This document shows positions 1 through 64,000 of a DNA stretch of 64,000 nt, piece after piece; the first letter of the stretch is position 1; every line of letters begins with the position of its first letter. A model generated the notes under the pieces. The model saw only the letters and a program-made list of their open reading frames with translations, did not search any database and was not told the origin of the DNA. The translations under genes and the position numbers were made by a program. Source of the DNA: Pseudoclavibacter sp. AY1F1 (GTDB lineage Bacteria > Actinomycetota > Actinomycetes > Actinomycetales > Microbacteriaceae); assembly GCF_002931075.1 (NCBI RefSeq), contig NZ_PSTQ01000008.1, forward strand, positions 1 through 64,000, given 5' to 3'.

Positions 1-18
1 GAGGGACGCGGGGCGGGG

Positions 19-861
19 CTAGTAGAGGAAGATCGGCAGCCAGGCGGGGTGGTGGGCGTGGACGATGACGAGGAACACGACGAGATCGAAGAGCAGGTGC
101 ACGCAGATGACGTACGTCAGCGACTTCGTCTTCGTGAAGATCCAGCCCTGGATGAGGGCGAACGGCAGCGTCAGAAGCGGTCCCCACGACTGGTAGCCGA
201 GTTCCCAGAGGAACGACACGAAGACGATCGATTGCAGCGCGTTGGCGACCCAGAATGGGAAGTGCCGGAGGAGGAGCGTGAAGACCGTGCAGATGAAGAG
301 CAGCTCGTCCCAGATGCCGACGAACCCGACCCCCACGAAGAGGCGCCCGATCTCGGACGCCGTGGAGACGGCTGGCCAGTTCTGGTAGACGCCTGACGTG
401 ATGAAGTAGAACGGCAGGATGATCCATCCGAGGACGAGGACCAGGCCGAGCCAGAGCTTCTCGAGCCGCGACCACGGGGTTCCGCGGCGTAGGGGGAAGC
501 GCACAGCGTGGTCCTTGTACACCCACCTCGAGATGGCGTACGGGACGGCGACGGCGAGCGAGAGCACCGCGCCCATCACGAAGATGTTGCCCCAGGAGAT
601 GTCGGCCTTCATCGAGTGCAGGCTGATGATGCCCATGCCGATTCCGATGAGCAGGAGGTCGCGGCCGAGGCCCCGATCTGCGGCGAACCCGAGGGCGATT
701 CCGGCGGCGAGCGGCAGATAGCCGAGGTTGTTCTCGAAGGCGAAGAGCACGGTGGCGCTGCAGACAACAAGGAGCGCCGCGAGAAGGTGCAGAAGCTTGA
801 CCCCCTGGGATGCACGTCGCGGGGTGTCGGTGACGGGCGGGTTCTGCGCTCGTTCGCTCAT
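19..861 (-). CDS. CPBP-like (Abi/CAAX-protease-type) integral membrane protein
   Basis: A 280-residue polytopic membrane protein with about eight hydrophobic segments after a short polar N-terminus. The C-terminal half has the layout of the CPBP (CAAX protease/bacteriocin-processing) family: a 'WDELLF' stretch where active members carry EExxxR, then a 'VHLLFDL' helix matching the distal conserved His/Asp motif. The glutamate pair is reduced to DE and the arginine is missing, so catalytic activity is doubtful. I chose the ATG at 861 (MSERAQ); a TTG seven codons upstream at 882 is also open. The family is known for intramembrane proteolysis and bacteriocin self-immunity; the role here is unknown. 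It is divergent from the betaine uptake operon, with a 485-bp gap between them. Confidence 0.6.
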   Translation of the reverse strand: MSERAQNPPVTDTPRRASQGVKLLHLLAALLVVCSATVLFAFENNLGYLPLAAGIALGFAADRGLGRDLLLIGIGMGIISLHSMKADISWGNIFVMGAVLSLAVAVPYAISRWVYKDHAVRFPLRRGTPWSRLEKLWLGLVLVLGWIILPFYFITSGVYQNWPAVSTASEIGRLFVGVGFVGIWDELLFICTVFTLLLRHFPFWVANALQSIVFVSFLWELGYQSWGPLLTLPFALIQGWIFTKTKSLTYVICVHLLFDLVVFLVIVHAHHPAWLPIFLY

Positions 862-1346
862 TCGCCTATCTTCGCAGGCCAAGTTGGACGGCCCATTTCA
901 CCGTTGAGGCCAAGTTGGCGGCCGAAATCTCGCCACCGATATAACGCTCCGGTAACTATCGCGGTATGCGCCACGATCCGCACGAGCGTAGGCGAGACGC
1001 TGGGTCGCGACCCGACAAATGCGCCGACTTTGGCGGAAAATCAAGCCTCTCAGGCGTTCCCCGGGGAATCCCCCTTGCTAGCGTTGACTCTCGGAGCAAT
1101 CGCCGCCACACCGGTTCGGCGCCGCGATTCCCCGCGAAAGACCATCCCGGAGCGCTTGATCCGCTGCCTCAGTGAGGCAATCTCGATCGGCAGCGCGCGC
1201 CCCGGGGCGACTACCTGCGCCCAATTGCAATTCTGGCGCGGTTTTCGCCCGGAACTCCGCCGCCTCCGCGACCGCCTCTCCTCGGAGGCTGCGTCGCGAT
1301 TCGCTGCGATCTTTCGCGTCCGATCCATCTACCGCAGGGAGAACGC
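862..1346. other. Long intergenic region upstream of proVWX
   Basis: No convincing gene lies in this 485-bp stretch. It holds two near-identical GGCCAAGTTGG direct repeats next to the left gene and a plausible plus-strand promoter (TTGGCG at 915-920, TATAAC at 940-945, spacer 19, longer than ideal). If that promoter is used, proV would have an untranslated leader of about 400 nt, long for this operon type. A ribosome-binding site (AGGGAG) precedes the proV GTG. I found no recognisable riboswitch fold by eye. Confidence 0.4.
877..924. repeat. Direct repeat GGCCAAGTTGG, 31 bp apart
   Basis: GGCCAAGTTGG occurs at 877-887 and 908-918; each copy is followed by (A)CGGCC. The 31-bp period is close to three helical turns, so two regulator molecules would bind on the same DNA face. 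It lies just upstream of the left-hand membrane protein gene. A regulatory role is inferred only. Confidence 0.4.
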
Positions 1347-2615
1347 GTGAACGACACAGCAGTGTCTGTGAAAGGCCTCACCAAGGTCTTCGGGCGCAAG
1401 CCCAAGGAAGCCGCGAAGCGTCTGAGCTCCGGAACGCCGAGATCTGAACTTGGCGCTGGAGTCACCGCGGCAGTCATCGACGCCACGTTCGATGTCAAGC
1501 AGGGCGAGATCTTCGTTGTCATGGGCCTGTCCGGCTCCGGCAAGTCCACCCTCATCCGCACCCTCAACGGTCTGCTCGAGCCCACGGCCGGCAGCATCGT
1601 CATCCACGGAACCGACCTCGCGACGGCCGACGCCGCGGAGGTTCGCAGTGTGCGCCAGAACCACGTCTCCATGGTGTTCCAGCACTTCGCGCTCTTCCCG
1701 CACCGCACGGTGCTCGAGAACGCTGCCTTCGGCCTCGAGGTGCAGGGTGTCCCCCGCGCCGAGCGCCTGGAGCGTGCCCGCAAGGTCCTCGACCGTGTGA
1801 GCCTCGGCCAGTGGGCAGACTCGCTCCCCTCCGAGCTGTCCGGTGGCATGCAGCAGCGTGTGGGCATCGCCCGCGCACTCACGGCCGAGACCGACATCCT
1901 GCTGATGGACGAAGCGTTCAGCGCGCTCGACCCGCTCATCCGGCGCGAAATGCAGGAAGAGCTTGTCGAGCTGCAGGCTGAGCTCGGCAAGACCATCATC
2001 TTCATCACGCACGACCTGAACGAGGCCATGTTCCTCGGTGACAGGATCGCCGTGATGCGCGACGGCGCCATCGTGCAGATCGGGACACCGGAGGAGATCC
2101 TCACCGACCCGGCAAACGACTACGTCGCCCAGTTCGTGCAGGATGTCGACCGTGCGCGTGTGCTCACGGCCGGCAGCGTCATGGAACCCGCCCGCGCAGT
2201 TGTCCCACAGAGCGCGGGACCCCGCGGCGCGCTTCGTGTCATGCGTGACACGCAGACAGGCGGAGCGTTCATCACCTCGACCGGCCGCAGGCTCGAAGGC
2301 GCTGTCATCGACCGCCACGTCATGCGCCTCGTGAAGGACGGCCAGCCCGACCTCGCGAGCGCCATCAAGCGAGACATCGCCATGGTCTCCCCGGAGACAC
2401 CCCTCTCCGACCTGTTCGAGCTGTCGGTCGACTCGACGCTGCCGATCGCGGTTGTCGACGAGAACCAGCGCCTCCTCGGCGTCGTGCCGCGCGTCACGAT
2501 CCTCGCGTCGCTCGCGAACGTGCCGAGCACAACGGGCCTGCTCCCGATCATCGACCCCGTCACGAGCGTCAGCCCGGCGGACATCGCAGAGACTCTCGAA
2601 GGGAGCCACGCATGA
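1347..2615 (+). CDS. proV: Glycine betaine/proline ABC transporter ATPase with CBS domains
   Basis: A 422-residue ATPase of the OpuA/ProV family that energises uptake of glycine betaine or related osmolytes. Visible motifs: Walker A GLSGSGKST at residues 60-68, Q-loop near 112, ABC signature LSGGMQQR at 164-171, Walker B ILLMDEAFSALD at 184-195. The C-terminal ~130 residues form a CBS pair, known in OpuA to sense ionic strength. The start is GTG, with AGGGAG about 6 bp upstream. The last codons overlap proW by 4 bp (ATGA), so the two are translationally coupled. An insertion-like stretch after residue 15 (KPKEAAKRL) is normal for actinobacterial ProV. Confidence 0.93.
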   Translation: MNDTAVSVKGLTKVFGRKPKEAAKRLSSGTPRSELGAGVTAAVIDATFDVKQGEIFVVMGLSGSGKSTLIRTLNGLLEPTAGSIVIHGTDLATADAAEVRSVRQNHVSMVFQHFALFPHRTVLENAAFGLEVQGVPRAERLERARKVLDRVSLGQWADSLPSELSGGMQQRVGIARALTAETDILLMDEAFSALDPLIRREMQEELVELQAELGKTIIFITHDLNEAMFLGDRIAVMRDGAIVQIGTPEEILTDPANDYVAQFVQDVDRARVLTAGSVMEPARAVVPQSAGPRGALRVMRDTQTGGAFITSTGRRLEGAVIDRHVMRLVKDGQPDLASAIKRDIAMVSPETPLSDLFELSVDSTLPIAVVDENQRLLGVVPRVTILASLANVPSTTGLLPIIDPVTSVSPADIAETLEGSHA

Positions 2616-3589
2616 TCGCGGCCACCGCACTCACGACCCTGCCAGCCACGTTCCGCTTGCCCCTCGGTGAGGGCGCTGAGGCCGTCGTCGATTGGCTGAC
2701 CACCGCGCTCTCCGGCCTGTTCGCGATCATCCGCACGATCTTCCAGGGCATGTACGAGGGCGTCTACTGGGTGCTCGAGACTCCGCCGTTCTGGGCGATC
2801 CTCGTCGTCGTCGTCGCGATCGCGTTCTTCGCGAAGGGCTGGAAGCTCGCCGTCGGCAGCCTCATCGGCTTCCTGATCATCGTGGGCGTCAACCAGTGGG
2901 AGAACGCCATGGCGACGCTCGCGCTTGTGCTCGTCGCGAGCCTCTTGGCGATCCTCTTCAGCATCCCGCTCGGCATCTGGGCCGCGAAGTCGGACGCCGC
3001 CTCGAGCGCGATCAAGCCGGTGCTCGACTTCATGCAGACCATGCCAGCATTTGTGTACCTGATTCCGGCACTCATCCTCTTCCGCGTCGGCGTCGTGCCA
3101 GGCATCGTGGCGACGATCATCTTCGCCATGGCGCCAGGCGTGCGCATGACGGAGCTCGGCATCCGCGGCGTGGATAAAGAAGTGGTCGAGGCCGGCCGTG
3201 CGTTCGGCGCGACCCCTGGCCGCATCCTCCGCCAGATCCAGCTTCCCCTCGCGATGCCGTCGATCATGGCCGGCGTCAACCAGGTCATCATGCTCGCGCT
3301 CTCGATGGTGGTCATCGCCGGCATGGTCGGTGCTGGCGGACTTGGCGCCGCCGTGGTGCAGAGCCTCAACCGAATCGACGTGGCGCTCGGCTTCGAAGCG
3401 GGCATCTCAGTGGTCATCCTCGCAATGTTCCTCGACCGCGTGACGGCCGCCTTCGCCGGTCAGAAGCGGCGGGTTCCCTCGTTCCTCCGCTCGAAGCGCA
3501 CCCAGCAGCGTGAAGCGGTCGGCGATGTCGAGCGGGTCGACACGACATCGACGCCCACTCGGGCTCCGGTAGCAGCCGGCTCCGCCTGA
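2612..3589 (+). CDS. proW: Glycine betaine/proline ABC transporter permease
   Basis: A 325-residue permease of the BPD-transport type forming the membrane channel of the betaine importer. It has six or seven hydrophobic segments and the EAA-loop signature region around 'EAGRAFGATPGRILRQIQLPLAMPS' (given in part: EAGRAFGATP then RQIQLPLA), which docks onto ProV. The N-terminus has an extra amphipathic and hydrophobic stretch, as in E. coli ProW. It overlaps proV by 4 bp and is followed by proX after 44 bp. A polar C-terminal tail of about 50 residues rich in R, T and A has no recognised function. Confidence 0.92.
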   Translation: MIAATALTTLPATFRLPLGEGAEAVVDWLTTALSGLFAIIRTIFQGMYEGVYWVLETPPFWAILVVVVAIAFFAKGWKLAVGSLIGFLIIVGVNQWENAMATLALVLVASLLAILFSIPLGIWAAKSDAASSAIKPVLDFMQTMPAFVYLIPALILFRVGVVPGIVATIIFAMAPGVRMTELGIRGVDKEVVEAGRAFGATPGRILRQIQLPLAMPSIMAGVNQVIMLALSMVVIAGMVGAGGLGAAVVQSLNRIDVALGFEAGISVVILAMFLDRVTAAFAGQKRRVPSFLRSKRTQQREAVGDVERVDTTSTPTRAPVAAGSA

Positions 3590-3633
3590 TCCTCAGATTT
3601 CAACTCCCACACACCAGAAACGAAAGGACGCAC

Positions 3634-4530
3634 ATGCGTACCAAGAAACGAATCATCACCGGGATCGCGGCGGCTTCCGCTGCCGCACTCGCCCTCACCG
3701 GATGCGCAGGCGACACCGCCGCGGAGACGCTCGAGAACGGCGACCAGGCCGACGTCACGATCGCCGTGTTCAACGGTTGGGACGAGGGCATCGCCGCGTC
3801 CGAGCTGTGGAAGGCGATCCTCACGGAGCAGGGCTACGACGTGGAGCTCGAGTATGCGGACCCAGCTCCCGTCTTCTCCGGCCTCTCGACGGGCGACTAC
3901 GACGTGACGCTCGACACGTGGCTGCCGATCACGCACTCCGACTTCGTCGAGGAGTACGGCGACAACATGGTGGATCTCGGCGCCTGGAACGACGAGGCTT
4001 CGCTGACCATCGCCGTCAACGAGGACTCCCCCATCACGTCGCTCGATGAGCTCGCTGGTGCCGCCGACCAGTTCGGCAACACGATCATCGGCATCGAGCC
4101 GGGTGCTGGCCTCACGCGCATCACGCAGGACGACGTCATCCCCGGCTACGGCCTCGAGGGACTGAACTACCAGACCTCGTCCACCGCCGCGATGCTCACC
4201 GAGCTGCAGACGGCGACGAACAACGGCGAGAACATCGTCGTGACGCTGTGGCGCCCGCACTGGGCCTACGACGCGTTCCCCGTCCGCGACCTTGAGGACC
4301 CCAAGGGCCTGCTGGGTGATGCCGAGGGCATCCACTCGTACGGCAAGCTCGACTTCGAGGAGACCCACCCGACGTTCGCGGGTTGGCTGAAGAACTTCAA
4401 GATGGACTCCGAGCAGCTCTACTCGCTCGAGAACCTCATGTTCAACGAGAACGACACCGACGACTACGGCCCCATCGTCGAGCAGTGGATCTCCGAGAAC
4501 CAGGAGTACGTGGACTCGCTCACCGCGTAG
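3634..4530 (+). CDS. proX: Glycine betaine-binding lipoprotein
   Basis: A 298-residue substrate-binding protein (OpuAC family). The N-terminus is a lipoprotein signal: positively charged MRTKKR, hydrophobic core, then lipobox LTGC with the lipid-modified cysteine at residue 24. The mature part shows the family's aromatic-rich ligand-site segments (FNGWDEG, DTWLPITH, LWRPHWAYD), consistent with cation-pi binding of quaternary ammonium compounds. It captures betaine outside the membrane and delivers it to ProW/ProV. An AAAGGA ribosome-binding site precedes the ATG. A strong hairpin terminator follows 18 bp after the stop. Confidence 0.93.
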   Translation: MRTKKRIITGIAAASAAALALTGCAGDTAAETLENGDQADVTIAVFNGWDEGIAASELWKAILTEQGYDVELEYADPAPVFSGLSTGDYDVTLDTWLPITHSDFVEEYGDNMVDLGAWNDEASLTIAVNEDSPITSLDELAGAADQFGNTIIGIEPGAGLTRITQDDVIPGYGLEGLNYQTSSTAAMLTELQTATNNGENIVVTLWRPHWAYDAFPVRDLEDPKGLLGDAEGIHSYGKLDFEETHPTFAGWLKNFKMDSEQLYSLENLMFNENDTDDYGPIVEQWISENQEYVDSLTA

Positions 4531-4547
4531 TTCCCACGCTGCAGTGA

Positions 4548-4582
4548 AAGAGGCGGGCTGCTCCTGGAGCAGCCCGCCTCTT
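4548..4582. terminator. Bidirectional hairpin terminator between proX and the antiporter gene
   Basis: Perfect inverted repeat with arms beginning AAGAGGCGGGCTGC and ending GCAGCCCGCCTCTT. It lies between the convergent proX and Na+/H+ antiporter genes, so it can stop transcription from both sides. The tail has only a short T run. Confidence 0.8.
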
Positions 4583-4596
4583 GGCGTCCCGGTCGG

Positions 4597-6315
4597 TCAG
4601 GCGATGCGCCCCTGCTGCGCCATGCGCGCCATGTCGGTGTCGATGACCATCTGCGCGTACTCGAGGGTCTCTGACGTGTACTGACCGGATGCACGAGCCA
4701 GGAGCATCGCACCCTGCTCGGCTTCCAGCATGAGACGGTAGAGCTCGCTGCGCTGAGCGAATTCGGAGCCGGGCTCGGCCGCGAGGTTCCCGACGAAGGA
4801 GTTGGCGAGTTCGCGGCGTCGCGCGAGCGTGTAGTCGACGAACTGGGGGTCGAACTTCTCACCGTCGGCACTCACGAGCTCTGGGTTCCGCAGCGCATCT
4901 TCGCCGGCCGAGACGATGACATCGGTAATCGCGGCGACCTCGCGCAGGCGGGCTACCTCATCGGGCCCTGGCACGCGCAGGACGCGGATGACCCACGGCA
5001 GGGTCCCGCCCATGCCGAGCAGCGAGACGATCGCGACGGTGAAGGCGATGAGGATGAGTTCTGCGCGGAAGGGCACGTCAAGTGGCAGCGACTGCGCGGC
5101 CGCGAGCGTGACGACCCCGCGCATCCCCGACCAGGCCAGCACGGCTCCGCCTCGCCAGCCGAGACCCTCTCGCGCCAGCGTCTCCCAGTCGGAACGTTGG
5201 TTCTCGATGCGGCGCTGGATGCCGCTTCGTCGTTTCTCGCTCGCCCGCGCCACCATCTCCGGCGAGTCGATGTTGGCGAGGAAGTCGTCTGCCTTGTCGA
5301 GGAGACCGACGGCGCGGCGCTGCTCGAGCCGCAGGGAGATGACAAGCGGCACGATGAAGAGTGCGCGCAGCACGGTGAGGGCGACGACGACGAGCAGGCC
5401 GATGCCGACACCGGCCCACACGTCGAGGCCTGCTTTCTCAACGTTCTCGATGATCCCCGAGATCTGCAGTCCCATGACGAGGAAGACGCCGTTCTCGAGC
5501 AGCAGCTGGATGGTGCGCCAGTTCATGCGCTCACTGATGCGGTCCTGCGCGCTGAGGTGTCGGGCGGACTTGTACCCCGTCACGAGACCGGCGACGACGA
5601 CCGCGAGCACCCCGGATGCGTGGATCGACTCTGCGGGCAGGAACGCCAGGAACGGCACGACAAACGAGATGGCGGTCGTGAGGGTTGGCTGGTTGATGCG
5701 CGAGCGCGCCCAGACGGTCGCGAGGCCAACCGCGACGCCGATGATGATCGCGGCGAAGACGGCGAAGGCGAAGTCGCCGACGATCTCCACGAAGCTGAAC
5801 GATCCGGCGATGGCGGCCACTGCGGAGCGCAGCAGGACGAGGGCTGTCGCGTCGTTGACGAGCCCCTCCCCCTCGAGCACCGTGACGAGCTTGGACGGCA
5901 GCCCGAGGCGCTTCCCGATCGACGTGGCGGCGACGGCGTCTGGCGGGCTCACGACGGCCCCGAGGGCGATCGCCGCCGCGAGGGGCAGCCCGGGGAGCAG
6001 CCACGTCAGCAGGAACCCGACGAGCACCGCGGAGATCACGACAAGCACGACCGAGAGGCCGGTTATGGCGCGCAAGTTGCGCCTGAAGTCGGTGACTGGG
6101 ACGTTCACCGCTGCGGCGTACAGGATGGGTGGCAGGACGACGGCCAAGATCAGTTCCGGCTCGATCTCGATCTCGGGGAGCCCCGGGACGTAGCTCAAGA
6201 CGACGCCGAGGATGACCAGGAGGATGGGCGCGGCGACGCCGATCTTGGTTGCGAGCCAGGTCCCGCCGACGACGAGGAGGACGCCGACAACGAGCAGCGG
6301 AGCGATGGATTCCAT
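4597..6315 (-). CDS. CPA1-family Na+/H+ antiporter
   Basis: A 572-residue cation/proton antiporter with 12-13 predicted membrane helices in the first ~430 residues and a soluble C-terminal tail. Diagnostic CPA1 motifs are present: PPDA at residues 124-127 and 'EGEGLVNDATALV' around 148-160, whose Asn-Asp pair (154-155) forms the ion-binding site. The family exports Na+ (or K+) in exchange for H+, supporting pH and salt homeostasis. The cytoplasmic segment near residues 330-380 is charged and helical, as in YjcE/NhaP-type proteins. It is convergent with proX, and association with osmolyte uptake genes suggests salt adaptation; the exact cation cannot be read from sequence. Confidence 0.88.
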   Translation of the reverse strand: MESIAPLLVVGVLLVVGGTWLATKIGVAAPILLVILGVVLSYVPGLPEIEIEPELILAVVLPPILYAAAVNVPVTDFRRNLRAITGLSVVLVVISAVLVGFLLTWLLPGLPLAAAIALGAVVSPPDAVAATSIGKRLGLPSKLVTVLEGEGLVNDATALVLLRSAVAAIAGSFSFVEIVGDFAFAVFAAIIIGVAVGLATVWARSRINQPTLTTAISFVVPFLAFLPAESIHASGVLAVVVAGLVTGYKSARHLSAQDRISERMNWRTIQLLLENGVFLVMGLQISGIIENVEKAGLDVWAGVGIGLLVVVALTVLRALFIVPLVISLRLEQRRAVGLLDKADDFLANIDSPEMVARASEKRRSGIQRRIENQRSDWETLAREGLGWRGGAVLAWSGMRGVVTLAAAQSLPLDVPFRAELILIAFTVAIVSLLGMGGTLPWVIRVLRVPGPDEVARLREVAAITDVIVSAGEDALRNPELVSADGEKFDPQFVDYTLARRRELANSFVGNLAAEPGSEFAQRSELYRLMLEAEQGAMLLARASGQYTSETLEYAQMVIDTDMARMAQQGRIA

Positions 6316-6324
6316 CCGAGGATG

Positions 6325-6969
6325 CTAACCCGAAACGAGCACCGAATCCCGACCAACTGGTTGGCGAAGCATCGTTCGCATCTTTTCGGGTGCAACCTTG
6401 CGGGAATCACTGAAGTAGATCTCGTGGTGCCGACCCGTCATGTGCAACCCCTGTGCCGGGATGAACTCGTCGTGCAGGCGAGCCAGGGTGGGCCCCTCAT
6501 CGTCGTACGAGCCGCGGTGCATGGTCTGCACAACCAGCCCTTCCTCGAGCGGCTCGAAGCGCACCCGATCGAGCCAGCTTGGCGACTTCTTCGCCGCCAC
6601 CCTTGCGACGGCCTCGTTGAATCGATGCTCGTCGATCCAGTCGGGCGTCATGAGCAGGAGCGTCCAGTTCCACCGCGACTTGTCGCGGGCATCCGTGAAC
6701 GTCGCCATGTCGTCCGACCACCAGAGCCCCTCGAGCGGCATGACCGTGTAGTCGCGACCGAGTTCCTGCTTGCTCGCGAACTTCAACAAGTACGCCACCG
6801 GGTAGAGCGCCTCGACGGCGTTCGTGAACTCCGTCGACGTATTCGGGTCGCCGTACCCGTCGACCATGAGGTACTGGAGCGGTGGCACCTCGACCACGCG
6901 GAATTCGCCGCTCTTCGCCTGGTAGCAGTCGAGCTCCTTCTTGAAGTCGATCTTGGAGGCGCCGGTCAC
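6325..6969 (-). CDS. GyrI-like small-molecule-binding domain protein
   Basis: A 214-residue soluble protein resembling the GyrI-like/SOUL small-molecule-binding fold found at the C-terminus of AraC/MerR regulators and as stand-alone proteins. Conserved-looking segments: 'VEVPPLQYLMVDGYGDPN' near the N-terminus, 'GLWWSD' in the middle and a C-terminal 'HHEIYFSDSRK'. It has no DNA-binding domain, so it is probably a ligand-binding or hydrolase-like stand-alone member. The start is GTG and overlaps the end of the HAD gene by 4 bp (GTGA), making it the last gene of the GH1-HAD operon. Ligand unknown. Confidence 0.75.
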   Translation of the reverse strand: MTGASKIDFKKELDCYQAKSGEFRVVEVPPLQYLMVDGYGDPNTSTEFTNAVEALYPVAYLLKFASKQELGRDYTVMPLEGLWWSDDMATFTDARDKSRWNWTLLLMTPDWIDEHRFNEAVARVAAKKSPSWLDRVRFEPLEEGLVVQTMHRGSYDDEGPTLARLHDEFIPAQGLHMTGRHHEIYFSDSRKVAPEKMRTMLRQPVGRDSVLVSG

Positions 6970-7637
6970 ACCGCTCCCTGACGAGCGCGGATGCGCTCGG
7001 GAAGCTCAGCCATGCGCTCGAACGTCTCCGCCCCCGCATCCTCGAGCCAGGCGCGCGGCGTGAGCCCCCCGGCGAAGCCGTAGGCGTGCATCCCCGCAGC
7101 AACCGCGGCCTGCACGCCGTACTTGCTGTCTTCGACGACGACGCACATCTCGGGGTCGACGCCCAGACGCTCGGCGGCGTGTAGGAACAGATCGGGTGCC
7201 GGCTTCCCGTGCTGGACTTCTGTCGCGCTGAAGATGCGCCCCTCGAAGCGCGGGTAGAGACCCGTGTGACCAAGCGTCTTGCTGAGCTTCGTGTGGTCGC
7301 CGCTCGACGCGACGCAGCTCGCGAGGCCGAGCTCATCCTGAATAACTGCGAGCGCCTCCGGGAGGCCCTCGACCGCCGTCAGCTCCGTGTCGAACGCCCG
7401 GAAGAGCGTCTCACGCTGAAGGTCGAACCACCCCTCTGGCACGGGACGCCCGAGCCCTTCCTGCAGCTTCTTCTCGAAGGTCGCCTGCGACGTGCCGAGG
7501 AAGCGAGACACGTGCTCGTCCTGCGTGAGGTCCCAGCCGAGCTCCGCGAGCATCTGCCGCTCGATGCGCACGGCGAGCACCTCACTGTCGACGAGCACTC
7601 CGTCACAGTCGAAGATGACGAGTTCGACGACGCTCAT
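6966..7637 (-). CDS. HAD-superfamily phosphatase (beta-phosphoglucomutase/YniC-like)
   Basis: A 223-residue HAD subfamily IA hydrolase. Motif I FDCDGVLVDSE sits at the N-terminus (nucleophile Asp, second Asp general acid), a four-helix cap follows, motif II is near 'VASSGD', motif III lysine in 'HGKPAPD', and motif IV 'VVEDSKYG' completes the Mg2+ site. Such enzymes act on sugar phosphates or as phosphoglucomutases. Position directly downstream of a beta-glucosidase with an ATGA overlap supports a role in sugar-phosphate handling, but substrate is not determined by sequence alone. Confidence 0.85.
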   Translation of the reverse strand: MSVVELVIFDCDGVLVDSEVLAVRIERQMLAELGWDLTQDEHVSRFLGTSQATFEKKLQEGLGRPVPEGWFDLQRETLFRAFDTELTAVEGLPEALAVIQDELGLASCVASSGDHTKLSKTLGHTGLYPRFEGRIFSATEVQHGKPAPDLFLHAAERLGVDPEMCVVVEDSKYGVQAAVAAGMHAYGFAGGLTPRAWLEDAGAETFERMAELPERIRARQGAV

Positions 7638-9070
7638 GCACCGACCGCTGGCAGTGTGCGCGTCGCGATGAGCTGCTGGTACCAGCGGCCCGAGTCCTTC
7701 CAGGTGCGCTCGAGCGTTTCGTAGTCAACGCGCAGGATGCCGAAGCGCATGTTGTAGCCGAACGCCCACTCGAAGTTGTCGAAGAGAGACCAGGCGAAGT
7801 AGCCACGCACGTCGGCCCCGGCGTCGATGGCGTCTGCGATGGCCGCGATGTGGTCGCGGTAGTAGGCGACGCGCTCCGGGTCGTGCACGAGGCCGTCCTC
7901 GCCGACGACATCGGGGAACGCGGCGCCGTTTTCGGTGACCATGAGCGCCTGCCCCGGATACCGCTCGCTGAGCGACACCAGCAGCTCGGTGAGGCCGTCG
8001 GGGAAGATGCTCCAGCCCATCGACGTATACGGCGCACCCTGGTCGACGAAGTCGATGTCGGTCACGCCGACCCAGGGGCTCGCCGCGGACTCGCCGTGCC
8101 CGTCGTTGCGTGAACGCTCACCCGTGCCGAGATACTTCTTGACGCGGAACGTCGTGTAGTAGTTCACCCCGAGCACGTCGATGCGCTGGTGGATGAGCTG
8201 CGTGTCACCCGGCAGCACAAACCACCAGTCCGTCACATCCCTCGTGTCGTGGATGAGGTCTTCGTCGTAGTGTCCGGAGAGCATCGGCCCGAGGAAGACC
8301 CGGTTGGCGAGCGCGTCGATCTGGCGCACCGCGTCGTGGTCGGCTGCCGACGCCGGGTCGTCCGGCCGGATGACGTGGAAGTTCAGGGTGACGGAGACGA
8401 CGGCGTCTTCTCCGACAGCTTCGCGGATGGCGCGCGTCGCGAGTCCGTGCGCGAGGTTCAGGTGGTGGCAGGCGGCGAGAGCCGCCGCTGGCTCGGTGCG
8501 GCCGGGGGCGTGCACGCCGGACGCGTAACCGAGGTAGGCCGTGCAGAACGGCTCGTTGAGCGTTGACCACGTGTGCACACGATCGCCGAACTCCGCCGCC
8601 ATCCGTGCCGCGTACTCCGCGAACGCGTACGAGGTGTTGCGGTTCGCCCAGCCTCCCTCGTCTTCGAGCTCCTGGGGCAGATCCCAGTGGTAGAGAGTGG
8701 CGACGGGCTTCACTCCAGCCGCGACGAGCGCGTCGAGGAGTTCGGAGTAGAAGCGGATGCCCTCCTCGTTGAACTCGCCTGAGCCGCCCGGCTGCACTCG
8801 CGACCAGGAAATCGAGAATCGGTACGCATCCAGCCCCATCTCGCGGATGGTCTCGATGTCTTCACGCCACCGGTGGTAGTGGTCGATGGCCACATCGCCC
8901 GTGTCGCCGCCCTCGACCTTGCCGGGCGTGTGCGAGAACGTGTCCCAGATCGAAGGAGTCCTCCCGCCTTCCGCGGCCCCGCCCTCGATCTGGTAGGAGG
9001 CGGTTGCAGAGCCCCAGACGAAATCGTCGGAGAAGACTCGAGGGGAAGAGGCCGTGGTGGATTCTGGCAC
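7634..9070 (-). CDS. Glycoside hydrolase family 1 beta-glucosidase
   Basis: A 478-residue GH1 enzyme (retaining beta-glucosidase/6-phospho-beta-glucosidase family). The acid/base glutamate lies in TLNEPF (about E173) and the nucleophile in VTENG (about E380); substrate-pocket motifs YQIEGG near the N-terminus and FAWSLFDNFEWAFGY near the C-terminus are intact. There is no signal peptide, so it is cytoplasmic. I chose the GTG at 9070 because AAGGAGC lies just upstream; an in-frame extension to 9196 would run through the helicase terminator. It is the first gene of a three-gene operon with HAD and GyrI-like proteins. The usual phospho-sugar-binding motif was not checked, so glucoside versus phospho-glucoside specificity is open. 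Confidence 0.93.
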   Translation of the reverse strand: MPESTTASSPRVFSDDFVWGSATASYQIEGGAAEGGRTPSIWDTFSHTPGKVEGGDTGDVAIDHYHRWREDIETIREMGLDAYRFSISWSRVQPGGSGEFNEEGIRFYSELLDALVAAGVKPVATLYHWDLPQELEDEGGWANRNTSYAFAEYAARMAAEFGDRVHTWSTLNEPFCTAYLGYASGVHAPGRTEPAAALAACHHLNLAHGLATRAIREAVGEDAVVSVTLNFHVIRPDDPASAADHDAVRQIDALANRVFLGPMLSGHYDEDLIHDTRDVTDWWFVLPGDTQLIHQRIDVLGVNYYTTFRVKKYLGTGERSRNDGHGESAASPWVGVTDIDFVDQGAPYTSMGWSIFPDGLTELLVSLSERYPGQALMVTENGAAFPDVVGEDGLVHDPERVAYYRDHIAAIADAIDAGADVRGYFAWSLFDNFEWAFGYNMRFGILRVDYETLERTWKDSGRWYQQLIATRTLPAVGA

Positions 9071-9162
9071 GATGCTCCTTGGCTGAGTGGAACGCGCGTC
9101 GTCGCGCACGCCCACTCTAGCGAGCCTCCGCAACGCATCTCGGCGCATCCCACAGGCCCACG

Positions 9163-9200
9163 AAAAATGCACCCTCGTTCGAAAACGAAGGTGCATTTCT
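9163..9200 (-). terminator. Rho-independent terminator of the DEAD-box helicase gene
   Basis: Strong hairpin: AAATGCACC at 9165-9173 pairs with GGTGCATTT at 9190-9198, and an inner TCGTT/AACGA pair closes a CGAA tetraloop. Read on the minus strand it ends in a T-rich run. It separates the helicase gene from the beta-glucosidase operon. Confidence 0.85.
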
Positions 9201-9248
9201 CGTGCGCTTGGGGCACAGAGTCACAACAGACTCGCCCCGGGAAACTTG

Positions 9249-11075
9249 CTAGCTGTCGTAGCGCTTCTTGTACGGGCGGTCACCCGAGTCGCGCGACGGG
9301 CCGCGGTCCGGCGTCAGCTCGATGAGCTTGCCGGAGATGCGGGTGCCGGTGAGCTTGTCGAGCACGTCGTTCGACAGATCGGCCGGCAGCTCCACAAGCG
9401 AGAAGCCGGGGCGGATGTCGATCGCGCCGAAGTCGTCGCGGCTGAGGCCACCCTCGTTCGCGAGCGCGCCCACGATCTGGCGGGGCTCCACCTTGTGGCG
9501 CTTGCCCACCGCGAGGCGGTACATGGCCATGGGCTTGCCGTTCGAGCGCGAACGGCGTGGTGCCCGCTCGCCGCCGTCGCGACCACCGCGGTCGCCGCCG
9601 CGCGAGCTGCCACGACTGTCGCCGCCGCCCTCGCGCTCACGGCGCTCCTTGCGCTCCGCCTGCTCGCGCTGGTTGCGCTCGAAGCGCTCCTTGCGTTCGG
9701 CTTCGGCGTCGAGCAGCAACGGCGTCTCACCCTGGGCGACGATCGCGAGTGCCGCGGCGACATCGGACTCCGGCACGTCGTGGTGACGGACGTAGTGCTC
9801 GATGATGTCGCGGAACTTCTCGACGCGGTCGGTCTGCGTGAGCGCCTCGCTGATGGCGTCGTCGAAGCGCGTGAGGCGCGTCGTGTTGACGTCGTCGACG
9901 CTGGGGAGCTGCATCTGCGTGAGCTCCTGCTTGGTGGCCTTTTCGATCTGGCCGAGCAGGTAGCGCTCACGCGGGGTGATGAAGCTGATGGCGTCGCCCG
10001 TGCGACCCGCGCGCCCCGTGCGGCCGATGCGGTGCACGTACGACTCGGTGTCGGTGGGGATGTCGAAGTTCACGACGTGGCTGATGCGCTCGACGTCGAG
10101 GCCGCGCGCGGCGACATCGGTGGCGACGAGGATGTCGAGCTTGCCCGACTTCAGCTGGTTGACGGTGCGCTCGCGCTGCACTTGCGCCACGTCGCCGTTG
10201 ATGGCTGCAGCGGAGTACCCGCGGGCTCGGAGCTTCTCAGCGAGGCCTTCTGTCTCGTTCTTCGTGCGAACGAAGATGATCATTCCCTCGAAGTTCTCGA
10301 CCTCGAGGATGCGCGTGAGCGCGTCGACCTTCTGCGCGTAGCTCACGATGAGGTACCGCTGGGTGATCGTCGACGAGGTCGTGGTCTTGGTCTTGACCGT
10401 GATCTCGGCGGGATCGTTGAGGTACTTCTTGGAGATGCGGCGGATCTGGGATGGCATGGTCGCGGAGAACAGCGCGACCTGCTTCGTATCAGGAGTGTCG
10501 GCGAGGATCGTCTCGACGTCCTCCGCGAAGCCCATCTTGAGCATCTCGTCGGCCTCGTCGAGCACGAGGAACTTGAGCTCGCTCAGGTCGAGCGTGCCCT
10601 TCGAGAGGTGGTCCATGATGCGACCGGGGGTTCCGACGACGATGTGCACGCCGCGGCGGAGCGCGGAGAGCTGGACGCCGTAGCCCTGGCCGCCGTAGAT
10701 GGGGAGAACGTGCACGCCGCGCATGCGCGCCGCGTACTTCTCGAACGCCTCACACACCTGGAGTGCGAGTTCGCGGGTCGGGGCGAGCACAAGCGCCTGA
10801 GGCGTCTTCTGGTCGACGTCGAGCTGGGCGAGGATGGGCAGCGCGAACGCGGCGGTCTTGCCGGTTCCCGTCTGGGCGAGGCCGACGACGTCGCGGCCTT
10901 CGAGGAGGGTGGGGATCGTCGCGGCCTGGATGGCGGACGGCGTCTCGTACCCGACGTCGCTGAGGACCTTGAGTACGGGCCCGTCAAGACCGAGATCGGC
11001 GAATGTAGGCGCGGCCTGGGCCTCTTCGGAGGGAGCCTCGGCCTCGGTCTGAACGGAAGAATTGCTAGAAGTCAC
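9249..11075 (-). CDS. DEAD-box ATP-dependent RNA helicase (DeaD/CsdA type)
   Basis: A 608-residue RNA helicase that remodels structured RNA, typically in ribosome assembly and cold adaptation. Core motifs: Q-motif around residues 42-52 (TPSAIQ), motif I AQTGTGKT 67-74, motif Ia PTREL near 99, motif II DEAD 173-176, motif III SAT 204-206, motif VI HRIGRTGRAGR near residue 345. A basic, Gly/Arg/Ser-rich linker follows, then a C-terminal DbpA-type RNA-recognition domain (about 525-595, 'MYRLAVGKRHKVEPRQIVG' region). The 5' end overlaps the TetR gene's 3' end by 11 bp, so some expression may be coupled to that regulator. Confidence 0.93.
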   Translation of the reverse strand: MTSSNSSVQTEAEAPSEEAQAAPTFADLGLDGPVLKVLSDVGYETPSAIQAATIPTLLEGRDVVGLAQTGTGKTAAFALPILAQLDVDQKTPQALVLAPTRELALQVCEAFEKYAARMRGVHVLPIYGGQGYGVQLSALRRGVHIVVGTPGRIMDHLSKGTLDLSELKFLVLDEADEMLKMGFAEDVETILADTPDTKQVALFSATMPSQIRRISKKYLNDPAEITVKTKTTTSSTITQRYLIVSYAQKVDALTRILEVENFEGMIIFVRTKNETEGLAEKLRARGYSAAAINGDVAQVQRERTVNQLKSGKLDILVATDVAARGLDVERISHVVNFDIPTDTESYVHRIGRTGRAGRTGDAISFITPRERYLLGQIEKATKQELTQMQLPSVDDVNTTRLTRFDDAISEALTQTDRVEKFRDIIEHYVRHHDVPESDVAAALAIVAQGETPLLLDAEAERKERFERNQREQAERKERREREGGGDSRGSSRGGDRGGRDGGERAPRRSRSNGKPMAMYRLAVGKRHKVEPRQIVGALANEGGLSRDDFGAIDIRPGFSLVELPADLSNDVLDKLTGTRISGKLIELTPDRGPSRDSGDRPYKKRYDS

Positions 11076-11706
11076 GCTTTAGACTAGTCGTTTCTGTAGA
11101 TTTTTGGGCAGTTTCAACTCTGAGTATCGCATCAAGGACTGATCGAAGCAGGTCCGGGCGATTCGCGTCTCTCCCCCAGCGCACGAGTGCGTGGGCGTTG
11201 AGGCCGTCGATCATGCCGAGGATCTGCCACGCGACGGCATCCGCCACCCCGTCGCGGACGCTGAATTCTCCGGCCGAACTGCCGTCGACGATGATGCGCG
11301 TGATGGCTGCGTGCCATCGGTCCATCTCGGCCCGCACCCCCTCGGCGAGCGTGTCGTTGCGGCGTCCGAGCGACCACCCGTCGACCCACGCGAGGGTCAC
11401 GGCGTCGCGACTGCCGTCGAGGAGGGTGCTGACGAGCAGGTCGAGCTTCTCGGCGGCGGACGCGACAGGCGAGAGCTGCACCTCGAGGTCATCGAGCTCG
11501 CCGCCCACGATTGCCCTGAATGTGGAGGTGACGAGCTCGTCCATGTTGGGTTCGTAGTGGGCGACGAGGGCTGGCGCGACGCCGATGCGCGTCGCGACGG
11601 CGCGCAGGGTGACACCTGCGAGCCCTTCTTCGAGGGCGAGTGCGATTGCGGCCGCGGTGATGTCGGCGCGACGCTCGGCTGCTGGCTTCCTGATGGCTCT
11701 TGACAC
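11065..11706 (-). CDS. TetR-family transcriptional repressor
   Basis: A 213-residue TetR/AcrR regulator. The N-terminal helix-turn-helix spans roughly residues 10-58 (ITAAAIALALEEG ... VTLRAVATRIGVAPALVAHYE); the rest is a helical ligand/dimer domain. The start is GTG. It is divergent from the agmatine deiminase gene, and the 80-bp spacer between them contains a perfect 9-bp-arm palindrome, so autoregulation plus control of the agmatine deiminase-amidase operon is likely (inference). The ligand may be agmatine or a related amine. Its 3' end overlaps the downstream helicase gene by 11 bp. Confidence 0.88.
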   Translation of the reverse strand: MSRAIRKPAAERRADITAAAIALALEEGLAGVTLRAVATRIGVAPALVAHYEPNMDELVTSTFRAIVGGELDDLEVQLSPVASAAEKLDLLVSTLLDGSRDAVTLAWVDGWSLGRRNDTLAEGVRAEMDRWHAAITRIIVDGSSAGEFSVRDGVADAVAWQILGMIDGLNAHALVRWGRDANRPDLLRSVLDAILRVETAQKSTETTSLKRDF

Positions 11707-11738
11707 GATGTCTCGAGTCTACGTACTCTTCGAGCACT

Positions 11739-11758
11739 TGTTGATCACTTGATCAACA
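11739..11758. promoter_or_regulatory. Palindromic TetR operator between the divergent genes
   Basis: Perfect inverted repeat TGTTGATCA - CT - TGATCAACA in the spacer between the TetR gene and the agmatine deiminase gene. A candidate promoter for the rightward operon overlaps it: TTGATC at 11741-11746 and TGTATC at 11764-11769, spacer 17 bp. A bound repressor would therefore block the -35 element. The palindrome is direct observation; its binding protein is inferred from position. Confidence 0.75.
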
Positions 11759-11787
11759 GAGGCTGTATCGACCTGGAGGACCCGGAC

Positions 11788-12846
11788 ATGGCTTGGAAGA
11801 TGCCCGCCGAGACGGCGCCGCACGATCGCACCTGGATGGCCTTCCCCCGCGAAGGGATCACGCTCGGCGACACCGCCGCGCAGCGCGAAGCAGGCTACGC
11901 CGCCTGGACAGCCGTCGCCCACGCCGTCGCGCGCTTCGAGCCCGTCACCATGGTCGTCGACCCGAGCGAGCTCGCCCGCGCCCGACGCATGCTCGGCGAG
12001 GAGATCGAGATTCTCGAGGCCCCACTCGACGAGTTCTGGATGCGCGACATCGGCCCCACGTTCGTCACCGACGACAACCGGCCCGGCGTGCTCGGCGCCG
12101 TCGACTGGATCTTCAACGGCTGGGGCGCCCCGGCCTGGGCGGAGTGGCAGAAGTCGGCGGGCATTGGTCGCTTCGTCGCGGAGGCCAGCGGCGCCGAGCT
12201 CGTGAGCTCGCTCCTCGTGAACGAGGGCGGCGGCATCCATGTCGACGGCGAGGGAACTGTCCTCGCGACTGAAACGGTGCAGCTCGATCCACGCAGGAAC
12301 CCGCTCGCAGACAAGACGCGAGTCGAGGCCGAGTTCGCACGGACGCTCGGCACCACGCGCACGATCTGGCTGCCGCGCGGACTCACCCGCGACTATGACG
12401 AGTTCGGCACGAACGGGCACGTCGACATCGTCGCCACACTCACCGCTCCCGGCACCCTGCTGCTGCACGAGCAGCTCGACCCGGAGCATCCAGACCACGC
12501 GGTTGTCGCCGAACTGCGCGAGCACCTCTCCGGCCAGCGGGACGCGGCTGGCCGGAAGCTCGAGGTCGTCGGCATCCCTGCGCCGAGCACGCTGCGCGAC
12601 GAGGAGGGGTTCGTCGACTGGAGCTACGTCAACCATCTCGTCACGAACGACGGCGTCGTCGCGTGCGGCTTCGACGACGAGGCGGCGGATGCGCGGGCGC
12701 GCGAGGTGCTCGAGTCCGTCTACCCGGGGCGCACGGTCGTCTCAGTCGACGCCCGCGAGCTGTTCGCGCGTGGCGGCGGCATCCACTGCATCACGCAGCA
12801 GCAGCCAAGCCTCAGCCCCTCGACTGCAGACGGAGGCCGGCCATGA
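11788..12846 (+). CDS. aguA: Agmatine deiminase (peptidylarginine-deiminase family)
   Basis: A 352-residue guanidino-modifying enzyme predicted to convert agmatine to N-carbamoylputrescine and ammonia in the cytoplasm. Family signature residues are visible: 'WMRDIGPTFV' near residue 85, 'NEGGGIHVDG' near 145, 'NGHVDI' near 200, and the catalytic cysteine in GGGIHCITQQQP (about C334). The start at 11788 is chosen because GGAGG lies 8 bp upstream; an earlier TTG at 11749 lies inside the operator and is unlikely. It overlaps the downstream amidase by 4 bp (ATGA). The gene symbol reflects family and could also cover related deiminases. Confidence 0.87.
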   Translation: MAWKMPAETAPHDRTWMAFPREGITLGDTAAQREAGYAAWTAVAHAVARFEPVTMVVDPSELARARRMLGEEIEILEAPLDEFWMRDIGPTFVTDDNRPGVLGAVDWIFNGWGAPAWAEWQKSAGIGRFVAEASGAELVSSLLVNEGGGIHVDGEGTVLATETVQLDPRRNPLADKTRVEAEFARTLGTTRTIWLPRGLTRDYDEFGTNGHVDIVATLTAPGTLLLHEQLDPEHPDHAVVAELREHLSGQRDAAGRKLEVVGIPAPSTLRDEEGFVDWSYVNHLVTNDGVVACGFDDEAADARAREVLESVYPGRTVVSVDARELFARGGGIHCITQQQPSLSPSTADGGRP

Positions 12847-14558
12847 CCTTCGACGTCGTGGAAGCGAGCATCGCCCAGCTGCGTGAGGCGCTCGAGAACG
12901 GCGGGGTCACGAGCGCGGGTCTCGTCGAGGCGTACCAGGCGCGCATCGCGGCCTTCGACGCCGCGGGGCCCAAGCTCAACTCGGTGGTCGTCGCGAACCC
13001 CTCCGCGCTCGAGGAGGCGCACGCCTCTGACGAGCGACGCGCCAACGGCAGCCCGCTCGGGCCGCTCGACGGGATTCCGTACACGGCGAAGGACAGCTAC
13101 CTCGTCGAGGGCCTGACCGCCGCATCCGGGAGCCCCGCGTTCGCGGACCTCGTCGCCCAGCGCGACGCCTTCACGATCGAGCGCCTCCGCGCCGGCGGCG
13201 CGATCTGCCTCGGCCTCACGAACATGCCGCCCATGGCCAACGGCGGCATGCAGCGCGGCGAGTACGGCCGAGCCGAGAGCCCGTACAACGCGGCGTTCCT
13301 CACAAGCGCATTCGGGTCCGGCTCCTCGAACGGCTCCGGCACCGCGACGGCCGCGAGCTTCGCGGCGTTCGGTCTCGGCGAGGAGACGTGGTCGAGCGGC
13401 CGCGCGCCCGCCTCGAACAACGCGCTGTGCGCCTACACGCCCTCGCGAGGCGTCATCTCCGTGCGCGGCAACTGGCCACTCGTGCCGACCATGGACGTCG
13501 TCGTGCCCCACTCGAGGTCGATGGCCGACCTGCTCGAGGTGCTCGACGTCGTCGTCGCCGACGATGCCGAGACGCGAGGCGACTTCTGGCGCGCGCAGCC
13601 CTGGGTGCGCATCCCCCGCTCCTCCGAGGTACGGCCGGCCTCGTATGTGGCCATGTTGCCGTCCAACCAGGCGGATGCGCGGGCGACGCTCGCCGGCACC
13701 CGCATCGGCGTGCCTCGCATGTACATTAACGCCGACCCGGAAGCCGGGACGGCGGAGAAGCCCGGGATCGGGGGCCCTACCGGCCAGAGGATCGACACGC
13801 GTCGATCCATCATCGAGCTGTGGGAGTCGGCCCGTGCCGACCTGGAAGCCGCCGGTGCCACGGTCGTGGAGGTCGACTTCCCCGTCGTCTCGAACTACGA
13901 GGGCGATCGGCCAGGAGCCCCGAACATCTTCACGCGGGGCCTCGTCACACCCGAGTACCTGCAGCGAGAGATCGTCGACCTGTCGGCGTGGGGCTGGGAC
14001 GATTTCCTCGCCGCGAACGGCGACCCGCAGTTGAACTCGCTCACGCAGGTCGACGGCACACGCATCTTCCCGCACCCGGACGGTGCCCTCCCCGACCGTT
14101 ACACGGGCTTCGACGACGACATCGCGACGTACCCGGACCACGTCCGCGAGCATCCTGTCGCGTCGTTCACGGACATCCCGGAGCTCGCCGACGGCGTGCG
14201 CGGGCTCGAGGAGACACGACGCCTCGACCTCGAGGACTGGCTCGTCTCCGAGCGCATCGACGCCGTCGCCTTCCCGGCCGTCGCAGATGTCGGGCCGGCC
14301 GATATGGACGTCAACGAGTCCTCCGCCGACCTCGGCTGGCGCAATGGAGTGTGGGTCGCGAACGGCAACCTCGCTATCCGGCACCTCGGCATCCCGACCG
14401 TGACCGTGCCGATGGGCACGACCTCCGACATCGGGATGCCTGTCGGCCTGACCTTCGCTGGCCGGGCCTACGACGACACGTCGCTTCTGCGGATGGCGGC
14501 AGCCTTCGAGGCGACCGGCGAACGCCGCACGGAGCCCCCGCGCACGCCTCGCCTCTGA
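12843..14558 (+). CDS. Amidase-signature family amidohydrolase
   Basis: A 571-residue amidase-signature enzyme. The Ser-cisSer-Lys triad can be placed: Lys83 in YTAKDS, cis-Ser in GSGSSNG (about 161-162), and nucleophile Ser185 in WSSGRAPAS, where most relatives have GGSIRxPA. The mid-region and C-terminus ('GIPTVTVPMGTTSDIGMPVGLTF') match the family. Tight coupling to the agmatine deiminase suggests that it might hydrolyse N-carbamoylputrescine, normally the job of a nitrilase-type AguB; this is inference. A general amide or urea-amide hydrolase is the alternative. Confidence 0.85.
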   Translation: MTFDVVEASIAQLREALENGGVTSAGLVEAYQARIAAFDAAGPKLNSVVVANPSALEEAHASDERRANGSPLGPLDGIPYTAKDSYLVEGLTAASGSPAFADLVAQRDAFTIERLRAGGAICLGLTNMPPMANGGMQRGEYGRAESPYNAAFLTSAFGSGSSNGSGTATAASFAAFGLGEETWSSGRAPASNNALCAYTPSRGVISVRGNWPLVPTMDVVVPHSRSMADLLEVLDVVVADDAETRGDFWRAQPWVRIPRSSEVRPASYVAMLPSNQADARATLAGTRIGVPRMYINADPEAGTAEKPGIGGPTGQRIDTRRSIIELWESARADLEAAGATVVEVDFPVVSNYEGDRPGAPNIFTRGLVTPEYLQREIVDLSAWGWDDFLAANGDPQLNSLTQVDGTRIFPHPDGALPDRYTGFDDDIATYPDHVREHPVASFTDIPELADGVRGLEETRRLDLEDWLVSERIDAVAFPAVADVGPADMDVNESSADLGWRNGVWVANGNLAIRHLGIPTVTVPMGTTSDIGMPVGLTFAGRAYDDTSLLRMAAAFEATGERRTEPPRTPRL

Positions 14559-14596
14559 TTCCACGTCGGGCGACTCGAGCTCAGCTGCGCACAGAA

Positions 14597-14644
14597 TTGT
14601 GGCGTGATGCGCTTGCCGCATTCGGGCATCGCACCACGCCACAA
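14597..14644. terminator. Inverted repeat between convergent amidase and symporter genes
   Basis: TTGTGGCGTG at 14597-14606 and CACGCCACAA at 14635-14644 are perfect 10-bp arms around a 28-nt loop that can fold further (GATGC/GCATC). It lies between two convergent genes, so a shared terminator is the likely role. There is no clear T run. Confidence 0.55.
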
Positions 14645-14679
14645 CCCTGCAGCCGTGTCAGCCTGCAGCAGCGAAAACG

Positions 14680-16182
14680 CTACTTCTGCGGCTTGACGAT
14701 CGCAAGAGCGCCGGTCTCCGCGAACTCGCGCTCGACGTCGTCGTCGGTCGCGCTTCCCGGCTTGTGCGTCAGCAGGCTGACGACGACCGATACGACGAGG
14801 TTCAGGATGAACCCCGGGATGATCTCGTACAAGTCAGTGCCAAGTGCTGACCAGATGAAGACCGTCGCAGCACCGGTCACCATGCCCGCCAACGCACCCC
14901 AGTTGGTGAGCTTCTTCCAATACAGGCTGAGCAGAATGATCGGGCCGAAGGCGGCACCGAACCCGGCCCACGCGAAGCCGACAAGCGCGAGGATCGAATC
15001 CGAGGGGTTGAGGGCGAGGATGCCGGCCACGATGGCGACACCGAGCACACCTCCACGACCTGCGAGCACCAGAGTCTTCGCGCTTGGCTTGCGCTTCGCG
15101 ACCACCATGAACAGATCTTCGACGAGCGCGGAAGAGCAGACGATGAGCTGGCTCGAGATGGTGCTCATGATGGCCGCGAGCACTGCGGCGAGAATGAATC
15201 CGCTGACCAGCGGGTGGAACAGAACCTGTGCCATGAGGAGCACGACCGTCTCAGGGTCCGAGACGTCCACTCCGTTCTCCTGCACGTACGCGACGGCCAC
15301 GAGTCCCGCGATGACTGCGCCGAGAAGCGACAGGAACATCCACGAGATGCCGATGCGTCGCCCTGCGATCGCTGAATGCGAGTCACGCAGCGCCATGAAG
15401 CGCACGATGATATGCGGCTGTCCGACGTAGCCGAGGCCCCAGCCGAGCGCCGAGATGATGCCGATGATGACGGGCCAGCTCAGCTCCTCCGGGATGAGAC
15501 CCGTGTGATCGACGCCAGAGGCGACAATGGCTTCGCTCACGCCGCCGAAACCTCCGAGGGAGATGATCGCGACTACGGGGATCGCAAGGAGGGCGAGCAG
15601 CATCATCATGCCCTGCACGACATCTGTGAACGTTGCACCGAGGAAGCCGCCGAAAAGCGTGTAGGCGAGTGTCACTCCTGCCACGAGGAGCATCCCCGTC
15701 AGGTAGTCGCCGTCGAAACTGCTCTCGAAGAACACGCCACCGGCCACCATGCCAGATGAGATGTAGAACGTGAAGAAGACGAGGATCACGAGGCCGCTGG
15801 CTATCCGCAGTGCCCGCGATTTGTCGTGCAGGCGGTTCTCGAAGTAGCTCGGAACCGTGATCGAGTTGTTCGCGACCTCTGTGTAGGCGCGCAGCCGCGG
15901 TGCGACGAATCGCCAGTTGAGGTACGCGCCGATGAGGAGGCCGATACCGATCCACGCTTCGAAGAGGCCAGAGACGAAGATGGCCCCCGGGAGGCCCATC
16001 ATGAGCCAGCCGGACATGTCGGAGGCACCAGCGCTCAGTGCTGCCGTGCCCGGACTCAGGCTTCGTCCCCCGAGCATGTAGTCCTCGTGGTCCTTGGTCT
16101 GGCGGAACGCGTAGAGGCCAATGCCCACCATCGCCGCGAAATAGATCGCGAGAGCGATGAGCTGGAAGGTCAGATCGGACAT
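14680..16182 (-). CDS. putP: Sodium/proline symporter (SSS family)
   Basis: A 500-residue solute:sodium symporter with about 13 membrane helices. The PutP-like profile is clear: 'DHEDYMLGGRSLSP' in the first loop, 'ASDMSGWLMMGLPGA' in helix 2 with the Na+-site residues, and 'GYVGQPHIIVRFMA' in the central region. It imports proline with Na+, for catabolism or as an osmoprotectant. The ATG is preceded by AGAAGGAG. It is divergent from a LysR regulator that may control it, and convergent with the amidase. Confidence 0.88.
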   Translation of the reverse strand: MSDLTFQLIALAIYFAAMVGIGLYAFRQTKDHEDYMLGGRSLSPGTAALSAGASDMSGWLMMGLPGAIFVSGLFEAWIGIGLLIGAYLNWRFVAPRLRAYTEVANNSITVPSYFENRLHDKSRALRIASGLVILVFFTFYISSGMVAGGVFFESSFDGDYLTGMLLVAGVTLAYTLFGGFLGATFTDVVQGMMMLLALLAIPVVAIISLGGFGGVSEAIVASGVDHTGLIPEELSWPVIIGIISALGWGLGYVGQPHIIVRFMALRDSHSAIAGRRIGISWMFLSLLGAVIAGLVAVAYVQENGVDVSDPETVVLLMAQVLFHPLVSGFILAAVLAAIMSTISSQLIVCSSALVEDLFMVVAKRKPSAKTLVLAGRGGVLGVAIVAGILALNPSDSILALVGFAWAGFGAAFGPIILLSLYWKKLTNWGALAGMVTGAATVFIWSALGTDLYEIIPGFILNLVVSVVVSLLTHKPGSATDDDVEREFAETGALAIVKPQK

Positions 16183-16262
16183 CGGCGGTGACTCCTTCTG
16201 GAAGCGACGCGCCTACCCCTGTGGATGCGCGACCTTCTCAGTGTCACTGGCATAAACGTGAA

Positions 16263-16281
16263 CGAATAGCGAAGATATTCG
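16263..16281. promoter_or_regulatory. Candidate regulator site between putP and the LysR gene
   Basis: CGAATA - N7 - TATTCG forms an inverted repeat in the 136-bp divergent spacer; two TTCGAA palindromes follow at about 16279 and 16301. LysR proteins usually bind such partly palindromic sites upstream of their own and divergent genes. The assignment is positional only. Confidence 0.4.
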
Positions 16282-16318
16282 AAACGAACTTGTCGATGTC
16301 TTCGAAAGGTTGCTTGTC

Positions 16319-17242
16319 ATGTGGGATCTGCGACGACTCCGACTGCTCCGTGAGCTGCAACTCCGCGGAACGATCACGGCGGTCGCGACGTCGCTGAATT
16401 TCAGTGCATCGACCGTCTCGCATCAGCTCGCGCAGCTGCAGCGCGAAGTGGGCGTGACACTCCTCGAGCAGGACGGCAGGCGGGTGCGTCTGACGCCGCA
16501 GGGCGTGACGCTTGCCGAGCACGCGGCCCTTGTCCTCGACCTCGAGGCGCGCACGCGCGACGAGCTCGCGTCTCAACGTGACGGCGCCGAGCCCGTGCGC
16601 GTCGCCGCCCTGGAGTCCGTGGTGCGGTCGCTCCTGCCCCGGGCGCTCACGCTGCTCGGGCGGGCGAACCCGGAGTTGCGAGTCGAGGTCGACGCCGTCT
16701 CGCCAGAAGAGGGGCTCTTCGAACTGGGAGCCCACCGCTACGACCTCGTGGTCGCCGAAGAGTATCCGGGGCACACGCGTCCGCACGTGGACGGCATCGA
16801 GCGGGAAGTGCTCGGCTTCGACGCGATAGCACTCGCGACCGCCGAATCGAGTGGGGCGGCGTCCATCGCGGACGTGCGGCACACACCCTGGGTGATGGAA
16901 CCGCCCGGAACTGCCGCACGGGAGTGGGCCGAGCAGCAGTGCAGAGCGGCGGGTTTCGAACCGGAGGTCCGGTATGTGGCGAGCGACCTCCACACGCACC
17001 TGAGGCTCATTGCGGCGGGCCACGCGGTCGGTCTCGTCTCGGAACTCGTGGGTGTCGACGCGGGCCGGGGCCTGCGCTTCCTTGATCTCCCCGGCAGACC
17101 TCACCGCGACATCTTCACGGCGACGCGCGCCGTGCTCCGGGACCGCTTGGGCGTCGGGCTCGTGCGGGACGCGCTCGGCGATGCCTTCTCGGAACTGGTC
17201 GCGCGGTCTGACAGAAACGGACGCGCCCCGACTCCGAGGTAG
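16319..17242 (+). CDS. LysR-family transcriptional regulator
   Basis: A 307-residue LysR-type regulator. The N-terminal winged helix-turn-helix covers about residues 1-60 (LRLLRELQLRGTITAVATSLNFSASTVSHQLAQLQREVGV), followed by a linker helix and a periplasmic-binding-like effector domain. The ATG at 16319 is preferred over an upstream TTG because GAAAGG sits 9 bp upstream. It is divergent from putP, the natural candidate target. The effector is unknown; proline or another amino acid would fit the context. Confidence 0.87.
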   Translation: MWDLRRLRLLRELQLRGTITAVATSLNFSASTVSHQLAQLQREVGVTLLEQDGRRVRLTPQGVTLAEHAALVLDLEARTRDELASQRDGAEPVRVAALESVVRSLLPRALTLLGRANPELRVEVDAVSPEEGLFELGAHRYDLVVAEEYPGHTRPHVDGIEREVLGFDAIALATAESSGAASIADVRHTPWVMEPPGTAAREWAEQQCRAAGFEPEVRYVASDLHTHLRLIAAGHAVGLVSELVGVDAGRGLRFLDLPGRPHRDIFTATRAVLRDRLGVGLVRDALGDAFSELVARSDRNGRAPTPR

Positions 17243-17462
17243 CCGATCAGGCGACCGTGTCCAGGCGATGCTGAAGATCCGGCGCTGGGACCCACGCGTG
17301 ACGACGACCTTGTCTCGCTGGAACGAAAAGGCCCCGCGAAGTGAGGTCACCTGCAGTGCACGAAGCTCTCAGGAACGACTGCGCGTCCTTCGACGGGGCC
17401 TGCTTCAGGATGCGCGAAATGGTGAGGAACTCAGTGAGCCAGGATGATCTGCGCAGCGGGGA

Positions 17463-18401
17463 CTAGTGGGTGCCGGGGCGCGGGGTCTCGGTCCCGGTAG
17501 GGGTGGGCTCGCCTGCGATGACGGCCTTTGGCTTCTTCGGCAGGATGCGGCCGACAAGCAGCGTGATGCCGACGACGACCAATCCGACCGCGAGTCCGAC
17601 GACGGCCGAGATGAGGGTGTCGACGAGCCACACGACAACGGGGCCCGTGTTGATGAGCGCGTGCTCGATCTCGTGCAGCAGGACGGCCGGCGCGTGGAAG
17701 CCGACCTCACCGACGTTGATGATGACGAGGTGGCCGCCGACCCACAGCATGGCGACGGTGCCGACGATGCTGATGAAACGGAACACGGCGGGCATCGAGC
17801 GGACGATGCGCACGCCGAGGTGACGCGTGCGTCGGTCGCTGCGGGTCGCCATGTGCAGGCCGATGTCGTCGATCTTGACGAGCAGCGCGACGGCGCCGTA
17901 GACGAGGGCGGTCATGGCGAGCGCGATGACAACAAGCGCGGCCAGGCGCATCCAGAACCCGAGGTCTGGGTCGAGGTTGGACAGCGAGATGAGCATGATC
18001 TCGGTCGAGAGGATGAGGTCGGTGCGCACCGCCCCGGAGACGAGCTTCTTCTCGTCGCGCGGGTGATCCTCGTCGAGCGCGTGATGGTGCCCGAACCATT
18101 CGGTCACCTTCTCCGCACCCTCGAAGCACAGGTACACGCCGCCGATGATGAGGAGGAACGGCAGCACCCACGGCGCGAACGCTGTCAGGAGCAGCGCGAT
18201 CGGGATGATGATCACGAACTTGTTGAAGAGGCTGCCCTTGGCGATGTTCCAGACGACGGGGAGCTCGCGGGCGGGCGTGATGCCCTGCACGTACTGCGGC
18301 GTGACGGCGGCGTCGTCGATGACCACACCCGCCGACTTGGCCGAGGCCTTGAGCGCGGCGGTGAGGATGTCGTCGACGACGGCAAGCAGGCCTACGGGCA
18401 C
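17463..18401 (-). CDS. DUF808 (YedI-like) membrane protein
   Basis: A 312-residue integral membrane protein of the DUF808/YedI family. The N-terminal part 'MPVGLLAVVDDILTAALKASAKS' (first part shown) is characteristic, followed by a segment conserved in the family ending in 'VWNIAKGSLFNKF', and about seven hydrophobic helices. GTG start with TAGGAG upstream. No biochemical function is established for the family. It stands alone between a LysR gene and a peptide ABC operon; the 220-bp gap on its left carries only a weak AGGCCCCG/CGGGGCCT inverted repeat that might terminate one of the convergent transcripts. Confidence 0.85.
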   Translation of the reverse strand: MPVGLLAVVDDILTAALKASAKSAGVVIDDAAVTPQYVQGITPARELPVVWNIAKGSLFNKFVIIIPIALLLTAFAPWVLPFLLIIGGVYLCFEGAEKVTEWFGHHHALDEDHPRDEKKLVSGAVRTDLILSTEIMLISLSNLDPDLGFWMRLAALVVIALAMTALVYGAVALLVKIDDIGLHMATRSDRRTRHLGVRIVRSMPAVFRFISIVGTVAMLWVGGHLVIINVGEVGFHAPAVLLHEIEHALINTGPVVVWLVDTLISAVVGLAVGLVVVGITLLVGRILPKKPKAVIAGEPTPTGTETPRPGTH

Positions 18402-18478
18402 GGTGTTCTCCTAGGTGTTCAGGCGCCACGCGAAACGCGGCAGACAGAGCTTACCCGGGCCGTGCGAATACGGGCAGG

Positions 18479-20095
18479 TCACGACGAATGCGCGTTCATG
18501 TTTCTTGGCAGCTCTGGCGGTATCGCCGCGAGCAGCTGCCTCGTGTACTCCTGCTTCGGGGCACCGAAGATCTCCCCGGCTGGCGCGTGCTCGACGACCT
18601 GTCCACGTTGCATCACCAGCACGTCGTGGCTCATCTCCTCGACGATCGCGAGGTCGTGCGCGATGAAGAGGTAGCTGAGCGACAGCTCACCCTGGAGTCT
18701 GCGCAGCAGTTCCAGCACGCGTGACTGGATCGACACATCCAGCGACGCGGTCGACTCGTCGAGGATGACGACGTCGGGCTCGAGCGCGAGTGCCCGCGCG
18801 ATCGAGACGCGCTGACGCTGCCCGCCGGAAAGTTCGTGCGGGTACCGCCCGATGAAATCCCGGGGAAGCTCCACGAGGTCGAACAGCTCCTCGATGCGCG
18901 CGGACCGTGAGCCGCCGGCCGGGAGACGGTGCACTCGAAGCGGTTCCGCGACCGACTGACCGACGGACATGCGGGGGTCCAGCGACGAGAATGGGTCCTG
19001 GAAGACCATGGCGATGCGGCGCCTGAGCTGGTTGTCGGCCTTCAGCACGTCGAGTCCAGCGAGCGTCGCCGTGCCGCCCGTCGGTTTCACGAGCCCCGTG
19101 AGCGCGTTCGCGATGGTCGACTTCCCTGAGCCCGACTCCCCTACGATGCCGAGCGTCGTCCCTTGTCGCAGCCCGAACGAGACGCCGTCGACGGCGTGCA
19201 CGTGGCTGCGGCCCTTCGGGGTTTGAATCGGGAAGCGTACGTCGAGGTCGGTGACCTGCAGGAGGACCTTCGCGTCGACCCTGGCCGGTGCCGGCTTGGC
19301 CTTGCCGAGCCTGGGTCTCGCCGCGAGCAGCTCCCGGGTGTAGGGATGCTGCGGGTCAGTGACGAGGTCGACGGCGCTCCGTCGCTCGACGGCCTCGCCG
19401 TGGCGCATGACAAGCACCTCGTCGGCGACCTGCGAGATGACGCCCATGTCGTGGCTGATCCAGACGACCGCAGTTCCGTGCTCATGCTGGAGCGTGCGCA
19501 CGAGCTCGATGATCTGCGCCTGCGTGGTCACATCCAGCGCTGTTGTCGGCTCGTCAGCGACCAGAAGTCCCGGGTCGCAGGACAACGCGATCGCGATCAT
19601 GACGCGCTGCCGCTGACCGCCGGAGAGCTCGTGCGGGTAGGCGTTGAAGCGCGCCTCAGGCGCGGGGATGCCAACCGACTCGAGGAGCTCGATGGCCTTG
19701 GTCCGGGATGCTCCCCGTGAGAGGCGCCGGTGCGTTTCCAGCGACTCGGTGAGCTGACGGCCGAGCGTGAGCAGCGGGTTGAGCGACGTGCTCGGATCCT
19801 GGAAGACGAAGCCGATCCCGTTGCCGTGCACGCTCCGCAGCGTTCGGGCGGAGGCACCGACGAGCTCGACCTGTCCGAGCTTCGGATCGACGAGTGTGCT
19901 GGTGCCCGTGACGCGCGCACCCGGCGCATCCAGCAGCCCGGTCGCGGCGAGGACGGTCATGGACTTGCCGGAGCCAGACTCCCCCACGATACCGAGGGTG
20001 CCCCCCGGTTCGATCGAGAAGTCGAGGCCTCGGACGATCTCCTTGCGCCCGATGGAGACCCGAAGGTCGGCGACGCGGAGTGCGGGAGCGGTCAT
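18479..20095 (-). CDS. Peptide/oligopeptide ABC transporter fused double ATPase
   Basis: A 538-residue protein holding two ABC ATPase domains of the DppD and DppF types in tandem. Domain 1 has Walker A GESGSGKS at 38-45 and signature LSGGQRQRV; domain 2, after about residue 270, repeats the same pattern (GESGSGKST, LSGGQRQRV, VVILDESTASLD). One polypeptide therefore supplies both nucleotide-binding sites of the importer. I chose the ATG at 20095 (MTAPALR), which overlaps the permease stop by 4 bp; upstream sequence in the same frame belongs to the permease gene. It is the fourth gene of the importer operon. Confidence 0.92.
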   Translation of the reverse strand: MTAPALRVADLRVSIGRKEIVRGLDFSIEPGGTLGIVGESGSGKSMTVLAATGLLDAPGARVTGTSTLVDPKLGQVELVGASARTLRSVHGNGIGFVFQDPSTSLNPLLTLGRQLTESLETHRRLSRGASRTKAIELLESVGIPAPEARFNAYPHELSGGQRQRVMIAIALSCDPGLLVADEPTTALDVTTQAQIIELVRTLQHEHGTAVVWISHDMGVISQVADEVLVMRHGEAVERRSAVDLVTDPQHPYTRELLAARPRLGKAKPAPARVDAKVLLQVTDLDVRFPIQTPKGRSHVHAVDGVSFGLRQGTTLGIVGESGSGKSTIANALTGLVKPTGGTATLAGLDVLKADNQLRRRIAMVFQDPFSSLDPRMSVGQSVAEPLRVHRLPAGGSRSARIEELFDLVELPRDFIGRYPHELSGGQRQRVSIARALALEPDVVILDESTASLDVSIQSRVLELLRRLQGELSLSYLFIAHDLAIVEEMSHDVLVMQRGQVVEHAPAGEIFGAPKQEYTRQLLAAIPPELPRNMNAHSS

Positions 20096-21051
20096 CGCTT
20101 CCTCCTTGACTCGATGAGGGTGCGCTGCTTGGGGTCGAGGACGTCTCGCATCCCGTCGCCGAGCAGATTGAAGGAGAGTGCCGTGACGAAGATCGCGGCT
20201 CCCGGGAACAGGCTCATCCACCACGCCTGGCTGATGAAGCCCTGCGCGGCGAAGAGCATGCCACCCCAGGAGGGGGCTGGCGGCTGAATACCGAGGCCGA
20301 GGAAGGAGAGCGCCGACTCGGCGAGGATCGCGAACGCCAGGGAGAGGGAGGTCTGCACGATGATCGGCCCCGTGATGTTCGGCAGCACGTGACGCCCGAG
20401 GATGCTCGCCCATGGCGTGCCCATCGTGCGGGAGACCTGCACGTACGGCTCGACCCGCACGGAGAGTGTGCTCGCCCGAGCGACTCTCGCGAAGATGGGC
20501 GTGTAGACGATGCCGATGGCCAGCATGGTCGTCGCGAGCCCGGGGGCCAGGATCGCGACGATGGCAAGGGCGAGCAGCAGGACAGGGAACGCGAACATGA
20601 CGTCGACGAGGCGCATGAGGACGGTGTCGAGGAGGCCGCCCGCGTAGCCGGAGATGACGCCGACGAGCACGCCGACGACAAACGCGAACGCGACGGAGAC
20701 GAACGCGACCTGCAATGAGACGCCGGACGCGATCATCACACGACTCAGCACATCCCGTCCGAGGTCGTCGGTGCCGAACCAGTGCGCGGCGCTCGGCGGC
20801 TGAAGCTGGTTCGACACGTCGACGTCGTTGACGCCGTACGGCGCGATCCACGGGCCGAGCAGGGCGACGAACACAACGATGAAGAGGAGGACCGCGCTGA
20901 CGACCGTCACCGGGTTGCTGAGGAGGAGGCGCCAGGCGGCGACGCGAGTCCGCTCCTCTGGTGCCGGGAGACCGGATGCGGACTGCTGCGTGGCTGCTGG
21001 GTTCTGCGCAGCTTCTGGGTTCTGCGCAGCTTCTGGGTTCTGTGCGGTCAT
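20092..21051 (-). CDS. Peptide ABC transporter permease (DppC type)
   Basis: A 319-residue permease of the DppC/OppC family with six membrane helices and the EAA-like motif in 'RTMGTPWASILGRHVLPNITGPI' (partial). It pairs with the DppB-type permease to form the translocation channel. The N-terminus has a tandem AQNPEA peptide repeat (residues 3-20), encoded by an 18-bp DNA repeat, before a polar stretch and the first helix. It overlaps both neighbours by 4 bp. Substrate specificity (di/oligopeptide, nickel, other) cannot be fixed from the permease. Confidence 0.9.
   Translation of the reverse strand: MTAQNPEAAQNPEAAQNPAATQQSASGLPAPEERTRVAAWRLLLSNPVTVVSAVLLFIVVFVALLGPWIAPYGVNDVDVSNQLQPPSAAHWFGTDDLGRDVLSRVMIASGVSLQVAFVSVAFAFVVGVLVGVISGYAGGLLDTVLMRLVDVMFAFPVLLLALAIVAILAPGLATTMLAIGIVYTPIFARVARASTLSVRVEPYVQVSRTMGTPWASILGRHVLPNITGPIIVQTSLSLAFAILAESALSFLGLGIQPPAPSWGGMLFAAQGFISQAWWMSLFPGAAIFVTALSFNLLGDGMRDVLDPKQRTLIESRRKR
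21001..21044. repeat. 18-bp tandem repeat coding the permease N-terminus
   Basis: The 18-bp unit GTTCTGCGCAGCTTCTGG is repeated at 21001-21018 and 21019-21036 with a partial third copy. It codes for the AQNPEA hexapeptide repeats and keeps the frame, so copy number may vary without breaking the gene. Confidence 0.7.
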
Positions 21052-22013
21052 GAGAGCCGGATCCTCGGGTCGACGAGCGCGTAGAGCACATCGACGACGA
21101 AGTTCACGGCGAGGAACATCACGGCGATGAGCAGCACGGAGCCCTGGATGAGCGGGTAGTCCCTGGAGGAGACGGCGTCGTAGACGAGACGCCCGAGTCC
21201 CGGCCAGGCGAAGACGACCTCGACGACGATGACGCCACCGAGGATCGTGGCGAGCTGGATCCCGGCGATCGTGAGGACGGGGACAAGGGCGTTGCGGACG
21301 ATGTGGCGCATGGTCACCGTCCAGGCAGAGAGACCCTTGGACCTGGCCGTCCTGACGTACCCCATGGAGGCGACTTCGAGCACGGCCGAGCGGATGTAGC
21401 GCGTCATGATGGCTCCCGCGACGAGGCCGACTGTGAGTCCAGGCAGGAGCACGTGCCTAGCCCAGTCGCCCGGGTCCTCGCTGATCGACGAGTAGCCGCT
21501 CGAAGGCAGCCACCCCAGGGTCGACGAGAACAGTCCGATGAGGAGCATGCCCATCCAGAAGTCTGGAATGGAGACACCGAATTGGCTGGTGACGCGTATG
21601 ATCCCATCGCTGAGACGCCCTTCCCTCAGCGCCGACCAGATTCCGGCGGGCACGGAGATGAGGAGCGCGATCACGAGCCCGACGCCGGCGAGCGAGAGCG
21701 TCGCCGGAAGGCGCTCGAGCAGGGTTGTCGTCACGGCGTCTCCGTTACGGAAGCTGACACCGAGGTTGCCGGAGAGCGCGTTGCCGACGTACGAGAAGAA
21801 CTGCTCGAGGATGGGCCTGTCCAGACCGGATGCCGCGCGGAGCGCGTCGTACGCCTCTTGCGTGTACCTCGTGCCGAGCGCCAGCCGAACTGGGTCGCCC
21901 GGCACGAAGTGCACAAGGGAGAAGACGACAACAAGGACTCCGAGCAGCACGATCGCCGAGTAGAGCAGGCGCCAGCCGAGGAACGCGGCGATGGAGCCGA
22001 ACGACATTCTCAT
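21048..22013 (-). CDS. Peptide ABC transporter permease (DppB type)
   Basis: A 321-residue DppB/OppB-type permease. It has the typical long first periplasmic loop ('VHFVPGDPVRLALG' after helix 1, GDP motif) and the EAA motif in 'RSKGLSAWTVTMRHIVRNALVPV' (partial). Together with the DppC-type partner it forms the membrane pore. The ATG at 22013 is preceded by GAGGGG; a second ATG two codons later is also possible. It is directly downstream of the lipoprotein receptor gene (50-bp gap) and overlaps the next permease by 4 bp. Confidence 0.9.
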   Translation of the reverse strand: MRMSFGSIAAFLGWRLLYSAIVLLGVLVVVFSLVHFVPGDPVRLALGTRYTQEAYDALRAASGLDRPILEQFFSYVGNALSGNLGVSFRNGDAVTTTLLERLPATLSLAGVGLVIALLISVPAGIWSALREGRLSDGIIRVTSQFGVSIPDFWMGMLLIGLFSSTLGWLPSSGYSSISEDPGDWARHVLLPGLTVGLVAGAIMTRYIRSAVLEVASMGYVRTARSKGLSAWTVTMRHIVRNALVPVLTIAGIQLATILGGVIVVEVVFAWPGLGRLVYDAVSSRDYPLIQGSVLLIAVMFLAVNFVVDVLYALVDPRIRLS

Positions 22014-22062
22014 TGGGTTTTCCCCTCGTAGACCCGTGTTCTGGGGTGCGGTGCGGCGTGAG

Positions 22063-23592
22063 CTACGGCGTCAGCGTGGCGTCGCGGAATCGCGTCGCCC
22101 GGTCTGCCCGTGCCTCGTAGTCGCTGAGGCTGGGGCTCCACACCTGGATCACCGACGGGTTGTACAGGTAGATGTAGCTGGCGTCGTCGGCGATGATCGT
22201 CGCGGCTTGCGCGTATTGCTCTTTGCGCTTGGCCTGATCAGTCTCGGTGCGAGCCGCATCGAGCAGCTTGTCGACTTCGGGGTTCGAGTACTTCTGTGCG
22301 TTGCTGCCGCCCGAGCTGTGGTGCTGCGAGTAGTAGAAGTCGTCCGGGTCGATGTTGCCGAGCCAGCCCATCATGAGCATGTCGAAGTTGCCGGAGTTCT
22401 GCTCGTCGAGCCAGGTCGAGAAGTCAGGCTGTCTGATCTCGACCGTGATGCCGAGCGGCTCGAGGTTGGATGCGATGATCTGCGCGGCAGTGACGGTCTC
22501 CGGGTACTCGCTCGTCGCGAGGAGGTCGAGTGTTCCGCCGGCGAAGCCTGCTTCGGCGAGCAGACGCTTCGATTCTTCGATGTCGGTCGAGTACTTGTTG
22601 TATTCCGTGTACCAGACGCTGTCCTCTGGGATCGCGAGCTGGTTGGCCTGGGCGGTCCCGTAGCTGACGGCCTGCACGATCGCGTCGCGATCGATGGCGT
22701 AGGCGATCGCCTGCCGAACCCGAGGATCCTTCCACTGTTCCTTGCCCTCGTTGAGCGCGAGGTACCAGTAGTCGCTCGACGGGCTCTGCCCCAGCTCGAT
22801 GGAGTCGTCGCCGCTGAGCTCCGCAACCTGCTGCGTCGGAACCACGTCGGTCCACTCGATCTCGCCGCTCTTGAGGGCCGCGAGTGCCGTCGAGGGCTCC
22901 GAGATGAACTGGAATTCGACGCCGCCGATGCTTGGTGCACCGTCCCAGTAGTCGGCGTTGGAGGCGAGCTCGATGCTGTCGCCGCTTGTGTAGTTCGCGA
23001 GCGAGAAGGGGCCGGTGCCGATGGGCTTGTTCGCGATCTCACCGGACTCGACGTTGGCCTGCTCGACGATCGCCATGCCCTTGAAGCCGCCGAGGTTGGA
23101 CAGCAGGTTCGGGGTGGGCTGCGAGACGGTCACGACAACCGTCGAGTCGTCTGGCGCCTCGATGTTCGTGACGGCGTCGAACTTCCAGGCGTTGGAGAGC
23201 TCTTCGTCGATGATGCGGTTGTACGAGTAGACGACATCTTCGCTCGTGAAGTCGGACCCGTCGTGGAATGTGACCCCGTCGCGGAGCTTGAAGGTCCACG
23301 TCAGCTGATCTTCGCTCGTCTCCCATGACTCCGCGAGCGCCGGCTGCATCTCGAGATTCTCGTCCGGCTCGACAAGGGTGTCGTAGACGTTCTCGAGGAC
23401 CTGGAACGAGAAGTAGGAGGAGGTCTTGTGGGGGTCGAGCTGGTCCGGCTCACCACCGATCGCGGCGTGCAGCACCTCACCCTCGACGGTATCTCCGCCG
23501 CCGATGTCGACACTCTCACCGGCCGAGCATCCGCTCAAGACGAGGAGCGCGCCGATGGCCGCGGCTCCGATCCCAGCACGTCGTCGTTGCAT
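22063..23592 (-). CDS. Peptide-binding lipoprotein (SBP family 5)
   Basis: A 509-residue extracellular solute-binding protein that captures peptides for the importer encoded downstream. Start at 23592 (MQRRRAGIG), with GTGGAG 7 bp upstream; the lipobox is LSGC with lipidated Cys22. Family-5 features: 'LTWTFKLRDGVTFHDG' around residue 90 and 'PRVRQAIAYAIDRDAIVQAV' (partial) in the central lobe. It is the first gene of the operon, divergent from the DUF1028 gene; both probably share a promoter region of about 160 bp. Confidence 0.92.
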   Translation of the reverse strand: MQRRRAGIGAAAIGALLVLSGCSAGESVDIGGGDTVEGEVLHAAIGGEPDQLDPHKTSSYFSFQVLENVYDTLVEPDENLEMQPALAESWETSEDQLTWTFKLRDGVTFHDGSDFTSEDVVYSYNRIIDEELSNAWKFDAVTNIEAPDDSTVVVTVSQPTPNLLSNLGGFKGMAIVEQANVESGEIANKPIGTGPFSLANYTSGDSIELASNADYWDGAPSIGGVEFQFISEPSTALAALKSGEIEWTDVVPTQQVAELSGDDSIELGQSPSSDYWYLALNEGKEQWKDPRVRQAIAYAIDRDAIVQAVSYGTAQANQLAIPEDSVWYTEYNKYSTDIEESKRLLAEAGFAGGTLDLLATSEYPETVTAAQIIASNLEPLGITVEIRQPDFSTWLDEQNSGNFDMLMMGWLGNIDPDDFYYSQHHSSGGSNAQKYSNPEVDKLLDAARTETDQAKRKEQYAQAATIIADDASYIYLYNPSVIQVWSPSLSDYEARADRATRFRDATLTP

Positions 23593-23751
23593 GGTGCACT
23601 CCACTTCGATCATTTTCGTGAATGTTTCATCAGTATGTGGCACGCTTGGGCGAGGTACAAGACCGCCGGGCGGTCGAAACAGGATCGTCACAAACGGTCC
23701 CGGCCCGCGGGATTGCCCATCCTGTAGCCCACCAGCAGAGACGAGGACACC

Positions 23752-24477
23752 ATGACTTTCACGCTCTTGGCGCTTGATCGCGCGGCTGGCCTCCTCGGTG
23801 CAGTGACCGCCAGCCGCTCGCTGGCGGTGGGCAACGCAGTGCTGGCCATAGACCCCGCCGTCGGTGCCGTCGCGAGTCAGGCATGGACAAACCGTGCCCT
23901 CCGGGGCCGCATGCTCGACGCCCTGGCGGCGGGCGAGTCACCCGAAGCTGTCGTTCGTCGCGTCACCGAATGGGACGAGCAACCGGAGCTTCGGCAGACC
24001 GCGGTGCTCGACCTCACCGGAAGAACCGGCGCGTGGGTAGGAAGCCAGACGAGCGCGTGGACGGGCCAGCGGCAGGGCCTCGACTATGTGACCGTCGGCA
24101 ACCTGCTGACGGGACAGGACGTCCTCGACGCGGTTGCCGACTCGTTCGAACGCGGCGGCGCTGAAGCTGGGGACTCCGACACCTCGAAATCGGGCGCAGT
24201 CGCCGCATTCGCGCGTCGACTCATTGCGGCGCTCCAGGCGGGTCAAGGTGCTGGCGGAGACGCGCGCGGCAGACAGAGCGCGGCGGTGCTCGTCGCGCGA
24301 CGGCAGGAGCTCCGCGCGCATCCAGCGGAGTTCGCGATCGACCTGCGGGTTGACGACCATCCGCACCCGGTTGCTGAGCTCGAGCGTCTCCTCGAGTTGC
24401 GCATCCGCGACCTCGACGAGGACCTCGCCTCCGGCGCTCGGGCCGCTGTGGAGCCGGAAGCCATAGCCGGAACCTAG
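23752..24477 (+). CDS. DUF1028 family protein
   Basis: A 241-residue member of the DUF1028 family (N-terminal-nucleophile-like fold by family reports). The N-terminus 'MTFTLLALDRAAGLLGAVTASRSLAVGN' (start shown) and the 'VGNLLTGQDVLDAVADSFE' segment are typical. Homologues are often linked to amino-acid or peptide catabolism; here it is divergent from a peptide importer, supporting a peptide or amide hydrolysis role (inference). Its TAG stop shares the palindrome CTAG with the stop of the convergent XRE regulator. Confidence 0.8.
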   Translation: MTFTLLALDRAAGLLGAVTASRSLAVGNAVLAIDPAVGAVASQAWTNRALRGRMLDALAAGESPEAVVRRVTEWDEQPELRQTAVLDLTGRTGAWVGSQTSAWTGQRQGLDYVTVGNLLTGQDVLDAVADSFERGGAEAGDSDTSKSGAVAAFARRLIAALQAGQGAGGDARGRQSAAVLVARRQELRAHPAEFAIDLRVDDHPHPVAELERLLELRIRDLDEDLASGARAAVEPEAIAGT

Positions 24478-25073
24478 CGCTCGAACGGGCTCACGGCCCC
24501 GATGACAACAGTCTCCCCGTCGTGCTCGTTCGACCACCAGTGGGCGGTCGAGCATGCGTAGGTCGCGGTGTCCCCAGCATCGAGGACAACTTCCTCTTCA
24601 CCGTGCACCACCATGAGACGCCCGGACAGCACTGTGACGCTCTCCGTCCCGATGTGCCGAAACGGGCGACCCGCGTTCGTGAAGCGAGGCGGAAGGACCG
24701 AACGGATGAGCTGCAGCGTCGACTCGCTGCGGGGCGTCAGCAGCTCGCGCACGGCGCGCTCGTCCTCGGGTACGTCAGTCGGCGTCGGCAACCTGAGCCG
24801 CCGGTCAGAGGTGACCACGGCGAAGTCGGGGGCAGAGGGCTCCAAAAGCTGGGTGATCGGCACCCCGAGGGCCGCCGCCAGGCGCTGAATCGATCCGAGA
24901 GACGGGTTTCCGATGCCGCGCTCGAGCTGACTGACGAGCCCGAGACTTACCCCAGCCTGCTTCGCGAGCGCGTGCACCGACAGGTCCAGGCGTTTGCGCC
25001 CCGCCCGCACGGCCAGCCCGAGCGAGGTGACCGCGAACTGCTCGTCGTCCTCGGAAGCTCGGGGGTCTGCCAT
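24474..25073 (-). CDS. XRE-family regulator with C-terminal cupin domain
   Basis: A 199-residue regulator with an N-terminal Cro/C1 helix-turn-helix (about residues 12-68, 'LSVHALAKQAGVSLGLVSQLERGIGNPSLGSIQRLA' region) and a C-terminal cupin sensor (about 120-190, with 'IGTESVTVLSGRLMVVHG' and a late 'AHWWSNEHDGE'). This architecture controls amino-acid, polyamine or peptide catabolism in many bacteria, with the cupin binding the effector. It is convergent with, and shares a 4-bp CTAG stop overlap with, the DUF1028 gene; the nearby peptide importer is the likely target. Confidence 0.85.
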   Translation of the reverse strand: MADPRASEDDEQFAVTSLGLAVRAGRKRLDLSVHALAKQAGVSLGLVSQLERGIGNPSLGSIQRLAAALGVPITQLLEPSAPDFAVVTSDRRLRLPTPTDVPEDERAVRELLTPRSESTLQLIRSVLPPRFTNAGRPFRHIGTESVTVLSGRLMVVHGEEEVVLDAGDTATYACSTAHWWSNEHDGETVVIGAVSPFER

Positions 25074-25101
25074 GTCGCGAGTCTACCGACGGCTCAGCCG
25101 A

Positions 25102-25605
25102 TCAGATCGGAACGCACTGCAGGAAGGTGTACGTGAGCGGGCACGGCACCGAGGTGACCGTAAGAACCGAGGACGGCGTGCATCTTGCCGAGTTGGTGCT
25201 GTCTGCCCGGAAGTCGATGAACGATCCCGCAGGGATCAGGAACGAGAACGTGCCCGTGACCGCGTCGACCCTCGTGTAGGTGAACTCCGCACCGTTGGAG
25301 AACTGCGTGTTGGGCCAGGGATAGACGACATCTGGGTTGAACGCGACCGTGTCCGAACCGGAGGTCACATACATGGTGAGCGGATCCGCGCCCGCAACCT
25401 GCGTGAAGGTGTAAGCCAGCGGAGCGGCTCCGGTGTTGGTGGCCCGAAGAGTACTGACGATGCTGGACAGAATCGGGTCCGGGACACACGGTGGCCCGCT
25501 AGCGGCCATAGCGGGCGCAGCGGCTGCCAGGGCGAGCACGGGCACGCTCCACGCGCTTGCACGCATGACGCTGCGGCGGGTGTGGGAATTGCTGATGTCA
25601 GACAC
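25102..25605 (-). CDS. Small secreted protein with twin-arginine-like leader
   Basis: A 167-residue exported protein. The leader has TRRSVMRA at residues 9-16, a hydrophobic Ala-rich core and an AxA-type cleavage site near residue 34 (APAMAAS). The mature part is Thr/Ser/Val-rich and beta-like with three cysteines, with no recognised domain. GTG start at 25605 with TTGGAG 6 bp upstream; an in-frame extension upstream lacks a signal. The leader closely resembles those of two other secreted proteins in this window (52.8 kb and 62.5 kb). Function unknown. Confidence 0.65.
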   Translation of the reverse strand: MSDISNSHTRRSVMRASAWSVPVLALAAAAPAMAASGPPCVPDPILSSIVSTLRATNTGAAPLAYTFTQVAGADPLTMYVTSGSDTVAFNPDVVYPWPNTQFSNGAEFTYTRVDAVTGTFSFLIPAGSFIDFRADSTNSARCTPSSVLTVTSVPCPLTYTFLQCVPI

Positions 25606-25779
25606 TGAGGCTCCAAGCCGGCCAAGGGGCCAATGAGATCGAGCTGAGAGCGCTCGCATCTGAAGAATAGCCACTCCGGGATGAACTGCGCGTTTCGAGG
25701 TCCCCCGCACGCAACGCCGTGCCTAGGCTTGCGACATGCGCGATCGTGCCGCCCCCAATCTCAACCGCAGCGGAGAGCG

Positions 25780-26142
25780 ATGAGCAACCGGCCAATCGCA
25801 CAGTTGCCGGGGGCCGCGCGGATGCTGTGCCTCAGCCGGCGGGACGGCGAGATCTGCACCCGCCGGGCCGGGCACCTCGGCCTGCACAACCGGACAGGCT
25901 CGAGCATCCTCTGGAGCGATGTCAACGCCGACCAACCTCGGTGCCCCGGGAGTGGTTCCGCCGCGACCCCCGCCCCGAGGCTCGCCGACGGCTACCCGAA
26001 CGGACTCGCGCTCTGCCCTGTCTGCTTCGCGTTTGTCGCGTTGGACGTCGGAACGCTCAGCGAGCATGACTCCTGGCGCGGCGACGCCACTCGCGAGGAA
26101 GCCGACCAGCGGCGCGAATGGATGAACAGCCACGGCTGGTGA
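25780..26142 (+). CDS. Small cysteine/histidine-containing hypothetical protein
   Basis: A 120-residue soluble protein, not recognised. It begins MSNRPIAQLPG and contains 'CLSRRDGEICTRRAGHLGLH' in the first half and CPVC later. The spacing of Cys and His (C..C..H..H plus CxxC) suggests a zinc-binding fold, seen as a pattern only. The ATG has GGAG 4 bp upstream. It lies between a minus-strand secreted protein and a CPBP protease with no overlap. Confidence 0.5.
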   Translation: MSNRPIAQLPGAARMLCLSRRDGEICTRRAGHLGLHNRTGSSILWSDVNADQPRCPGSGSAATPAPRLADGYPNGLALCPVCFAFVALDVGTLSEHDSWRGDATREEADQRREWMNSHGW

Positions 26143-26258
26143 CCACGGCGACGGCGACGACCACGACCACGACCAGCCGCCCCTCAACTCAGTAGGCTGT
26201 GTGCGCTGGCCGACCACTCCCCCCGAGGCGGCTTTCCCCGACGGCATGGAGCGAGCCC

Positions 26259-27107
26259 GTGAGCGACGAAACCCGCGACATTGCACCGCGTTCCCCGACG
26301 TCTCGCTGGAGGGCGTTCTGGGAGCGAGGCAGATGGTGGAAGGCCGTTGTGCTCGTGGTGGTCTACTACGTGCTGTATCAGCTCGGCGGCTTCCTCTTCT
26401 TGCCGTTCCGAGGCGACCCGGAGCCCGGTTCCGCTGCAGCCATGCTCTTCGACTACATTCTTCCGATCGGGTTCGGCGGAGTGCTTCTCATCGCGTTCGG
26501 GCTGTCGCTCGGCTGGCTTCGTGAGCTGTTCGGGCGGCAGCCGATCAAGGGCAGAGGGTGGATGTGGATCGCCGTCGCCGTTGTCCTGCTCTTCAACGCG
26601 CTCAGATTCGCGTCCCTGGACTACGCGGCCGCCGGCTTCGACGTGGTCGCCGCCTGGCTAGTCGCAGGTCTCTGCATCGGGTTCGCCGAGGAGGTGCTGA
26701 CTCGCGGCTACGTCGTCACTCTCATGCGCAAGGCCGGCCACTCGGAGCTCGCGACTGCCCTCGTCTCTGCCGCTCTGTTCGCGGCGATGCACTCGGGCAA
26801 CCTGCTGGAGGGGCAGAGCCTGATCGCGACGGCTATCCAGGTGGTGTACACGTTTGCGTTCGGCATCTGCATGTACCTCACGTTGCGCGTCACGGGCCAC
26901 CTGATCTGGCCGATTCTGCTGCACGCGAGCACCGACCCGAGCATCTACCTGCTGACGGAGCACCCGGGGAGCGGCCCATTGACGACGTTCGCTGGGTTCG
27001 GGAACATCGCCGTCATCCTCTTCGGCCTCGTGGCGATCGTCTTCATCCGGGGACGGGTCGCTGCATCTGCCGGCACTGCATCGCCGGCGCTGGAGCCGAA
27101 TAAGTAG
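26259..27107 (+). CDS. CPBP-family intramembrane metalloprotease
   Basis: A 282-residue membrane protein with about seven helices. CPBP motifs are intact: FAEEVLTRG (Glu144-Glu145, Arg149) as motif 1, 'FAAMHSGN' (His178) as motif 2, and 'WPILLHASTD' as motif 3. This is the canonical glutamate/histidine metal-site pattern of CAAX-type proteases, unlike the degenerate paralogue at the left end of the window. Start GTG at 26259 with GGAG upstream. Roles in the family include prenyl-protein processing and bacteriocin self-immunity; substrate unknown. Confidence 0.85.
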   Translation: MSDETRDIAPRSPTSRWRAFWERGRWWKAVVLVVVYYVLYQLGGFLFLPFRGDPEPGSAAAMLFDYILPIGFGGVLLIAFGLSLGWLRELFGRQPIKGRGWMWIAVAVVLLFNALRFASLDYAAAGFDVVAAWLVAGLCIGFAEEVLTRGYVVTLMRKAGHSELATALVSAALFAAMHSGNLLEGQSLIATAIQVVYTFAFGICMYLTLRVTGHLIWPILLHASTDPSIYLLTEHPGSGPLTTFAGFGNIAVILFGLVAIVFIRGRVAASAGTASPALEPNK

Positions 27108-27202
27108 GCGAGCCCCCGGAGGCATAACCACCCGGAAGTCAAGGGGCCGGAAAACTTCAGAGCCACCTGCGACGCTCTTCCCAATCACACCGGGAGCCCT
27201 TC

Positions 27203-28729
27203 ATGACCTCCATTTGGCACGACACGTCCGCTCGCCCGACCACCGACCCTCTCGGCGAGCTGCCGAGCAGGAGCGACGCCATCGTGGCGGGCGCCGGCAT
27301 CGCCGGGTTGGTCGCCGCGGTGATCCTCAGCGAAGCCGGCCTCAAAGTCACGCTTGTCGAGGCCCGCACGGTCGCGGCGCTCGCGACGGGCAACACCACG
27401 GCGAAGTTCTCGCTCCTGCAGGGCTCGCAGCTCTCGAGTGTGCGGCGGAAGCGCGGCCACCAGATCGCGGCGGCGTATGTCGAGGCGAACAGGGCTGGGC
27501 TTGATTGGACGGCGGCGTTCTGCGCGGCGGAGGGCGTCGCCTGGCAGACGCGGCCTGCAATCAACTTCGCAACCACGAGGTCCGGGGCCAGGAAGGTCGA
27601 TGAGGAGCGCGCGGTCGCCGAGGAGCTCGGGCTCCCCGTCGAAACCGGCGGGCACCACGGGCTCCCCTTCACGGTGGACAACTTCTTCGCCGTTCCCGGC
27701 AACGGGCAGGTCGACCCGTACGAGCTGTCGATCGCGCTTGTCGCTCGTGCCAGGCGAGCCGGGGCGAAGGTCGTCGAGGGCGTCACGGTGACGGCCGCGA
27801 CGCAGCACAAGCAGCATGTCGAGGTGCAGGCGACAACCGGGCGGGGGGCTGACCTCGTCTCGTTCTCTGCCGGGCACCTCATCCTCGCGACCGGCTTTCC
27901 CGTGCTCGACCGCGGCCTGCACTTCACGCGCCTCACGGCGCACCGTTCGCACCTCGTGTCCTTCAGGTCCGAGCGCGACGTGCCGACCGGCATGTACCTG
28001 TCGATGGATTCGGGCGGCCACTCCTACCGGCAGTTCCGTCGCGCAGACGACGACTACCTGCTTGTGGGCGGCGCAGGCCACCAGGTCGGGGCGCCGGTTT
28101 CGTCGCGAGCAGGCGTCGACGAGCTGATCGAGCATGCCCACGAACGCTTCCCTGGCCTCACCGAAACGAACCGCTGGGCGGCGCAGGACTACACAAACGT
28201 CGATGCGACGCCGCTTGTCGGGCCCATCGACCCGCGCGACGACCGCATCCTCGCGATGACGGGGTTCGCGAAGTGGGGCATGACCAACGGCGTCGCGGCC
28301 GCGCACGATCTGGCCGCGCGCATCCTCGGCGAGCGGACCGAGTGGATGAAGACGCTCTACGACCGGGCGCCCAGCGCTCAGGGCGCACTTGGCCTCGTCG
28401 AGCGAGGCGCTCACACGGCCGCGAGGCTCACAAGTGAGTGGGGCAAGGCGCTCACGCACACCGACGACTCGGCACCTGCGGAAGGTGAGGGGCGTGTGAG
28501 ACGCGACGGAGTGCATCCGGTCGCCACGAGCACAGTCGGCGGGGCAACCCGGACCGTGTCTGCCGTGTGCCCGCACCTCGGCGGCGTGGTCGTCTGGAAC
28601 GACGAGTCGTGCAGCTGGGACTGCCCGCTGCACGCCTCGCGGTTCGAGCCAGACGGGACGAGAATCGAGGGACCGGCGACGACTGGGCTCGCGAGCGTCG
28701 AGGCCGGGAGCTCGGGCGACGAACGCTGA
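27203..28729 (+). CDS. FAD-dependent oxidoreductase with C-terminal Rieske domain
   Basis: A 508-residue fusion. The N-terminal ~400 residues are a DAO-type FAD oxidoreductase: GAGIAG dinucleotide-binding loop at about 28-33 ('AIVAGAGIAGLVAAVILSEA' region) and a matching C-terminal FAD contact. The C-terminal ~70 residues carry a Rieske [2Fe-2S] motif, CPHLG and CPLHASRF (Cys456, His458, Cys474, His477). Such proteins occur widely in actinobacteria as single polypeptides. They are presumed to pass electrons between the Fe-S centre and flavin; the organic substrate is unknown. Confidence 0.87.
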   Translation: MTSIWHDTSARPTTDPLGELPSRSDAIVAGAGIAGLVAAVILSEAGLKVTLVEARTVAALATGNTTAKFSLLQGSQLSSVRRKRGHQIAAAYVEANRAGLDWTAAFCAAEGVAWQTRPAINFATTRSGARKVDEERAVAEELGLPVETGGHHGLPFTVDNFFAVPGNGQVDPYELSIALVARARRAGAKVVEGVTVTAATQHKQHVEVQATTGRGADLVSFSAGHLILATGFPVLDRGLHFTRLTAHRSHLVSFRSERDVPTGMYLSMDSGGHSYRQFRRADDDYLLVGGAGHQVGAPVSSRAGVDELIEHAHERFPGLTETNRWAAQDYTNVDATPLVGPIDPRDDRILAMTGFAKWGMTNGVAAAHDLAARILGERTEWMKTLYDRAPSAQGALGLVERGAHTAARLTSEWGKALTHTDDSAPAEGEGRVRRDGVHPVATSTVGGATRTVSAVCPHLGGVVVWNDESCSWDCPLHASRFEPDGTRIEGPATTGLASVEAGSSGDER

Positions 28730-28773
28730 CTTCAGCGAGACGAGCAGGTCGTGACGCGTGGCACGATGAGCCC

Positions 28774-28992
28774 ATGAGCGAACCCACTCCGCACGAAGAA
28801 CTCCACAACGACGGGAGCGTGCGCGGTCGCGGGCAGACGCTCGACGGTGAGATGCACGGCTACTGGGAGTGGTTCAGGCTCGACGGGACGCTGATGCGAA
28901 GTGGATCGTTTGATCGCGGTCGCCAAGTTGGAGTCTGGACGACCTACAACCGCTCTGGGGCACCGCACAAGGAAACGCGCTTCGGCGACTGA
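28774..28992 (+). CDS. Small MORN-repeat / YwqK-like protein
   Basis: A 72-residue protein with two MORN-like repeats: 'GEMHGYWEWFRLDGTLMRSG' and 'GRQVGVWTTYNRSGAPHKE'. This is the pattern of small 'YwqK-type' antitoxin-like proteins. The ATG at 28774 has only a weak ribosome-binding site, but the composition is gene-like. It sits at the left edge of the polymorphic-toxin locus, so an immunity-type role is conceivable; the family label is by pattern, and no partner toxin is apparent on this strand. Confidence 0.55.
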   Translation: MSEPTPHEELHNDGSVRGRGQTLDGEMHGYWEWFRLDGTLMRSGSFDRGRQVGVWTTYNRSGAPHKETRFGD

Positions 28993-29035
28993 CGCCGCGC
29001 ACCGTCCTCGAGCTCAGCCTGAAATTTTGGCGCGG

Positions 29036-29571
29036 TCAGTCTCCGCGCTCGCGCGCCTCCCGAGCATCCCGCTCAGCGATCCGCACGCGGCCTTCCGCGA
29101 GCTTCGCCTTCAACCACTCCGGCTGATGCTCCTCGTCCCGCGGGAAGTGCTTTTGGTCCGTGACGTACGCAATCGAATCGACCGGCACGTCCCACTCCGG
29201 CTCATCGTCGTAGTTGTACTCCGCCGTGAATGCCCCGCGGCAGTCACCGTGAACTTCGCACCAAACCACGTCCCGGCACCCTCCCGGTAGGACGCAGCAC
29301 GGACAGAATCCATGGCCTTTGAGACGGTGGCTGGTATCCGCAGCGAGTCGTAACGAACGCCATCGTCAACCAGGCGCCCGTCCGCATGAATCGCGCGCAT
29401 CCGTTCCCGGGTTACCGGGGCAAGAACTGAGCACAGCAAGACCACGGATTCGTCTCCCGGGCGCAATTGGGCTGCCAGCTCTCGCGCCAAATCGTCCGAG
29501 GCGATCTTCTCCGCAAAGAAACCCAGCTCACCGTCGATTCGGGAATCTCTTCTTCGTCCACTCGCCATCAT
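29036..29571 (-). pseudogene. Frameshifted YezG-like (DUF600) immunity gene
   Basis: Two overlapping reading frames together give one protein. The upstream frame reads '...YREGAGTWFGAKFTVTAAG' and then becomes low-complexity; the downstream frame takes over with 'GAFTAEYNYDDEPEWDVPV' and ends in 'PRDEEHQPEWLKAKLAEG'. The two halves match the order of YezG-type immunity proteins (W..LxF.V...G.F...YNYDD...PRD). The switch lies in a run of four G on the coding strand, near 29239-29242, where one base seems to be missing. The 5' end overlaps the orphan nuclease gene by about 40 bp, the usual place for its immunity partner. Start is uncertain (ATG at 29568 or 29571). A sequencing error is the alternative to a true pseudogene. 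Confidence 0.65.
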
Positions 29572-30319
29572 CAATCTTGTACTCAACCACAAACTTGTCG
29601 GGCACCTTGCTGCCACCTGAATACTCGGGTTCTATTCGTACCTCGATGTTCGTTGAGGGGTCTTTCGCGAGAAGGTCTCGCCAGGAGTTCTCCAGGTTGA
29701 AGTGGCTGTCCGCGCCGCCGCGGTTGATTTCCTTGAGCATCGCGGCCATGTTCGTGTACTCGCCGCCACCGCCGTACCCCTTACCGAACAAGTGGCCGCC
29801 ATCGTAAGCGTCACCACCCTCACCGCCCACTTTCGCCTGCACGCTCGGTGAACGATCCGCCTCACCCAACGACAGATGATCCGTATGCGCCAGCACCGTG
29901 CGACCAAGATCGTCCGTCGCGAACACATGCGCCGCGCTCACGCCAGCGGGGACTTCGCCCGCGTTCGGGTGCACCACGTACGTGATGTTGCCCTGCGGCT
30001 TGTTGAGGTCGGCGTTCAGGTTGCCTTTGCCGCCGTACGTCGCTTCCACGTAGGTGACCTTGCCGGACGCGTCCGTGTAGAAATCGCCACGCCCCTCGAC
30101 GTGGTACACCGTGTTGGGCTCAAGGTCGTCGCGCTTCGCGAACGGCGTGTTCTTGCCGGGCCCCTCCCCCTTTGGCACCTCGATCACCTGCAGCGGCTCT
30201 GGACGCGGGAATTCCTTCGGCGACTCAGGGAATCCCCCAGGCTCTGCGGAACCGCCAGAAGACTCGGCAGCTCCGCCGTCCTGCAAAGGTGGGCGTCCCG
30301 TCCCATCCGGATCGCGCAC
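29528..30319 (-). CDS. Orphan toxin cassette: EndoNS_2/EssD-type nuclease domain without secretion module
   Basis: A 263-residue protein made of a Pro/Gly/Ser-rich linker (about 1-45) and a C-terminal DNA/RNA non-specific nuclease domain. The nuclease segment 'VTYVEATYGGKGNLNADLN', then 'DAYDGGHLFGKGYGGGGEYTNM' (part: DGGHLFGKG and EYTNMAAM), carries the GH and N residues expected for the betabetaalpha-metal His/Asn active site of EssD/YeeF-like toxins. There is no signal, WXG or LXG region; a GTG at 30319 is the only apparent start, and the same frame upstream is open back only to a TGA about 75 bp away. The linker begins with DPDGTG, resembling the linker of the full-length toxin at 32.7-35.1 kb. 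This fits a displaced, promoterless toxin tip kept as a recombination cassette. Confidence 0.7.
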   Translation of the reverse strand: MRDPDGTGRPPLQDGGAAESSGGSAEPGGFPESPKEFPRPEPLQVIEVPKGEGPGKNTPFAKRDDLEPNTVYHVEGRGDFYTDASGKVTYVEATYGGKGNLNADLNKPQGNITYVVHPNAGEVPAGVSAAHVFATDDLGRTVLAHTDHLSLGEADRSPSVQAKVGGEGGDAYDGGHLFGKGYGGGGEYTNMAAMLKEINRGGADSHFNLENSWRDLLAKDPSTNIEVRIEPEYSGGSKVPDKFVVEYKIDDGEWTKKRFPNRR

Positions 30320-30410
30320 GTCTTCTTTGCAACAACGATCCAGGCATCCGGGTCCGACTCGGATGGCTTCCAGCTCCGGCCCCGTCGTATCGAGATGTCA
30401 GGATGACTCC

Positions 30411-30854
30411 ATGACGACCTCCGACACCTCGATCCTTCTCCGCATCACGCTCGGTTACTGGGAGGGCGACGAGCTACAGCTGCGCTTCCCGCCTGAGCGT
30501 CAGGAGGAGGTGCTCGCCCTGTTGGACGAGGAGGGAGTTGAGCACAACACGGGCCTGGAGTTCTCCTTCGGGCCCGCCGAGTGGATGGAGAACGTCACCG
30601 TCCTGGGCGGCTCCGCTGGCGCAGCCCTTACTGGCCTCTCGCTGGTGCTGCATCGTTTCTGCACCCGAAACGATGGCAAGAGCGTGGAGTTCGACGTCGA
30701 CGGCGAAGCGAAGAAGGTCACCGGGTTCTCCCCGGAACAGTTCCGAGCGCTCTTGGAAGAGACGGCAGTGCGGAAGTCAGAGCAGGGTAAGAGGATGCGC
30801 AAGCAGTTCGACGCTGAAAACCCGATGCCTGGCCGTACCGACCCCGAGGCCTGA
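30411..30854 (+). CDS. Small protein resembling effector-associated constant component (EACC1)
   Basis: A 147-residue protein on the opposite strand to the toxin locus. The N-terminal half is a short alpha/beta segment ('LLRITLGYWEGDELQLRF'), then a hydrophobic Gly/Ala-rich helix 'LGGSAGAALTGLSLVLHRF', then a beta strand-helix 'SVEFDVDGEAKKVTGFSPEQFRALLE'. This layout (Ala/Gly-rich helix, short basic turn, strand with a 'V..DG' element, C-terminal helix) resembles EACC1 proteins known to couple to diverse conflict-system effectors. The match is by pattern only. ATG at 30411 with AGGA upstream. An unrelated hypothetical protein is the alternative. Confidence 0.4.
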   Translation: MTTSDTSILLRITLGYWEGDELQLRFPPERQEEVLALLDEEGVEHNTGLEFSFGPAEWMENVTVLGGSAGAALTGLSLVLHRFCTRNDGKSVEFDVDGEAKKVTGFSPEQFRALLEETAVRKSEQGKRMRKQFDAENPMPGRTDPEA

Positions 30855-30998
30855 TCCTCGAGCCGCTACGTCGAGGCGCTCGTTGCCCTCATACGAGTGA
30901 CCGGCAGCGCGCATCTTTTGCGCGACGATGAGCTCGGCGTTCGCCTGTAGAAGCGCCCGCCGACCGGCGTCCACCCGTCCGTAGGCGAAGAGTGCGAC

Positions 30999-31547
30999 CT
31001 ACAGGTAGTCGCTCTCGTCGCCGGTCCCTGGGATGCGATCGCTCGGAATACCGAGGCGTTCCTCGGCACGTTCGATGTCCACGTAGCGAGGATGCAGCAC
31101 CTGCAGGAGCACCGTCGCTTTCAACGCCTTGATCCAGAGACGTCCGCGGTTCTCCAGTTCCCAGTGGACGTTTCCGTCTTGCTTCCCAGACGGTTCCCCC
31201 AGCACCAAAGTGACGGACGCCGCCATGTCCTTCCGGATCGACAGCAGGTCCTTCCGCGCATGCTCCCTCGAGAAGTTACAGAGGTTGACGCGGACTTCAG
31301 CCACGTCACCGTCGGCAGTCGATACGCCCACGTCTGAATGGCCATCCGCGGCGTCGAGCATGCCGGAGTAGTAGCTCGCGCCCCTCGCGCGTTTCCGATC
31401 CAATCGCCAGCCCAACGAGCCCGCAATCTCGCGCTCCCGCTCGGCGAAGAGCGGCCATTCGACGTCTCGATACGCGGCAGCGATCGGCTGCACCTGTGCG
31501 GTATCGGCGACGATGAGTCGGGTGTTCGTGTCTCCTACTTCGGACAT
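30999..31547 (-). CDS. Putative immunity protein, copy 1 of three tandem paralogues
   Basis: A 182-residue soluble protein, the most distal of three tandem copies. It shares a long C-terminal block with its neighbours: 'HPRYVDIERAEERLGIP' then 'DRIPGTGDESDYL' at the extreme end, a mid-region 'AEVRVNLCNFSREHARKDLL', and an N-terminal 'AAYRDVEWPL'. Start at 31547 (MSEVGDT) is aligned with the GTG of copy 2, although its ribosome-binding site is weak. The position downstream of a polymorphic toxin and the paralogous expansion fit an immunity role. It may belong to a DUF6301-like family (unverified recollection). Confidence 0.6.
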   Translation of the reverse strand: MSEVGDTNTRLIVADTAQVQPIAAAYRDVEWPLFAEREREIAGSLGWRLDRKRARGASYYSGMLDAADGHSDVGVSTADGDVAEVRVNLCNFSREHARKDLLSIRKDMAASVTLVLGEPSGKQDGNVHWELENRGRLWIKALKATVLLQVLHPRYVDIERAEERLGIPSDRIPGTGDESDYL

Positions 31548-31579
31548 GGTTGCTCGGTAAGCCGTCGGCAAGCCACGAC

Positions 31580-32128
31580 CTACAAGTAGTCGCTCTCGTC
31601 GCCGGTCCCTGGGATGCGATCGTCCGGAATACCGAGGCGCTCCTCGGCACGTTCGATGTTCGCATAGCGTGGCTGCAGCACATGCAGAAGGACCGTGTAG
31701 TCGATGCTTTCAATCCAGATACGACCGCGGCTCTCCAGGTCCCAGAACGCATTTCCGCGCTGTTTGCCAGTTGGCTTGCCCAGCACCGTCTCGACGCATT
31801 CGGTCATGCTCTTACGAACCGCCAAGATGTTCTCACTCGAGTGTTCCCGGGAGAAGTTGCACAAGTTGACGCGAACCTCGGAGACGTTGCCGTCCGAGCT
31901 CGAGACCCCCACGTCTGAGTGTCCGCCCGCGGCATCAAGCATCCCGGAGTAGTAGCTTGCGCCTCTGGCTCGCTGACGATCCAATCGCCAGCCCAACGAG
32001 CTCGCGATTTCGCGCTCCCGCTCGGCGGACAGCGGCCATTCGACGTCTCGAAACGCAGCGACGATTCGCTGCACCTGTGCGCTGTCGGCGACGATGAGTT
32101 CGAGTTTCGTGTCTCCTGCTACTGACAC
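31580..32128 (-). CDS. Putative immunity protein, copy 2 of three tandem paralogues
   Basis: A 182-residue paralogue of the neighbours on both sides. It is closest to copy 1: both have 'GWRLDR-RARGASYYSGMLDA' and end in 'DRIPGTGDESDYL'. GTG start at 32128 with GGAGAG just upstream. A TAGGTCGTGGCTTG block follows its stop and that of copy 3, so the unit of duplication included the intergenic DNA. Local base composition is lower in G+C than in flanking housekeeping genes (one 60-base row at 31681 is 55%). Likely immunity against a variant of the adjacent toxin. Confidence 0.6.
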   Translation of the reverse strand: MSVAGDTKLELIVADSAQVQRIVAAFRDVEWPLSAEREREIASSLGWRLDRQRARGASYYSGMLDAAGGHSDVGVSSSDGNVSEVRVNLCNFSREHSSENILAVRKSMTECVETVLGKPTGKQRGNAFWDLESRGRIWIESIDYTVLLHVLQPRYANIERAEERLGIPDDRIPGTGDESDYL

Positions 32129-32160
32129 GATTGCTCTCCAGGCCTCTGTCAAGCCACGAC

Positions 32161-32688
32161 CTACAGGTAGTCGCTCTCGCTGCCGGTTCCCGGAATCCGG
32201 TCCTCGGGAATGCCGAAGTGCTCCTCAGCCCGCTCGATGTCCGCGTAGCGCGGGTGGAGAATCTGCAAGAGCACAGTCAGGTCGATGTTTTTCGCCCAGA
32301 TCCGCCCGCGGTTCTCCAAGTCCCAGTAGGCGTTCCCTCGCTGCTTGCCCGAGGGTTCCCCGAGCACTGACTTCACACACGCGGTCATCTGCTTGCGCAC
32401 CGCGAGCATGTCCTTCCGCGCGTGCTCCTTCGAGAAGTTGCACAGGTTGACCTTGACCTCGGCGACGTCGACGTCCAAGTAAGAGACGAGCACATCCGCG
32501 GTGCCACCAGCAGCGTCGAGCATGCCTGAAAAATACTGAGCCCCGTTACTCAGGTCCATCTCCATGCGCCATCCGAGACTACCCGCCAGGCGCTTGCCGT
32601 CCTCTATGGGAAGCGGCCAGACGACGTCTCGAAACGCCGCGACGATTTCCTGCACGCGGGCCTCATCGGCCACCACCAGTTCCACCAT
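32161..32688 (-). CDS. Putative immunity protein, copy 3, cognate to the adjacent toxin
   Basis: A 175-residue paralogue, more divergent in the N-terminal half ('MVELVVADEARVQEIVAAF', 'GWRMEMDLSNGAQYFSG') but with the same C-terminal block ending 'DRIPGTGSESDYL'. ATG at 32688 with GGGAG 5 bp upstream. It starts 10 bp after the stop of the 810-residue toxin, the typical location of the cognate immunity gene. No domain is recognised with certainty. Confidence 0.65.
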   Translation of the reverse strand: MVELVVADEARVQEIVAAFRDVVWPLPIEDGKRLAGSLGWRMEMDLSNGAQYFSGMLDAAGGTADVLVSYLDVDVAEVKVNLCNFSKEHARKDMLAVRKQMTACVKSVLGEPSGKQRGNAYWDLENRGRIWAKNIDLTVLLQILHPRYADIERAEEHFGIPEDRIPGTGSESDYL

Positions 32689-32698
32689 GAGTTCTCCC

Positions 32699-35131
32699 TT
32701 ACTTTCCGAGTCCGAGGTCTAGCGCGTTCGGGTTCAACACAATTTCTTGCACGGTGACGCTACCGCTTTCCTTCGCTGTCACAAGCTGGTACGACACCTT
32801 GATGGACCCATCGGCGAGCCCTTCGGCAAGTGCAGGATTCTCGGCGAGGTGTTGCTGCAACTGCTTGTCCACGCGGAACACGTCGTTGAAGTACATCGTC
32901 GATCCTTGCGGAGCGCGAGTCCCGTCCGGCAAGACACGCCCAGCCTTGCTCAACGAGGAGGCACCACCCTTCGCTTCCGTGATGATCAGTGTGGACCCAT
33001 CCGCCGACAAACCAACCTGATCGAACGAGTCCTTGCCGTTCTTCGACTCATACAAGAGCGACGCGTCCTGCGAAGCAATCACATCCTTTGCAGCCTGATC
33101 GCCCATATCCTCCGAGAGTTTGAGCTGCGCAGTCAAGCCGTCCCGCTCCGCCCAGGACAGCTTTTCGAGCTCAAGCAGTTTCTGAGCGAGATGGGCCTTG
33201 ACCTCTGGCGCGAGCGTCGGATCAGCATTCACATCACCGATTTGTGCGGCGATCGTCTTCTCGATCGTGCCCTTCGTCAGCTCGGCCTTGCTGACGTCGA
33301 TGCCGTGCTCGGCGAGCTCGGCGAGTTTGGCGTTCTGCGCAGCGACTGCCTCCACCCGGGCAGCCGCAGCGTCTGTGCGGTCGTCGAAGAGCTTGTCGAA
33401 CTTCTCTGTCAGCTCCGGCACCGTGTCGTTCACGCCCAGCGTCGCCTTGTACGGGTCGATGCTCGTCGGATCTGGGATGCCACCGTCGGAGGCCGGGACA
33501 CCCGACTTAGGCGTGGCACCATCTTCTGGATCGCGAACGTCCGGAGTCCCGTCACCGTCGAGATCGGGTCCCCTGCCGCTCGGGTCACGCACTCCCCCGT
33601 GCTCGTCGAGCAGCCCACCGGGCGCGCCCGGGGTTCGGTCCTGCCCGGGCATTTCTGGCGTTCGCACGTCAGGTGTTGCCGTCGACGACCACGGGTCTGG
33701 CTTCCCACCCGAGGGCGCCTCCGGGATGTGCCCACCGTTCGGTATCCCAGCGAACTGCCCGTCGGGGCCTTGGAACTCGGGCAGGGACTTCACCCAAGCG
33801 GCGAACTCGGCGACGCTGGTGTCTGCCTTCGCCAGGGCGTCGGCGAACGGCTTGAGGGCTGCGTTCAACGCGTCGTCTAGCTTCGTGAAGCCGCCGCCGA
33901 CCGTGAGGAGGCCCTCGGCAAGCAGCTGGCCGAGCTTCACCGAAAGAGAAGCCGGGACCCCGGCGTCGGCAGCGGCGTCCGCAGCCTTCGCGGCTACGGA
34001 CGAGACCTTCTCACCCAACGCGGTCGCCTTCGCCGCAGCGCCCGCACCGGTCGGAATGAGCACCGTACCGATGTTGAACGTCAGCGAGCCAGCCGCCTGG
34101 GCAGGGTTCTTCTCCCAATCCTCCGGCGTGCCGACGAACCCTTCCCAGGTCGTCTTCCACGCCTCATCCCCAACGACAGTGCAGAGCCCGTTGTCCGCGC
34201 CATCCAGCCAGTCATCGTCCACGCTCCCCTGCTGCAACCCGTCAAGCAGGTCATCGAGCGGCTGCACGACCAGGGCACCAGCCAGCGCGAGCGTGCTCAC
34301 CCACGACGGACCCCAGACAGAGCCATCGAAAAAGCCACCCGTCTCCGGGTTGAACCCCAGGACGAGAGTGCCGAGGCCGCTGATCGTCTCGCCCAGGCTC
34401 TCCAAGATGCCAGCAGTGAAGTGGATGCCGTCGGTGTGCGCATCGGGAACATCCACACCCCACGGGAGTGCGCCGCCCTCTGCTTCGAACTCCGCGTAGT
34501 CGATCGGTACGTACTCGGGGATCTCCTCGCCCAGCACCGTCTCGACCATCGGCAGCAGGACGTTGATGCAGGTCGCGACCTTCTCCGCCAACAGCGTCGC
34601 CTGCGTCGTCACATCCGCCTGACGTTCCTCGTTCTCATCCACCCACGGCTGGTACTGATCCCAGTCGAGATGCACGGACTCCGGCTTGTCATCAGCGCTC
34701 GGTGGCGGCGAAAACTTGCCCTTCGGCTTCGCCTTCTCGTAGATGTTGTAGGGGCTGTCGCCTGGGATCGTGATGCCGTGCTCGGTCTTGGTGAGGAAGT
34801 TCCACGCCGCGACCTTGAGGTCGACGAGCTTCTTCACGATCGGGGCTGCCTCGTCCGCGAACGTCTCCAACGCTCCCTGCGCTGCTGCCGTGTCTGCACT
34901 GACGGCGGACGTCATCGTCTCGACCGGGCCCATCAGGCCCAGCAGCAGGTCGCCTTCCGGTGCGACGTAGTGCGTTGCCATGCTCTGCCACTCCAGCGCT
35001 GCGTCCGCACCCGCGCCACCGATCGCGGTGCCCGCCGAGCCCAGCCTTGCCGCTTGTTCGGCGATCGTGTCCGTGTCGACCTTCGTGCCAGGAATCGACT
35101 CCGGATCCAAGCGCCCGCGCAGATCCACCAC
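32699..35131 (-). CDS. Polymorphic toxin with WXG/LXG-like N-terminus and REase-fold C-terminus
   Basis: An 810-residue protein of modular design. Residues 1-110 are helical without a cleavable signal, like the N-terminal trafficking modules of actinobacterial type VII-secreted toxins. Residues 110-460 are an Ala/Gly-rich and partly hydrophobic middle. About 460-560 is a Pro/Gly/Asp linker ('DVRDPEDG'). The final ~130 residues are the variable toxin tip: D704 and E719-A-K721 (FDQV...ITEAKGG) form a PD-(D/E)xK-like pattern of restriction-endonuclease-fold nucleases. GTG start, coupled to the DUF6507-like gene 2 bp upstream. Toxin and nuclease assignments are by architecture and motif, not by alignment. 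Confidence 0.65.
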   Translation of the reverse strand: MVDLRGRLDPESIPGTKVDTDTIAEQAARLGSAGTAIGGAGADAALEWQSMATHYVAPEGDLLLGLMGPVETMTSAVSADTAAAQGALETFADEAAPIVKKLVDLKVAAWNFLTKTEHGITIPGDSPYNIYEKAKPKGKFSPPPSADDKPESVHLDWDQYQPWVDENEERQADVTTQATLLAEKVATCINVLLPMVETVLGEEIPEYVPIDYAEFEAEGGALPWGVDVPDAHTDGIHFTAGILESLGETISGLGTLVLGFNPETGGFFDGSVWGPSWVSTLALAGALVVQPLDDLLDGLQQGSVDDDWLDGADNGLCTVVGDEAWKTTWEGFVGTPEDWEKNPAQAAGSLTFNIGTVLIPTGAGAAAKATALGEKVSSVAAKAADAAADAGVPASLSVKLGQLLAEGLLTVGGGFTKLDDALNAALKPFADALAKADTSVAEFAAWVKSLPEFQGPDGQFAGIPNGGHIPEAPSGGKPDPWSSTATPDVRTPEMPGQDRTPGAPGGLLDEHGGVRDPSGRGPDLDGDGTPDVRDPEDGATPKSGVPASDGGIPDPTSIDPYKATLGVNDTVPELTEKFDKLFDDRTDAAAARVEAVAAQNAKLAELAEHGIDVSKAELTKGTIEKTIAAQIGDVNADPTLAPEVKAHLAQKLLELEKLSWAERDGLTAQLKLSEDMGDQAAKDVIASQDASLLYESKNGKDSFDQVGLSADGSTLIITEAKGGASSLSKAGRVLPDGTRAPQGSTMYFNDVFRVDKQLQQHLAENPALAEGLADGSIKVSYQLVTAKESGSVTVQEIVLNPNALDLGLGK

Positions 35132-35133
35132 GA

Positions 35134-35496
35134 CTACTCGCCCTCGGGCAAGAAGTAGTCGAAGTCCCCATCGGAAGCGGCGGAGAGCGCTTCGTTCTGC
35201 GCGGCCTGCACGCCGTCAGCCATCTCATAGCCCGCGTTGACGTACACCGTCGTTGCCTCCTGGGCCCCGAGGGATGCGGCAGCCAGGTGGTTGCCCGCGA
35301 CACCGCTCTGCTGCAGCTGCGCAGACACGAACGCGTTGATCGCGGTCGCGAGATCCGCCTGGTCATCACACGCCGCAGCCAGCGACTCCGCGATGCCCGG
35401 GAACAACGAGGCGTTCGTCGACAGTGTCTCGCTCGGCGACTGCAGCTTCTGCAGCACACCAAGCACGCCATCCGGATAGATCCGATACTCCGACAC
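35134..35496 (-). CDS. DUF6507-like small helical (ESX/WXG-type) protein
   Basis: A 120-residue mostly helical protein starting VSEYRIYPDGVLGVLQKL, with a Gly-free coil rich in Ala, Gln and Ser and a C-terminal 'YEMADGVQAAQNEA'. It resembles the ESAT-6/WXG100-like DUF6507 proteins encoded just before actinobacterial toxins, thought to pair with the toxin for type VII secretion. GTG start with AGGGGG upstream. It ends 2 bp before the toxin start. Secretion itself would need an ESX machine encoded elsewhere; none is in this window. Confidence 0.6.
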   Translation of the reverse strand: MSEYRIYPDGVLGVLQKLQSPSETLSTNASLFPGIAESLAAACDDQADLATAINAFVSAQLQQSGVAGNHLAAASLGAQEATTVYVNAGYEMADGVQAAQNEALSAASDGDFDYFLPEGE

Positions 35497-35560
35497 CAAC
35501 GCCCCCTCGCCTGGACCGATCCCCACGGCCCGGGATCAACCTACGAGCGAACGGGCATTC

Positions 35561-35944
35561 CTACAACGGGGAGAACTGCCCCGTGCCGCCTCCGAGCGGC
35601 ACTACCCAGCCATCCGACAGTCGAGCGATCCCAGCGAGGAGCAGTTCGACTCTGCCCGACCCCCAGCCCTCCGAATGGCCTTCCGTCCACCAGAAGGTGC
35701 CTCCGTCTTCGAGGGCGTCGGCGTAGCCCTCTGGCAGCAACCAACGAACGCCAGCCCACGCCTCGATGCGCAGCGACTGCACGAGAGTCAGCTCCGCACC
35801 CGTCGACGGCTGCTGCACGTAGAGCCCTCCACCACCCCACAGCGGGGCAGCCACGATGTCGGTGTCGACTACTGCCGCAGCAGCCACGCAGGCCTCCACA
35901 GAAACAGGCAACGCTGTGGCCAGGGCCCAATCGCGATGCGTCAT
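35561..35944 (-). CDS. Hypothetical partner of DUF6177 protein
   Basis: A 127-residue soluble protein, unrecognised. The sequence 'MTHRDWALATALPVSVEACVA' opens it, and Trp/Gly-rich strands follow ('APLWGGGGLYVQQP', 'GTFWWTEGHSEGWGSG'). The ATG overlaps the DUF6177 stop by 4 bp, so the two proteins are made together, probably in stoichiometric amounts. Nothing in the sequence shows a catalytic site. Its place in the operon suggests an accessory role in the toxin system. Confidence 0.55.
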   Translation of the reverse strand: MTHRDWALATALPVSVEACVAAAAVVDTDIVAAPLWGGGGLYVQQPSTGAELTLVQSLRIEAWAGVRWLLPEGYADALEDGGTFWWTEGHSEGWGSGRVELLLAGIARLSDGWVVPLGGGTGQFSPL

Positions 35945-37011
35945 TCCGCATCCTCCGACCAGGAATGCCACCCGAGTCTGGTCGCGGCAGGGCTGTCGTC
36001 GGCGTCGGCGTCGGCGTGGGGATGCTCGAACTTCGTCAGCACCCGACCCGAGCCGGATGCGCCGAACCTGCTCACCTTGGCGGGGCCGTTGGCCGCTTGC
36101 TCCGGGAGCTCGCCGGGGCCAACCGACAGCACCGGGCGAGTGACAGCCAGGACACCAGACCCCACGGTCAGGTCTCGCCTCCCCAGGTCGACAGTGACCA
36201 ACGCGCTCGTGGCTGTCGTCTCCCGCTCCAGCTTCCGCAGAGCGAGTTCGGCTTCGCGAGGCAACACGTCGCCCTCGAGCAGCAGATGCGTCTCCTCGAG
36301 GAGCGCACCGCTTCCCCGGCGCACGTTCATCGTGGCTGAGAGGCCCTCACCGGCGACATAGAGCTGCGTGGGAGCGGGAACGCGGGAGCGCAGGAACTCC
36401 GTCAGCTTCCGACGGTCCCAGTCCACCAGCGCCGGTTCCGCGGTGCCCCAACCTGTCGGCACTCGCCCCAGCACACCAGCCAGCAGCTCGACCGACCCTC
36501 CGAGCAGCAGGGATGCTGTGGGCTCGTGGCGGATGCGCACAGAGAAGAGTGTTCGGGCGACGCCCGGATCACCGTCACTCATCCAGGCGGCGACCGTTGC
36601 CGCCCGCGGTCCGGCGAAGGCCTCGTCCAGCGAGACGGGCCGCACTCCGGTTCCGGCGAAGCGGAAGCCCGCAGCATCCCGGACGATCCACCGCCCACCG
36701 GTGCCGCGCATCGCGCGCAGCATCCCGAGCGTCAGCGAGCTCTCGGCGGGTGAGACCCAGGCCACGCGGCCGCCAGCTTCACCCACCGACCGCATCAGCC
36801 CTAACCGCATCGCGCTTGCATGCACCACGCGGGCATCAGTTTCGGCCACCACGAAGCCATCACCGCTGTGCGAGACAAGCGGATGCCGCACGCTGAGTCC
36901 ACCGGACAACGCACCGCCCGTCACTCCCTGAGGCGGTCGCGAAAAGCGCGGCGCTGACGCCGCCTCTCCCCCACCGTCTTCCCGCCAGCTCTGCATTTCG
37001 CGCACCCCCAT
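35941..37011 (-). CDS. DUF6177 family protein
   Basis: A 356-residue protein matching the DUF6177 pattern: 'HPLVSHSGDGFVVAETDARVV' near the N-terminus, 'RWIVRDAAGFRF' in the middle and the distinctive 'GWGTAEPALVDWDRRKLTEFLRSR' (GWGTAEP then RRKLTEF) in the second half. Such proteins accompany actinobacterial type VII/polymorphic-toxin operons; function unknown. I give the ATG at 37011; an internal ATG at 36996 with GGGGGTG upstream is equally possible. It is the first gene of the toxin operon, and its 5' end faces tRNA-Ser 100 bp away. Confidence 0.7.
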   Translation of the reverse strand: MGVREMQSWREDGGGEAASAPRFSRPPQGVTGGALSGGLSVRHPLVSHSGDGFVVAETDARVVHASAMRLGLMRSVGEAGGRVAWVSPAESSLTLGMLRAMRGTGGRWIVRDAAGFRFAGTGVRPVSLDEAFAGPRAATVAAWMSDGDPGVARTLFSVRIRHEPTASLLLGGSVELLAGVLGRVPTGWGTAEPALVDWDRRKLTEFLRSRVPAPTQLYVAGEGLSATMNVRRGSGALLEETHLLLEGDVLPREAELALRKLERETTATSALVTVDLGRRDLTVGSGVLAVTRPVLSVGPGELPEQAANGPAKVSRFGASGSGRVLTKFEHPHADADADDSPAATRLGWHSWSEDAE

Positions 37012-37113
37012 GCGATTCAGCGCAAGCGTAGATGACCCTGGGGCCGACCGCGGCCCGGGAGCCGAAGCGCCTGACTGGCGCCCAACCATCACACGGCCGC
37101 GCCAGCGCACAGC

Positions 37114-37159
37114 GAAAGGCCCCGACTCCCTTGCAATCGCAGGGAAGTTGAGGCCTTTC
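37114..37159 (-). terminator. Hairpin downstream of tRNA-Ser
   Basis: GAAAGGCC...GGCCTTTC outer arms and inner CCTTGC/GCAGGG pairing form a long stem-loop immediately 3' of the tRNA on its strand. Likely terminator or processing hairpin of the tRNA transcript. Confidence 0.65.
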
Positions 37160-37162
37160 AGA

Positions 37163-37252
37163 TGGCGGTGACGGTGGGATTTGAACCCACGGTAGAGTCG
37201 CCCCTACACAACATTTCGAGTGTTGCACCTTCGGCCGCTCGGACACGTCACC
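37163..37252 (-). tRNA. tRNA-Ser (anticodon CGA)
   Basis: A 90-nt type II tRNA on the minus strand with a long variable arm, as expected for serine. The acceptor arms GGTGACG/CGTCACC pair at the ends, the anticodon loop is CTCGAAA (anticodon CGA, decoding UCG), the T-loop is GGTTCAAATCC, and CCA is encoded. It borders the polymorphic-toxin locus; no copy of its 3' end was found at the far side of that locus. Confidence 0.93.
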
Positions 37253-37312
37253 GTGGGGAATCTTAGTACGACCATGGGGGTGCTTCGCAAATCGAGCGCC
37301 GACATCGGCGCG

Positions 37313-38269
37313 TCAGCCGAGCGCCCCCGGCTCGATGAGCCTCACTGCACCAGGGTCTACGCGCGCCTCCAGGATGCAGGCACCCTCGCCTGGACCGCGC
37401 AGCGCCTCGCCGTCCGCATAGACAAGCACCCCACTCGGCACCTGCACGCGGATGCTCGTGATGCGCTCGAGGGATACGGGCGGCAGTCGCGTGTGCAGCC
37501 CCGCCATAGCAAGCGGGAACAGCGTGAGGAGGCCGATGCGCGGGAGTCGACCGACAACAAACAGCTCGAGGAGACCGTCGTCGATGATCGCTTGGGGTGC
37601 CACCCTGATGCCGCCGCCGATCGAGGAGCCGTTCAGGATCGTGACCAGCTCCGCGGCCACTGCACGCGTGGGGCCGTCATCGACCGACAGGCCGAACTCA
37701 ACCGGCGAGAAGCGCCGCACCGATTCGAGGAGCGCAGCGACATAGCGGGCGGTGCCAGGCAGCTTCCGCAGCTCGTTCGCGCGACAGTTCACGACGGCAT
37801 CGAAGCCGATATTCACCGAGTTGATCGCCAGGTGATCGGCACCATCGACCGAGAGACGGATGACGTCCACCTCGCGGACGCTGGCCGCGCCCGTTCGGAG
37901 CGAGGTCAGCATGCGCTCGATCCCGGCCGCGGGCGACCCACGCCTGATTCCAGCCGCGCGTGCAAAGTCGTTGCCCGTGCCGGACGGCACAATGCCGAGC
38001 GGTACCCCGGTACCCGCAACGAGGCCAGCACCCATCGAGACCATGCCATCGCCACCCTGCACGATGAGCACATCCGGCCGCAGCTCCCCCGCGAGCACGT
38101 CAGCCGCCTTCTCGCGGAGTTCGGTGAAGGACTCGGCCGCGACCAAGACAACCTCGAGGTCTGGCGACGACCCGGCACCGGCTCCCCCGGCAAGGCGTCT
38201 CCCGAGGTGGGCGGACGCGCCAAGCCCAGCCGTCGGGTTCACCACGTACAGGACTCTCTGCGCTCGCAC
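37313..38269 (-). CDS. Diacylglycerol/lipid kinase family protein (YegS/DagK-like)
   Basis: A 318-residue cytoplasmic kinase of the DAGK_cat family. The nucleotide-binding signature 'VNPTAGLGASAH', the catalytic GGDG in 'VIVQGGDGMVS' (given as GGDGM), and 'PSGTGNDFARAAG' are intact. It phosphorylates a lipid alcohol such as diacylglycerol, or sphingosine-like molecules. GTG start at 38269 (VRAQRVLYV); the longer upstream frame is antisense to radA and unlikely. Divergent from radA. Exact lipid substrate unknown. Confidence 0.85.
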   Translation of the reverse strand: MRAQRVLYVVNPTAGLGASAHLGRRLAGGAGAGSSPDLEVVLVAAESFTELREKAADVLAGELRPDVLIVQGGDGMVSMGAGLVAGTGVPLGIVPSGTGNDFARAAGIRRGSPAAGIERMLTSLRTGAASVREVDVIRLSVDGADHLAINSVNIGFDAVVNCRANELRKLPGTARYVAALLESVRRFSPVEFGLSVDDGPTRAVAAELVTILNGSSIGGGIRVAPQAIIDDGLLELFVVGRLPRIGLLTLFPLAMAGLHTRLPPVSLERITSIRVQVPSGVLVYADGEALRGPGEGACILEARVDPGAVRLIEPGALG

Positions 38270-38389
38270 GGACCCATTCTGCACTCGCGGCCACGCGCAC
38301 CCGCGCCCCGCTGCTGCCAACCAGCACGAATCGCGCCGCCACGGACCGCCCGGGGCTCCAGTGTCGGTGGTCACCCCTAGCCTTGACCC

Positions 38390-39718
38390 ATGCCTCCCAA
38401 GACCAAGCAGCAGCCAGCGTTCAAGTGCACCGAATGTGGTGCAGCATCGCTGAAGTGGTTCGGGCAGTGCCCCGAATGCCAGGCCTGGGGCACGCTCGTC
38501 GACCGCTTCGAGTCGCAGACCGCCGGCCGTATCCAAGCCGCCACCATCAGCGAGTCGCGGGCCGCCCGCCCCATAACCGAGGCGCCCATCGACAACGTCG
38601 CGCACCGGCCCACCGGCATCGGCGAGTTCGACCGTGTGCTCGGCGGGGGCCTCGTACCGGGCGCCGCGATCCTGCTGAGCGGCGAGCCGGGCGTGGGCAA
38701 GTCGACGATCCTGCTCGAGCTCGCGTCACGCGTCGCCGCGAAGGGCACCACCGTGCTCTACGCCTCCGCCGAAGAGTCGGTCAACCAGGTGCGGATGCGC
38801 GCCCAGCGCACCAACGCACTCCACGACACCCTCTACCTCGCGAGCGAGACCGACCTCTCGACCGTGCTCGGCCAGATCGAACGACTCGACCCCGGCCTCA
38901 TCATCGTCGACTCGGTCCAGACCGTCGCGAGCGACACCGTCGACTCACTCGCCGGCCAGCCCAGCCAGGTCCGTGAAGTTGCGTCCGCGCTCATCCGCGT
39001 CGCCAAGACCCGTGGCGTGCCGGTCATCATCGTCGGCCACGTCACGAAAGACGGCACGATCGCGGGCCCGCGCCTCCTCGAGCACCTCGTCGACGTCGTC
39101 GCCCACATCGAAGGCGACCGGCACACGGCCCTGCGATTCGTTCGCACGATCAAGAATCGCTTCGGCCCGACCGACGAGGTCGGCTGCTTCGAGATGACCG
39201 GCGAAGGCATGACCGAAGTACCGGACCCCTCCGGCCTGTTCCTCAGTGAGCGGCCAGAACCCGTCAGCGGCACCTGCGTGACCGTCGCCCTCGAGGGCCG
39301 GCGAGCGCTCCCCGTGGAGATCCAGGCGCTCGTGCAGAAAACCAACGCACCGAACCCGCGTCGAGTCACCAACGGCGTCGACACGAGCCGCGTCGCGATG
39401 CTGCTTGCCGTGCTCGAACGGCGGACGAAGCACAAGCTCTCCGAGTACGACGTCTACGTGTCCACGGTCGGCGGGGTGAAGCTCCAGGAGCCGGCGGCCG
39501 ACCTCGCCATCGCGATCGCCATCGCCTCGTCAATCCGCAACCGGCCCGTGCGCGACGGCACGGTTGTCTTCGGCGAGGTGAGCCTCGCCGGCGAGATCAG
39601 ACGGGTCGCATCCGCCAACCTGCGCGCCGCCGAAGCCAAGCGCATGGGTCTCGCGCACGTCGTCGACCCCTCGATCGGGAGCATCGACCGGGCCCTCACC
39701 GCCGCGCTCGGCAACTGA
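38390..39718 (+). CDS. radA: DNA repair protein RadA/Sms
   Basis: A 442-residue RecA-like ATPase that processes branched recombination intermediates. Domain order: N-terminal four-cysteine zinc finger (Cys13, Cys16, Cys27, Cys30), Walker A GEPGVGKS at 98-105, the RadA-specific KNRFG motif near residue 256, and a C-terminal Lon-protease-like fold. Length is normal for the family (about 450). ATG at 38390 and a strong hairpin terminator 30 bp past the stop. Transcribed alone, divergent from the lipid kinase. Confidence 0.95.
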   Translation: MPPKTKQQPAFKCTECGAASLKWFGQCPECQAWGTLVDRFESQTAGRIQAATISESRAARPITEAPIDNVAHRPTGIGEFDRVLGGGLVPGAAILLSGEPGVGKSTILLELASRVAAKGTTVLYASAEESVNQVRMRAQRTNALHDTLYLASETDLSTVLGQIERLDPGLIIVDSVQTVASDTVDSLAGQPSQVREVASALIRVAKTRGVPVIIVGHVTKDGTIAGPRLLEHLVDVVAHIEGDRHTALRFVRTIKNRFGPTDEVGCFEMTGEGMTEVPDPSGLFLSERPEPVSGTCVTVALEGRRALPVEIQALVQKTNAPNPRRVTNGVDTSRVAMLLAVLERRTKHKLSEYDVYVSTVGGVKLQEPAADLAIAIAIASSIRNRPVRDGTVVFGEVSLAGEIRRVASANLRAAEAKRMGLAHVVDPSIGSIDRALTAALGN

Positions 39719-39747
39719 GCCACCACTCGGCGGTTTCCCCTGCGGAC

Positions 39748-39783
39748 GCAAGAAGGCCCGGAGCATGCTCCGGGCCTTCTTGC
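39748..39783. terminator. Strong bidirectional terminator between radA and the 5'-nucleotidase gene
   Basis: A near-perfect 36-bp palindrome, GCAAGAAGGCCCGGAGCA mirrored to TGCTCCGGGCCTTCTTGC. It separates two convergent genes. Confidence 0.9.
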
Positions 39784-39821
39784 GAGTCAGCCTCCGGCCG
39801 CCTCAGTGTTCCATGCGGACG

Positions 39822-42077
39822 CTATGCGTCGCTGCCTGCTCGGCGGCGAAGCAGCATCGCGGCTCCACCAGCTACGAGGAGCGCAAGCGCACCCGCGATA
39901 GCAGCGAAGATCGCGTTGTCGTCGGCACCCGTGGTGGCGAGAGCGCCACCACCTGCCGCCGGCGTCGTCGCGGTCGGTACAGGAGCGGCGGTTGCAGTCG
40001 AAGTCGCGGTTGCGGTCGGCTCGACGGTGATCGTCGGCTCTGGCGTCGCGGTCGGCTCGACGAGCGGAGGCACGACGACCGGCAGCGATACGACGGCACC
40101 CGACTCACTCGCGAGGAACGCGAGGCGCGAGTCAGGAGTCTTCGCAGCGCCATTCTCTGGAACCGTGAAGGTGAACTCGACCTGGTTCGGCGTGGCGAGA
40201 TCGACGGTCTGCGCGCCGAGCTCCACCTCTCCGAGCCAGCCGACCACGGAGAGGTTCTGCACGAACCCGAGCGACGTGAGGTTGAACTTCGACACCGTCA
40301 GCGTGTAGGTCTCGCCGGCGACGAACGTGTTGTCCGCGGGGAGGCCGACGATCTCGATGCCGTTGCGTTTCGTGTCCGGTGTCACACCCTCAGGCGCTGC
40401 CGCGGTCTCGCTACGGATCCACGTGACGAACGCGTCGAGGTCGATGAGGCCGGTGTCCTGCACGCCGACGTTGTTCGCCAGCGAGTGGAAGTTGTCTCCG
40501 CCGGCAGCGAGGAACGTTGGCATGACGAGGTTGTAGGTCTCGTCCGGCTGCACAGGCTCGTCATTGATGGAGAGGCCCACGATGCGGTCCATGCGGGGAC
40601 GCGAGCTGTCGAAGACGTAGGAGAAGTTGTCGCTCAGTCCGAGCTGCAGGTAGGGGCGCGAGGGCACCTCGCCGCTTGCGGTGAGCTGCCACTGCTCCTC
40701 GAGCACGTTCTTCACGTCGACGCCCTTGAGCGAGACGACCGAGAGGTTGTTGGCGAACGGGATGACCGTCGCGGCTTCCTTGTAGGTGATCTGTCCGTCG
40801 TTGTCGAGCAGGTCTGCGCGCAGGCCACCTGGGTTCATGATGGCCGCATCGACGTCGCGTCCCGTGGCGGCGACGGTCTCGAGCATCGACTGCGAGATGA
40901 TGCCGCCGAGCGAAGACTCCTCAGCACGGTTGTCTGCGGTCGTGACGACGCCGCCCGACGTGGTGCCGTCTTCGGCGACGACGAGGGTGCCGGGCTCGTA
41001 TTCCTTGCCGCGCGACAGGTCGCCGGTCTGCGTTCCGACAACCTGGGCACCGAGCACGTCTGCCTCGGCGACGGCCGCGTCGCGGATCTTGCGAACCTCA
41101 GCGATGCGGGGGTCGCTCTCGAGCGCCGCGGGTACGGCCTCGAGAGTCGGGACGATCGAGCTGTCGGACTTGGTCACGCTGCCAGAGGCGTCGACGGTGA
41201 GAGCGACCTGCGCGATGTTCTCCGCGTACTGGCCAGCCTGGATGACGGGACGCGTGGAGGCACCATTCGGAGCGTCGTAGGCGTATTGACGGTGCGTGTG
41301 CGCGTTGAAGATCGCATCGACCTCAGGGGCCGTGTCCTCAACGATGTGACGGAAAGTCTCCGACTCCTCGTTCTCCGCGATCGGCGCGTCGTCGAGCGGT
41401 GCACCCTCGTGATACGAGGCGATGATGATGTCGGCGGCCTTGCTGGCAGTGAGCTCTGCGGCAACCTTGTTGACACCCTCGACGGGGTCGCCGAAGGTGA
41501 CGCCCTTGATGCCGTCAGGCGAGACCAGAGCTGAGGTCTCTTCCGTGACCGCGCCGATGACGGCGACCTTCAGGCCGTTGACCTCGAAGATCGCATGCGT
41601 GTCGAACGGGTACGAGCCGTCAGCGAGCGTGACGTTCGCGGCCAGGTCCGGCCCGTTCGTGGCGGATGCGAGACGACCGGTTGCATCGTCGATGCCCTGG
41701 TCGAACTCGTGGTTGCCCTGCGTCCAGGAGTCGACGCCGATCGTGTTGAGGACGTCGATCGTCGGCTGGTCCTGCTGGATCGATGATTCGAAGAGGCTCG
41801 CCCCGACGGCGTCGCCCTGCGAGATGACGAGGCTGTTCTCCTCGCCGAAGCCCTGCTGGGCCTGCAGCACGGTCGCGGCGAAGAGGTCCGCGTCGAGGAA
41901 GCGACCGTGGAAGTCGTTGAAGCCCACGATGTTGATCTGCTTCGCGCCGGCGGCGGGCTCGATGAAGCTTGGGGAGAGCACGGCGGCTTGGGCTGGGGCC
42001 GCGAAGGCCGAAACAAGAACTGCCGTGCCGAGAACGGCAGCGGCAGCGGCCTGGCGCTTGCGAGTGGGCGTCGTCAT
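39822..42077 (-). CDS. Cell-wall-anchored 5'-nucleotidase/metallophosphoesterase
   Basis: A 751-residue secreted enzyme with a signal peptide, an N-terminal calcineurin-like phosphoesterase domain (GFNDFHGRF near residue 52, GNHEFDQG near 118, NAHTHRQYAY near 270 as metal ligands) and a C-terminal 5'-nucleotidase domain with the substrate-binding aromatic region. A Pro/Thr/Val-rich wall-spanning stretch ends in LATTG (713-717), a hydrophobic helix and RRR: a sortase signal of the LAxTG type seen in actinobacteria. It would hydrolyse nucleotides outside the cell for phosphate and nucleoside scavenging. The sortase gene is not in this window. Confidence 0.9.
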   Translation of the reverse strand: MTTPTRKRQAAAAAVLGTAVLVSAFAAPAQAAVLSPSFIEPAAGAKQINIVGFNDFHGRFLDADLFAATVLQAQQGFGEENSLVISQGDAVGASLFESSIQQDQPTIDVLNTIGVDSWTQGNHEFDQGIDDATGRLASATNGPDLAANVTLADGSYPFDTHAIFEVNGLKVAVIGAVTEETSALVSPDGIKGVTFGDPVEGVNKVAAELTASKAADIIIASYHEGAPLDDAPIAENEESETFRHIVEDTAPEVDAIFNAHTHRQYAYDAPNGASTRPVIQAGQYAENIAQVALTVDASGSVTKSDSSIVPTLEAVPAALESDPRIAEVRKIRDAAVAEADVLGAQVVGTQTGDLSRGKEYEPGTLVVAEDGTTSGGVVTTADNRAEESSLGGIISQSMLETVAATGRDVDAAIMNPGGLRADLLDNDGQITYKEAATVIPFANNLSVVSLKGVDVKNVLEEQWQLTASGEVPSRPYLQLGLSDNFSYVFDSSRPRMDRIVGLSINDEPVQPDETYNLVMPTFLAAGGDNFHSLANNVGVQDTGLIDLDAFVTWIRSETAAAPEGVTPDTKRNGIEIVGLPADNTFVAGETYTLTVSKFNLTSLGFVQNLSVVGWLGEVELGAQTVDLATPNQVEFTFTVPENGAAKTPDSRLAFLASESGAVVSLPVVVPPLVEPTATPEPTITVEPTATATSTATAAPVPTATTPAAGGGALATTGADDNAIFAAIAGALALLVAGGAAMLLRRRAGSDA

Positions 42078-42199
42078 GAGTCTCCTGGAGATCGACGGAA
42101 GGACAGATTCGTGCGGAACGAGACGATGGTCTCAGCTCACACTGTCTTCAAGGTTAACGTTCAGGGGTTTATCGCGAAACCCCCGAGCTTCTCGCTCGA

Positions 42200-42841
42200 T
42201 TACTCCAGGACGAACGTCGCGGGCTGTGAAGCGATGCCGTTGACGCTCGCGACGAGCTGGTAGTAGGCGCCCCCCGCAACCGCATCCGCCCGATCCGTCC
42301 CGCAAGTGTCGAGCGACGAGCGCTCGCGCACCCAGGTGATGGGCGGGGCCGTCACTGATTGACCGGCGCCGATCGTGACGACCTCGTCGGCCGGGTCGGT
42401 CTGGCAGTGAGACGAGACCCAGATGACGTCGGCTCCGCTCGAGATCGTATAGACCTGCACAGCTGTGCCGACGTTCATGACGCACGCCTCGGCTCCGGTG
42501 TTGGCGATCGAAAGAGAGAGCTGCGGCTGCGCGTTTGACCCGTAGCTGGTGGCATCGAGCGCCGCCGAGACGACAAGCTCAGGGGCGGCGCACTCGGCCG
42601 GTCCAGTTGGCGTCGGAGTGGGAGTCGGTGTTGCGGCTCCCGTCGCACCGGCCTCGGCAGGCACCGTTTCACCCGTGGATGCGCTCGGGGTGGCGGATGC
42701 AGCGCCCGGCTCACCGCGTCCGGCCCCGAAGAGACTCGTCACGCCCCAGATCAGCAGGCCGATCACGAGCGCGCAGACGATGAGCAACGCCAGCCGCCGA
42801 CGGCGGTAGACGGCCTTGCTTGGTCTGCGGGTCGAACTCAC
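42200..42841 (-). CDS. Membrane-anchored protein with Pro/Thr linker
   Basis: A 213-residue protein: a short basic N-terminus (SSTRRPSKAVYRRRR), one hydrophobic helix (about 23-42), a Pro/Ala/Thr-rich linker with a (TP)n run, and a C-terminal extracellular domain of strands with four cysteines ('CAAPELVV', 'EACVMNVG', 'SSHCQTDP', 'DTCGTDRA'). The domain looks like the DUF4232/immunoglobulin-like extracellular proteins of actinobacteria, an impression only. GTG at 42841 has no good ribosome-binding site. Transcribed on its own between the 5'-nucleotidase and argA. Confidence 0.6.
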   Translation of the reverse strand: MSSTRRPSKAVYRRRRLALLIVCALVIGLLIWGVTSLFGAGRGEPGAASATPSASTGETVPAEAGATGAATPTPTPTPTGPAECAAPELVVSAALDATSYGSNAQPQLSLSIANTGAEACVMNVGTAVQVYTISSGADVIWVSSHCQTDPADEVVTIGAGQSVTAPPITWVRERSSLDTCGTDRADAVAGGAYYQLVASVNGIASQPATFVLE

Positions 42842-42930
42842 CCGCCAAGGGTACGGACCCGTTCCCGGGAGTCCGGGGAGGCGCACCGGAGGCCGGAGCG
42901 ACGGCGCCAACCGGCCGGTTAGAGGTGCAA

Positions 42931-43434
42931 CTAGAGGACCTTCAGCATGCGCGTGTTGCCGAGCGTGTTCGGCTTGACGTGGGCGAGGTCGAGGAACTCG
43001 GCGACACCTTCATCCGGAGAACGGCGCATCATCTCGTACGTCTCGGCGTCAACAATCTGCTCGCCGACGACCACGAAGCCATGCCGTTCGAAGAAACCCG
43101 TCTCGAAGGTCAGACAGAAGAGGCGCTCGAGCCCGAGGTGGCGCGCGTCAGCCATGAGGCGATCCAGGATCACGTGGCCGACGCCGGTCCCGCGCACCGA
43201 GTCGGTCGTCGCGATCGTGCGCACCTCACCCAGGTCGCGCCACAGCACATGCAGGGCGCCGCATCCGACCAGCTGCCCCCGCTCATCCACCGCGACGCGG
43301 AACTCCTGCACCGCCTCGTAGAGGGTGACAAGCTCCTTGCGCAGCAGCACGTTCCGGTCGACGAGCGGCTGAATCAGCTCGCTGATGCCCACGATGTCGT
43401 GCGTGGTGGCCCGTCTGATGGTGATCTCCTGCAT
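42931..43434 (-). CDS. argA: Amino-acid N-acetyltransferase (short actinobacterial ArgA type)
   Basis: A 167-residue GNAT enzyme closely resembling mycobacterial ArgA (Rv2747): 'VTLYEAVQEF', 'VGCGALHVLWRDLGEVRT', 'TGVGHVILDRL' and the C-terminal 'EFLDLAHVKPNTLGNTRML'. It makes N-acetylglutamate from glutamate and acetyl-CoA, the first step of arginine biosynthesis. The core acetyl-CoA loop RGTGVG is intact. ATG at 43434. Divergent from the Ppx gene. No other arginine gene is close by. Confidence 0.9.
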   Translation of the reverse strand: MQEITIRRATTHDIVGISELIQPLVDRNVLLRKELVTLYEAVQEFRVAVDERGQLVGCGALHVLWRDLGEVRTIATTDSVRGTGVGHVILDRLMADARHLGLERLFCLTFETGFFERHGFVVVGEQIVDAETYEMMRRSPDEGVAEFLDLAHVKPNTLGNTRMLKVL

Positions 43435-43501
43435 CCGTCAAGCGTACGCGCGAGCACGAGAGCGAGCCGCCGGACGCGACAGCACGGGTAACATCACGGG
43501 C

Positions 43502-44428
43502 ATGCGCCTTGGAGTTCTCGACGTCGGATCCAACACCGTCCACCTGATCGTGGTCGACGCCCACCCCGGCGCGAAGCCCGTGCCAGAGACGTCACAGAAG
43601 AGCATCCTGCGCCTCATGCGCTACCTGCAGCCCGACCGCTCGATCTCTGACGAGGGCGTCTCGAAGATCATGGAGGCCATGCACCGGGCCGCCGACGCCG
43701 TGAAGAAGAGCAAACTCGACCACTTCATGCCGCTCGCGACAAGCGCCATCCGAGAGGCGAAGAACGGTCCAGAACTGCTGAAGCGCATCCACCGTGAGAC
43801 CGGGATCGACCTGCAGGTCATGAGCGGCGAAGAGGAAGCCCGGACGACGTTCCTGGCCGTGCGCCGCTGGTTCGGCTGGTCCGCGGGGCGCATCATGCTC
43901 GTCGACATCGGCGGCGGCTCGCTCGAATTGGCCGTCGGCGACGACGAACTCTCCGAGCACGCCATCTCCGTGCCCCTCGGCGCCGGCCGCAGCACCGTCA
44001 ACTTCCTGCACAACGACCCGCCAACCGAAGACCAGGTGGATGAGCTGCGCAAGTACGCGCGCAAGCTCATCAAGGAGGCGGCAGAGACCTTCGCAGGCTC
44101 CCGCCCAGACCAGTTCGTCGGTTCATCGAAAACCATCCGCTCGCTGGCGCGCCTCGCCGGCTCGTCGATCGACGGCATCGGAGCCGGACAGCGCACGACC
44201 CTGCAGAAATGGCAGCTCGACGACTGGGTGCCGCGCCTCGCGAAGCTCCACTCGGAGGCGCGTCCCGCGTTGCCAGGCATCACCACCGACCGCGCGTTGC
44301 AGATCGTCGCCGGGGGCGTTGTGCTCTCCGAAGTGATGCACGTGTTCGACATCAAGCAGCTCGACGTCTCGCCGTGGGCCATGCGCGAAGGCGTGCTCCT
44401 CGACTACCTCGACCGCCTGCCTCGCTAG
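43502..44428 (+). CDS. Exopolyphosphatase / GppA phosphatase (Ppx/GppA family)
   Basis: A 308-residue member of the ASKHA-fold Ppx/GppA family that hydrolyses polyphosphate or pppGpp. Family motifs: 'LDVGSNTVHLIVVD' at the N-terminus, 'LATSAIREAKN' near residue 78, 'VDIGGGSLEL' near 140, and 'VAGGVVLSEVM' near the end. ATG at 43502; the upstream sequence is shared with the argA promoter region. Length is that of short actinobacterial members (about 310). Which substrate is used cannot be told from sequence. Confidence 0.88.
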   Translation: MRLGVLDVGSNTVHLIVVDAHPGAKPVPETSQKSILRLMRYLQPDRSISDEGVSKIMEAMHRAADAVKKSKLDHFMPLATSAIREAKNGPELLKRIHRETGIDLQVMSGEEEARTTFLAVRRWFGWSAGRIMLVDIGGGSLELAVGDDELSEHAISVPLGAGRSTVNFLHNDPPTEDQVDELRKYARKLIKEAAETFAGSRPDQFVGSSKTIRSLARLAGSSIDGIGAGQRTTLQKWQLDDWVPRLAKLHSEARPALPGITTDRALQIVAGGVVLSEVMHVFDIKQLDVSPWAMREGVLLDYLDRLPR

Positions 44429-44470
44429 GCGCGGCATCCAGGGGCGTCCCCGTTATCCGGCTGCCGAATC

Positions 44471-44534
44471 TCGGGATGGGTTGCCCATCTCAGGATGGGT
44501 TGCAACCCATCCTGAGATGAGAAGCCCATCCCGA
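44471..44534. terminator. Nested inverted repeat between ppx and MFS genes
   Basis: The outer arms TCGGGATGGG (44471-44480) and CCCATCCCGA (44525-44534) enclose a perfect 34-bp palindrome (44486-44519, arms CATCTCAGGATGGGTTG and its complement). The convergent genes on either side make a shared terminator likely, but its double-stem form is unusual. Confidence 0.7.
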
Positions 44535-44547
44535 AACGCTATCGCGG

Positions 44548-44601
44548 GACGCGGGCTCTACCGCTAGCGCCGCTGACGCGGGCTCTACCGCTAGCGCCGC
44601 T
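44548..44601. repeat. 27-bp tandem duplication over the MFS gene stop
   Basis: The unit GACGCGGGCTCTACCGCTAG plus CGCCGCT occurs at 44548-44574 and again at 44575-44601. The stop codon of the MFS gene (TAG on the minus strand) is in the second copy, and a further unit would move the repeat out of the frame. Confidence 0.85.
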
Positions 44602-45880
44602 GACGCGGCACGTGCTTCGGGATCTGCCAGCCCATGAGCGCCGCGCCGACGAAGCCGAGCACCCCGAGCATCCCCGATGTGAACGAGATCGAGACGAGGG
44701 CCGTCGCCGCCGCGACGATGACCGGCACGGACGCAGCCGACGAGTCGGTGATGAGTCGCCACGCGCCGAGGAACGGGGCCGGGTCCTGCCGCGGCGCGAG
44801 GTCGGCACCGAGCGTCATGAGGATGCCAGAGCCGATGCCGTTCGCGAAGCCCAACCAGACCGCGAGCGCCGTGAACCACAGCTGAGACGCGTCACCCGCG
44901 AGGTCGTGAGTGAACGCCAGCGTCAAAAAGCCGGCGCCCAGGCCGAGCAGCGCCGGCACTGCGCCCCACACTCTCCCGAAACGATCCATCACCCAGCCGG
45001 ACACGAAGAACAGCGCGAAGTCGACGCCAGCGCTCACGCCGATGACCAGCACCGCGGCCGCGGTATCCATGCCGATCGAAAGCGCCCAGAGCGGCAGCAT
45101 CACATTCCGAGCAGCACGCAGCGCTGCCATGATGCCCGCGCCGGTTCCGAGCCGGAGGAGCACACCCACGTTCGCTCGGATCGTGGCGAAGACACCGAGC
45201 CGCTTCGGCGGCAGCACTCCAACTGCTCCTGGTCCGGCGTCCGACAGCACCTTCGCGGAGTGCGCGGGCCGCGCGACCGTCTCGGGGTCGGGCGCGAAGA
45301 GCAGGATGAGAGCGGCGATGACGCCGCACACGACGAACACCCAGAACCCGTACTGCGGCGCATCGAACAGCACGAGAATGCCGGCGATGATGAACGGGCC
45401 GACGAAAAAGCCCGCCCGGAAGACCCCGCCGAGTGTTGACAGCACGCGCGCCCGATAGCGCAGCGGCACGTAGGTCGTCAGGAACGCGTGGCGTGCGAGG
45501 TTGAAGTTGGCGGCCGAGATGCCGATGATGATGACCCCGACGAGCAGCATCCAAGGCGCAACCGCGAAGGCGCACAGCAGGATTCCGACGAGGCTCACCC
45601 CAAGCGCTGCGAGCATCGCGCGCTTCTCCCCCAGCCGCTGAACGACGGCACCGGCAGGCAGGTCGCCGATCATCTGCCCGATCATGAGCGACCCCGCAAT
45701 GAAGCCGGCGAACTCGATCCCCGTGCCGAGCGAGACAGCGACGGTCGGGATGATCGGGATGATCGCACCCTCGCCGATCGCAAAGACGAACGACGGAAGC
45801 AGCGCCAGCAGGGTCACCTGCGCGAGGGTCGCCTCCTTCTTCGGCTTGCCGTTCGACGAGGAGAAAGGGGATGCAGGCAC
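44591..45880 (-). CDS. MFS transporter
   Basis: A 429-residue major facilitator with 12 predicted helices. The first inter-helix loop after helix 2 carries the MFS signature-like 'GAVVQRLGEKRAM', and a second repeat lies after residue 240 ('GWVMDRFGRVWG'). GTG start at 45880 with TGGAGC upstream. Drug/sugar/organic-acid transport cannot be decided. The gene ends inside a tandem duplication. Confidence 0.8.
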   Translation of the reverse strand: MPASPFSSSNGKPKKEATLAQVTLLALLPSFVFAIGEGAIIPIIPTVAVSLGTGIEFAGFIAGSLMIGQMIGDLPAGAVVQRLGEKRAMLAALGVSLVGILLCAFAVAPWMLLVGVIIIGISAANFNLARHAFLTTYVPLRYRARVLSTLGGVFRAGFFVGPFIIAGILVLFDAPQYGFWVFVVCGVIAALILLFAPDPETVARPAHSAKVLSDAGPGAVGVLPPKRLGVFATIRANVGVLLRLGTGAGIMAALRAARNVMLPLWALSIGMDTAAAVLVIGVSAGVDFALFFVSGWVMDRFGRVWGAVPALLGLGAGFLTLAFTHDLAGDASQLWFTALAVWLGFANGIGSGILMTLGADLAPRQDPAPFLGAWRLITDSSAASVPVIVAAATALVSISFTSGMLGVLGFVGAALMGWQIPKHVPRQRR

Positions 45881-46041
45881 GCGCTCCAGCGTAAACCCGC
45901 GATGTCGACGCCAGTGCCGCGGTGTCCGCGCGAACTTCGGTGACAACTGGGCTCATCCGTCGCGCCGAGACAACACGGGACGCGTTTTGTCACCAAAGTT
46001 CTCAGCGCTCCGCCCAGAGGCCCGGAGCCTCTCGACTCACA

Positions 46042-46085
46042 ACACAGTGTCATTGACGACACTGTGTGATGCACACTATGGTGTG
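46042..46085. promoter_or_regulatory. Promoter with palindromic PadR operator
   Basis: A perfect inverted repeat, ACACAGTGTC - ATTGAC - GACACTGTGT (46042-46067), overlaps the candidate -35 TTGACG (46053-46058). A second inverted repeat, CACAC-TATG-GTGTG (46072-46085), covers the candidate -10 TATGGT (46077-46082; spacer 18). PadR repressors often bind such sites in their own promoters, so autoregulation is likely. Confidence 0.7.
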
Positions 46086-46089
46086 AAGC

Positions 46090-46425
46090 ATGAGCGACGA
46101 CGAAACCCACGACATCCACCTGCAGGAGCTCCGCAGGGGCACCGTCGTGCTCGCCTGCCTCCGCCTCCTCGCCGAGCCGGGCTACGGCTATGGCCTCCTC
46201 GAAGCGCTGCAATCCCGCGGCTTCGACACCGACGCGAACACCCTCTACCCGCTCCTCCGCAGGCTCGAGAAGCAGGGGCATCTCACGAGCGAGTGGAACA
46301 CCGACGAGGCGCGACCTCGCAAGTTCTACCGCGCGAGCCCAGCAGGAACGGCGCTCGCGACCGCTATGACCGCAGAATTCCGCTCGATCGCCGCGGCGAT
46401 CGAGCAACTCCCTGAAGGGGCATGA
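46090..46425 (+). CDS. PadR-family transcriptional regulator
   Basis: A 111-residue winged-helix repressor of the PadR type: 'HDIHLQELRRGTVVLACLRLLAEPGYGYGLLEALQSRG' (first part shown), 'TLYPLLRRLEKQGHLTSEW' with the recognition helix, and 'ARPRKFYRASPAG'. Short length marks a PadR-s1 type. It is directly upstream of a membrane protein gene (1-bp gap), the usual partner for this family. Ligand unknown. Confidence 0.9.
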   Translation: MSDDETHDIHLQELRRGTVVLACLRLLAEPGYGYGLLEALQSRGFDTDANTLYPLLRRLEKQGHLTSEWNTDEARPRKFYRASPAGTALATAMTAEFRSIAAAIEQLPEGA

Positions 46426-46426
46426 C

Positions 46427-47377
46427 ATGACGACCATCAACGACACCCTGACCGAGCGCTACGTCAGCGCCGCGATGCGCACCGTGCCAGACGATCAGCG
46501 GGCCGACCTCGAAGCCGAGCTGCGCGCATCCATCGGCGACCTGGTGGAGGGCCGCGTCGAGTCGGGCGAACCATCGAGCACCGCCGAAATCGCCGTACTC
46601 ACAGAACTCGGCGACCCGGAGCTGCTCGCCGCGAACTACACCGACCGCAAACTCTTCCTCATCGGTCCGCGCTACTACCTCATGTGGTGGCGACTGCTGA
46701 AGGTACTGCTCTGGATCATCCCGGCATGCGCGGCATTCGGCGTCGCGATCGCGCAGACCCTGGCCGGCAGCGGCATCGGCGAGATCATCGGCGAAGTTGT
46801 GGCGATCAGCCTCAGCGTCGTCATCCACGTCGCGTTCTGGACGACGCTCATGTTCGTGATCCTCGAACGCAGCGGCACCCCGTCCGGTGCAGGCAAGTGG
46901 AGCATCGACGACCTGCCCGAGATACGTCAGACCGGGGCGAACGCCACCGAACTCGTGGCATCGCTCGTGTTCCTCGCGCTCGGGGCCGGCGCCATCGTGT
47001 GGGACCGCTTCGTCGGGTTCGTGCCGACGCAACCGGGGCTCTCGTTCTTCGGCCACGAGCTCTGGCCCTGGTGGGCGATTGGCTTGATCGTGCTGTTTGT
47101 GCTCGAGGCGGCCTACAGCGTCGCCCTGTACCGGACGGGACGCGTGACGATCCCCCTCGCCTGGGCGAACGCGGTGCTCGCGGTCTTGTTCATGTCGCTG
47201 CTCTTGACCGCGCTTGGCCGCGGACTCCTGTTGAACCCTGACTTCTTCGCCACGATCATCCCAAGCGCCGAGAGCGCGGCGACGGTGACGACGATCGTCA
47301 CCGTGATGATCGCCTTCGGAGTTGTCGCGACCAGCGTCTGGGACATCTGGGACGGCTTCCGCAAAGCCACCCGCTAG
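46427..47377 (+). CDS. Membrane protein with N-terminal HAAS-like domain (PadR partner)
   Basis: A 316-residue membrane protein. The N-terminal ~75 residues ('LTERYVSAAMRTVPDDQRADLEAELRASIGDLV' partly shown) form a HAAS/permease-prefix-like helical domain, and about seven hydrophobic helices follow. Such genes are nearly always preceded by a PadR regulator. They are believed to be sensors or transporter-like modules of antibiotic or envelope stress responses. ATG at 46427. Confidence 0.8.
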   Translation: MTTINDTLTERYVSAAMRTVPDDQRADLEAELRASIGDLVEGRVESGEPSSTAEIAVLTELGDPELLAANYTDRKLFLIGPRYYLMWWRLLKVLLWIIPACAAFGVAIAQTLAGSGIGEIIGEVVAISLSVVIHVAFWTTLMFVILERSGTPSGAGKWSIDDLPEIRQTGANATELVASLVFLALGAGAIVWDRFVGFVPTQPGLSFFGHELWPWWAIGLIVLFVLEAAYSVALYRTGRVTIPLAWANAVLAVLFMSLLLTALGRGLLLNPDFFATIIPSAESAATVTTIVTVMIAFGVVATSVWDIWDGFRKATR

Positions 47378-47392
47378 GCGGCAGCCCGTGTG

Positions 47393-47452
47393 AAAGGAGT
47401 GAGCCAGATACATCTGTCAGCTGAGCTGAGCATGCATCAGGCTCACTCTTTT
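47393..47452 (+). repeat. Repeat element R1 (left cluster)
   Basis: About 60 bp with near-perfect 13-bp end repeats: AAAGGAGTGAGCC and GGCTCACTCTTTT, one G-T mismatch. Ends in TTTT, so it could also act as terminator for the PadR operon, with a 34-nt interior that contains GCATGC. First of nine related elements. Confidence 0.75.
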
Positions 47453-47513
47453 GGCCCGCCCGTGAGGCCAGGGCGCAACTCCAGTGCCCAGCACCCCGCG
47501 CCGCAGGGCAGGG

Positions 47514-47558
47514 CCCAGCGCGGCAGGACCCAGCGCGGCAGGACCCAGCGCGGCAGGG
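47514..47558. repeat. 15-bp tandem repeat, three copies
   Basis: The unit CCCAGCGCGGCAGGA is repeated at 47514-47528, 47529-47543 and 47544-47558. It lies between elements R1 and R2. Nothing coding is convincing here. Confidence 0.8.
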
Positions 47559-47574
47559 CCCAGCGCCCAGCGCG

Positions 47575-47634
47575 GAGATGAGTGAGCGAGAAGCATGCTC
47601 CAGCCGCGCAGGACATGCGTCTGGCTGACTCTTC
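47575..47634 (+). repeat. Repeat element R2 (left cluster)
   Basis: A related ~60-bp element with ends GAGTGAGCGAGAAGC and CTGGCTGACTCTTC and a central GGACATGCG. Degenerate inverted repeat of the R1 type. Confidence 0.65.
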
Positions 47635-47677
47635 TTCTTGCGCAAACGCGAACCTCAGCACGGGCGAGCGAGTCTGA

Positions 47678-47734
47678 GGAGAGTGAGTGAGATGCATCCG
47701 CCATCCCAGCTGAGCATGCATCTGGCTCACACTT
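47678..47734 (+). repeat. Repeat element R3 (left cluster)
   Basis: About 57 bp, ends GGAGAGTGAGTGAGATGC and GCATCTGGCTCACACTTC. It shares the GAGCATGCATCTGGCTCAC block with R1. Confidence 0.7.
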
Positions 47735-47862
47735 CTGGCTGCCCGGCTCCCGGGCTGCCGGCACCCTGGCGCCCAGCACCCAGTACCAGCACCCAGTTCC
47801 CAGCACTCAGCGCTCAGCGCCCAGCAGCCAGCACTCAGCGCCCAGCGCCCAGTTCCCCGCTG

Positions 47863-47985
47863 CCAGTTCCCGGCGCCAGTTCCCCGCATCCAGTTCCCGG
47901 CGCCAGTTCCCCGCATCCAGTTCCCGGCGCCAGTTCCCCGCATCCAGTTCCCGGCGCCAGTTCCCCGCATCCAGTTCCCAACGCC
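47863..47985. repeat. 27-bp minisatellite, four full copies plus a partial one
   Basis: The unit CCAGTTCCCGGCGCCAGTTC then CCCGCAT is repeated in tandem at 47863, 47890, 47917 and 47944, with a partial copy to 47985. A 27-bp period keeps all frames open, which produces long but meaningless open frames on both strands. Degenerate CCCAGC-rich DNA precedes it from about 47770. Confidence 0.9.
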
Positions 47986-47995
47986 CAGCGCACGG

Positions 47996-48054
47996 ATAAG
48001 TGGGCGTGCAGCATCCACCGGCCGTGCAGTACGTGCGTCTGGCTCACTCTTATG
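47996..48054 (-). repeat. Repeat element R4, overlapping the 3' end of the DUF559-like gene
   Basis: About 59 bp with ends ATAAGTGGGCGTGC and GCGTCTGGCTCACTCTTAT. The TAA stop of the adjacent minus-strand gene falls in its right end (48050-48052), so the element abuts the coding sequence exactly. Confidence 0.7.
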
Positions 48055-49123
48055 CTCGAGGCGCTTGGCGCGCCAGCTCCTCGAGTCGGCGGCGCCTCAA
48101 CTCGTGGGCGTACTTGACGAAGGCGTCGGGGCTCGGTTCGAGGTCCTCGACCGTGAGTCGCTCATCGTGCCAGCCGAGCATACGAAGGAGACGAGGGCGC
48201 CTGACATCCTTCCGGAACTGCCGCTTGTCCACGCGGTGGCCGTCGCCGTCGAAGTCGTAGAGGATGCGCGCTTCAAGATCTGCCCCGTCCGCCCGCGCCA
48301 GCTCGACGCCGTCGTGGAAGATCGAAAGCTGCAGAGTCAGCTCCGGGTAGCCGGATTCGTGCAGGTGGAAGCGCATCGAGGTCTCGTAGGGCGACTCGAC
48401 GCCGGGCCGGATCATGGGCGTCACCTTGCGGAGCTTCGCGCTCCCCGTTCCCGGAGACCAGCGGATGACCGCCGCCGCAAGTTGCTCGGCGCTGGAAAGC
48501 GCGGTGAACCAGGTGCGGTTCGGATAGTTGTCGGCCTCGGTGATGAGCGCGTCACCGACTGCGAGCAGATCCACCTCGGAGAGATCCCGCGCGAGCAGAC
48601 AGTAGAGCAGTTCCGGGGGTGCGCACGGCACACCGTTGACCGTCTGCACATCGAAAATGCGCCCAGGCACGCCCCGCGCCTGGACCCCCGCAGCGTTCGG
48701 GCGGCAAGCCCCTTGCGGCACGATGACGTCTACGGTTGAGTCACGCAGCATGCGCAGGGGAAGCGGTAGCCCGTGCAGCAGGGCCGTGGTGCGCGGGCCG
48801 AACGCCTGACCGGGCCGCAGCCGAGGAACGTAGGCGAGGATGCGTCTGCGCTGACGAATCCGGAGCACCTGGAACTCGTCGAGCGACGGGCCACGCGCTT
48901 GACTGCTGGCACGAGGCGGCTGTGGCGGTACCTGCCGAACACCGTAGAAGGGTCGCTCAAGCCCTTTGTTGCTCAGCGCGCCACGACCTACGCCGGCCTT
49001 GCGAGCGTCAGCGACACTGATTGGCTTCGCCCCGAGCATGGCCCGCAGTGGCAGGCGCGGACGCCACGGCGCGCCTGCCCCGGATGCACCGGATGCTTGG
49101 CTGGCGTTCAACGGTTCCGTCAT
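48050..49123 (-). CDS. DUF559/Vsr-like putative nuclease with N-terminal winged-helix-like region
   Basis: A 357-residue protein. The N-terminal part resembles the regulatory portion of actinobacterial DUF559 and AbiEi-like proteins. The C-terminal ~110 residues fit the DUF559/Vsr endonuclease fold: 'SPYETSMRFHLHESGYPELTLQLSIF' holds Glu247, followed by 'DLEARILYDFDGDGHRVDKRQFRKD' (Asp282; Asp290 where relatives have Glu; His296). The canonical Glu in 'EYDG' is Asp here, so activity may be altered. ATG at 49123 (MTEPLNASQ) is chosen because upstream codons run into repeats; longer frames exist. It stands alone between two clusters of repeat elements. Confidence 0.6.
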   Translation of the reverse strand: MTEPLNASQASGASGAGAPWRPRLPLRAMLGAKPISVADARKAGVGRGALSNKGLERPFYGVRQVPPQPPRASSQARGPSLDEFQVLRIRQRRRILAYVPRLRPGQAFGPRTTALLHGLPLPLRMLRDSTVDVIVPQGACRPNAAGVQARGVPGRIFDVQTVNGVPCAPPELLYCLLARDLSEVDLLAVGDALITEADNYPNRTWFTALSSAEQLAAAVIRWSPGTGSAKLRKVTPMIRPGVESPYETSMRFHLHESGYPELTLQLSIFHDGVELARADGADLEARILYDFDGDGHRVDKRQFRKDVRRPRLLRMLGWHDERLTVEDLEPSPDAFVKYAHELRRRRLEELARQAPRA

Positions 49124-49282
49124 GACCAGATCGTAGGAGCGCGCGTGACCCACAGCGACGCAGACTTCCTGCCCTGTGGATAGCGCTCGCCTTGGTTGTT
49201 CACTCATCGCGCAATCCCGCGCAACCCGCGCGCAACCCCCGGGCTCCCCGCGTGTCAGCAGGGCGTCCCCCCGTGCATCCTT

Positions 49283-49793
49283 CGCAAGAGTCAGCAACAA
49301 GCATTCGCGAACGCGACTGAGCGTGTATCTGCCTCACTCCTCACAACGGATACGCGACAGGCCACGGCTCACCCCCGGCGCCAGCCGCACCCCACAGCCC
49401 ACAGCCCACAGCCCACAGCCCACAGCCATCCACCCATCCGCGAGAGGAGTCAGCACGAAACAGGCCGGATCGCCCAAGAGCATGCATCTGCCTCACTCAT
49501 CACAACGGACACGCGACAGGCCACGGCTCACCCCCGGCGCCAGCCGCACCCCACAGCCCACACCCATCCACCCATCCGCGAGAAGAGTCAGCAAGAAGCA
49601 GGCCGGATCGCCCAAGAGCGTGCATCTGCCTCACTCATCACAACGGACACGCGACAGCCCACGGCTCACCCGCAGCGCCAGCCGCACCCACAGCCCACAC
49701 CCCACATCCATCCATCCATCCATCCGCGAGAAGAGTCGGCGAGAAGCAGGCCAAATGTGCCGGGAGCATGCCTCTGCCCCACTCTTCGCAGCC
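49283..49793 (-). repeat. Right cluster: tandem macro-repeat with elements R5-R8
   Basis: Elements R5 (49283-49349), R6 (49440-49508), R7 (49578-49646) and R8 (49726-49793) are core copies of a ~67-bp element: GAGTCAGC near the left end, GCATGCATCTGCCTCACTC near the right. R6 and R7 share the interior GGCCGGATCGCCCAAGAGC almost letter for letter. From each core to the next, about 140-155 bp, the DNA is also conserved (CACAACGGACACGCGACAGG, CACGGCTCACC, GGCGCCAGCCGCACC), with CACAGCC and CATC microsatellites varying in copy number. The strand is arbitrary. Confidence 0.85.
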
Positions 49794-49876
49794 GGCGCAT
49801 AAGGGTCTACCGCGCATCTACTGCGCGTCCACCGCTCGTCCACCGCTCACCGGCCGCTCACCGGTCGCTCTTCCGC

Positions 49877-49950
49877 CAGAAGAGCCAGAAGGTCAGAAGG
49901 TCAGAAGGTCAGAAGGTCAGAGGAGTCAGAAGGTCAGAAGGTCAGAAGAG
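49877..49950. repeat. AGAAGGTC octamer array
   Basis: The 8-bp unit AGAAGGTC is repeated head to tail about seven times, interrupted by AGAGGAGTC. It leads into element R9. There is no coding signal. Confidence 0.85.
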
Positions 49951-50010
49951 TCAGCGACAGGCACCAGCCAGCGCACGGGAGCATGCATCAGAGTCACTTT
50001 TCGCTGCGGG
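49945..50010 (-). repeat. Repeat element R9 (right cluster, near clpC end)
   Basis: About 66 bp: GAAGAGTCAGCGACAGGC at the left and GAGCATGCATCAGAGTCACTT at the right. The terminal copy of the right cluster, closest to the clpC terminator. Confidence 0.65.
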
Positions 50011-50044
50011 GACAGCGAAGGGCATCCGAGCCAGCACATAGAAC

Positions 50045-50077
50045 GAAGCCCCCGCATCCAGTGGATGCGGGGGCTTC
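50045..50077 (-). terminator. Terminator of clpC
   Basis: Perfect 15-bp arms, GAAGCCCCCGCATCC and GGATGCGGGGGCTTC, with a 3-nt loop, 21 bp past the clpC stop. Confidence 0.88.
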
Positions 50078-50097
50078 AATCTGCCTGTCGGCGTGGG

Positions 50098-52629
<2,532 letters not shown>

Positions 52630-52761
52630 CCGTTTCTCCTTCGACTCCCTGACCTCGACACCTGGCTACAGGGTCGGGGGCCGTGTACACCGAGAGTAAC
52701 GGCGACCACCCCCGAAACCCTCCCCTGTTCGCCCTGGGCGTGCGGATAACTACCTCGGGCA

Positions 52762-52811
52762 CACAGATGCGCCGCCGCGGGCCAGTTGGACCGCGCGACG
52801 GCGCATTTGTG
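52762..52811 (-). terminator. Hairpin downstream of the secreted-protein gene
   Basis: CACAGATGCGCCG (52762-52774) and CGGCGCATTTGTG (52799-52811) pair with one mismatch; an inner CGCGG/CCGCG pair strengthens the stem. It lies 3' of the gene ending at 52828 and upstream of clpC. Confidence 0.7.
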
Positions 52812-52827
52812 GTTCAGCTTGCGAGCG

Positions 52828-53544
52828 TCAGAGGCACTTCTCGAATGCGAGGTCGCTCAGGCCGATGAGCTGGTTGTGGTTCCGGTTGAGGTTCGGCAGG
52901 TCCTGGAAGTAGCGGAAGCTGACCTCCGTGATGGGGCCGGTGTAGTTGAGCTGCACGTTGCCGTTGAGTGACGTGCTGGGGATCTCGCCCACCGTGGTCT
53001 TGCGCCAGGGATTGTTCAACGTGCCGTTGCCCTGGAGCGCAGACGCAAGGTTGAAGGACGTCGGCGGAGTCGTTGCGATGACTGCGTCGCGGTGGTTGCC
53101 GTCGGCCCAGTCGAGGTCGAAGAGCGTGAAGGAGAGCTTCAAGACCGGCTCGCTGAAGACGATCTTGACGTCAAGGCCGCTACCGGACTGCGCGGTCTCG
53201 TCTTCAAACTTGATCCACTTCTGCGTGGTCGGGTTTCCACCCTGCGGTCCGTTCTGCACGGCACCGTTTGTCGACGACCCCGTGAAGCCGCCATATCCGA
53301 CGTAGCTCAGCGTCGCGGTGACGCCGGTGCCGGGGAACGAGATCTGCGTGGGCTTCGTTCCCGTCGTCAGTGCGTTGAAGTTTGTCTTGTTGACGCATCG
53401 CGAGGCCGCCTGTGCCGGCGCCGCGGTTGCGAGCGCGATGACCGGCACCGTCCACGCTGCCGCGCGCATCACGGTTCGGCGGCTGGAGACGCCGTCTGCG
53501 GTCGAGAACTTGGGGTCGACTGGGGAGCTGGGATTTTCAGACAA
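52828..53544 (-). CDS. Secreted protein with twin-arginine-like leader
   Basis: A 238-residue exported protein starting at a TTG (GAGG about 8 bp upstream). The leader is 'SSRRTVMRAAAWTVPVIALA' followed by TAAPAQAAS, with Arg22-Arg23 and AxA cleavage. The mature part is rich in Thr, Gly and Asn with a 'KIVFSEPVLKLSFTLFDLDWADGNHRD' stretch (partial) and a C-terminal 'FRYFQDLPNLN', suggesting a beta-sandwich or jelly-roll ligand domain. No family is recognised. It is likely a surface protein with calcium- or sugar-like binding; unproven. Confidence 0.65.
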   Translation of the reverse strand: MSENPSSPVDPKFSTADGVSSRRTVMRAAAWTVPVIALATAAPAQAASRCVNKTNFNALTTGTKPTQISFPGTGVTATLSYVGYGGFTGSSTNGAVQNGPQGGNPTTQKWIKFEDETAQSGSGLDVKIVFSEPVLKLSFTLFDLDWADGNHRDAVIATTPPTSFNLASALQGNGTLNNPWRKTTVGEIPSTSLNGNVQLNYTGPITEVSFRYFQDLPNLNRNHNQLIGLSDLAFEKCL

Positions 53545-53740
53545 AAGGAACCTCTTCGGGCGCGTTGGGGCATTCGCTAGCGCGCTGGGGACGCGCCTAG
53601 CTCCGGTGCATCCATCTGGGCTTTACCGGGGCGCGTCAATATCACCCCAGATGCAGGCCCATCACCCCGAAGTCACCCCGGACTTCACCCTAATTTGTAG
53701 CTACAAATAAATGACTGACTAGCCAACCGCTCAGCAACGA

Positions 53741-53771
53741 AGAAACCACCCCGGGCTTCACCCCGAGGTGG
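53741..53771 (-). terminator. Rho-independent terminator of the LuxR gene
   Basis: On the minus strand CCACCTCGGG - GTGAAG - CCCGGGGTGG is followed by TTTCTT. Arms pair with one G-T wobble. It is 25 bp past the LuxR stop. Confidence 0.8.
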
Positions 53772-53795
53772 CTTGCGCGAAGTCGCTCGAGGGGA

Positions 53796-56396
53796 CTAGT
53801 CGTCACTTCGATCGCGCAGCAGCCCGAGAGATTCCGCACGACGGAGCGCTTCCGGCCGGGAGTGCACGCCAAGCTTCTTGTAGGCAGAGCGCAACTGGGT
53901 CTTCACAGTGTTCGGCGAGACGAAGAGCTCCTCGGCGATCCGCGCGGGCGAGGTGTGCCGGGCGAGCGCGTGAACCACGACTCGCTCTCGCTCAGTGAAC
54001 TGCGGCATGAGGCTCACTTCACGGATCGTTGTGACCACGTCGAGCGAGTCGAACATCGCCACGTCATCGGGACCACCCGATTCCCGGCTGAGTTCCGCGA
54101 GCGCCCTTCTGTCTCGGTCCGGCAGGAGCAGCAGCGGCGAGATGAGCCCGTATTGGCGCGAGAGCCCCGATGCGAGCCCGATCATGCTCAGCGCGACCTC
54201 GCGGTCACCCGAGCGGAGTGCTCCGGCGGCTCCGAGCGCGTGCACGGCCGTGCGCATCCGCGGAGTTGTCACGAAGTCGAGCGATCTTGAAACCAGGCGC
54301 ATCGATTGGTCGGTATCGCCATCGACGAGCGCGAGCAGAGCCCTCGCGGGCAGCGTGCGCAGGTCGTCTGCCGCGTACCCCTCGAGCAACTTGCGAGCTC
54401 GAGCCGGTCGCCCCGCCGCGAGCCAAAGCACAACAAGGAAGGCCTTTACTCGGAACAAGCCGAGGCTCTCCCCCGCGCCAGACGCCGCGAGCGGACCATC
54501 CAGCATCTCCTCGACGCGTCGCGCCTCCGCGAGCGCCTCACCCTGCGCGAGCCGGGCGAGCATCACTGGCTCTTGCAGGTAGGGCCAGAGGTCCGACGTG
54601 ACCGAATGGCGCTCGACGTTCTCGAGCGTGGAGCGCGCCTGCGCCCACTCTCCCCGCTCGAGCAGGACGTAGGACCTCGCGATGTGCCCGAGGGTGCCGA
54701 GGTGCCCACGCTCGCTTGTCGTCTTCCAGGAGCCCTCGTCGATCTGGGCGAGTACCGCTTCCGACGTTGGCATGTCACCGTCGATCGCCTTGTAGCCCGC
54801 GGCGTCAGAGAAGGACAGGTTGCGTGAGCTCTGCGATTGCGGCACGCCGAAGGTGTCGGCCACGGCATCGTGCGCACCCTTGACGTCTCCGACGAGGAAG
54901 AGCGAGAGCGCGACCCCGCGCGTGAAGACCGGCGGGAGCGTCGACGAGCCAGCAGGCCCTTGCTGCTTTGTGACCTCGAGCGCTTCCCTAGCAAGCTCAG
55001 CTGACTCGCGGTAGCGGCCGAGTGTGCGCAGCGCGAAGACCTTGAAGCAGAGGTGCTCACCGCGGCGTTCGGTCGGCAGGTCGGTTGGAACGCGCATGCC
55101 GGCCGCGATCTGCAGCAACGGCTTCGCCGCGTTGCGGAGCACCGGGTTGGCGAGGCGCGCGAGCCCGAGCGCAAACGCGAGGATCGGGTAGGCCACGAGC
55201 ACGTCGTTCGAGAGGTGCTGCAGGCGCACCTCGTAGCGGTCGGTCGTGTAGGCCTCGACCACCGAGAGGAGAAGCCTGGAGCAGATGCGGGAGGCGAGCT
55301 CGTAGTCGTCGACTTCGAGGGCAAGCTCGAGGGCGCCTTCTGGGTCGCCGTTGGCCACCAGCCAGGCAGAGGCGATGGATGCGGCACGCTTGTACTCGGT
55401 CGGCGACTCGGTGCGCAGCTCCTCGTGGAGCGCCTCACGCAGGGCGGTGACGTACTGGAATGCCCCACCGGTGCGTGTGAAGGTGATGTGTCGGCCGAAG
55501 CCGTCGGCCTCAAGCACGCTGATTGCCGCGTCTGGGTCGAGCTGGGGTACGAGCATCCGCGCGAGGGAGGCGTCGAAGTAGGGCACGACGCTCGTGATCC
55601 GCGCGAAGTGCGCGAGCTCTTTGCTGGGCAGCTGGCCCGAGAGGTTCGTGGTGTTGAGGGCGTTCTCGCGCCAGTGGGCGGCGCGGGGGCCCGATCTCGA
55701 GAGTTCGAGGACCGCCGCGCGAACGGCGATCGCGTACCCGCCGGTTGCCTCGTAGACCTCTCTCGGTGTTGCGACTTGCGCATCGCCCACGACCAGTCGG
55801 AAGAACTCGGTGACCTCAGCCTGGGTGAACTCGAGGTCGATGTTCGTAATCACCTTGACCTGCCCGCGAAGCTGCAGCCTCAGATGGTCGAGGGCGGTCC
55901 GGCCGCGAGCGGCGATGATGACCCGCATTCCGGGAACGTTCTCGACACCGCGGAGGAGGTCCTGGTCGATGACCGGGGCAAGCTCGCCGAGGCGCTCGTA
56001 GCCGTCGAGGACAATCGTGAACGGAACCTCGCCGCGCATGGCGGCCATGAGGTCACGCTTCTCGAAGTCGTCGCTGTTGATGAGGTTCATGAGGTCATCG
56101 AACTGCAGGCTCGTCACGAGGCCTTCGCGGAGTGCAGCGCGCGCGATCTGCTCCCAGACGCTGTTGCGGCTGGTTGTGGATGTACCGAAGGTGACCCAGA
56201 GCAGTCGACCGGTGTGGCGACCGGCGTCGACCCACATGCGCATGAGGGTGGTTTTTCCGTATCCGCTTGGAGCCTGCAGAAGGGTGATTCCGACTGACTC
56301 GTCGTCGAGCGAGCGCAGGAGACGCTCCCTTACCAGCAGCTCGCGCGTCGTTGCGTTCACCTTGTTCACCCCAGCTCTAAAAGCATGACTTTTCAC
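53796..56396 (-). CDS. Large LuxR-family regulator (MalT/LAL type)
   Basis: An 866-residue regulator. A STAND-type P-loop APSGYGKT lies at residues 42-49 with the Walker B-like 'PFTIVLDGYERLGEL' about 100 residues later; a long helical TPR-like middle follows. The C-terminal LuxR helix-turn-helix (about 800-858, 'TERERVVVHALARHTSPARIAEELFVSPNTVKTQ' region) binds DNA. MalT/LAL proteins respond to an inducer (sugar, peptide or other) in an ATP-dependent way. The ATG at 56396 gives the full N-terminus; GTG at 56360 and 56369 are alternatives. No obvious sugar operon is near. Confidence 0.85.
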   Translation of the reverse strand: MKSHAFRAGVNKVNATTRELLVRERLLRSLDDESVGITLLQAPSGYGKTTLMRMWVDAGRHTGRLLWVTFGTSTTSRNSVWEQIARAALREGLVTSLQFDDLMNLINSDDFEKRDLMAAMRGEVPFTIVLDGYERLGELAPVIDQDLLRGVENVPGMRVIIAARGRTALDHLRLQLRGQVKVITNIDLEFTQAEVTEFFRLVVGDAQVATPREVYEATGGYAIAVRAAVLELSRSGPRAAHWRENALNTTNLSGQLPSKELAHFARITSVVPYFDASLARMLVPQLDPDAAISVLEADGFGRHITFTRTGGAFQYVTALREALHEELRTESPTEYKRAASIASAWLVANGDPEGALELALEVDDYELASRICSRLLLSVVEAYTTDRYEVRLQHLSNDVLVAYPILAFALGLARLANPVLRNAAKPLLQIAAGMRVPTDLPTERRGEHLCFKVFALRTLGRYRESAELAREALEVTKQQGPAGSSTLPPVFTRGVALSLFLVGDVKGAHDAVADTFGVPQSQSSRNLSFSDAAGYKAIDGDMPTSEAVLAQIDEGSWKTTSERGHLGTLGHIARSYVLLERGEWAQARSTLENVERHSVTSDLWPYLQEPVMLARLAQGEALAEARRVEEMLDGPLAASGAGESLGLFRVKAFLVVLWLAAGRPARARKLLEGYAADDLRTLPARALLALVDGDTDQSMRLVSRSLDFVTTPRMRTAVHALGAAGALRSGDREVALSMIGLASGLSRQYGLISPLLLLPDRDRRALAELSRESGGPDDVAMFDSLDVVTTIREVSLMPQFTERERVVVHALARHTSPARIAEELFVSPNTVKTQLRSAYKKLGVHSRPEALRRAESLGLLRDRSDD

Positions 56397-56542
56397 CTAC
56401 CAAATGGATGGTCACGACTCTAACCCGAGAATCCCGGTTTGACGAGATCCGGATAACCGGGCATTTGCCGGGATTTTGCCCTGTGATGGCCACGACAGTG
56501 AGGAGAACGCCACGTTCAGCGGCAGATGCAAGCGTCTGCCGG

Positions 56543-57787
56543 TCAGCGCTGCGCCGCGCAGATCTGGGCGGCCGCGATTGACGCATCCGCGCCCTGCAGA
56601 CTCCAAGCCCAGTTCATCTCAAGCTCACGCGCCAGGTCGGGCCACTGAGACCCCGACCAGAATTCACAGTCACGCACCCCGAACTTCAGCTCGAAAACGC
56701 CGAGACCTGTGAGGTTGTTGCCGACGAAGTTGACGCTGAAGTCGCGGTTCGTCTGTTGAAGTCCGGGAACAAGCTCGAGGAGCTCCTGCCACTCTGTGGT
56801 CTCCCGGAACATCTTCGCCGCGTCGGCCGACTTGACGCCCTCCATCGTGTCGTCGAAGGCGGTCACGTTCACCTGCGTGCTGCCCGACAAGGAGTCATCA
56901 ACCCGGACGTGGACGCTCGCGAGCTGCTCCGACCCGTCGAAGACTGCGCTTGTCTCCCGCACGAAGGTGATCTGCTCGGACGAGGGGATTCCAGACTGCA
57001 CGAATTGACCCGTCGTGAACGGGGCCAAGCCCATGAGGTCCCACTCGCCCGTCGCGGCACCCGGGTCTTCGATCGTGCGAGCGGTTTCGAGAAGTTGAGC
57101 AGTGCGTTCCTTGTCGTCGCGCTCGTCGCTGGACAGCTCGATCACGACGAGTCGTCCGCGCGCGGCAGAAGAAAGGGAAGGTGCGCCCGAATCTGCGGGA
57201 GGCAGAGTTGCCGGTGCTGCCGTCAGAGGAGCCGCAGGTGCCTGCGTCTGGGGCTGAGCTTCGGCATCCGCGTTCTCCTGAGCAGACAGACCGGCGCCTG
57301 AGTCGTTGACGACCTCGTCGGCTGCCTCGAACATGCCGGCCGTGACCGGCGCGGAGTAGGTGCGCGTGGAGATGGACTCGAACCCGACCGTCGTCAGCTC
57401 CCGCCAGTACTCGAGCTGGGCGTGGAGCGCCTCGGGGGTGACCAGGTCGAAGTAGGAGTACGCGGAACCGGCGAGGCGCAACTCAACCGCGCCCGGGAAC
57501 TGTCCCTGCCCCAGCTGCACGGTCGGGAAGGTTGTCGTGTAGTCGCCGATGTCGGCGAGCTCCTCCTCCGTGACGTCGTCCGTCAGCGTCACGATGAGGT
57601 CGACCTTGACCGCCCCGTCGACTGGTGGCCGGTCGAGGCTGGACGCCTCGACCCCGGGAAGTGACCGCAGGGTCTGGTTGAAGGAGTCGAGAGCTGACTG
57701 CACCGAAGGGAAGGGGCCGGATGCGCATCCCGCGAGCATGGTCATCATGACGGCCGCAATGAGGACGGGCATGGCAGAACGCGGCAT
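56543..57787 (-). CDS. Lipoprotein of unknown function
   Basis: A 414-residue lipoprotein: lipobox MLAGC with Cys21 after a hydrophobic core. The mature protein has an N-terminal alpha/beta part ('SLPGVEASSLDRPPVDGAVKVDLIVTLTDDV', partly shown), a Pro/Ala/Gln-rich hinge near residue 190, and a second folded half ending 'DCEFWSGSQWPDL' and 'ICAAQR'. Two similar halves with a strand-helix pattern may be duplicated. No family recognised. Good ribosome-binding site GGAGGG before the ATG. Confidence 0.75.
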   Translation of the reverse strand: MPRSAMPVLIAAVMMTMLAGCASGPFPSVQSALDSFNQTLRSLPGVEASSLDRPPVDGAVKVDLIVTLTDDVTEEELADIGDYTTTFPTVQLGQGQFPGAVELRLAGSAYSYFDLVTPEALHAQLEYWRELTTVGFESISTRTYSAPVTAGMFEAADEVVNDSGAGLSAQENADAEAQPQTQAPAAPLTAAPATLPPADSGAPSLSSAARGRLVVIELSSDERDDKERTAQLLETARTIEDPGAATGEWDLMGLAPFTTGQFVQSGIPSSEQITFVRETSAVFDGSEQLASVHVRVDDSLSGSTQVNVTAFDDTMEGVKSADAAKMFRETTEWQELLELVPGLQQTNRDFSVNFVGNNLTGLGVFELKFGVRDCEFWSGSQWPDLARELEMNWAWSLQGADASIAAAQICAAQR

Positions 57788-57915
57788 GTCAGCACCCTCC
57801 TCCGCGTCCTTGATCCAGCACGATGCCGATCAGGTTACGCCGCGCTCCCCGGAGCAATCTGGGTGCCCCCTCCGAGCGCCGCGTGATGTGAACCGATCGG
57901 GCCGTCGGCAGGCCA

Positions 57916-59196
57916 TCAGCTGGCGGCCGCAGACCCCGATTCTTCAACGATCTCGCCAGCGCGCCCCACGTTGACGAGGGAACGCCAGACGAGGGCCAGG
58001 ATGAGGACGCTCAGGCCGAACGCCACCCAGATCGTCGTGACGATGCCGAACCCCTGACCTATGAGGCCGCCGATGAACGACCCCATGGCCATGCCGCCGA
58101 TCATCCCGAGGAAGTAGACGCTCGAGACTCGACCGCGCATCCGGCTCGGCACGGCCCGACCGCGGATCGTGCTCGCGAGTGTGGCCCAGATGACCGTGTA
58201 CATGCCGAAGACGAACATCGTGATGCCAGCGACAATGACGTTCGCCGTGGCGGCGAGCACGAGGTGCAGCACTGTTTCGAGCGCGAGGCAGGCGCGCATG
58301 AGGCTCGTGTACGAGAAGCGACGCTCGAGGCGTGCGTAGAGCGCCGTCCCGACGAGCCCTCCGAGCGCGGACACCGCGAGCAGGAGCCCATAGCCGACGT
58401 CGTCCAGCCCCAACCGCTGCTTGGCGTAGAGGACAAGCACGCCGTAGGTCATGCCATACGTGATGTTGAAGGCGAAGAGGATGATCGCGAGCGTGCGCAC
58501 TGGAGGGTTCTGCCAAAGCCAGGCGAACCCCTTGGCGATGTCTCGGCGAACGCGCGCGATCGATCGCACCGTCTCGATCGGGCCCGTCGTCGCGGTTGAG
58601 ACGGGTGGGGACGTGATGCGCGACACCAGCACGACGGCGAACAGCAGCGAGACGACGGTCACGCCGTACGGCAGTGCGTGCCCGATGGCGAAGATCGCGC
58701 CGCCGATCGCGGGGCCGGCGAGCTGGTTCATGACGGTCTGGCTCGCGATCAGGCGAGAGTTGCCGATGCCGAGTTCCTTCGACGGCACGAGGTCGGGAAC
58801 AATCGACGTCCACGCGTTGTCCGTGAAGACCTCAGCAGACCCCACGAGAAACAGGGCGACGTAGAGGATGGGCAGGTTGATGGTGTCGGTCAGCACCAGC
58901 GCACCGATGACGGCGAGCATCAGCACACGACTGAGCGCACCCGTCACGATGATCGCAACGCGCGGGAGCCGGTCAGCGACGACCCCGGCGAAGAGGCCGA
59001 ACACGAGCCAAGGCAGCTGCTGGACCACAAGCGCGAGCGAGACGAGCAGCGGGTCCTGCGTGAGGCTTGCCACGAGCAGGGGCCCGGCCGCGATGAGGAT
59101 GCCGTCCGCGAGGTTCGAGAAGAGGGAGGACGAGAGGAGGAAGCGGAACGGCGTGCCGAGCGGCTTTGGCGATGCCCAGTTGAGCAGGAATGACAT
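57916..59196 (-). CDS. MFS transporter
   Basis: A 426-residue major facilitator with 12 helices. The loop after helix 2 reads 'FAGVVADRLPRVAI', an MFS signature-like basic motif; the family resembles enterobactin/macrolide-type exporters (MFS_3 pattern: 'GNSRLIASQTVMNQLAGPAIGGAIF'). ATG at 59196. It precedes a 59-residue membrane protein on the same strand by about 75 bp, a pairing commonly seen in this group. Substrate unknown. Confidence 0.83.
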   Translation of the reverse strand: MSFLLNWASPKPLGTPFRFLLSSSLFSNLADGILIAAGPLLVASLTQDPLLVSLALVVQQLPWLVFGLFAGVVADRLPRVAIIVTGALSRVLMLAVIGALVLTDTINLPILYVALFLVGSAEVFTDNAWTSIVPDLVPSKELGIGNSRLIASQTVMNQLAGPAIGGAIFAIGHALPYGVTVVSLLFAVVLVSRITSPPVSTATTGPIETVRSIARVRRDIAKGFAWLWQNPPVRTLAIILFAFNITYGMTYGVLVLYAKQRLGLDDVGYGLLLAVSALGGLVGTALYARLERRFSYTSLMRACLALETVLHLVLAATANVIVAGITMFVFGMYTVIWATLASTIRGRAVPSRMRGRVSSVYFLGMIGGMAMGSFIGGLIGQGFGIVTTIWVAFGLSVLILALVWRSLVNVGRAGEIVEESGSAAAS

Positions 59197-59272
59197 GAGT
59201 CGAGTCCAGACGACGAGAAGTGACCCCCTCTGCGGCGAGGAGGTCGAGTTGGAGCGGGGAAGAAGAGGAGTG

Positions 59273-59452
59273 CTAGCTGTTCGCGTCGAGCTGCGGAAGG
59301 CCGAGGCGAGCGCGTTCTTCGCGCTCGATCTTGTCGGCCATGGCACGCTCGCGGCGATCGCCGGAGAGGATCGACGTGAGGATCCAGAAGAACGCGGCCC
59401 CGATGATCACAGTCGGGATGAGCGACCAGAGTGCATTGAGGAAGAAGTCCAT
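59273..59452 (-). CDS. 59-residue single-pass membrane protein
   Basis: Too short for many gene callers. It reads MDFFLNALWSLIPTVIIGAA then FFWILTSILSGDRRERAMAD, ending in a conserved-looking 'KIEREERARLGLPQL' tail. One hydrophobic helix followed by a charged amphipathic helix is the classic layout of small actinobacterial membrane proteins. There is no ribosome-binding site, but TAGACT lies 9 bp upstream of the ATG, so it may be translated from a leaderless transcript. It lies upstream of the MFS gene on the same strand. Confidence 0.75.
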   Translation of the reverse strand: MDFFLNALWSLIPTVIIGAAFFWILTSILSGDRRERAMADKIEREERARLGLPQLDANS

Positions 59453-59461
59453 GATGGAGGG

Positions 59462-59467
59462 AGTCTA
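59462..59467 (-). promoter_or_regulatory. Candidate -10 element for a leaderless transcript
   Basis: On the minus strand TAGACT is followed after 9 nt by the ATG of the 59-residue protein. This TANNNT-spacing pattern is typical of leaderless actinobacterial genes, and the lack of a purine-rich ribosome-binding site supports it. No clear -35 was found. Confidence 0.4.
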
Positions 59468-59552
59468 CGCGATGCCCACCATCCTCCGGCGAGTCTGCGC
59501 GCATCCTTTCCTGAAGCGGCGAAGTGTCGGTGCATCCGCCTAGGCTGGGGCC

Positions 59553-60341
59553 ATGGTCGATCGCTCGAACGTCGAATGCTGGCTCACTGACATGGACGGC
59601 GTGCTGGTGCACGAGCAGGCGGCGCTCCCCGGCGCCGTCGAACTGCTCGCGCAGTGGCAGCGCGACGACACCCCCTACCTGGTGCTCACGAACAACTCCA
59701 TCTTCACGGCCCGAGACCTCGCGGCACGCCTGCGTGCTGGCGGTATCAACGTGCCGGAGGACCGCCTCTGGACCTCGGCGCTCGCGACGGCCGACTTCCT
59801 CAAGCAGCAGCTGCCAGGCGGCTCGGCCTTTGTCATCGGCGAGGCGGGGCTTCTCACGGCCCTCCACGAGGCCGGTTACATCATGACCGAGACCGACCCG
59901 GACTTCGTTGTCGTCGGGGAGACCCGCAACTACTCGTTCGACGCCATCACGAAAGCCATTCGCCTCATCGGCAACGGCGCACGATTCATCGTCACGAACC
60001 CCGACGCCACCGGCCCGAGCGCCGACGGCCCGTTGCCCGCGACCGGCGCGATCGCGGCGCTCATCACGAAGGCAACCGGACGAGAGCCGTATGTCGTCGG
60101 CAAGCCGAACCCCATGATGTTCCGCTCTGCGCTCAACAAGATCGGCGCACACTCGCACAACACGGCCATGATCGGCGACCGGATGGACACCGACATCGTC
60201 GCGGGTATGGAGGCGGGCCTGCACACCGTACTTGTGCTCACGGGCATCAGCGACCAGCGGGAGATCGAGCGCTATCCGTTCCGCCCCGACGAGATTATTT
60301 CTGGAGTGCACGAGCTCGTGCGCAGCGGCGACGAAGGCTGA
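59553..60341 (+). CDS. HAD-IIA family phosphatase (NagD-like)
   Basis: A 262-residue HAD hydrolase of subclass IIA. Motif I is LTDMDGVLVHE with two Asp, motif II is VLTNNS, the C2-type cap occupies about residues 85-190, motif III Lys is in 'VGKPNPMMF' and motif IV is 'IGDRMDTDIVAGM'. The family removes phosphate from nucleoside, sugar or glycerol phosphates. ATG at 59553. It is divergent from the 59-residue membrane protein gene. Confidence 0.9.
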   Translation: MVDRSNVECWLTDMDGVLVHEQAALPGAVELLAQWQRDDTPYLVLTNNSIFTARDLAARLRAGGINVPEDRLWTSALATADFLKQQLPGGSAFVIGEAGLLTALHEAGYIMTETDPDFVVVGETRNYSFDAITKAIRLIGNGARFIVTNPDATGPSADGPLPATGAIAALITKATGREPYVVGKPNPMMFRSALNKIGAHSHNTAMIGDRMDTDIVAGMEAGLHTVLVLTGISDQREIERYPFRPDEIISGVHELVRSGDEG

Positions 60342-60365
60342 CCCAAGCCGCTCACATCCGCGAGA

Positions 60366-60413
60366 TTGCTAGGCCAACTAGCGATTATTCGGCTCTCGCG
60401 TACCATTGGCTCA
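60366..60413 (+). promoter_or_regulatory. Promoter/operator of the BCCT gene
   Basis: An inverted repeat TTGCTAG - GCCAA - CTAGCGA (60366-60384, one mismatch) precedes TACCAT (60401-60406), which ends 7 nt before the GTG start. The gene therefore looks leaderless. The inverted repeat could be an osmotic or regulator operator; no protein is assigned. Confidence 0.45.
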
Positions 60414-62192
60414 GTGACTTCCAGCTCCCTCAGACCCGATTCCCCTGGCCAAACAGCTGAATCCACCCCCGCGAAGCAGACGCCGCCCGCGATCAAGCGC
60501 TGGGTATTCTGGCCGGCCGCGATCATCATTCTCGCCTTTGCCGGATTCTCGATTCTCGCGCCAAGCGCCGCCGACACCGCCTTCAGCGCGGTCCAGTCCT
60601 GGATTGTCCGCAACTTCAGCTGGTACTACGTTCTGATCGCCGCGTTCTTCGTTGTCTTCAGCCTCTGGATGGGCTTCGGCAAGTACGGCGACATCAAGCT
60701 CGGCAAGGACGACGACCGACCAGAGTTCTCGAATCTCAGCTGGCTTTCGTTGCTCTTCGCCGCCGGGATGGGCATCGGGCTCGTTTTCTACGGCGTGAGC
60801 GAGCCGCTCAGCCACTTCATCGACCCGAAGCCGGGCGTCACCGGCACGGACAATCAGCTCGCACAGCAGGCGCTGTCGCAGACGTACCTCCACTGGGGAG
60901 TGCACGCCTGGTCGATCTACATCGTGCTCGGCCTTGCACTGGCGTACGCCATCCACCGCCGCGGCCGCCCTGTCAGCGTGCGCTGGGCGCTCGAGCCACT
61001 GCTCGGCCGTCGAGTTCGTGGCGGCTGGGGCAACCTCATCGACATCGTCGCGCTCGTCGGAACGGTGTTCGGCGTGGCCACCTCCCTCGGCCTCGGGGTG
61101 CTGCAGATCGGCTCCGGTCTGCAGGCCGCGGGGATTCTCGAGCCCTCGACCACCGCATCCATCGGCATCATCGTGGTCATCACAGGGTTCGTACTGTTCT
61201 CAGTGCTGTCGGGCGTCGGCAAGGGCATGAAGTGGCTTTCGAACACCAACCTCATCCTGGCGGCCGGCCTCCTGCTCTTCATTCTCATTGTTGGCCCGAG
61301 CCAGTTCCTCCTGCGCGACTTCGTGCAGTCGCTCGGCAATTACCTGCAAAACTTCGTCAGCCTCACGTTCTCGACCAGCGCGTTCGCTGGCGAAGACGGC
61401 ATCGACTGGCAGTCGTCGTGGAGCACTTTCTACTGGGGCTGGTGGATGTCGTGGGCGCCGTTCGTCGGCGTCTTCATCGCCCGTATCTCTCGTGGCCGCA
61501 CAGTCCGCGAGTTTGTGACGGGCGTCATGCTCGTGCCGACGCTTGTGACGTTCCTCTGGTTCGCGGTTCTCGGTGGCACAGCCCTGTGGATGCAGTTGAA
61601 TGGAGTCACCGACTTCGTGCAATCTGATGGTTCTGTCGATGTCGAAGGGGCGCTGTTCCAGATGCTCGCGCAGCTCCCCGGCGGTGCGGTGCTCACGATC
61701 GGTGCGATCATCCTGATCGCGATCTTCTTCATCACGTCCGCGGACTCCGGTGCGCTTGTGATGGGCATGCTCGCATCCGGTGGGCAGGCGGAGCCGAAGA
61801 ACTGGGTACGCGCGTTCTTCGCCGTCATCACATCGATCCTCGCGACTGCGCTGCTCCTTGCGGGCGGTCTCAACGCCTTGCAGACGGCGGCGATCAGCAT
61901 CGCGCTGCCGTTCTCGATCGTGCTTCTGCTCACCTGCTGGGCGACGGCGGTCGCGTTCGGTCGCGAGAAGCGGGCATACGAGCGCGCCCGGCGCGCGGCA
62001 TTCGTCGATCACATCGGCGACTTCTACGGTCTCGAGGTCGACGAGCCCGTCGAGCGGGTGCCCGGGAAGATGTTCCCCTGGCTGCGCAAGACGAACGTCA
62101 TGAACGTTCCTGTTGCCGGTCCGCAGACGAACCAGGTCCCGGTTGTCGGTTCTGATGCGGCGGAGACTGACGGCGAGCGTCCGGAGCGGTAG
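60414..62192 (+). CDS. BCCT-family betaine/choline/carnitine transporter
   Basis: A 592-residue sodium- or proton-coupled osmolyte importer with 12 helices. The BCCT signature is present: 'GWWMSWAPFVGVFIARISRGRT' (shown in two pieces: GWWMSWAPF and GVFIARISRGRT), and the trimer-loop WW/W motifs of the substrate pocket. The N-terminus and C-terminus are charged and may sense osmolality. GTG start at 60414. With ProVWX it gives the cell two routes for betaine uptake. Confidence 0.92.
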   Translation: MTSSSLRPDSPGQTAESTPAKQTPPAIKRWVFWPAAIIILAFAGFSILAPSAADTAFSAVQSWIVRNFSWYYVLIAAFFVVFSLWMGFGKYGDIKLGKDDDRPEFSNLSWLSLLFAAGMGIGLVFYGVSEPLSHFIDPKPGVTGTDNQLAQQALSQTYLHWGVHAWSIYIVLGLALAYAIHRRGRPVSVRWALEPLLGRRVRGGWGNLIDIVALVGTVFGVATSLGLGVLQIGSGLQAAGILEPSTTASIGIIVVITGFVLFSVLSGVGKGMKWLSNTNLILAAGLLLFILIVGPSQFLLRDFVQSLGNYLQNFVSLTFSTSAFAGEDGIDWQSSWSTFYWGWWMSWAPFVGVFIARISRGRTVREFVTGVMLVPTLVTFLWFAVLGGTALWMQLNGVTDFVQSDGSVDVEGALFQMLAQLPGGAVLTIGAIILIAIFFITSADSGALVMGMLASGGQAEPKNWVRAFFAVITSILATALLLAGGLNALQTAAISIALPFSIVLLLTCWATAVAFGREKRAYERARRAAFVDHIGDFYGLEVDEPVERVPGKMFPWLRKTNVMNVPVAGPQTNQVPVVGSDAAETDGERPER

Positions 62193-62210
62193 CCGGAGCT
62201 CGAGACTGCA

Positions 62211-62254
62211 CGAAGAGGCGGGGCGGATGCACGTGCATCCACCCCGCCTCTTCG
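62211..62254. terminator. Terminator of the BCCT gene
   Basis: Inverted repeat CGAAGAGGCGGGG and CCCCGCCTCTTCG with an inner GGATGCACGTGCATCC pair, about 20 bp past the stop. Confidence 0.88.
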
Positions 62255-62490
62255 TCGTACCTGCGTCGTGTAGGCCACTGATTTAGTCCGTCTGAAAATT
62301 GTGGACGGCGTTCACTTCTGGCAGTCTGGAGCCACACCCAACCAAGTGGTAGGTGCCCCTTCCCTGGGCGCCAGTTCTCGCACGGTCGTTGCGTCCGCCC
62401 TCACCTTCAGAAGCTCTCTTCCTAGCGCAGAGGCATGCGGACCCGCCGTCGCGCGCACCCGCTTTGGACACCATCCACCCCAGGAGCCCC

Positions 62491-64000
62491 GTGACGAACG
62501 CAGCATCCAATCCCAAAAACCACCTCTCGCGCCGCACGGTCATCGCCACCGCCGCCTGGACCACGCCCGTCCTCGCCGCGGTCGCCAGCGCGCCGCTCGC
62601 CGCCGCGTCCAACGAGCCCCTCATCGTGGGGCTCACCGGTTTCGGTGCAACGCGCTGCGGCATCATCGACGCCGGCGCCGTCCGTTTCGAGGCCACTGTC
62701 GGCGAGAAGCCTGCACCGACGACTGGAACGGTCGCCATCCAGCTCCCCGTGGGGCTCGAGTTCACGACTGGCGGGCGCACAGCAACCGTCAACATCGGTC
62801 AGGGTGGCGTCGCCCAGGTCCCCGCCTTCACAGCGACTGGAGCGGCGGGCGCCTACACGATCACCGCCACCTACCAGGGCGTCGTCGCGTACGCCTTCGG
62901 GAATATCACTGCCTCACCCGGCCAGGTGGTGCAGATCACGCGCACCGTCGGAACCACCTCCAGCAACGCTCCGACGATCAACTGGTCGACAGTGCCCGGA
63001 CTCACGACGGCGACAGTCGGAGCGATCTCAGGCGACCAAGCAAATGGCAGCGCCGGTTCGAACGCTGCCGTGCTCGTCGCAGGTGGGCTTGTCCGCTACT
63101 GGGGTCTCAACGTCGGATCGACGCAGAGCGCCCCCGGCACGCTGCAGCACGGCGGTGCCAACGTCGCGAACATGAAGTTCGTGGACGCCTGGACCTCACT
63201 TCAGGTGAACAACAACTCGACCGGCGGCGTCGCAGCTGGCAGCACCGGCGGCGAGGTCTACCAGTGGTACCGGACAGGGACAGGCACGGGGTCGCCGATT
63301 GTCGTGAAGGTCAACGGGATCACCGGCACCCTCGTCGCTGCCGAGTCGAACGACGGCTTCAGCTACGCCCTCACGTCCACGGGCCTCTACTACTGGGGCA
63401 ACGCGACCAGCGGCACGACCGTCGACGCCACACTCATCCCGGGCACCGCTGGTGCCTCGGCCATCAGCACTTTCGGCGTACGCGAAACCAGCTTCGTGCA
63501 CGGCGGGGCGGTTCTCTTCGCGAACGGCACCATCCGTCAGTGGAACAACGGGCACACACTTTCCACTGTCGCGGGGGCGCCAGCCGGCATCGCGCAGGTC
63601 GAGGCGAACTCCGGTGCCATCATCGTGCGCACCGCGAGCGGCGACCTGTGGACAAGCGGCGCCGCGTTGGGCTTCTCCTCGGGTGGGACTGCGTGGACGA
63701 GGCGCGCCCGAAACGTCGCCGCGTTCGCCTCATGGGCGATCCGCAACTACGTCGGCGGCCTGTACATCACATCGACGGGAACGATGATGCAGTTCCACGC
63801 TTCGACGCGCATCCCGGGCATCAGCGTCGACTACGCGTTCAGGGCTGAGGCCAAGACCGGGGACGCCACTGGCAAGGCCATCACGAAGGTCTTCGCGTCC
63901 GACGGCACCTACCTCGCCCTCGCCTCCGACGGCAGCGTGTACGCGTGGGGCGGCAACCTCGACAACGGAACCCGCGGCAACCCGAAGCTGGTTCCGAGCG
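62491..64000 (+). CDS. Secreted RCC1-repeat protein (3' end beyond window)
   Basis: An open frame of 503 codons running off the right edge. GTG at 62491 with AGGAG upstream. The leader is 'SRRTVIATAAWTTPVLAAVA' then SAPLAAAS, with Arg14-Arg15 and AxA cleavage. The mature part begins with an immunoglobulin-like segment, followed by repeated 'VxxWGxNxxG'-type blades ('LVRYWGLNVGSTQ', 'LYYWGNATSG', 'SVYAWGGNLDNG'), the pattern of RCC1/BNR beta-propellers. It is exported and probably surface-displayed; the ligand is unknown. Confidence 0.82.
   Translation, partial: MTNAASNPKNHLSRRTVIATAAWTTPVLAAVASAPLAAASNEPLIVGLTGFGATRCGIIDAGAVRFEATVGEKPAPTTGTVAIQLPVGLEFTTGGRTATVNIGQGGVAQVPAFTATGAAGAYTITATYQGVVAYAFGNITASPGQVVQITRTVGTTSSNAPTINWSTVPGLTTATVGAISGDQANGSAGSNAAVLVAGGLVRYWGLNVGSTQSAPGTLQHGGANVANMKFVDAWTSLQVNNNSTGGVAAGSTGGEVYQWYRTGTGTGSPIVVKVNGITGTLVAAESNDGFSYALTSTGLYYWGNATSGTTVDATLIPGTAGASAISTFGVRETSFVHGGAVLFANGTIRQWNNGHTLSTVAGAPAGIAQVEANSGAIIVRTASGDLWTSGAALGFSSGGTAWTRRARNVAAFASWAIRNYVGGLYITSTGTMMQFHASTRIPGISVDYAFRAEAKTGDATGKAITKVFASDGTYLALASDGSVYAWGGNLDNGTRGNPKLVPS

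Follow-up and report, generated by a model that had tools for sequence, protein, structure and literature searches.

A predicted aguA-aguY operon for conversion of agmatine to putrescine in Pseudoclavibacter sp. AY1F1

Introduction

The amidase AguY received its name from Li, Baniasadi, Phillips and Michael (Biochem J, July 2025; PMC12283126), whose main text reports N-carbamoylputrescine amidohydrolase activity, with putrescine as product, for the proteins of Shewanella oneidensis and Microterricola gilva. The M. gilva enzyme has a Km of 0.07 mM for N-carbamoylputrescine, and its kcat/Km of 641,800 M-1 s-1 compares with 82,500 for AguB of Pseudomonas aeruginosa (PMC12283126). In the tree of that paper, Tse8 is nested among the AguY proteins and derived from AguY (PMC12283126).

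We analysed 64,000 nucleotides of Pseudoclavibacter sp. AY1F1 (contig NZ_PSTQ01000008.1; hereafter the window). A first-pass annotation of this DNA had described an amidase-signature gene overlapping aguA by 4 bp and no canonical AguB gene beside aguA, and had suggested either a non-orthologous replacement of AguB or a pathway ending with another carbamoyl-amine. Pseudoclavibacter terrae, the nearest named relative of the window, and M. gilva are by taxonomy both Microbacteriaceae.

Results

Reading of the sequence and its open reading frames confirmed aguA and the amidase-signature gene on the same strand, where the first-pass annotation had placed them (Table 1). Since the aguA stop codon ends at 12846 and the aguY ATG begins at 12843, the overlap is exactly 4 bp (ATGA), as had been described. 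The best start of aguA was ATG 11788; the alternative TTG-11749 gives a longer protein and begins within the intergenic palindrome. The gene 3' of aguY is a convergent PutP-type symporter (14680-16182, minus strand). We rejected it as a part of the system on account of its convergent orientation, its match to a proline symporter model (657.6 bits, cut-off 515.5) and its occurrence in only one of 80 relatives, P. terrae (best 80 of 547). No putrescine transcarbamylase gene adjoined aguA at this locus.

Table 1. Positions of genes and predicted signals at the aguA-aguY locus of the window
Feature	Position	Strand	Remarks
aguA, agmatine deiminase family	11788..12846	+	352 aa from ATG 11788; Pfam PAD_porph 339.5 bits (cut-off 25)
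aguY, amidase-signature N-carbamoylputrescine amidohydrolase (predicted)	12843..14558	+	571 aa; NCBIfam NF005127 1038.1 bits (cut-off 575, residues 2-571)
tetR, BetI-type TetR regulator, divergent	11065..11706	-	TetR_N and TetR_C_6 above cut-offs
Predicted TetR operator TGTTGATCA-CT-TGATCAACA	11739..11758	.	9-bp perfect arms
GGAGG, likely aguA ribosome-binding site	11775..11779	+	8 bases 5' of ATG 11788
GGAGG, likely aguY ribosome-binding site, within aguA	12832..12836	+	6 bases 5' of ATG 12843

The best PDB match of AguA was the agmatine deiminase 3h7c (207.8 bits). Residues D100, E159, H224, D226 and C347 (counted from the TTG start), which we take to be the catalytic residues, were kept in 72, 72, 72, 73 and 72 of 73 aligned rows, respectively. 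Against the curated equivalog model TIGR03380, AguA scored 266.9 bits and fell under the cut-off of 381.8, so that agmatine as its substrate is uncertified by this model. This score, the separate agmatinase-like gene of the genome and the pairing of AguY with a much diverged AguA in some relatives (36% identity in L014, 39% in L101) would fit a pair that degrades another alkylguanidine to the matching carbamoyl-amine, with putrescine not the main product. We consider that improbable, given the kept catalytic residues and the Km of 0.07 mM for N-carbamoylputrescine measured with AguY of M. gilva (PMC12283126), likewise one of the Microbacteriaceae. Moreover, the TIGR03380 cut-off was missed by all nine AguA segments that we scanned from other Microbacteriaceae genomes (segments from tblastn, lacking a few residues at their ends); as the four nitrilase-partnered ones among them miss it too, the cut-off is simply strict here. 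The window protein is most likely an agmatine deiminase family member working like AguA, judging from these comparisons.

AguY had PF01425 (Amidase; 172 bits, cut-off 27) as its sole Pfam match, and thus lacks the CN_hydrolase domain expected of AguB. K83, S161, S162 and S185 were identical in all 72 aligned rows; K83, S161 and S185 presumably form the triad, to judge by the spacing in other amidase-signature enzymes. In the AguY tree, the window protein sits within a clade rich in aguA-adjacent forms. Among solved structures, the nearest is that of the P. aeruginosa type VI effector Tse8 (PDB 6te4; 892.3 bits, residues 3-571), which would suit an antibacterial protein of the Tse8 kind in place of an enzyme of metabolism. 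Such a role is extremely unlikely, as the gene overlaps aguA, most of the related genes are also aguA-adjacent (best 80 of 547) and the organism belongs to the actinomycetes, in which type VI secretion is, to our knowledge, not expected. The published tree, too, derives Tse8 from AguY (PMC12283126). We equated NF005127 with AguY through Tse8 and the main text of PMC12283126 rather than through the M. gilva AguY sequence.

We found three nitrilase-superfamily matches in the assembly. Two of them scored 84.1 and 86.6 bits against the AguB model TIGR03381 (cut-off 410.25) and were the only matches in a search of the genome with this model; the third, a 556-aa membrane-rich open reading frame taken for Lnt by eye, was not among them. 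The 84.1-bit protein fits the deaminated-glutathione amidase model better (223.6 bits), yet stays under that model's cut-off of 355. Taken by itself, the curated cut-off of the AguB model is of little use as a test in Microbacteriaceae, since none of 199 family genomes passes it although 23 aguA copies adjoin a nitrilase. These aguA-adjacent nitrilases of relatives score 177-224 bits, against 84.1 and 86.6 bits and one protein without a match in the window genome, and we therefore rejected an AguB that is merely unlinked. We found no good nitrilase-type AguB candidate in the assembly. One half of the refuting outcome that the first-pass annotation had named, a canonical aguB at another place in this genome, was looked for and not found.

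We next compared related amidase loci, keeping the best 80 of 547, a sample that leans to close relatives. An aguA gene lay within 302 bases of the amidase gene in 63 of these 80 loci, from which we conclude that the pairing is non-random. The 17 loci of this sample (best 80 of 547) without adjacent aguA could speak for unrelated neighbours. We give this explanation hardly any credence in view of the 63 adjacent cases, the 4-bp overlap, and the strong co-occurrence with exclusion of a nitrilase partner among 199 Microbacteriaceae genomes. AguA was present in 100 of these genomes, and its partners were an AguY-family protein in 72, an aguA-adjacent nitrilase in 23, neither in five and both in none; nitrilases were listed from about 106 bits upwards, so a weaker adjacent one could be missed. 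AguA and AguY occurred together in 70 genomes, AguA only in 30, AguY only in nine and neither in 90 (Fisher p ~1e-19, not corrected for relatedness). These genome counts merge two pieces of one G108 gene, omit a 41-position piece in G198, tally G038 and G061 as AguY genomes on pieces under the cut-off and take in divergent members, in which the AguY function is putative.

An AguA tree with all 23 nitrilase-partnered copies, four of the five genomes with neither partner (G094 left out) and, on the AguY side, 26 of 42 adjacent copies, four copies 3-4 kb away and 13 of those lying farther off asked for several partner changes; several of its branches are long. An AguA match was missing in nine of the 79 AguY genomes, and a divergent AguY-like clade occurred mostly in genomes without any AguA match. 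In the neighbours at ten loci of these divergent proteins, no conserved partner was seen by eye. We tentatively propose, with slightly more doubt than confidence, that Microbacteriaceae AguA swapped its second enzyme several times between an AguB-like nitrilase and AguY, which would make the two interchangeable modules, and that the divergent clade now uses a different substrate, a ureido or an amide compound. This clade would then be, after Tse8, a second departure from AguY, and one that is no effector.

A TetR homologue stood upstream of the pair on the opposite strand in 42 of the 80 related loci (best 80 of 547). In the window genome, the palindrome at 11739-11758 was the only site with at most two mismatches to its 18-letter pattern (a single site, matched on each strand). 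We searched the tetR-aguA intergenic regions of 40 of the 42 loci, leaving out L047 and L080, where over 900 bases separate tetR from aguA. With the pattern taken from the window, which was itself outside the 40, a version of the palindrome with no more than 5 of 18 mismatches was found in 38 (relatives from the best 80 of 547), while shuffled controls gave means of 8.1-9.3 mismatches (50 shuffles per region). The divergent TetR probably acts as the local repressor of the gene pair. No regulator of such an operon came up in a search of the literature; the conserved palindrome is a testable handle on this regulation.

Discussion

Taken together, the gene layout and the protein comparisons make it very probable that aguA and aguY of the window form a two-gene operon for the conversion of agmatine to putrescine. 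The deiminase and the amidase would act jointly: AguY, with its presumed Ser-cisSer-Lys triad, is predicted to hydrolyse N-carbamoylputrescine to putrescine, ammonia and CO2, and would so fill the role of the nitrilase-type AguB, though unrelated to it. The two genes would be co-transcribed, and the divergent TetR probably represses them through the palindrome until released, probably by agmatine or N-carbamoylputrescine, as we infer. Flow through the pair may be catabolic or biosynthetic. The agmatinase-like gene of the genome (L117; TIGR01230, 230.2 bits, cut-off 174.3) means that the route may be redundant. As to an arginine decarboxylase as the source of agmatine, the genome has two OKR_DC_1 and two Orn/Arg decarboxylase-fold proteins, none of them above cut-off.

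Our findings support the non-orthologous replacement of AguB put forward in the first-pass annotation, as this is the function published for the AguY family from assays of the S. oneidensis and M. gilva proteins (PMC12283126). The novelty implied there is not supported, since that replacement had already been published. A pathway ending in another carbamoyl-amine, though conceivable for this protein, is not needed. That AguY stands in for AguB was already known, and our additions are modest. The split between AguY and nitrilase partners across the family is a further, separate kind of support for the published function. In many Actinomycetota, the gene annotated as 'amidase' and adjoining aguA most likely supplies the closing step of the agmatine deiminase route, and the absence of aguB from such genomes is then no pathway gap.

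Among known systems, AguB (TIGR03381) is predicted to share its reaction with AguY, which differs in coming from an unrelated protein superfamily and in standing in a genome with no good AguB candidate. Putrescine transcarbamylase, which belongs to the agmatine deiminase system, resembles AguY in acting on the AguA product (PMC12283126), but makes carbamoyl phosphate, unlike the reaction predicted for the window AguY. Tse8 (PDB 6te4, 6yhv) is homologous over almost the whole window protein; its gene, in contrast, lies away from aguA and adjoins the immunity gene tsi8 (PMC12283126), whereas the window gene is linked to aguA and overlaps it. From the AguA-AguY pathway of PMC12283126 the window differs in its divergent tetR and predicted operator, the words 'TetR' and 'operator' being absent from the main text of that paper (figures outside this scope). 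It resembles that pathway in an aguA gene adjoining an amidase gene of the same protein family, and M. gilva AguY in coming from the same bacterial family, the activity of the window protein being predicted by sequence comparison. The window locus is an ordinary member of this recently described kind.

Results

Identity of the amidase

The agmatine deiminase family gene aguA and the amidase-signature gene aguY overlap at ATGA (12843-12846, sequence reading). The first-pass annotation had the coordinates and the overlap right, its start at 11706 taking in the intergenic region as well. A PutP-type symporter gene (model match) lies convergently downstream of aguY, and the ORF past tetR resembles a DEAD-box helicase by eye.

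Features of the aguA-aguY locus
Feature	Position	Strand	Remarks
tetR, BetI-type	11065-11706	-	divergent from aguA (family model matches)
inverted repeat TGTTGATCA-CT-TGATCAACA	11739-11758		tetR-aguA intergenic; perfect 9-bp repeat, 20-bp palindrome; predicted operator
aguA	11788 (ATG) to 12846	+	GGAGG 6-8 bases ahead of start codon
amidase-signature gene (aguY), 571 aa	12843-14558	+	GGAGG 6-8 bases ahead of start codon

The amidase is a strong member of NCBIfam family NF005127 (PRK06565; 1038.1 bits, cut-off 575). Its top solved-structure match was Tse8 of Pseudomonas aeruginosa (892.3 bits, residues 3-571), and a peptide amidase ranked second (133.1 bits). Residues K83, S161, S162 and S185 were invariant in 72/72 aligned rows; two of these rows are the window protein, and eight sites are represented in duplicate. 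By analogy with the residue spacing of other amidase-signature enzymes, we take K83-S161-S185 to be the catalytic triad. Among the matches listed, the nearest named relative was Pseudoclavibacter terrae (AguY 91% identity, residues 1-571), with the same gene order of tetR, aguA, aguY and putP.

In a tree of 63 AguY-family proteins, the window protein lay deep within a clade rich in aguA-adjacent members. A separate clade (support 100/100) comprised nine AguY-like proteins (loci L143-L145 and L147-L152) with 52-54% identity to the window protein. Eight came from genomes without a match to PAD_porph, the Pfam domain used to find AguA, and the ninth was a second copy in a genome also holding aguA-aguY. 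Inspection of neighbours by eye revealed no conserved partner gene, and this clade should not be annotated as AguY pending a test.

AguB candidates in the same genome

The 4.10-Mb assembly, at completeness 100, contains one PAD_porph gene and three nitrilase-superfamily genes, and our search for aguB elsewhere in the genome found no good candidate among the latter. Two scored 84.1 and 86.6 bits on the AguB model (cut-off 410.25); the third, a 556-aa membrane-rich ORF taken for Lnt by eye, was not among the AguB-model matches listed in the genome search. Since the aguA-flanking nitrilases of relatives reach 177-224 bits on this model, the resident nitrilases are poorer candidates. An agmatinase-like gene (L117:1474-2457, same genome) may offer the cell another way of turning agmatine into putrescine and could make the predicted AguA-AguY route redundant. 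None of the genome's candidate decarboxylases reached an arginine decarboxylase cut-off.

Partners of AguA across the family

AguA was present in 100 and over-cut-off AguY in 79 of 199 Microbacteriaceae genomes (both 70, AguA only 30, AguY only 9, neither 90; Fisher p about 1e-19, relatedness not corrected for). The 100 AguA genomes divided into 72 with AguY, two of them (G038 and G061) counted on AguY pieces, 23 with a nitrilase at most 715 bases from aguA, and five with neither, one of which (G094) carried such a nitrilase on another contig. AguY and an aguA-adjacent nitrilase (among the matches listed) occurred together in 0/100, and this mutual exclusion supports the published AguY function. 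By entry, 42 of 108 AguA were AguY-adjacent, 23 nitrilase-adjacent and 43 neither; most of these 43 had an AguY gene elsewhere in the genome.

On a tree of 71 AguA proteins, with several long branches and AguY-adjacent copies undersampled (26/42), the nitrilase-partnered label required nine changes (at least seven forced by well-supported branches) and the AguY-adjacent label six (at least four forced). Part of these changes may reflect linkage loss, not partner swap. The window AguA grouped with a same-genus relative; the supported clade around them has 39 rows, of which 25 are AguY-adjacent, nine nitrilase-partnered, four at 3-4 kb and one unlinked. The window AguA scored under the curated agmatine deiminase cut-off, as did 9/9 other family segments scanned.

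Adjacent aguA was missing at 17/80 related amidase loci (best 80 of 547). At two loci (L014:3300-4274 and L101:6982-7956), diverged AguA-family proteins with 36% and 39% identity to the window AguA directly adjoin AguY, and possibly act on a different guanidino substrate. Seven AguY genes from Brevibacterium, Streptomyces, Kitasatospora and Yinghuangia (L041, L070, L082, L094, L099, L103, L109) had no aguA in the fetched flanks of up to 8 kb per side; immediately upstream of three (L070, L082, L109) is a divergent TetR-like ORF, by eye.

A predicted TetR operator

An opposite-strand TetR homologue lies upstream in 42/80 relatives (best 80 of 547). We compared the palindrome with the intergenic regions of the 40 among these 42 whose TetR gene lies at most 900 bases from aguA. 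Its best match had at most 5/18 mismatches in 38/40 regions (shuffle means 8.1-9.3, 50 per region) and six in each of the other two; the match in P. terrae was perfect. The palindrome is unique in its own genome at up to two mismatches, so TetR looks like a local regulator that would act through this predicted operator. In Agromyces sp. NDB4Y10 (L080:3658), an operator-like palindrome remains by tetR with aguA about 1.6 kb off, a layout that looks like the result of a DNA insertion separating the two.

Discussion

The suggestion that the amidase is a non-orthologous replacement of AguB is supported, and the function of its family is in print (Li, Baniasadi, Phillips and Michael, Biochem J 2025; PMC12283126). 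In that article, the amidase adjoining aguA was found in Proteobacteria and Actinomycetota and named AguY, and the S. oneidensis and M. gilva enzymes were demonstrated to convert N-carbamoylputrescine to putrescine, with kcat/Km of 179,400 and 641,800 M-1 s-1, respectively, versus 82,500 M-1 s-1 for P. aeruginosa AguB; Tse8 is nested within AguY proteins. Neither Pseudoclavibacter nor TetR is mentioned in the main text of the article, and our search of the literature from 2024 on for AguY and carbamoylputrescine found no further paper.

M. gilva and P. terrae both belong to the Microbacteriaceae by taxonomy. The window AguY is tied indirectly to that of M. gilva, via Tse8, the family model and gene order. 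Points that weigh against the AguA-AguY reading are the AguA score under the curated cut-off, the 17/80 related amidase loci lacking adjacent aguA, and the agmatinase-like gene. Overall, the window pair is a clean example of the AguA-AguY pathway published in 2025, to which the conserved local regulator site and the family-wide partner split are small additions.
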